Positions 1-16,875 of a stretch of 16,875 bases of DNA are shown here, piece after piece. This DNA is from an uncultured Bacteroidia bacterium (GTDB lineage: Bacteria > Bacteroidota > Bacteroidia > Bacteroidales > UBA932), in the NCBI GenBank assembly GCA_902773305.1, contig CACYEB010000136.1, forward strand, positions 1 through 16,875, in the 5' to 3' direction. Under the pieces are notes generated by a model, which saw only the letters and a list, made by a program, of their open reading frames with translations, was not told the DNA's origin and did not search any database. Position 1 is the stretch's first letter. Every line of letters starts with the position of its first letter. Made by a program: the position numbers and the translations under genes.

Positions 1-737
1 AACCGCGTTGGGCCCCAGCTGAATTTTTTGAATGGATACCCCCCGCCGTAGGGCATAATCGGGTCTCCTGTGGCCTGGAACGACAGTATGGGGGTGGAGG
101 AATACTCCAGCACCGAAAGGTCGCGGACCGAGCCCCAGAAGTTGCCCACTGCACAGATGCGGGGATGTTCTCCGGCGACACCACCGGCATCCATACCCGT
201 ATCCCGGAAGGCGAGCCTCAGTGCTATGATGGCTCCTGCGCTGGTTCCGGCAGCGAATATATGGTCCGGATCTATCCTCAGGTCTTCACGGCCCAGCAGG
301 TACGACAGGGCGGCGCCGGCATCTTCTACCGCCCGGTCCTCCGCCTCGCAATAGGACCTCTTGCCCAGGCGGAATCCCAACCGGTAGTTGATAGAGACGG
401 CAACATACCCCAAAGAAGCGAAATACTCGCACCAGGCGACCTGCCCCTTCTCTTCTTTGTTGCCCATAAAGAACGAGCCGCCGTGCATCATAAGCAGCAG
501 CGGCCGCTTTTCGGACTCATCATTTTCCGGCATATAGATATCCATATCCAGATCCAGAAGGCTCTTGTCGCCCTGACGCAGCCCAACTGGGAGGGACCCT
601 TTGGTCTCTTCAGTTGCCTCCTTCCGGTACCCTTCTGCCCGGGTATATACCACATCCCGCTCTACAGCGACTTTGTATTGCGGTATCGTATATGGCAGAA
701 CTGTGAGCATAGACACTATAGCACAGAGTAAAGACAT
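1..737 (-). CDS. Alpha/beta-hydrolase fold esterase/lipase (partial, C-terminus off window)
   Basis: Read from the ATG at 737-735, this frame stays open to the left edge, giving 245 residues without the C-terminus. The oxyanion-hole motif MHGGSFF lies near residues 84-90 and the nucleophile elbow GTSAG at 164-168, with Ser166 the likely nucleophile. Asp225 in ATGDPIMPY is the likely acid; the catalytic His would lie beyond the window. This arrangement is typical of carboxylesterase/BD-FAE-like and acetyl-esterase families, which remove acyl groups from carbohydrates or small esters. The N-terminus (about residues 2-17) is hydrophobic but lacks basic residues, so export is plausible but uncertain. 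The ATG overlaps the upstream glycosidase stop as TAATG, implying translational coupling and a shared role, perhaps deacylating the glycan those enzymes cleave. A peptidase role cannot be excluded; exact substrate is unknown. Confidence 0.82.
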   Translation of the reverse strand, partial: MSLLCAIVSMLTVLPYTIPQYKVAVERDVVYTRAEGYRKEATEETKGSLPVGLRQGDKSLLDLDMDIYMPENDESEKRPLLLMMHGGSFFMGNKEEKGQVAWCEYFASLGYVAVSINYRLGFRLGKRSYCEAEDRAVEDAGAALSYLLGREDLRIDPDHIFAAGTSAGAIIALRLAFRDTGMDAGGVAGEHPRICAVGNFWGSVRDLSVLEYSSTPILSFQATGDPIMPYGGGYPFKKFSWGPTR

Positions 738-2575
738 TATTTATACTTCTCTATAAGACAGGCAATCAGCTCGCGGCGTTCCAGCAGGAACTGCGGATCC
801 TGGATGTAGTACTTGTCGGGATGCCCGGCATCGTCGTCCATAAAGACCTCCTCGGGCAGTACCAGCAGTTCGCGGGCGGCTGCGGCATCGGCCTCGTCCA
901 TGGCAGGGATGAGTTCCCCGAGCATCTTCAGATACTCATAGTCCTCTATGCCGTCGCGGTTGATCTCCATACGGATGCAGGGGATGGGATCACCTGTAAA
1001 GACCGTTTCCTTATCCTCGTTTGGGTGTCGGTTGTTGGGGTAGAACATTATGCCGTCGCCGCAGGCGAAGAATTCGGGACCGGTCTTGCCTGTTCCGTAG
1101 CAGTCGGGAGTTTCCCATACGTTAAGTAGCTGACCTTCGGGCATTATGCAGGCGGAGTTCCAGCAGGTGGCGCTCCAGATAAGGATGCCCTTCATTCCGT
1201 ACATATATGTGGCCCAGAGCCACAGGCGTAAATCTATGCCGTTATGGTCTACGAAATTGGTGAAGTAGGGGTATTTGGTGGCGCAGCACAGGTAGCTCCA
1301 TACTTCCTGCCCGGGACCGCTGTATTCCGTCACCTTGGGGTGGTTGTCAAAACAGTTCCAGCTTACGCAGCTGATGTCGGTTACGTCCCCTACGTCAAAA
1401 TCTGCGGGAGTCTCCAGCCAGGTGACCTGCTCTGTCATAAAGGTGCGGATGCGCGGGGCGTATTTCTTCATAAGGGTATGTACCTCGCGGATATAGGGGT
1501 AGGAGGAATCCAGCGGCTCGTCACCCCAATAGATGTAACAGTTGTCCAGTACGCCGGCCTTCTCAAGGCCGTCCTGAAGCTTGGGCAGATAGTCGGCCAT
1601 CAGTGCCTCGTGCTCCGGTGTGCCGAATTCGTAGCCGCCGAAGGTACCGCGGACATAGCCGCCCGGACTGCAGCTGCCCAGCCCTTCAACATCCACTACG
1701 AATGAGTTGAAGCCTCCTTCGCCAAAGTACTTTGCGGCCACTTTGTTGAATTCGGTGAAATCCAGGCTGACAGTGTTGTCGGGATTGATGGTTGTCTTGA
1801 TGGGGGCATACCAGAACGGGTTGTACGGAGATATCTTATAATCGATAAAGGCGTCCAGATACTTGTAGAAGACCTCTTTCTGCTGCTCTATGGTCTTGAG
1901 GTTCTCGTAGTTTATCACGTGGTCGAACCAGAGACCGTAGCCGCTGGAGACACTGGGGGTGCGGGGCAGTGTGAAAGAACGTACTTTCACCCTCAGCGGA
2001 ATGTTGACCTTCCAGCCGTCGGCATCGGTTAGTACCACGCGGCCGCGGTAGCAGCCCTTGCGGCGCGAACAGGGAGTCTTGATTGTAATCCAGAAGGATG
2101 TGTTTTCGCCTGCCGGCAGGTCCTCTGCAACATCGTAGAGAGGCAGCGGATCGGGCCACTGGCCGGTGTAGCCGAAACTGTCGCTGGGGGTGCGGACGGT
2201 AACGTATTCTACCTTGCGCACCTTGGCCTCGACGCCTTTTGGCAGGCCTCTGACATCAACCTTAACAGCCTGTAGAGGAGTCTTGGGATTGACCACGATG
2301 ATGAAGGATTCGTATTCATTTTTTGCTGTAGTCAGTTTTATCCTGCGGCCTTTGCGCTGGGCCACCGGGGTGTCTTTCATGGGTTTGTAAACCCCTTCTG
2401 CCCACCAGATGTCAGCTTTGGGCGTATTCTTGACCAGATAGCCATAGCCGCCCTGAAGGGTCATATACGGGTCGCACTTTTCCAGTTTTTCAGCCTTCCA
2501 CTCCCTGGCGGCCAGGGCGGGAGCAACAGCAAGGAGGCCGGCGGCAACCAGAATTATCGTGAAGATTCTTTTCAT
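737..2575 (-). CDS. Secreted GH123/DUF4091-like glycoside hydrolase
   Basis: 612 residues with a clear signal peptide (basic MKR, hydrophobic core, ALA cleavage site near residue 22). An N-terminal beta-rich region (about 30-205) resembles the beta-sandwich of GH123 enzymes. It is followed by a barrel-like region (about 210-550) rich in Trp and Tyr. The sequence IYWGDEPL carries an adjacent Asp352-Glu353 pair; in GH123 such a pair serves substrate-assisted catalysis, Asp orienting the acetamido group and Glu acting as acid. RDGIEDYEYL (540-549) is a typical DUF4091 C-terminal signature. The family includes exo-beta-N-acetylgalactosaminidases, but many DUF4091 members are untested, so GalNAc specificity is inference. 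It lies 21 nt after the GH97 gene and its stop overlaps the esterase start, so the three enzymes are probably co-expressed and act in the periplasm or at the cell surface. Confidence 0.85.
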   Translation of the reverse strand: MKRIFTIILVAAGLLAVAPALAAREWKAEKLEKCDPYMTLQGGYGYLVKNTPKADIWWAEGVYKPMKDTPVAQRKGRRIKLTTAKNEYESFIIVVNPKTPLQAVKVDVRGLPKGVEAKVRKVEYVTVRTPSDSFGYTGQWPDPLPLYDVAEDLPAGENTSFWITIKTPCSRRKGCYRGRVVLTDADGWKVNIPLRVKVRSFTLPRTPSVSSGYGLWFDHVINYENLKTIEQQKEVFYKYLDAFIDYKISPYNPFWYAPIKTTINPDNTVSLDFTEFNKVAAKYFGEGGFNSFVVDVEGLGSCSPGGYVRGTFGGYEFGTPEHEALMADYLPKLQDGLEKAGVLDNCYIYWGDEPLDSSYPYIREVHTLMKKYAPRIRTFMTEQVTWLETPADFDVGDVTDISCVSWNCFDNHPKVTEYSGPGQEVWSYLCCATKYPYFTNFVDHNGIDLRLWLWATYMYGMKGILIWSATCWNSACIMPEGQLLNVWETPDCYGTGKTGPEFFACGDGIMFYPNNRHPNEDKETVFTGDPIPCIRMEINRDGIEDYEYLKMLGELIPAMDEADAAAARELLVLPEEVFMDDDAGHPDKYYIQDPQFLLERRELIACLIEKYK

Positions 2576-2596
2576 AGTTTTCCCAATCCCCGGGAA

Positions 2597-4570
2597 CTAC
2601 TTAGTCAGGATGACCGCGAAGCCGCCGCCCGAAGCCATATGGATGTTCAGCGGTTCATCGGCACTGACCGTCTTGAATTCGCGCTTGAAATCTGTGGCGT
2701 GGCGGTCGGCATTGGCACCGTCGCGGTAGATTTCTGCCTTCCAGCTGCCACCGCCAAGGAAACTGAGATCCACGGATACGTCGCGCTGGTCCCAGTTTGT
2801 GATGCCGCCTACATACCAGGTGTCACCGCTGCGTTTTGCCATAATCACAGATTCACCAACTTTCCCGTCGAGGCCGACAGTCTCGTCGAAAACGGTGGGT
2901 ATACGTGAGATAAACGAGAGGCATTCGGGCTCTTTGCGGTAGGCGGAAGGACCGTCGCAAAGCATACAGAGCGGGGAGTCGAAGATAACATATTCGCCAA
3001 GTTGATGGCAGCGGGTGCCCTGGCTCATGGGCTCGCGGCTCTTAAGATAGGTGCTCTTGGAGCCGTTGCGCATAGCGCCCTGGGTATAATCCACGACTCC
3101 GGAAGCCATACGGATGTAGGGGAAGGTCACATCGTTCAGTGGCATATCCATCTCAATGCCGCTCCATTTCATATTTTCCAGGCCGAAGACGCCCTCGTAG
3201 TTGAGCACGTTGGGATAGGTGCGGTTGAGACCGTGGGGCTTGAAGGCTCCGTGGAAATCCAGAACCAGATGATATTTCGCCGCAATCCTGGCAGCCTCTG
3301 TGTAGAATTCGAGCATCGGCTGGTCGTCGCGGTTCATAAAGTCCACCTTGAACCCTTTGATGCCCATCTTTGAATAGTGGTCACATACCTTCTCCATATC
3401 GCGGTGGAAGGCGTAGTATCCGGCCCAGAGTATGATGCCGACACCCTTGGCATTGGCGTGGGCGATAAGTTCTTCAAGGTCGATTTCCGGTACGATGTGG
3501 AAAAGGTCGCTGTAGCCGCTCTGGCTCCAGCCGTCATCCATAATGATGTACTCGATGCCGTTTTCCGAAGCAAAGTCTATGTAATGCTTGTAGGTATCGT
3601 TGTTGATTCCGGCCACAAAGTCAACGCCTGTAACATAGAAGCCGTTCCACCAGTCCCAGGCCACCTTGCCGGGCTTGACCCAACTGAAATCGCTGCCTTT
3701 GGCGGGAGCGTCACCCAGACGGTAAACTATGTCGTTTGTAGCCATATCGATATCCCTGGTGCTTACGGCGACAATCCTCCAAGGGAATCTTTCGCCGGCA
3801 TTGCACTCGGCCAGATAGTCGTGGCGGCTCTTGACGATTTCCTGGATGTTGTTGTATCCGCCCATTTCCAGTTCCTTGGGCATCTGGGGCCACAAACCGT
3901 GCAGTTTGGAGGTGCCGTCTGCCTGGAGATACATACCGGGATACTTGTAGAGAGCAGATTCCATTATGTTGATTTTGACCCCTTTGGGCGCATCGATCAT
4001 CTGCGGCAGGAAAGCCATTTTCTCAGGATGGATGGCGCTGAGTTTGGAGTATTCGTAGATATTCTCGAAAGACGATTCAAATGCGCCCCAGGAGAATCCG
4101 GCCCAGGTATTCCAGTCACCTGCAAAGTTGAACTCGGCGGTTTCGCTCTTTACCTTGAACGGTTTTTTGCTCTTGGAGATGAAACGATAGGCGATGCAGT
4201 CGTCATAGGCGCGGAAGACTACGTCGCAATTCTTATAAGACAGGGTCAGTTCGTTGTAACAGTCTGTGACTTCCGCGCGCTTGTAGGCTATCGCCTTGAA
4301 CTTGTCGTTCACGCTGCGACGGGTGAATTTCTGCATTTTGCCGCTTCCGTACACGCTTCCGTCGGTGAGCATCATCTCCACGCGGGAGTCATTCAGCAGG
4401 CAGTCACCATTGTGAAAAACGGAATACGAAAGGCCCTTGCCGACCGTGATGTTTGCAACGAGGCTTCCGTCGGGCGACATCACCTGGATGCTCTTGCCGG
4501 CTGCCGAGGCGGCAGCGCAAATTGACAGCGCAAACGCCGCCATTACAAAAAACTTGAGTGTCTTTTTCAT
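2597..4570 (-). CDS. Secreted GH97 family glycosidase, retaining-type (alpha-galactosidase-like)
   Basis: 657 residues, a normal GH97 length. A signal peptide (MKKTLKFF, then a hydrophobic run, ASA cleavage near residue 23) is followed by an N-terminal beta-sandwich (about 27-285), a (beta/alpha)8 barrel (about 290-560) and a short C-terminal beta domain. The barrel contains IMDDGWS (343-349), GFKVDFMN (406-413) and NYEGVFG (457-463). In characterised GH97 enzymes an Asp in the KVDF position is the nucleophile of the retaining subgroup, whereas the inverting SusB type uses glutamate bases elsewhere. Asp410 therefore points to the retaining, alpha-galactosidase-like branch, with Glu459 the likely acid/base. 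The start abuts the stop of the DUF389 gene with no spacer. Substrate (galactose or another alpha-linked sugar) is inferred from subgroup only; the family call is strong. Confidence 0.92.
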   Translation of the reverse strand: MKKTLKFFVMAAFALSICAAASAAGKSIQVMSPDGSLVANITVGKGLSYSVFHNGDCLLNDSRVEMMLTDGSVYGSGKMQKFTRRSVNDKFKAIAYKRAEVTDCYNELTLSYKNCDVVFRAYDDCIAYRFISKSKKPFKVKSETAEFNFAGDWNTWAGFSWGAFESSFENIYEYSKLSAIHPEKMAFLPQMIDAPKGVKINIMESALYKYPGMYLQADGTSKLHGLWPQMPKELEMGGYNNIQEIVKSRHDYLAECNAGERFPWRIVAVSTRDIDMATNDIVYRLGDAPAKGSDFSWVKPGKVAWDWWNGFYVTGVDFVAGINNDTYKHYIDFASENGIEYIIMDDGWSQSGYSDLFHIVPEIDLEELIAHANAKGVGIILWAGYYAFHRDMEKVCDHYSKMGIKGFKVDFMNRDDQPMLEFYTEAARIAAKYHLVLDFHGAFKPHGLNRTYPNVLNYEGVFGLENMKWSGIEMDMPLNDVTFPYIRMASGVVDYTQGAMRNGSKSTYLKSREPMSQGTRCHQLGEYVIFDSPLCMLCDGPSAYRKEPECLSFISRIPTVFDETVGLDGKVGESVIMAKRSGDTWYVGGITNWDQRDVSVDLSFLGGGSWKAEIYRDGANADRHATDFKREFKTVSADEPLNIHMASGGGFAVILTK

Positions 4571-5914
4571 TTATTCTGATTCTATAATGTTGTTCGCTAC
4601 AATGGTGGTGTCATCCAACCTCAGCCTGAGCCACCGGGTGATTTCTGCAATCTGTTCTGCGGAAAGGGCCTCCGATGACTGGATGATTGCATTGGTCACG
4701 GGAACCTCCGACAAGCTGTCGGCTTTCATGACCACCCGCGACCCCCGGGATATGGAGAGACTGCTTACTGAAGGATATTTATACTTCAGTTCCCTTGTGA
4801 CCTGTCCGTATGGGATAGCTTTGCCTTCTGTCTGGGACAGTTGGCTTTCCAGTTCCTTGATGCGGGCATCTCTGGCAGCTATCGCCTCGTCGCTGCGGGC
4901 ATACACTCCCTTGAGCAGTTCGTCGGCCCTGGCACCTACGGCGTTGACCTTGATGCTCAGTTTGGTTGTGTCAAGATTGTGCCGCCGTGCGGCATTGTAA
5001 AGGAAGTCCAGGTCGCCCGCTGTCAGATCGCCGGCAAAATAAACGACGGCGTCGCTTCCGGCAATGTCATAGTCGTAGATATAGGCGTTGCCATAGGCCT
5101 TGTTCTCTTCAACAAAGGCTGCCACATCGCGCTGGATGTTGTTGTCACGGATCATAGTTATGGCACTCAGCACGCTGGGAACTATTATCGCTATCAGGAT
5201 TATTGTGGAGATGGTGCGGAAGCTGCGGTTCTGCTGATTCTCTTCACTGACCCTGTCAAAGTGCATATAGCGGGCTGTGACGTAGGACGCCAGCAAGATG
5301 AAAATGGTATTGATCAGGAAGAGGTAAAGCGCTCCGAAAAAGTAGTGGAAATTGCCGCTGGCGATGCCGAACCCGGCGGTGCAGAGCGGCGGCATCAGGG
5401 CGGTGGCGATGGCTACTCCCGAGAGCACTACGCCCCGCTCCTTGCGGGTCTGCTCCAGCATCCCCGCGATACCTCCGGCAAAGGCGATGAACACGTCGTA
5501 CAGTGTCGGGCTGGTGCGGGCCAGCAGTTCCGTAGGATTGGCCATTTTGAGCGGAGAGAGCAAGAAGTAGAGGGTGGAGGAGACTATGCTCACCACCACC
5601 ATCACCAGAAAGTTTTTGAGTGCATTGACCAGCAGGTCTCTGTCGTTGGTGTAAAGCGACAGGCCCATACCGAATATAGGCCCCATAAGCGGCGATATGA
5701 GCATAGCGCCGATGATGACCGGTATCGAGTTGATGTTCAGGCCTACGGATGCTATTATTATGGAGCATACGAGAATCCAGACAGTGGTGCCGCGGACATT
5801 GATGCCCTTGCTGATTTTCTCTGTGGCAGAAACTGTGTCCAACTCCCCGGTCATCGAAATGATGGCCCGCCAGTGAACTTTGACTTTATCCCAGAAGGTC
5901 TTCTTGTCGCTCAT
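4571..5914 (-). CDS. DUF389 family multi-pass inner-membrane protein
   Basis: 447 residues from the ATG at 5914. The open frame extends further upstream, but that part lies inside the DUF362 gene, reads as Arg-rich non-coding-like sequence, and the 5914 start gives a normal 11-nt gap. Six or seven membrane segments occur between residues 43 and 254. Conserved DUF389 features include GLNINSIPVIIGAMLISPLM (58-77), GGIAGMLEQTRKERGVVLSG (147-166) and the Pro-rich ALMPPLCTAGFG. A soluble C-terminal half follows, with a probable coiled coil near 340-363. The family is widespread and its function is unknown; transport has been suggested but not shown. It sits between a DUF362 gene and two exported glycosidases, which may simply be transcriptional packing or may indicate a membrane function tied to the same substrate. 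Confidence 0.88.
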   Translation of the reverse strand: MSDKKTFWDKVKVHWRAIISMTGELDTVSATEKISKGINVRGTTVWILVCSIIIASVGLNINSIPVIIGAMLISPLMGPIFGMGLSLYTNDRDLLVNALKNFLVMVVVSIVSSTLYFLLSPLKMANPTELLARTSPTLYDVFIAFAGGIAGMLEQTRKERGVVLSGVAIATALMPPLCTAGFGIASGNFHYFFGALYLFLINTIFILLASYVTARYMHFDRVSEENQQNRSFRTISTIILIAIIVPSVLSAITMIRDNNIQRDVAAFVEENKAYGNAYIYDYDIAGSDAVVYFAGDLTAGDLDFLYNAARRHNLDTTKLSIKVNAVGARADELLKGVYARSDEAIAARDARIKELESQLSQTEGKAIPYGQVTRELKYKYPSVSSLSISRGSRVVMKADSLSEVPVTNAIIQSSEALSAEQIAEITRWLRLRLDDTTIVANNIIESE

Positions 5915-5925
5915 AAGTGCCGGTA

Positions 5926-6924
5926 CTATCCTTTGAAGGGTTTCAGTCCTTTCGCGGCATCCTTGGCCACTATTCGGGCACCGCCGTTGTCCAGGTCGAT
6001 GAGCACGTAGCGGTCGCATCCCATTCCAAGCTCTTTCATATAGCTGAGCTGGCGCAGGCCGTGGCGGGTCTCGATACGCTCCTGCAGGGCGTGCCGTTCG
6101 TTCTTTTTCATTGCGTAAATAATGTCCACGCTGGCCTGGTCAATGGCCAGGATGTCAAGTGACGCCAGGATGCCCACGTTGGGGGTAACAACGGGCTCTG
6201 CCTCGACGCCCTCGCAGTCGCAGGAAACAGACATATTGCGCATTACGTTGATGTAGGCCACATTCTTGCCGAAGTGGTCCACGGTGGCTTTCGTGGACTC
6301 GGTGATGCGCTCCATCAGTTCTTCCATAGCGATACTCCACATATCGTCGCTGCCGGCGGCGGTATGTATCATCTTCTTGCCGATCCGGCCGTCGGCGCAG
6401 CCTATGCCTATATTCTTGTTGCTGCCGCCAAAGCCGCCCATGGTGTGACCCTTGAAGTGAGTCAGCGTCAGCATGGAATCATAATTCATCAAATGGTTGC
6501 CCACGCTCATTGAGTCGAACCACTTACCGCCGTTCACCGGCAGCCAGAAGGTCCCTTCTTCGTCCATAATGTCCACGGGGCAGAATGTCCAGCCGTTGGT
6601 ACTGAGGGTGGCGCGATGCTGCTCTGTTGTATAGCGGTCGCCTTCGTAATATGTGTTGGTCTCGATAATAGAGGCGTCGGGGATGCGTTTTTCATAAAGA
6701 TTCTTCACCCACTGGCGCGGGATGATGTTGGGACCGTGGGGCTCTCCCGTGTGTAACTTGATGCCGATCTTGCCTTTGAGGCAGTCACTGATGGCGTCGT
6801 AGGCCTTGAGCAGGCCGCCAGCATCAAGCTTACGGGTGAAATACACGATTGATTCGTTTCCGCTGCGTTTTGAGTAAGGGATGTAAACTTCTCCGTTCTC
6901 TCCGGGTCTGGTATCTGGTCTCAT
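5926..6924 (-). CDS. DUF362 domain protein
   Basis: 332 residues. DUF362 signatures are visible: LTHFKGHTMGGFGGSNKNIG (residues 154-173), CADGRIGKK, and the SCDCEG cysteines (C235, C237) followed by PNVGILASLDILAIDQASVD. No four-cysteine ferredoxin cluster of the kind fused to many relatives is present. No signal peptide is seen, so it is probably cytoplasmic. The biochemical role of DUF362 is not established; redox or metal-linked roles are guesses. The frame is open to a GTG at 6951, but a Bacteroidota-type -7 box occupies 6951-6958, so that codon would fall upstream of the transcript start; the ATG at 6924 is preferred. It is the first gene of the five-gene minus-strand unit. Confidence 0.85.
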   Translation of the reverse strand: MRPDTRPGENGEVYIPYSKRSGNESIVYFTRKLDAGGLLKAYDAISDCLKGKIGIKLHTGEPHGPNIIPRQWVKNLYEKRIPDASIIETNTYYEGDRYTTEQHRATLSTNGWTFCPVDIMDEEGTFWLPVNGGKWFDSMSVGNHLMNYDSMLTLTHFKGHTMGGFGGSNKNIGIGCADGRIGKKMIHTAAGSDDMWSIAMEELMERITESTKATVDHFGKNVAYINVMRNMSVSCDCEGVEAEPVVTPNVGILASLDILAIDQASVDIIYAMKKNERHALQERIETRHGLRQLSYMKELGMGCDRYVLIDLDNGGARIVAKDAAKGLKPFKG

Positions 6925-6950
6925 CGTCTGAAATACTTTTGTCTTTTGCA

Positions 6951-6982
6951 CAAATATAAGATATTTGGATAAATCTGCCTAA
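6951..6982 (-). promoter_or_regulatory. Bacteroidota-type promoter for the DUF362-DUF389-GH97 operon
   Basis: On the minus strand TATATTTG (6958-6951) matches the Bacteroidota -7 consensus TAnnTTTG in full. TTAG (6982-6979), one mismatch from the -33 TTTG, lies exactly 20 nt upstream. Transcription would begin near 6946, leaving a leader of about 20 nt before the ATG at 6924. This placement also decides the start codon, since the in-frame GTG at 6951 would not be transcribed. Confidence 0.5.
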
Positions 6983-7014
6983 AAGGGTTTGTCTGAAATG
7001 GGGGTAAAAGATGC

Positions 7015-7052
7015 AAAAAAGGTGCGCTGCAACCATCCGGCTGCAGCGCACC
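7015..7052 (-). terminator. Rho-independent terminator of the barrel-lipoprotein unit
   Basis: An 11-bp perfect inverted repeat (GGTGCGCTGCA at 7021-7031 against TGCAGCGCACC at 7042-7052) encloses a 10-nt loop. On the minus strand it is followed directly by six T residues (7020-7015). It lies 35 nt past the lipoprotein stop codon. On the plus strand the stem is followed only by TTTG, so it is mainly a minus-strand terminator. It insulates the next operon, whose promoter begins about 30 bp further on. Confidence 0.85.
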
Positions 7053-7087
7053 TTTGATTGCACCGGTCCGTGCCACGGACACAGGGA

Positions 7088-8002
7088 TTATTTGATTTCT
7101 TCGCAGATTATGGTGGCGCTTACGTGATAGGTCTTGCCCTTGACGGTGGCGTCAGACTCTGTGAAGAGCGTCAGTTGCGTGCCTGTTACTGTAAGTGTGC
7201 CGGTACCGGTGACGGGAATCAGGGGATTGTCCACCCAGGCGAGATCGAACTTGTAAGAGATGTTCTCTTCCTGATTCTCCTTGAGCGTGAAATTGCCCAC
7301 GAAGGGAGAGACGCTGAAGTTCTTGAAATTGATAATGAAGAGACCTCCCTCCGTAAAGGCGACGGACTCTAGGGCATATTGTGCAAACGCACCGTTGTCG
7401 ATGTCCATACCGCCGTCTTTCAGGAAATCGAAAATCTGTTTGAGGTCGGCAGAGAACTTCTTGCCTACGATGGCATTGGTAATGTTGCCGCCGGAAGCGC
7501 TCACGAGAATGGTTGCGGGTTTCCAGCTGCGGCAGACGTTGTCTGCCATAACCCCCGAGATCTTATCGCCGGAGGTGGTGGCTACGCCACTGTAGGTGGT
7601 GCCGTCGGGTGCGATATAATCGATGAGCCATTCATTGCCGGAGCCCTCCTTGATCAGGAGTTCCCCGTATTTCTGGAAACTGAACCTGAGACCGGCAACG
7701 ATGGCCTTGGCGCCGGCAAGGCTGAATCTGCCGGAGCGATATTTATAAGGGGCCTTTTCCGGAACGGCGGCGTCGTTATCGTAGAAACCGAGCAGGAATT
7801 CACCGCCCGAAGTGACGACGACGGTCTTGGGGACGACACCCTTCTTGATGGGGACATCAAATTTCTTGTCGTTGAGAGTAAAACTTGCGTGGTGCTCCTT
7901 GTCTTTCGGGGTTGTCAATTTGGTGGAAGCGCCGCCCTCGGGCTTCGTGCAAGACGCAAATGCAATCAGTGCGCAGCAGGCAATCAGGAATAAACGTTTC
8001 AT
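7088..8002 (-). CDS. Putative outer-membrane/periplasmic lipoprotein of unknown function
   Basis: 304 residues. A type II signal sequence (MKRLFLIACCALIAFASC) ends at Cys18; the lipobox is slightly off consensus, with Phe at -3, but the hydrophobic core, small residues and following Thr-Lys-Pro-Glu are typical of Bacteroidota lipoproteins. The mature part is rich in alternating polar/hydrophobic beta strands and Gly turns. The C-terminal half ends in a strand-rich stretch around VTGTGTLTVTGTQLTL, which suggests a beta-sandwich. No catalytic motif or family was recognised by eye. It begins 11 nt after the barrel gene stop and is the last gene before the terminator at 7015-7052, so the two products probably act together in the envelope. 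Confidence 0.8.
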   Translation of the reverse strand: MKRLFLIACCALIAFASCTKPEGGASTKLTTPKDKEHHASFTLNDKKFDVPIKKGVVPKTVVVTSGGEFLLGFYDNDAAVPEKAPYKYRSGRFSLAGAKAIVAGLRFSFQKYGELLIKEGSGNEWLIDYIAPDGTTYSGVATTSGDKISGVMADNVCRSWKPATILVSASGGNITNAIVGKKFSADLKQIFDFLKDGGMDIDNGAFAQYALESVAFTEGGLFIINFKNFSVSPFVGNFTLKENQEENISYKFDLAWVDNPLIPVTGTGTLTVTGTQLTLFTESDATVKGKTYHVSATIICEEIK

Positions 8003-8013
8003 ATGGCTGATAA

Positions 8014-8772
8014 CTAGAAGGTTTTAAAGAAAAGGGAAAACTTCAGCATAGGCACGACGGGTATGCCGTACAGTTTGTCGACGATGCCCCTGTCGTCGGC
8101 GTCGTGCTCCTTGAAATCGTTGCTGGTGATGCGGATGTATTCTTCCTGGCCGGTTTTGATATTGGTGCCGTAGGTGTAGAGGCCGAGACCGCCGCTGTAG
8201 CAGACACCAAGGTCAAAGCAGAAAGATACGAATTTGGATTTGTCGGCGGCACGGCCTGTGCCGATACCGAGGTAAGGTAGGACTTTATTGACCCCGACAT
8301 TGACTTTTGCCGCACCGTCCCGGTCGGTGAGAACCATTACGTCACCTATCCGTATACCGGACTCTGCCCAATCCTTATCTTCCGTTTCGGGCGTAAGGAT
8401 GGTGCTGACAAGGGTGCCGGGCCCCGCGAACAGTCCGACGGTGAAATGGAAAGGCGTTTGCCTGCCCGGAAAAAGATCCACCATCGCATTGAAACTCTTG
8501 ATATTCGCTCTGGCGTCGATGCCTAAACTCAAAGTCTCGCCCGGCTGATACTGAAAGTCCTTTATATTGCCTTTGTAGCCGAAGGGGGGCATATAGCTTC
8601 CGCCGATGCGCAGTTGTACGAAGTCGCCGACAGGGGCGGCCGCCTGAAGGGAGATACCGTCAAGGCCGAGACCGGCACCGAGCGCAAGATGATCGAAATA
8701 CTGTGCAGAAGCGGCGACAGGCGAGAAAAGAAGCGCCAATGACGCCAGTGAAATAATAAGGAATCGCTTCAT
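8014..8772 (-). CDS. Putative outer-membrane beta-barrel protein
   Basis: 252 residues. The N-terminus is a Sec signal peptide (MKRFLIISLASLALLF, ASA|Q cleavage near residue 23). The mature protein has repeated amphipathic strands separated by Gly, Asn or Asp turns, for example LALGAGLGLDGISLQAA, FHFTVGLFAGPG and FDLGVCYSGGLGLYTYG, and ends in an aromatic residue (FFKTF), as expected for an outer-membrane barrel recognised by the Bam complex. It lacks a TonB box or plug, so it is not a SusC-like transporter. It is transcribed away from the alarmone operon across a 77-bp divergent gap and precedes the lipoprotein gene by 11 nt. Function is unknown; a small porin-like or structural barrel is a reasonable guess. 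Confidence 0.75.
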   Translation of the reverse strand: MKRFLIISLASLALLFSPVAASAQYFDHLALGAGLGLDGISLQAAAPVGDFVQLRIGGSYMPPFGYKGNIKDFQYQPGETLSLGIDARANIKSFNAMVDLFPGRQTPFHFTVGLFAGPGTLVSTILTPETEDKDWAESGIRIGDVMVLTDRDGAAKVNVGVNKVLPYLGIGTGRAADKSKFVSFCFDLGVCYSGGLGLYTYGTNIKTGQEEYIRITSNDFKEHDADDRGIVDKLYGIPVVPMLKFSLFFKTF

Positions 8773-8849
8773 CTGGATTATGGTTTAATATCGCGAATTT
8801 AACAGAATTTTTTCACATAACCGCCAGTTTTATATAAATTAGCGACATT
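8773..8849. promoter_or_regulatory. Divergent AT-rich promoter region
   Basis: This 77-bp gap separates the barrel gene (minus) from the synthetase gene (plus) and must hold start signals for both. On the plus strand TTTC (8811-8814), 20 nt, then TAAATTAG (8835-8842) approximates the Bacteroidota -33/-7 pattern with one mismatch in each box. It would give a transcript starting only a few bases before the ATG at 8850. On the minus strand TAAATTCG (8801-8794) resembles a -7 box but has no good -33 partner. No terminator or clear dyad was seen. Confidence 0.35.
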
Positions 8850-9938
8850 ATGAAAGAAATTAACGAACACACCGCGGCGATTCTCAATGAGTACCGCGCC
8901 TTGAAGCCGGCATTCGAGCAGATGGCTGAAAAACTGCCGGAAAAATTGAAGCAGTTCTTCGAGGAGGCGGGAGTCATTGTCGCGGCTATCGAACACCGTG
9001 TCAAGACAGAGCAGTCGCTTGCGGAGAAACTGGAATTGAAAGGAGACAAGTATGCCGGAATCACCGACATCACGGATATCGTAGGGCTTCGGATAATAAC
9101 TTTCTACATAGATGATGTAGACAAGGTGGCGTCTATGGTGGAGCGTCTTTTCGACATTGACTGGGAAAACAGCGTGGACAAGCGCAAGATGCACGAGATA
9201 GACAGATTCGGCTATCAGTCGCTTCATTACATTTGCCGGATACCCGAGTCAAGCTACAGGGACGCATCCCACCCGGAGGTAAATAAAATCCGGTTCGAAG
9301 TGCAGATGCGCACCGTCCTCCAACACGCCTGGGCGAATATGAACCACGATACCGGCTACAAGAGCGGCGTTGAGATTCCACAGAGATACTTGCGCAGCCT
9401 GAGCCGACTGGCCGGTTTGCTGGAACTTGTAGACGATGAATTCAGTCGCATCCGCAGCGAACTTGCCGACTATCGCCGCAAGGTGCAGAATCTGGTGGCT
9501 TCGGGAAATCTATCGGAAGTGCCGCTCGACGGTGATGCCTTCCGCAGCTATCTGGCGATAGGTCCTTTTGACAATCTTAACCGCCGGATAGCATCGATTA
9601 ACCAGGCGGAGATACAGCAGGTACCGCTTACGGACTATCTTTCTGTGTTTAAGGGTATGGGCTTCAAGACATTGGGGGACATAGACGGCCTTATAGACAA
9701 ATACGGTGAGGCGGCCTACCAGATAGCCTGCTTCCAGCTTGGCCTGACCGATATCGACATTATTTCATCTTCTATAGGGCCGCAGAACCTCTGCACCGCA
9801 TACATACTGAAAAACGGCGGCGGCAGCCTGGGCCTGAAGTTGATGCTGGATGCCATCAACGGCCCCGGCGAGGGCAACGAGGCGATGGCAAAGTTCCTTG
9901 TGGAGCAGGCTGGCGAGCTTCCCTTTATGAATCAGTAG
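8850..9938 (+). CDS. RelA/SpoT-domain small alarmone ((p)ppGpp) synthetase with C-terminal extension
   Basis: 362 residues. The first 210 match the RelA_SpoT synthetase fold, which transfers pyrophosphate from ATP to GDP/GTP. Visible catalytic features are IEHRVKTEQSLAEKL (basic Arg50, Lys52, Lys60 for ATP), DIVGLRI with metal-binding Asp76 and Arg81, the G-loop GYQSLH with guanine-stacking Tyr122, and FEVQMRT with Glu150, then HAWANMNHD. It therefore appears active. No HD, TGS or ACT domain precedes or follows, unlike long RelA/SpoT. Residues from about 215 to 362 form an extra region not found in typical 200-260-residue small synthetases, including a helix-rich stretch PLTDYLSVFKGMGFKTLGDI. 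The gene starts a unit with the HD hydrolase 3 nt downstream and the antiporter. A housekeeping small synthetase or a toxSAS-type toxin are both possible. Confidence 0.9.
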   Translation: MKEINEHTAAILNEYRALKPAFEQMAEKLPEKLKQFFEEAGVIVAAIEHRVKTEQSLAEKLELKGDKYAGITDITDIVGLRIITFYIDDVDKVASMVERLFDIDWENSVDKRKMHEIDRFGYQSLHYICRIPESSYRDASHPEVNKIRFEVQMRTVLQHAWANMNHDTGYKSGVEIPQRYLRSLSRLAGLLELVDDEFSRIRSELADYRRKVQNLVASGNLSEVPLDGDAFRSYLAIGPFDNLNRRIASINQAEIQQVPLTDYLSVFKGMGFKTLGDIDGLIDKYGEAAYQIACFQLGLTDIDIISSSIGPQNLCTAYILKNGGGSLGLKLMLDAINGPGEGNEAMAKFLVEQAGELPFMNQ

Positions 9939-9941
9939 ATT

Positions 9942-10520
9942 ATGGCAGAAGGACACATTGATACGACCCTGACGGACAGGGCAATAGTATTTGCAGTCAA
10001 AGCCCACGGCGGCACCGAACGCAGGGGCAAGGGCTTTCCCTATATAGTTCACCCGATGGAGGCGATGGCCATAGTCGCCACCCTGACCTCCGACCAGGAA
10101 TTGCTGGCTGCGGCAGCCCTGCACGATACGGTAGAAGATACCTCCGTTACCTTGGAGGATATCAGAAAAGAATTCGGCGACAGGGTGGCCGGCCTGGTGG
10201 ATGCAGAGAGTGACGTAGAGGTAGAAGGCGAAAGTGACGAGCAGAGTTGGCACTATCGCAAGCAGGTGGCGATGAACCGGCTGGCGTCCGCATCGCAGGA
10301 TGTCAAAATGGTGGCTATGGGCGATAAGCTTTCCAATATGCGTGCGATCGCCAGGGATTATGAAGTCCAGGGCGATGCATTGTGGGATTTGTTCCACATC
10401 AGGGACCGCCGTTCCCACGAGTGGCACTACCGCGGCCTGGCCGAGGCCCTTCGTTCTCTGGAAGGGACATTCGCCTATGAGGAGTTCTCTGAATTGATAG
10501 AAAAGGTATTTGGCAAATAA
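9942..10520 (+). CDS. HD-domain small alarmone hydrolase (MESH1-like)
   Basis: 192 residues, the usual size of stand-alone (p)ppGpp 3'-pyrophosphohydrolases. All expected metal-site residues are present: His37 in GFPYIVHP, His61-Asp62 in LHDTVEDT with Glu65 and Asp66 behind them, and Asp128 in MGDKLSNM. These correspond to the Mn-binding HD motifs of MESH1 and SpoT, so it should be catalytically competent and cytoplasmic. Residues 88-104 form an acidic insert (DAESDVEVEGESDE) before the following helix. It starts 3 nt after the synthetase stop and its own stop overlaps the antiporter ATG (TAATG). Its natural partner is the neighbouring synthetase, whose product it would degrade, as a homeostatic pair or as an antitoxin. 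A role on another pyrophosphorylated nucleotide or on NADPH, reported for metazoan MESH1, is less likely. Confidence 0.9.
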   Translation: MAEGHIDTTLTDRAIVFAVKAHGGTERRGKGFPYIVHPMEAMAIVATLTSDQELLAAAALHDTVEDTSVTLEDIRKEFGDRVAGLVDAESDVEVEGESDEQSWHYRKQVAMNRLASASQDVKMVAMGDKLSNMRAIARDYEVQGDALWDLFHIRDRRSHEWHYRGLAEALRSLEGTFAYEEFSELIEKVFGK

Positions 10521-11986
10521 TGGCTCTCACCGAAAACCTTCTGCTGCTGGCCTCTATCCTGGTGCTGTGCGCCCTGCTTGTGAACAAGTTCGGCAACCGT
10601 TTCGGCGCCCCGTCACTGCTGCTGTTCCTGCTCTTGGGTATGCTTGCCGGTGCAGACGGCATAGGCCTCCGTTTCGATGACTACGAGGTGGCCGAATCCA
10701 TCGGCCACTTTGCGATGACGATAATCATATTTTCGGGCGGCCTCCAGACCTCTTTCAAGGAGACCCGTCCCGTAATGTGGCAGGGGTTGGTACTCTCTAC
10801 CTTCGGAGTGTTGCTTACCATATTGCTTACGGGGGGATTCATATTCTTTGCTGCCCGGCCGTATACAGGCGTCATCGGTGGTTCGGTGCTGACCTGCCTG
10901 CTGCTCGCCGCCATTATGTCATCTACCGATTCGGCTTCGGTATTCTCCATACTTAAAGGCAAACGGCTGCATCTCAGGGAGAATCTGGGACCGATGCTGG
11001 AACTGGAGTCCGGAAGCAACGACCCTATGGCATATCTGTCCACCATAATACTGGTGCGTATGATAACCCTTCTCAAAGGCGGCGGCGTGAGCACCTGGAG
11101 TGCTGTCGGTTCGGCGGCGCTGTTGTTCATACTGCAGGTGGCTATCGGCCTTGCGGTGGGCTTTGTGGTGGGTTACGGCGCCAAATGGCTGCTGGAGAAG
11201 ATCAATCTCGACAGCAGCGCCCTGTATTGCATATTGGTGCTCAGCATAGCTTTCTTTGTGAGCGGTTTGGCCACGTTGCTCAAGGGAAACTCCCTGGTGG
11301 CGTTATACCTGTCCGCGATTATGATTTCGAACAGGGTACATATTCCCCAGAAACGGGATGTTCTCAAATTCTTTGACGGCATCACCTGGCTGATGCAACT
11401 GTTGATGTTCCTGATGCTGGGGCTGCTTGCCCGGCCGTCACAGATGAAGGACGTGGCTCTGCCGGCCGTCCTTATAGGTCTGTTTATGATGTTCGTGGCA
11501 CGCCCGGCGAGCGTATTCGTTTCGCTGCTGCCCGACAGGAAGACCTCATTCAAGGCCAAGGCTCTGGTTTCATGGGTCGGGCTCAAGGGAGCTGGCCCCA
11601 TCCTGTTCGCCCTCTGCCCCGTAGTGGCCGGTATCGAGGGGGGCGCCGATATCTTCAATATGGTGTTCTGCATCACCCTGCTCTCGCTGCTGATGCAGGG
11701 TATGACGCTGCCGCCGCTGGCCAAACGGATGAACCTCAGCTATGACGCCGATCCCGAAGTCAATACCTTCGGGGTGGAACTGCCCGAGGAGGTGGGGATG
11801 CTGCGCGACCATGTCGTGGTCGAAGAGGACCTGGCTGAGGGTGATACGCTGCGCGATCTGAGCCTGCCGCACGGTATCCGTGTGGTGACTGTGCGCCGCA
11901 ACGACAAGTTCCTGGTGCCTCACGGCAGTATGAAACTGATGCCGGGCGACCAACTGCTGATTATAATGGGCGACTCCGACGACTGA
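10520..11986 (+). CDS. CPA1-family potassium (or sodium)/proton antiporter with RCK_C domain
   Basis: 488 residues with about 12-13 predicted membrane segments up to residue 405. Typical CPA1/NhaP features are the GMLAG loop near 40-44, IIFSGGLQTSF, MSSTDSASVFSIL (133-145, with Asp137) and ELESGSNDPMAYL (161-173, with Asn167-Asp168), which form the ion-binding core. Residues from about 418 to the end form an RCK_C (TrkA_C) cytoplasmic domain (VVVEEDLAEGDTLRDL, then GDQLLIIMG). This is the layout of NhaP2/CvrA-type K+/H+ antiporters, although the C-terminal CorC_HlyC domain of the longer members is absent. Its ATG overlaps the hydrolase stop, so expression is probably coupled to the alarmone enzymes. 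It likely expels K+ or Na+ in exchange for protons; ion specificity cannot be read from sequence. Confidence 0.92.
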   Translation: MALTENLLLLASILVLCALLVNKFGNRFGAPSLLLFLLLGMLAGADGIGLRFDDYEVAESIGHFAMTIIIFSGGLQTSFKETRPVMWQGLVLSTFGVLLTILLTGGFIFFAARPYTGVIGGSVLTCLLLAAIMSSTDSASVFSILKGKRLHLRENLGPMLELESGSNDPMAYLSTIILVRMITLLKGGGVSTWSAVGSAALLFILQVAIGLAVGFVVGYGAKWLLEKINLDSSALYCILVLSIAFFVSGLATLLKGNSLVALYLSAIMISNRVHIPQKRDVLKFFDGITWLMQLLMFLMLGLLARPSQMKDVALPAVLIGLFMMFVARPASVFVSLLPDRKTSFKAKALVSWVGLKGAGPILFALCPVVAGIEGGADIFNMVFCITLLSLLMQGMTLPPLAKRMNLSYDADPEVNTFGVELPEEVGMLRDHVVVEEDLAEGDTLRDLSLPHGIRVVTVRRNDKFLVPHGSMKLMPGDQLLIIMGDSDD

Positions 11987-11989
11987 TTC

Positions 11990-13237
11990 CTAACTGCGGA
12001 ACATCGCCTTGACATCTTCCCACTTGTAGTAGGGGCCTCCTTCGAGGTTGATGAGTTTGGTTTCCCGTTCGTTAAGATAGAATTTGACCAGTACTTCGCC
12101 TGCCTTGTTGCGGTAGAATATCATTTGCAGGTTGCCGGCAAAGGGCGCTACGCGGGCGCACATCCACTCTTTGCTCTGCTCTGCCGTGAGCCGTTCTCCA
12201 ACTCCCTCAAGACCTATCCTGGCGCAGATTCCCAGCAGGTGGGTGTCGTGCCCGAACCTTAGATCCGCAGCATAATTGCCGGTGGCGATTGCCTCGTCTG
12301 CCTTTTCGATGACATCATCCAGAAAAGCCTTCACTTCGGGCAGCGCCATACGGCGGTCGCCGAATTCCACCGAATTACACTGGTGCAGGTACATATACAA
12401 TGACCAGTGCCGCTCGTGCCAGTAAAGGTCCTCTTCGTTGAAGAGTCTGAGCAGGGTGTCGTCGCAGTCGTATGCACCGCTGGCCACGGCAATATCCATA
12501 GTCTCGTCAAAGAACGTCCTGGCGGAGCCGACCAGCCTCCTGCCTGCTTCGGGGTCAAGGAAAACGTTGGCAAGGAAAGTTGCGGTGTCCGGGGTGTGTC
12601 CGGCCAGATCGGCCTGGAAGATGGGGGCGATGTCTCTCCTTATATCGGGGGTGTCGCCGCCGCTGACATATTTCATATATTGTTCACCGGTATCCCAGCC
12701 GATGTCCAGTCCGGGGTCCAGCGAAAGAAGTTCGCCAGTAAAGGCCGCCATAGAAATGATGCAGCGGGGAGAGGTGCTGGATACCGCCCTGATCCGGCGG
12801 CTGCCGCCCGAGAATACCTTCTTGTACTTGTTGTACATACGGTGTGCGATCTGGCGGTGTTCCCTGGCTCCCCGTGGAGTGAGCCTGCCGCCCATATCGT
12901 TGTAACGGCGGAAGATCTCGCTTACCATCAGAAAGGCCTTCTCTCCCTCCGGGGTAAGCAGGCCCGCTTCGTGGGCCTTGTAAAAATTGACCACTACGCC
13001 ACGGTAGCCATCCGCCGGCCAGTCGCTGCGGGAGCCGTGGCGTCCGTAATGACTTATGTAAAACGGCTTGTACCCCTTTGGAACGGGGGTCTCGGCCGTC
13101 GGCAGATATTCGTATGGATTGAGCACGATGCCGGAGCGGAAAAGGTTTTCGTGCACATAAGCATCAACCTTGCTGTCCTGGCCGTAGGCTGCCGCGGTGA
13201 ACAGAACAAGAGCGGCTATTAAAAAATAACGTTTCAT
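11990..13237 (-). CDS. Secreted histidine phosphatase superfamily protein (branch 2, phytase/MINPP-like)
   Basis: 415 residues from the ATG at 13237. The longer reading from 13267 is rejected because MKRYFLIAALVLFTAAAYGQ forms a proper signal peptide only from 13237. The catalytic RHG motif is in ISHYGRHGSR (61-70, with phospho-accepting His67 and Arg66) and the distal His-Asp pair in FGHDTHLLG (His330, Asp331). These are the landmarks of histidine acid phosphatases, including phytases and multiple inositol polyphosphate phosphatases. An insert of over 200 residues between the motifs forms the substrate cap. It probably dephosphorylates phosphomonoesters in the periplasm or outside. It has HDT rather than the HAE typical of MINPP, so the exact substrate is open. 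It is monocistronic, facing the antiporter with 3 bp between stop codons and diverging from kdgK. Confidence 0.87.
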   Translation of the reverse strand: MKRYFLIAALVLFTAAAYGQDSKVDAYVHENLFRSGIVLNPYEYLPTAETPVPKGYKPFYISHYGRHGSRSDWPADGYRGVVVNFYKAHEAGLLTPEGEKAFLMVSEIFRRYNDMGGRLTPRGAREHRQIAHRMYNKYKKVFSGGSRRIRAVSSTSPRCIISMAAFTGELLSLDPGLDIGWDTGEQYMKYVSGGDTPDIRRDIAPIFQADLAGHTPDTATFLANVFLDPEAGRRLVGSARTFFDETMDIAVASGAYDCDDTLLRLFNEEDLYWHERHWSLYMYLHQCNSVEFGDRRMALPEVKAFLDDVIEKADEAIATGNYAADLRFGHDTHLLGICARIGLEGVGERLTAEQSKEWMCARVAPFAGNLQMIFYRNKAGEVLVKFYLNERETKLINLEGGPYYKWEDVKAMFRS

Positions 13238-13257
13238 ATATCCTGTATTTGTTATGC

Positions 13258-13282
13258 AAAGTAACACAAAAAACGTAACTTT
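13258..13282. promoter_or_regulatory. Imperfect dyad in the kdgK divergent promoter region (candidate operator)
   Basis: The 73-bp gap 13238-13310 lies between the histidine phosphatase gene and kdgK. Within it AAAGTAAC (13258-13265) and GTAACTTT (13275-13282) form 8-nt arms that pair at 7 of 8 positions around a 9-nt A-rich centre. The right arm overlaps TAACTTTA (13276-13283), which is one base off the -7 consensus for kdgK, and the left arm overlaps a weak minus-strand -7 (TTACTTTG). A repressor binding here could control the uronate operon. No regulator gene is visible nearby. Confidence 0.3.
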
Positions 13283-13310
13283 AATGCCAAATCTGCAACG
13301 ACTCTTTTAT

Positions 13311-14348
13311 ATGTCAAAAGTGGTTACATTCGGCGAAGTGATGCTCCGGCTCTCCACCCCGGGTTATCGGCGCTTTTCCCAGTCGCACAGTTTCGACATA
13401 AGTTTTGGAGGCGGCGAGGCAAACGTGGCGGTCTCCCTTGCCAATTTTGGTATAGGTGCTTACTTTGTTACCCGCCTTCCCAGGAATGATATCGCCGATA
13501 TGTGCACGGCCGAACTCAAAGGTCTGGGTGTGAATTTGGATGGGGTTATTTACGGCGGCGACCGCATTGGCACCTATTATCTGGAAACTGGTGCTGTTGC
13601 ACGCAGTTCTAAGGTGGTTTATGACAGGGCCCATAGTGCTATTTCCGAAATCAGGCCCGGTATGGTGGATTGGAGAGTAATCTTTGAAGGGGCAGACTGG
13701 TTCCATTGGACAGGTATCACCCCCGCTATCAGTCAAGGGGCAGCTGATGTCTGTCTTGAGGCCATCAAGGTCGCAAATGAGATGGGGGTGAGGGTCTCTT
13801 GCGATATTAATTACCGCAAGAAACTCTGGAATTATGGAAAGAAAGCATCAGAAGTGATGCCTGCCCTTGTCGAAGGCTGCGATCTCATTCTTGCTAACGA
13901 GGAAGATGCAGAGAAGGTGTTTGGCATCAAACCTGAAGGTTTTGATGCGGAAAAGACAGGCGGAGATATAGACCAGGCCGAGTTTATAAGTGTTTGCCGG
14001 CAGTTGATGTCACGATTCCCCAGATGCGGGAAGGTCGCCATTACACTTCGAGGGTCGATAAATGCGAGCCACAACACCTGGGGGGGTGTATTGTATGATG
14101 GCAATTCACTTTGGCAGAGTCGCAGATATAACATTACCCATATAGTTGACCGGGTGGGCGGTGGAGATGCCTTTATGGGAGGGTTGCTATATGGTCTGAT
14201 GACTTATTCAAACGATCAGGAGGCTCTTGAATTCGCCGCAGCGGCATCGGCACTCAAGCATACAATTTATGGCGACTTCAACAGGGTTACTGTTCATGAA
14301 GTGGAAGCATTGATGTATGGCGGCGGCTCCGGGAGGGTATCTCGCTAA
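13311..14348 (+). CDS. kdgK: 2-dehydro-3-deoxygluconokinase (PfkB family sugar kinase)
   Basis: 345 residues. It phosphorylates 2-keto-3-deoxygluconate (KDG) to KDPG with ATP. PfkB signatures are clear: SFGGGEANVAVSLANFG (31-47) for sugar binding, and DRVGGGDAFMGGLLYGL (280-296) with catalytic Asp286 in the GGGD variant of the GAGD anion hole found in Bacteroidota KDG kinases. SCDINYRKKLW (163-173) and LANEEDAEKVFG are also typical of the KDG-kinase branch. The ATG at 13311 is preferred over one 57 nt upstream, since kinase homology starts at SKVVTFGEVMLRL and the longer form would include the promoter region. The KDPG aldolase gene follows after 22 nt, which supports the assignment over fructokinase or ribokinase. 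Confidence 0.9.
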   Translation: MSKVVTFGEVMLRLSTPGYRRFSQSHSFDISFGGGEANVAVSLANFGIGAYFVTRLPRNDIADMCTAELKGLGVNLDGVIYGGDRIGTYYLETGAVARSSKVVYDRAHSAISEIRPGMVDWRVIFEGADWFHWTGITPAISQGAADVCLEAIKVANEMGVRVSCDINYRKKLWNYGKKASEVMPALVEGCDLILANEEDAEKVFGIKPEGFDAEKTGGDIDQAEFISVCRQLMSRFPRCGKVAITLRGSINASHNTWGGVLYDGNSLWQSRRYNITHIVDRVGGGDAFMGGLLYGLMTYSNDQEALEFAAAASALKHTIYGDFNRVTVHEVEALMYGGGSGRVSR

Positions 14349-14370
14349 ATCATTAATAACAGATGGTCCA

Positions 14371-15033
14371 ATGAGCAAATTCAACAAGATAGAGACACTC
14401 GGTATTATTAGGGATACACGGATTGTACCGGTATTCTACAATCAGGATACGGCTCTTGCCAAGAAGGTCATAAAGGCCTGCTATGAAGGGGGTATCCGTG
14501 CCTTTGAGTTCACAAACCGTGGAGACAATGCCAATAAGGTGTTTGAAGAATTGATGTTTTTCGTGCGTACACAATGTCCGGAGATGGCTCTCGGGGCCGG
14601 GACCATTTTGGATGCACAAACGGCAGCCCAATATTTGCAGATTGGAGCAGATTTCCTTGTCTCCCCTTGTGTCCTAGAAGATGTCATCCCCGTTGCCAAC
14701 CGCCGAGGTGTCCTATACAGTCCCGGTTGCGGCACCGTTACAGAGATAGTCCACGCTATTGAACAGGGATGTGACCTTGTCAAAGTGTTCCCCGCAGGAG
14801 CTTTGGGCGGACCTTCTTTCGTCAAGAGCGTTATGGCTCCGCTCCCGTGGGTTATGATTATGGCCACCGGAGCTGTGGAACCCACCGAAGAGAATCTTGT
14901 GGCCTGGGCAAAGAGTGGTGTAACTGCAGTAGGGATGGGCTCAAGATTATTCCCCGAGTCTGTCCTTGCCTCACAAGACTGGGACTCCATATCGGTCCTT
15001 TGCAAGAAGTGCATATCCTGGTTTAAAGCATAA
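14371..15033 (+). CDS. kdgA: 2-dehydro-3-deoxyphosphogluconate (KDPG) aldolase
   Basis: 220 residues. It splits KDPG into pyruvate and glyceraldehyde 3-phosphate (class I aldolase). The (beta/alpha)8 signature residues are present: RAFEFTNRG with Glu46 as general acid/base and DLVKVFPAG with Schiff-base Lys138. GAGTILDAQTA (75-85), FLVSPC (95-100) and MATGAVEPTEENL (164-176) are also diagnostic. The start at 14371 (MSKFNKIETL) is chosen because an earlier in-frame ATG lies inside kdgK. Its stop overlaps the uxaC start (TAATG). Members of this family may also accept 2-keto-4-hydroxyglutarate (Eda), but the pairing with kdgK and uxaC points to uronate breakdown. Confidence 0.93.
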   Translation: MSKFNKIETLGIIRDTRIVPVFYNQDTALAKKVIKACYEGGIRAFEFTNRGDNANKVFEELMFFVRTQCPEMALGAGTILDAQTAAQYLQIGADFLVSPCVLEDVIPVANRRGVLYSPGCGTVTEIVHAIEQGCDLVKVFPAGALGGPSFVKSVMAPLPWVMIMATGAVEPTEENLVAWAKSGVTAVGMGSRLFPESVLASQDWDSISVLCKKCISWFKA

Positions 15034-16451
15034 TGGAGATGACTTTTATCAATGATGATTTTATGCTCAGAACAGCTGCAGCCCGTGGACTGTACCATAG
15101 GTATGCGGAGAAGATGCCCATTATTGATTATCACTGCCACCTTGTGCCGCAACAGATAGCGGAAAACATCCAGTTTAGGGATATCACCCAAATGTGGCTG
15201 GTCGACGGCCGCTATGGAGATCATTATAAGTGGCGTGCAATGCGGGCAAACGGTGTCCCTGAAGAATATATTACCGGCACGAGATCCTCTTGGGAGAAGT
15301 TTGAGAAATGGGCGGAAACGGTCCCGTATACCATGCGGAACCCGCTCTACCACTGGACCCATCTTGAACTTAGCCGCGTGTTTGGGATAGACAAACTTTT
15401 ATGCCCGGCAACTGCAAGAGAAATATATGAGGAGTGTAACGCAAGATTGGCGTCGGAGGATTTCCGAGGCCAGGCACTCATCCGTAGGTTCGGCGTCGAA
15501 ACAGTCTGCACAACAGATGACCCGGCAGACGACCTTCGCTGGCACAAGATGATCAAAGATAAGCCTTTTGGTACCAAAGTCCTCCCTGCGTGGAGGCCGG
15601 ACAAGGCTATGGCAATTGAAGAACCTGAATCTTTCAGGAAGTATATCGAAAGGTTGGGAGAAGCATCGGACACAGTAATTGGTTCCTATGCTGACCTTAT
15701 GGATGTTCTTCAGAAACGTCACGACTTCTTCGCATCAATGGGCTGTCGTTTGAGCGACCACGGATTGGAGACATTCTATTCAGAGCCATACAACCAAAGG
15801 GAGGTGGATTCTGTATTTAAGAACACTCTTGACGGCAAGACGCCATCCCCTTCTCAGCAGGACAAATATCACAGCGCATTTCTTCACGATATGGCCGTTA
15901 TGGACGCCAGGGATGGCTGGGTCCAGCAGTTCCACGTTGGAGCAATCCGTAACAATAACACCAAAATGTACGGAACTATCGGTCCCGATACAGGGTACGA
16001 TGCTATCCACGACCTCCCCATAGCGGCTGCCGGACACAGGTTCTTTGACCGGCTTGCCACTGAAGACGCTCTTGCCAAGACCGTCCTCTACTGTCTCAAC
16101 CCTAAGGACTATGAGGTAATGACTGCTATGGCTTATACCTTCAACGATGGCTCGATTCCAGGCAAGATGCAACTCGGCAGCGGCTGGTGGTTCCTGGATC
16201 AGGAAAGCGGTATCCGCAAACAGATCGATGCCTTGAGTACCCTTGGTCTGCTGAGCCGCTTTGTCGGTATGCTCACTGACAGTCGCTCTTTCATCAGTTA
16301 TCCCCGTCACGAGTATTTCCGCAGAATTTTGTGTGATATTTTGGGAAAGGATATAGAGGAAGGCAAACTGCCCGGAAGTGAAATTGACTTCATCGGTAAA
16401 TTGGTAGAAGATATTTCGTACAACAACGCGAGGAATTACTTCCATTTTTAA
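15033..16451 (+). CDS. uxaC: Glucuronate (uronate) isomerase
   Basis: 472 residues, the normal UxaC length. It interconverts D-glucuronate and D-fructuronate (and galacturonate and tagaturonate) in the amidohydrolase fold. The metal-binding motif IDYHCHLVPQQIAENIQF carries His34 and His36. Further signatures are RRFGVETVCTTDDPADDLRWH, FHVGAIRNNNTKMYGTIGPD, GWWFLDQESGIRKQI, and DSRSFISYPRHEYFRRILC starting at Asp416. No truncation or frameshift is seen. It starts at an ATG overlapping the kdgA stop and is followed 18 nt later by uxuA, so it is the entry enzyme of this operon. Whether glucuronate or galacturonate is the main substrate is decided by the presence of uxuA, which favours glucuronate. 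Confidence 0.95.
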   Translation: MEMTFINDDFMLRTAAARGLYHRYAEKMPIIDYHCHLVPQQIAENIQFRDITQMWLVDGRYGDHYKWRAMRANGVPEEYITGTRSSWEKFEKWAETVPYTMRNPLYHWTHLELSRVFGIDKLLCPATAREIYEECNARLASEDFRGQALIRRFGVETVCTTDDPADDLRWHKMIKDKPFGTKVLPAWRPDKAMAIEEPESFRKYIERLGEASDTVIGSYADLMDVLQKRHDFFASMGCRLSDHGLETFYSEPYNQREVDSVFKNTLDGKTPSPSQQDKYHSAFLHDMAVMDARDGWVQQFHVGAIRNNNTKMYGTIGPDTGYDAIHDLPIAAAGHRFFDRLATEDALAKTVLYCLNPKDYEVMTAMAYTFNDGSIPGKMQLGSGWWFLDQESGIRKQIDALSTLGLLSRFVGMLTDSRSFISYPRHEYFRRILCDILGKDIEEGKLPGSEIDFIGKLVEDISYNNARNYFHF

Positions 16452-16469
16452 TCATCAAGATTCATAACT

Positions 16470-16875
16470 ATGGAACGGACTTGGAGATGGTTTGGCAAGA
16501 AAGACAAGATCACCCTTGCCCAACTGAGACAAATCGGAGTTGAGGGCATCGTTACAGCACTTCACGACGTGCCCCTCGGAGAGGTTTGGACCCGCGAGAA
16601 GATCCGAGACCTGCGCGAGTACATCGAGAGCTACGGCATGCGCTGGAGCGTCGTAGAAAGCCTCCCCGTCGTGGAGACCATCAAATACGGCGGTCCCGAC
16701 CGCGACCGGCAGATCGAGGTCTATAAGCAGTCATTGCGCAACCTTTCGGCAGAGGGCATCCACTGCATCTGCTACAATTTCATGCCTGTGCTCGACTGGG
16801 CCCGTACCGACTTGCTGCACACGAACCCCAACGGTTCGACCAACCTCTACTTCAACTATGCCGAATTTGCCTATT
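16470..16875 (+). CDS. uxuA: Mannonate dehydratase (partial, C-terminus off window)
   Basis: 135 residues are visible from ATG 16470. The start MERTWRWFGKKDKITLAQLR, then GVEGIVTALHDVPLGEVW, and the YGMRWSVVESLPVVETIKYG segment are standard for UxuA, which dehydrates D-mannonate to 2-keto-3-deoxygluconate. The NFMPVLDW motif near residue 105 is part of the barrel; the metal-binding residues lie mostly beyond the window. It follows uxaC by 18 nt. Fructuronate reductase (uxuB), needed between UxaC and UxuA, is not in view and may be encoded next. Codon use differs from the upstream genes: all nine isoleucines here are ATC, whereas the neighbours mix ATA, ATT and ATC. Confidence 0.93.
   Translation, partial: MERTWRWFGKKDKITLAQLRQIGVEGIVTALHDVPLGEVWTREKIRDLREYIESYGMRWSVVESLPVVETIKYGGPDRDRQIEVYKQSLRNLSAEGIHCICYNFMPVLDWARTDLLHTNPNGSTNLYFNYAEFAY

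Follow-up and report, generated by a model that had tools for sequence, protein, structure and literature searches.

The locus studied here raises the question of why an ion antiporter should be encoded together with a pair of enzymes that make and break alarmones. The window, that is, the whole stretch of 16,875 nt analysed from the metagenome-assembled genome (MAG) of an uncultured gut bacterium of the Bacteroidia (contig C136), carries three plus-strand genes in close succession: a small alarmone synthetase (SAS; 362 aa, 8850..9938; Pfam RelA_SpoT, 1.8e-20), an HD_4 small alarmone hydrolase of the Mesh1/SAH type (HD; 192 aa, 9942..10520; Pfam HD_4, 1.9e-21) and a CPA1 cation/proton antiporter with a C-terminal TrkA_C (RCK_C) domain (488 aa, 10520..11986; Pfam Na_H_Exchanger, 8.9e-45, and TrkA_C, 2.2e-10, in addition to an NCBIfam match). 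The first-pass annotation had described an intact synthetase and hydrolase coupled to an RCK_C-bearing antiporter, and this description was borne out: an ORF check and the Pfam matches confirmed three intact reading frames, the active-site motifs are complete in both enzymes, the TAG stop of the SAS gene is followed after a gap of 3 nt by the ATG of the HD gene (junction TAG-ATT-ATG, 9936..9944, plus strand), and the hydrolase and antiporter genes share a TAATG stop/start overlap (10518..10522, plus strand). A search for the three-gene order recovered it in one other MAG from the same genus (G015, locus L028) with both junctions identical, and the trio is therefore no assembly accident. Divergent from the trio, on the minus strand, lies a gene of 252 aa (8014..8772) that gave no Pfam match in a profile search; its homologues (~36% identity) are located divergently upstream of a PP2C phosphatase gene in three genomes of the same genus (G001, G004 and G014).

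The SAS consists of a RelQ/RelP-like synthetase domain (approximately residues 6-218) and a mostly helical C-terminal domain (approximately residues 228-354). That is, it has a single RelA_SpoT synthetase domain and does not show the hydrolase/TGS architecture of long RSH proteins. The R/K/S/K, D and E/Q residues, which we take to be the alarmone-synthetase catalytic motif, were invariant across 49 sequences and align with RelQ-type structures, and the product is presumably (p)ppGpp. Both by profile and by fold (compared with VIA-align) the nearest known enzymes are RelQ/RelP (SasB/SasA), with CapRel, Tas1 and FaRel2 more distant; the C-terminal domain was reached by none of the fold matches listed, a result that is uninformative on the novelty of this domain. 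The window SAS thus has the synthetase domain, catalytic residues and fold of RelQ/RelP, but differs from them by the added helical domain and by an operon that includes a hydrolase and a signalling cassette (see below). For its 8 Bacteroidia, the table of a 2011 RSH survey has only Rel and RshB (PMC3153485). The hydrolase shares with the Mesh1/SAH enzymes the HD_4 family and the metal-site motifs (HDxxED and D..N), which identify it as a small alarmone hydrolase; the HDxxED, HP and DKLSN motifs were invariant in 14 genus sequences, and the solved structures 7qoe (1.1e-20) and 4yf1 (2.8e-19) were matched. The idea of a split alarmone system that takes over from the long RSH was rejected, since contig C206 of the same MAG encodes a long RSH, truncated where the contig ends.

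The enzyme pair is widely kept among close relatives. A SAS match was found in 20 of the 25 same-genus relatives searched, and in 19 of these 20 the HD gene follows directly (G002 and G014 being cut by contig ends); in G013 the SAS copy is broken and lacks an adjoining HD. Across 393 genomes of the order, the nine with a full-length SAS (E <= 1e-150) were the same nine that carry an HD orthologue (E <= 1e-40), and in nine further genomes the matches were weaker (E 1e-15 to 1e-34) and fell on other kinds of SAS; no partner genes were present at three such weaker-match loci (L074-L076). As single observations, locus L131 holds a SAS alone, and G028 has an HD orthologue without SAS. The 9/9 co-occurrence and the close linkage of SAS and HD at almost every locus are what would be expected of a toxSAS toxin-antitoxin pair, a possibility raised by the first-pass annotation. 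In the version considered here, the synthetase would act by tRNA or (p)ppApp chemistry, the HD protein would be its enzymatic antitoxin and the antiporter would be unrelated. However, toxSAS identity was rejected on profile and fold distance, the synthetase being further from CapRel, FaRel2 and Tas1 than from RelQ/RelP, and the SAS is moreover kept across the genus and together with a full signalling cassette, so that we give a toxin-antitoxin pair hardly any chance.

The same pattern of conservation bears on whether the SAS could belong to phage defence or to a mobile element, with the hydrolase as a safety device and the neighbours unrelated. Three matches point in this direction, namely the PADLOC candidate PDC-S33 (1.8e-18), PHROG 9640 (SAS residues 9-292, 5.4e-66) and a SAS relative on a Bacteroides finegoldii phage-plasmid (43% identical over residues 4-216). 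Yet the PADLOC match spans residues 5-162 only, neither a hydrolase nor a cassette gene is annotated next to the phage-plasmid copy, the SAS gene recurs in most of the same-genus relatives searched, as counted above, and its regular partners are signalling genes. In plasmid and phage records, no place covering 80% of the SAS was found; a SAS relative on a Cetobacterium plasmid adjoins a phosphate--AMP phosphotransferase gene. Besides the window's genome, only two of 395 genomes drawn from the phylum reached E 1e-40 for the SAS, and the 14 kb around these two gave zero matches to HD or cassette genes. A mobile or defence origin of the gene's role is thus weakened, and we consider it very unlikely.

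The trio that the first-pass annotation had described as one coupled operon is not the natural unit but proved to be one half of a larger conserved set. Close relatives encode the SAS and the hydrolase in an operon that also contains a TIGR02172 APH-like kinase, a PP2C phosphatase with a Cache sensor, to which an RsbW-type kinase is usually fused, and a STAS antagonist; encoded together, a PP2C/SpoIIE phosphatase, an RsbW-type kinase and a STAS protein with the Ser motif make up a partner-switching cassette. Frequencies were taken from the closest 80 of at least 462 confirmed relatives, of which 25 were dropped for short flanks, leaving 55 usable loci in which each flank of the SAS extends to 5 kb or more, and are therefore valid for near relatives only (these loci overlap with the genus genomes, at least L086, L093 and L096 being common to both). 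Among these 55 of the best 80, the SAS strand carried HD in 51, APH in 49, PP2C in 50, HATPase in 52, STAS in 50 and the antiporter in 12 within the 5-kb flanks, and the opposite strand carried each family in 0/55. All five core functions were present on the SAS strand within 5 kb in 43/55 loci, and at 7 kb in 42/46, again among the best 80. Eleven loci of the genus show the order SAS-HD-APH-Cache/PP2C/HATPase-STAS, followed by the antiporter in eight; with or without the antiporter, this is also the commonest order in a census of 112 loci (41 of the 111 that hold a SAS). Gene order is permuted between clades while content is kept, with PP2C-STAS-SAS-APH-HD in 14 loci. Furthermore, the STAS motif YISSSGLR, the HATPase N-box Asn, the PP2C motifs GGD and GDVSGKG and the APH motifs HGDLQ and IDLGD are each found in at least 90% of the census hits.

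In the window's genome this set is split. The SAS-HD-antiporter genes are on C136, and the PP2C/RsbW (2855-5026), STAS (5032-5331) and APH (5338-6165) genes are on a separate contig, C68; the two contigs are linked by binning and by the same pattern in G015. A rearrangement may have separated the two halves, which are unlinked in several other relatives as well. SAS-HD pairs with no cassette nearby were seen at L070, L071 and L121; in the f101 genomes (L070 and L071) a Cache-PP2C-HATPase-STAS cassette is encoded at a different site, and a full APH could not be found. Conversely, the same genomes also contain partner-switch genes at loci that lack alarmone genes (L170, L171, L173 and L179), from which it follows that the cassette serves other purposes too. 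Partner switches classically act on transcription. The unlinked halves and the paralogous cassettes would thus also fit a shared regulon, in which the switch targets a sigma factor or some other protein and the alarmone genes, APH and antiporter are co-transcribed outputs without control of the alarmones at the protein level. Regulator genes near single loci would agree with this, an ECF sigma gene lying 4 kb upstream of the SAS in L038 and a LuxR-type gene after it in L153; no sigma factor gene was recognised as a regular member of the set, the census profiles being chosen for other families. Against a regulon of this kind stand the retention of gene content through different orders and several splits, and gene fusions. 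HD is fused to APH in 6/112 census loci and in 118/120 of the matches listed, and STAS to APH in L170, in L182 and in 120/120 of the matches listed (the query's own protein included), three of which also contain HATPase_c_2; no fusion of the SAS to another family of the set was found among the 112 loci. Through these fusions a single protein connects the switch with the hydrolase arm, and we consider co-transcription alone unlikely.

The antiporter itself scored 504.7 bits against NCBIfam NF003716 ('potassium/proton antiporter'; cut-off 355). It has the TrkA_C domain of these proteins, which we take to be of the CvrA/NhaP2 type, and differs in being a recurrent part of an alarmone operon. The proposal that it belongs with the alarmone genes held in so far as it recurs as an operon neighbour, but not as a fixed partner: its membership of the set is optional, though recurrent. 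In only one of the 19 genus loci does HD lead directly into the antiporter; in nine more an orthologue follows on the same strand after another ~2.5 to 3.4 kb, the intervening genes belonging to the same operon (the G018 copy is cut by a contig end). Could the adjacency in the window's lineage then be due to chance, a notion that would be compatible with the reading preferred below? Most operons lack the gene, and no census operon ordered PP2C-STAS-SAS-APH-HD was found to contain it; L095 and L128 have it as one open frame lacking the protein's middle (~190 and ~250 model positions); and a quick SAS tree without bootstraps implied at least 10 changes of membership, a count that leans towards more changes because loci with an antiporter were taken whatever their flanks and those without only if these exceeded 5 kb on both sides. 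On the other hand, among the 55 usable loci of the best 80 its 12 occurrences (10 full length and two shortened) are matched by none on the opposite strand, the census places it at four different operon positions, and 22 of the 26 census copies are full length, with two more cut by contig ends. A different TrkA_C-bearing transporter, CitMHS, is moreover lodged between the RsbW-type and STAS genes of L153. Chance placement is on balance improbable.

We therefore favour, with a probability of roughly 60%, the reading that partner switching lets an extracytoplasmic signal set (p)ppGpp and that the trio is half of a split sensory operon. It starts from what is observed, namely gene content, motifs, conservation, fusions, co-occurrence and the split; from there we infer that the product is (p)ppGpp and that STAS is phosphorylated, and likewise what STAS binds, in which direction the control runs and what the antiporter does. 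A membrane PP2C phosphatase with an extracytoplasmic Cache sensor would strip phosphate from the STAS protein and the RsbW-type kinase would restore it; as the motifs suggest, phosphorylation would switch the binding partner. Unphosphorylated STAS would then act on the alarmone enzymes, most likely via the TIGR02172 kinase, so that a cue from outside would tilt the balance between synthetase and hydrolase; as part of this response, the K+/H+ antiporter may be a co-expressed accessory that adjusts ions or pH. The cassette resembles the RsbU/RsbW/RsbV module of the sigma-B pathway in its SpoIIE-family PP2C, RsbW-type HATPase and conserved-Ser STAS, but has alarmone enzymes and an APH kinase as regular companions where no sigma factor gene was recognised. 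Unlike the Mesh1/SAH enzymes, the hydrolase is in several lineages fused to that kinase. In SiaABCD of Pseudomonas aeruginosa, a phosphatase (SiaA) and a kinase (SiaB) set the phosphorylation of SiaC, a small protein resembling anti-sigma factor antagonists that binds and activates the diguanylate cyclase SiaD, encoded with them (PMC8457831, PMC7647112). SiaABC thus acts on c-di-GMP by way of SiaD. The set described here, in contrast, has no SiaD, its synthase being a RelA_SpoT protein paired with a hydrolase; it adds an APH-like kinase and a Cache sensor, and its kinase is RsbW-type and usually fused to the phosphatase. The parallel is best regarded as an analogy of working only.

No description joining alarmone enzymes to partner switching was found in titles and abstract starts of open-licence PMC articles, and a full-text search of the same collection returned no paper for the TIGR02172 family name. 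To our knowledge, the setting of alarmones by extracellular signals, beyond ribosome-sensed starvation, is largely an open matter. In its fullest form, to which we give a little less than even odds, the proposal is that a Cache-PP2C sensor sets (p)ppGpp with the TIGR02172 kinase as hub between STAS switch and hydrolase and the antiporter as plug-in effector, giving rumen Bacteroidales (perhaps also Fibrobacter) a ribosome-independent, stringent-type response to an extracellular cue and defining a new class of alarmone control. If true, a membrane sensor and a switch joined to alarmone synthesis and breakdown alike would offer a directly testable route, bearing above all on uncultured rumen bacteria. 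The operon also hints at what the TIGR02172 APH-like kinases, a widespread family, may do, and with them their fusions to STAS and HD.

All three ORFs of the trio (8850..11986, + strand) are intact, and their tight spacing, a 3-nt gap followed by a TAATG overlap, is as the first-pass annotation described. Pfam identifies RelA_SpoT in the small alarmone synthetase (SAS), HD_4 in the hydrolase (HD), and Na_H_Exchanger plus TrkA_C in the third product, which scores well over the NCBIfam cut-off as a potassium/proton antiporter. The observation is confirmed, while its interpretation, a stress module or a toxin-antitoxin pair beside its effector, proved right in part only. The SAS-HD-antiporter order, when sought in 25 same-genus genomes, was found in one (G015). 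The window is one contig (C136) of a 1.54-Mb MAG, 69.9% complete, in which a long RSH gene, truncated at a contig end, is also present on contig C206; the trio is therefore not the MAG's sole alarmone system. Elsewhere in the window, a histidine phosphatase branch 2 gene (11990-13267, −) is convergent to the antiporter gene, overlapping uronate-catabolism genes (13254-16451, +) encode a KDG-kinase-like PfkB, KDPG aldolase and glucuronate isomerase UxaC, and a retaining alpha-galactosidase (2597-4570, −) and a TIGR00341-family protein (4571-6019, −) both exceed curated cut-offs.

A SAS match was obtained in 20 of the 25 same-genus genomes, with HD directly following in 19 (in G014 and G002 the contig ends at this locus, the remainder of the G014 HD gene being on another contig). 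In G013, SAS is broken and has no adjoining HD; this copy (L046, 7386-8176) is split over two frames. The gene next after HD encodes a TIGR02172 APH-like kinase (APH) in 17/19 genomes, as an HD-APH fusion in G010, and a PP2C in one (G022); G015 alone shares the window's arrangement, with the antiporter in this position. Further downstream, the genus operons encode a protein of ~713-745 aa and then a 100-aa STAS protein. At L031, the former combines an MCP-like PDC/dCache sensor with SpoIIE/PP2C and RsbW-like HATPase domains, and intergenic spacings range from a 4-nt overlap to a 4-nt gap. The antiporter follows STAS in nine genus genomes (truncated by a contig end in G018).

Within the order, full-length SAS occurs in 9 of 393 genomes, the window's own included, and an HD orthologue in the identical nine. 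A scan of named genomes gave 462 confirmed relatives, of which the best 80 loci are mainly from ruminant digestive-tract MAGs labelled Bacteroidales or Bacteroidia; some bear the label Paludibacteraceae, Prevotella or Prevotellaceae, while two are assigned to Fibrobacter and one to Akkermansia (MAG record labels taken as given). A profile census covered 112 loci (20 from the genus, 12 from the order and controls, and these best 80 of 462), with SAS in 111. The order SAS-HD-APH, a Cache-PP2C-HATPase fusion, then STAS was found at 27 loci and, with the antiporter, at 14 more; the fusion followed by STAS-SAS-APH-HD was found at another 14, the remainder being variants, contig ends or SAS alone. 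L074-L076, with a distant kind of SAS, had none of the operon partners in this census. Among the 55 of the best 80 (of 462) named loci having 5 kb on both sides, HD lies on the SAS strand in 51, APH in 49, PP2C in 50, HATPase in 52, STAS in 50 and the antiporter in 12, and none of the six was ever on the opposite strand. A quick tree built from 82 SAS sequences shows two changes of gene-order class and no fewer than 10 of antiporter membership.

The active sites are conserved. The synthetase residues of SAS are invariant in 49/49 sequences. At least 90% of census matches retain the YISSSGLR site in STAS, the N-box in HATPase, GGD and GDVSGKG in PP2C, and HGDLQ and IDLGD in APH. We take the STAS, HATPase and PP2C motif residues to be the counterparts of those in RsbV, RsbW and RsbU. 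The best match of the predicted SAS structure (pLDDT 88.8) is to RelQ/RelP, suggesting a synthetase of that type.

In the window's genome, the genes missing from the trio lie consecutively on another contig, C68: PP2C/HATPase (2855-5026), STAS (5032-5331) and APH (5338-6165). In G015 they are on short contigs, with STAS adjoining APH. G001, G002, G004 and G014 are split otherwise, with SAS-HD-APH at one place and PP2C-STAS-antiporter at a second. These differently placed splits indicate that the set has been kept while linkage was broken at varying points. The window's divergent gene (8014-8772) has a homologue divergently upstream of PP2C in G001, G004 and G014; in G002 the contig stops upstream of PP2C, leaving that position out of view.

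The antiporter, present at 26/112 census loci (22 full length, two truncated by contig ends, two shortened), either follows STAS, HD or APH or lies between the genes for HATPase and STAS; it is a recurrent, optional accessory in one part of the family. The two short copies (L095, 10699-11577; L128, 12343-13014) are single open frames lacking ~190 and ~250 mid-protein model positions with both ends kept, and may be real, decaying or an assembly effect. At L153 (Prevotella sp. UBA2754, 6083-10074), an RsbW-type kinase, a CitMHS transporter, two STAS genes and SAS are consecutive; this transporter, with TrkA_C domains, is a second kind of TrkA_C-bearing transporter in the operon.

Several observations weigh against the control scheme proposed below, the optional membership of the antiporter being one. 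Some SAS-HD pairs have no partner-switch cassette nearby (none within 9 kb either side at L121), in family f101 a cassette is elsewhere in the genome and a search for a full APH found none, L131 has SAS alone, and G028, in which SAS was not found, keeps HD, APH and cassettes apart from one another. Cassettes without alarmone genes also occur, and at single loci (L038, L153) a sigma or LuxR-type gene is nearby. SAS matches a PADLOC candidate, and phage-borne relatives exist. One such relative (L187, NZ_OY725946.1, 5010-6083), on a Bacteroides finegoldii phage-plasmid near capsid, portal and terminase genes, has no adjoining hydrolase. Paralogous cassettes lie beside an NMT1/THI5-like gene (Pfam) at L170 (1473-5949), where a STAS-APH fusion is present, and beside genes resembling it by eye at L183 and L185. 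A 642-aa protein (P0185) joins STAS and APH domains to an alpha-acetolactate decarboxylase domain (PF03306).

We propose that a ligand of the Cache domain would set PP2C activity, that PP2C and the RsbW domain would then determine the phosphorylation state of STAS, and that STAS may engage APH/HD, perhaps also SAS, shifting the (p)ppGpp level; the antiporter, where present, would be co-produced with the alarmone and switch proteins. The nearest worked-out precedent is SiaABCD (PMC8457831, PMC7647112). A term search of a review of STAS-only proteins (PMC8256260) returned zero mentions of ppGpp or alarmone, a 2011 RSH survey enters only Rel and RshB for Bacteroidia (PMC3153485), and titles and abstract openings yielded no published account of alarmone enzymes combined with a partner switch. 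The larger gene set is two known kinds joined in a new form, and is worth testing.
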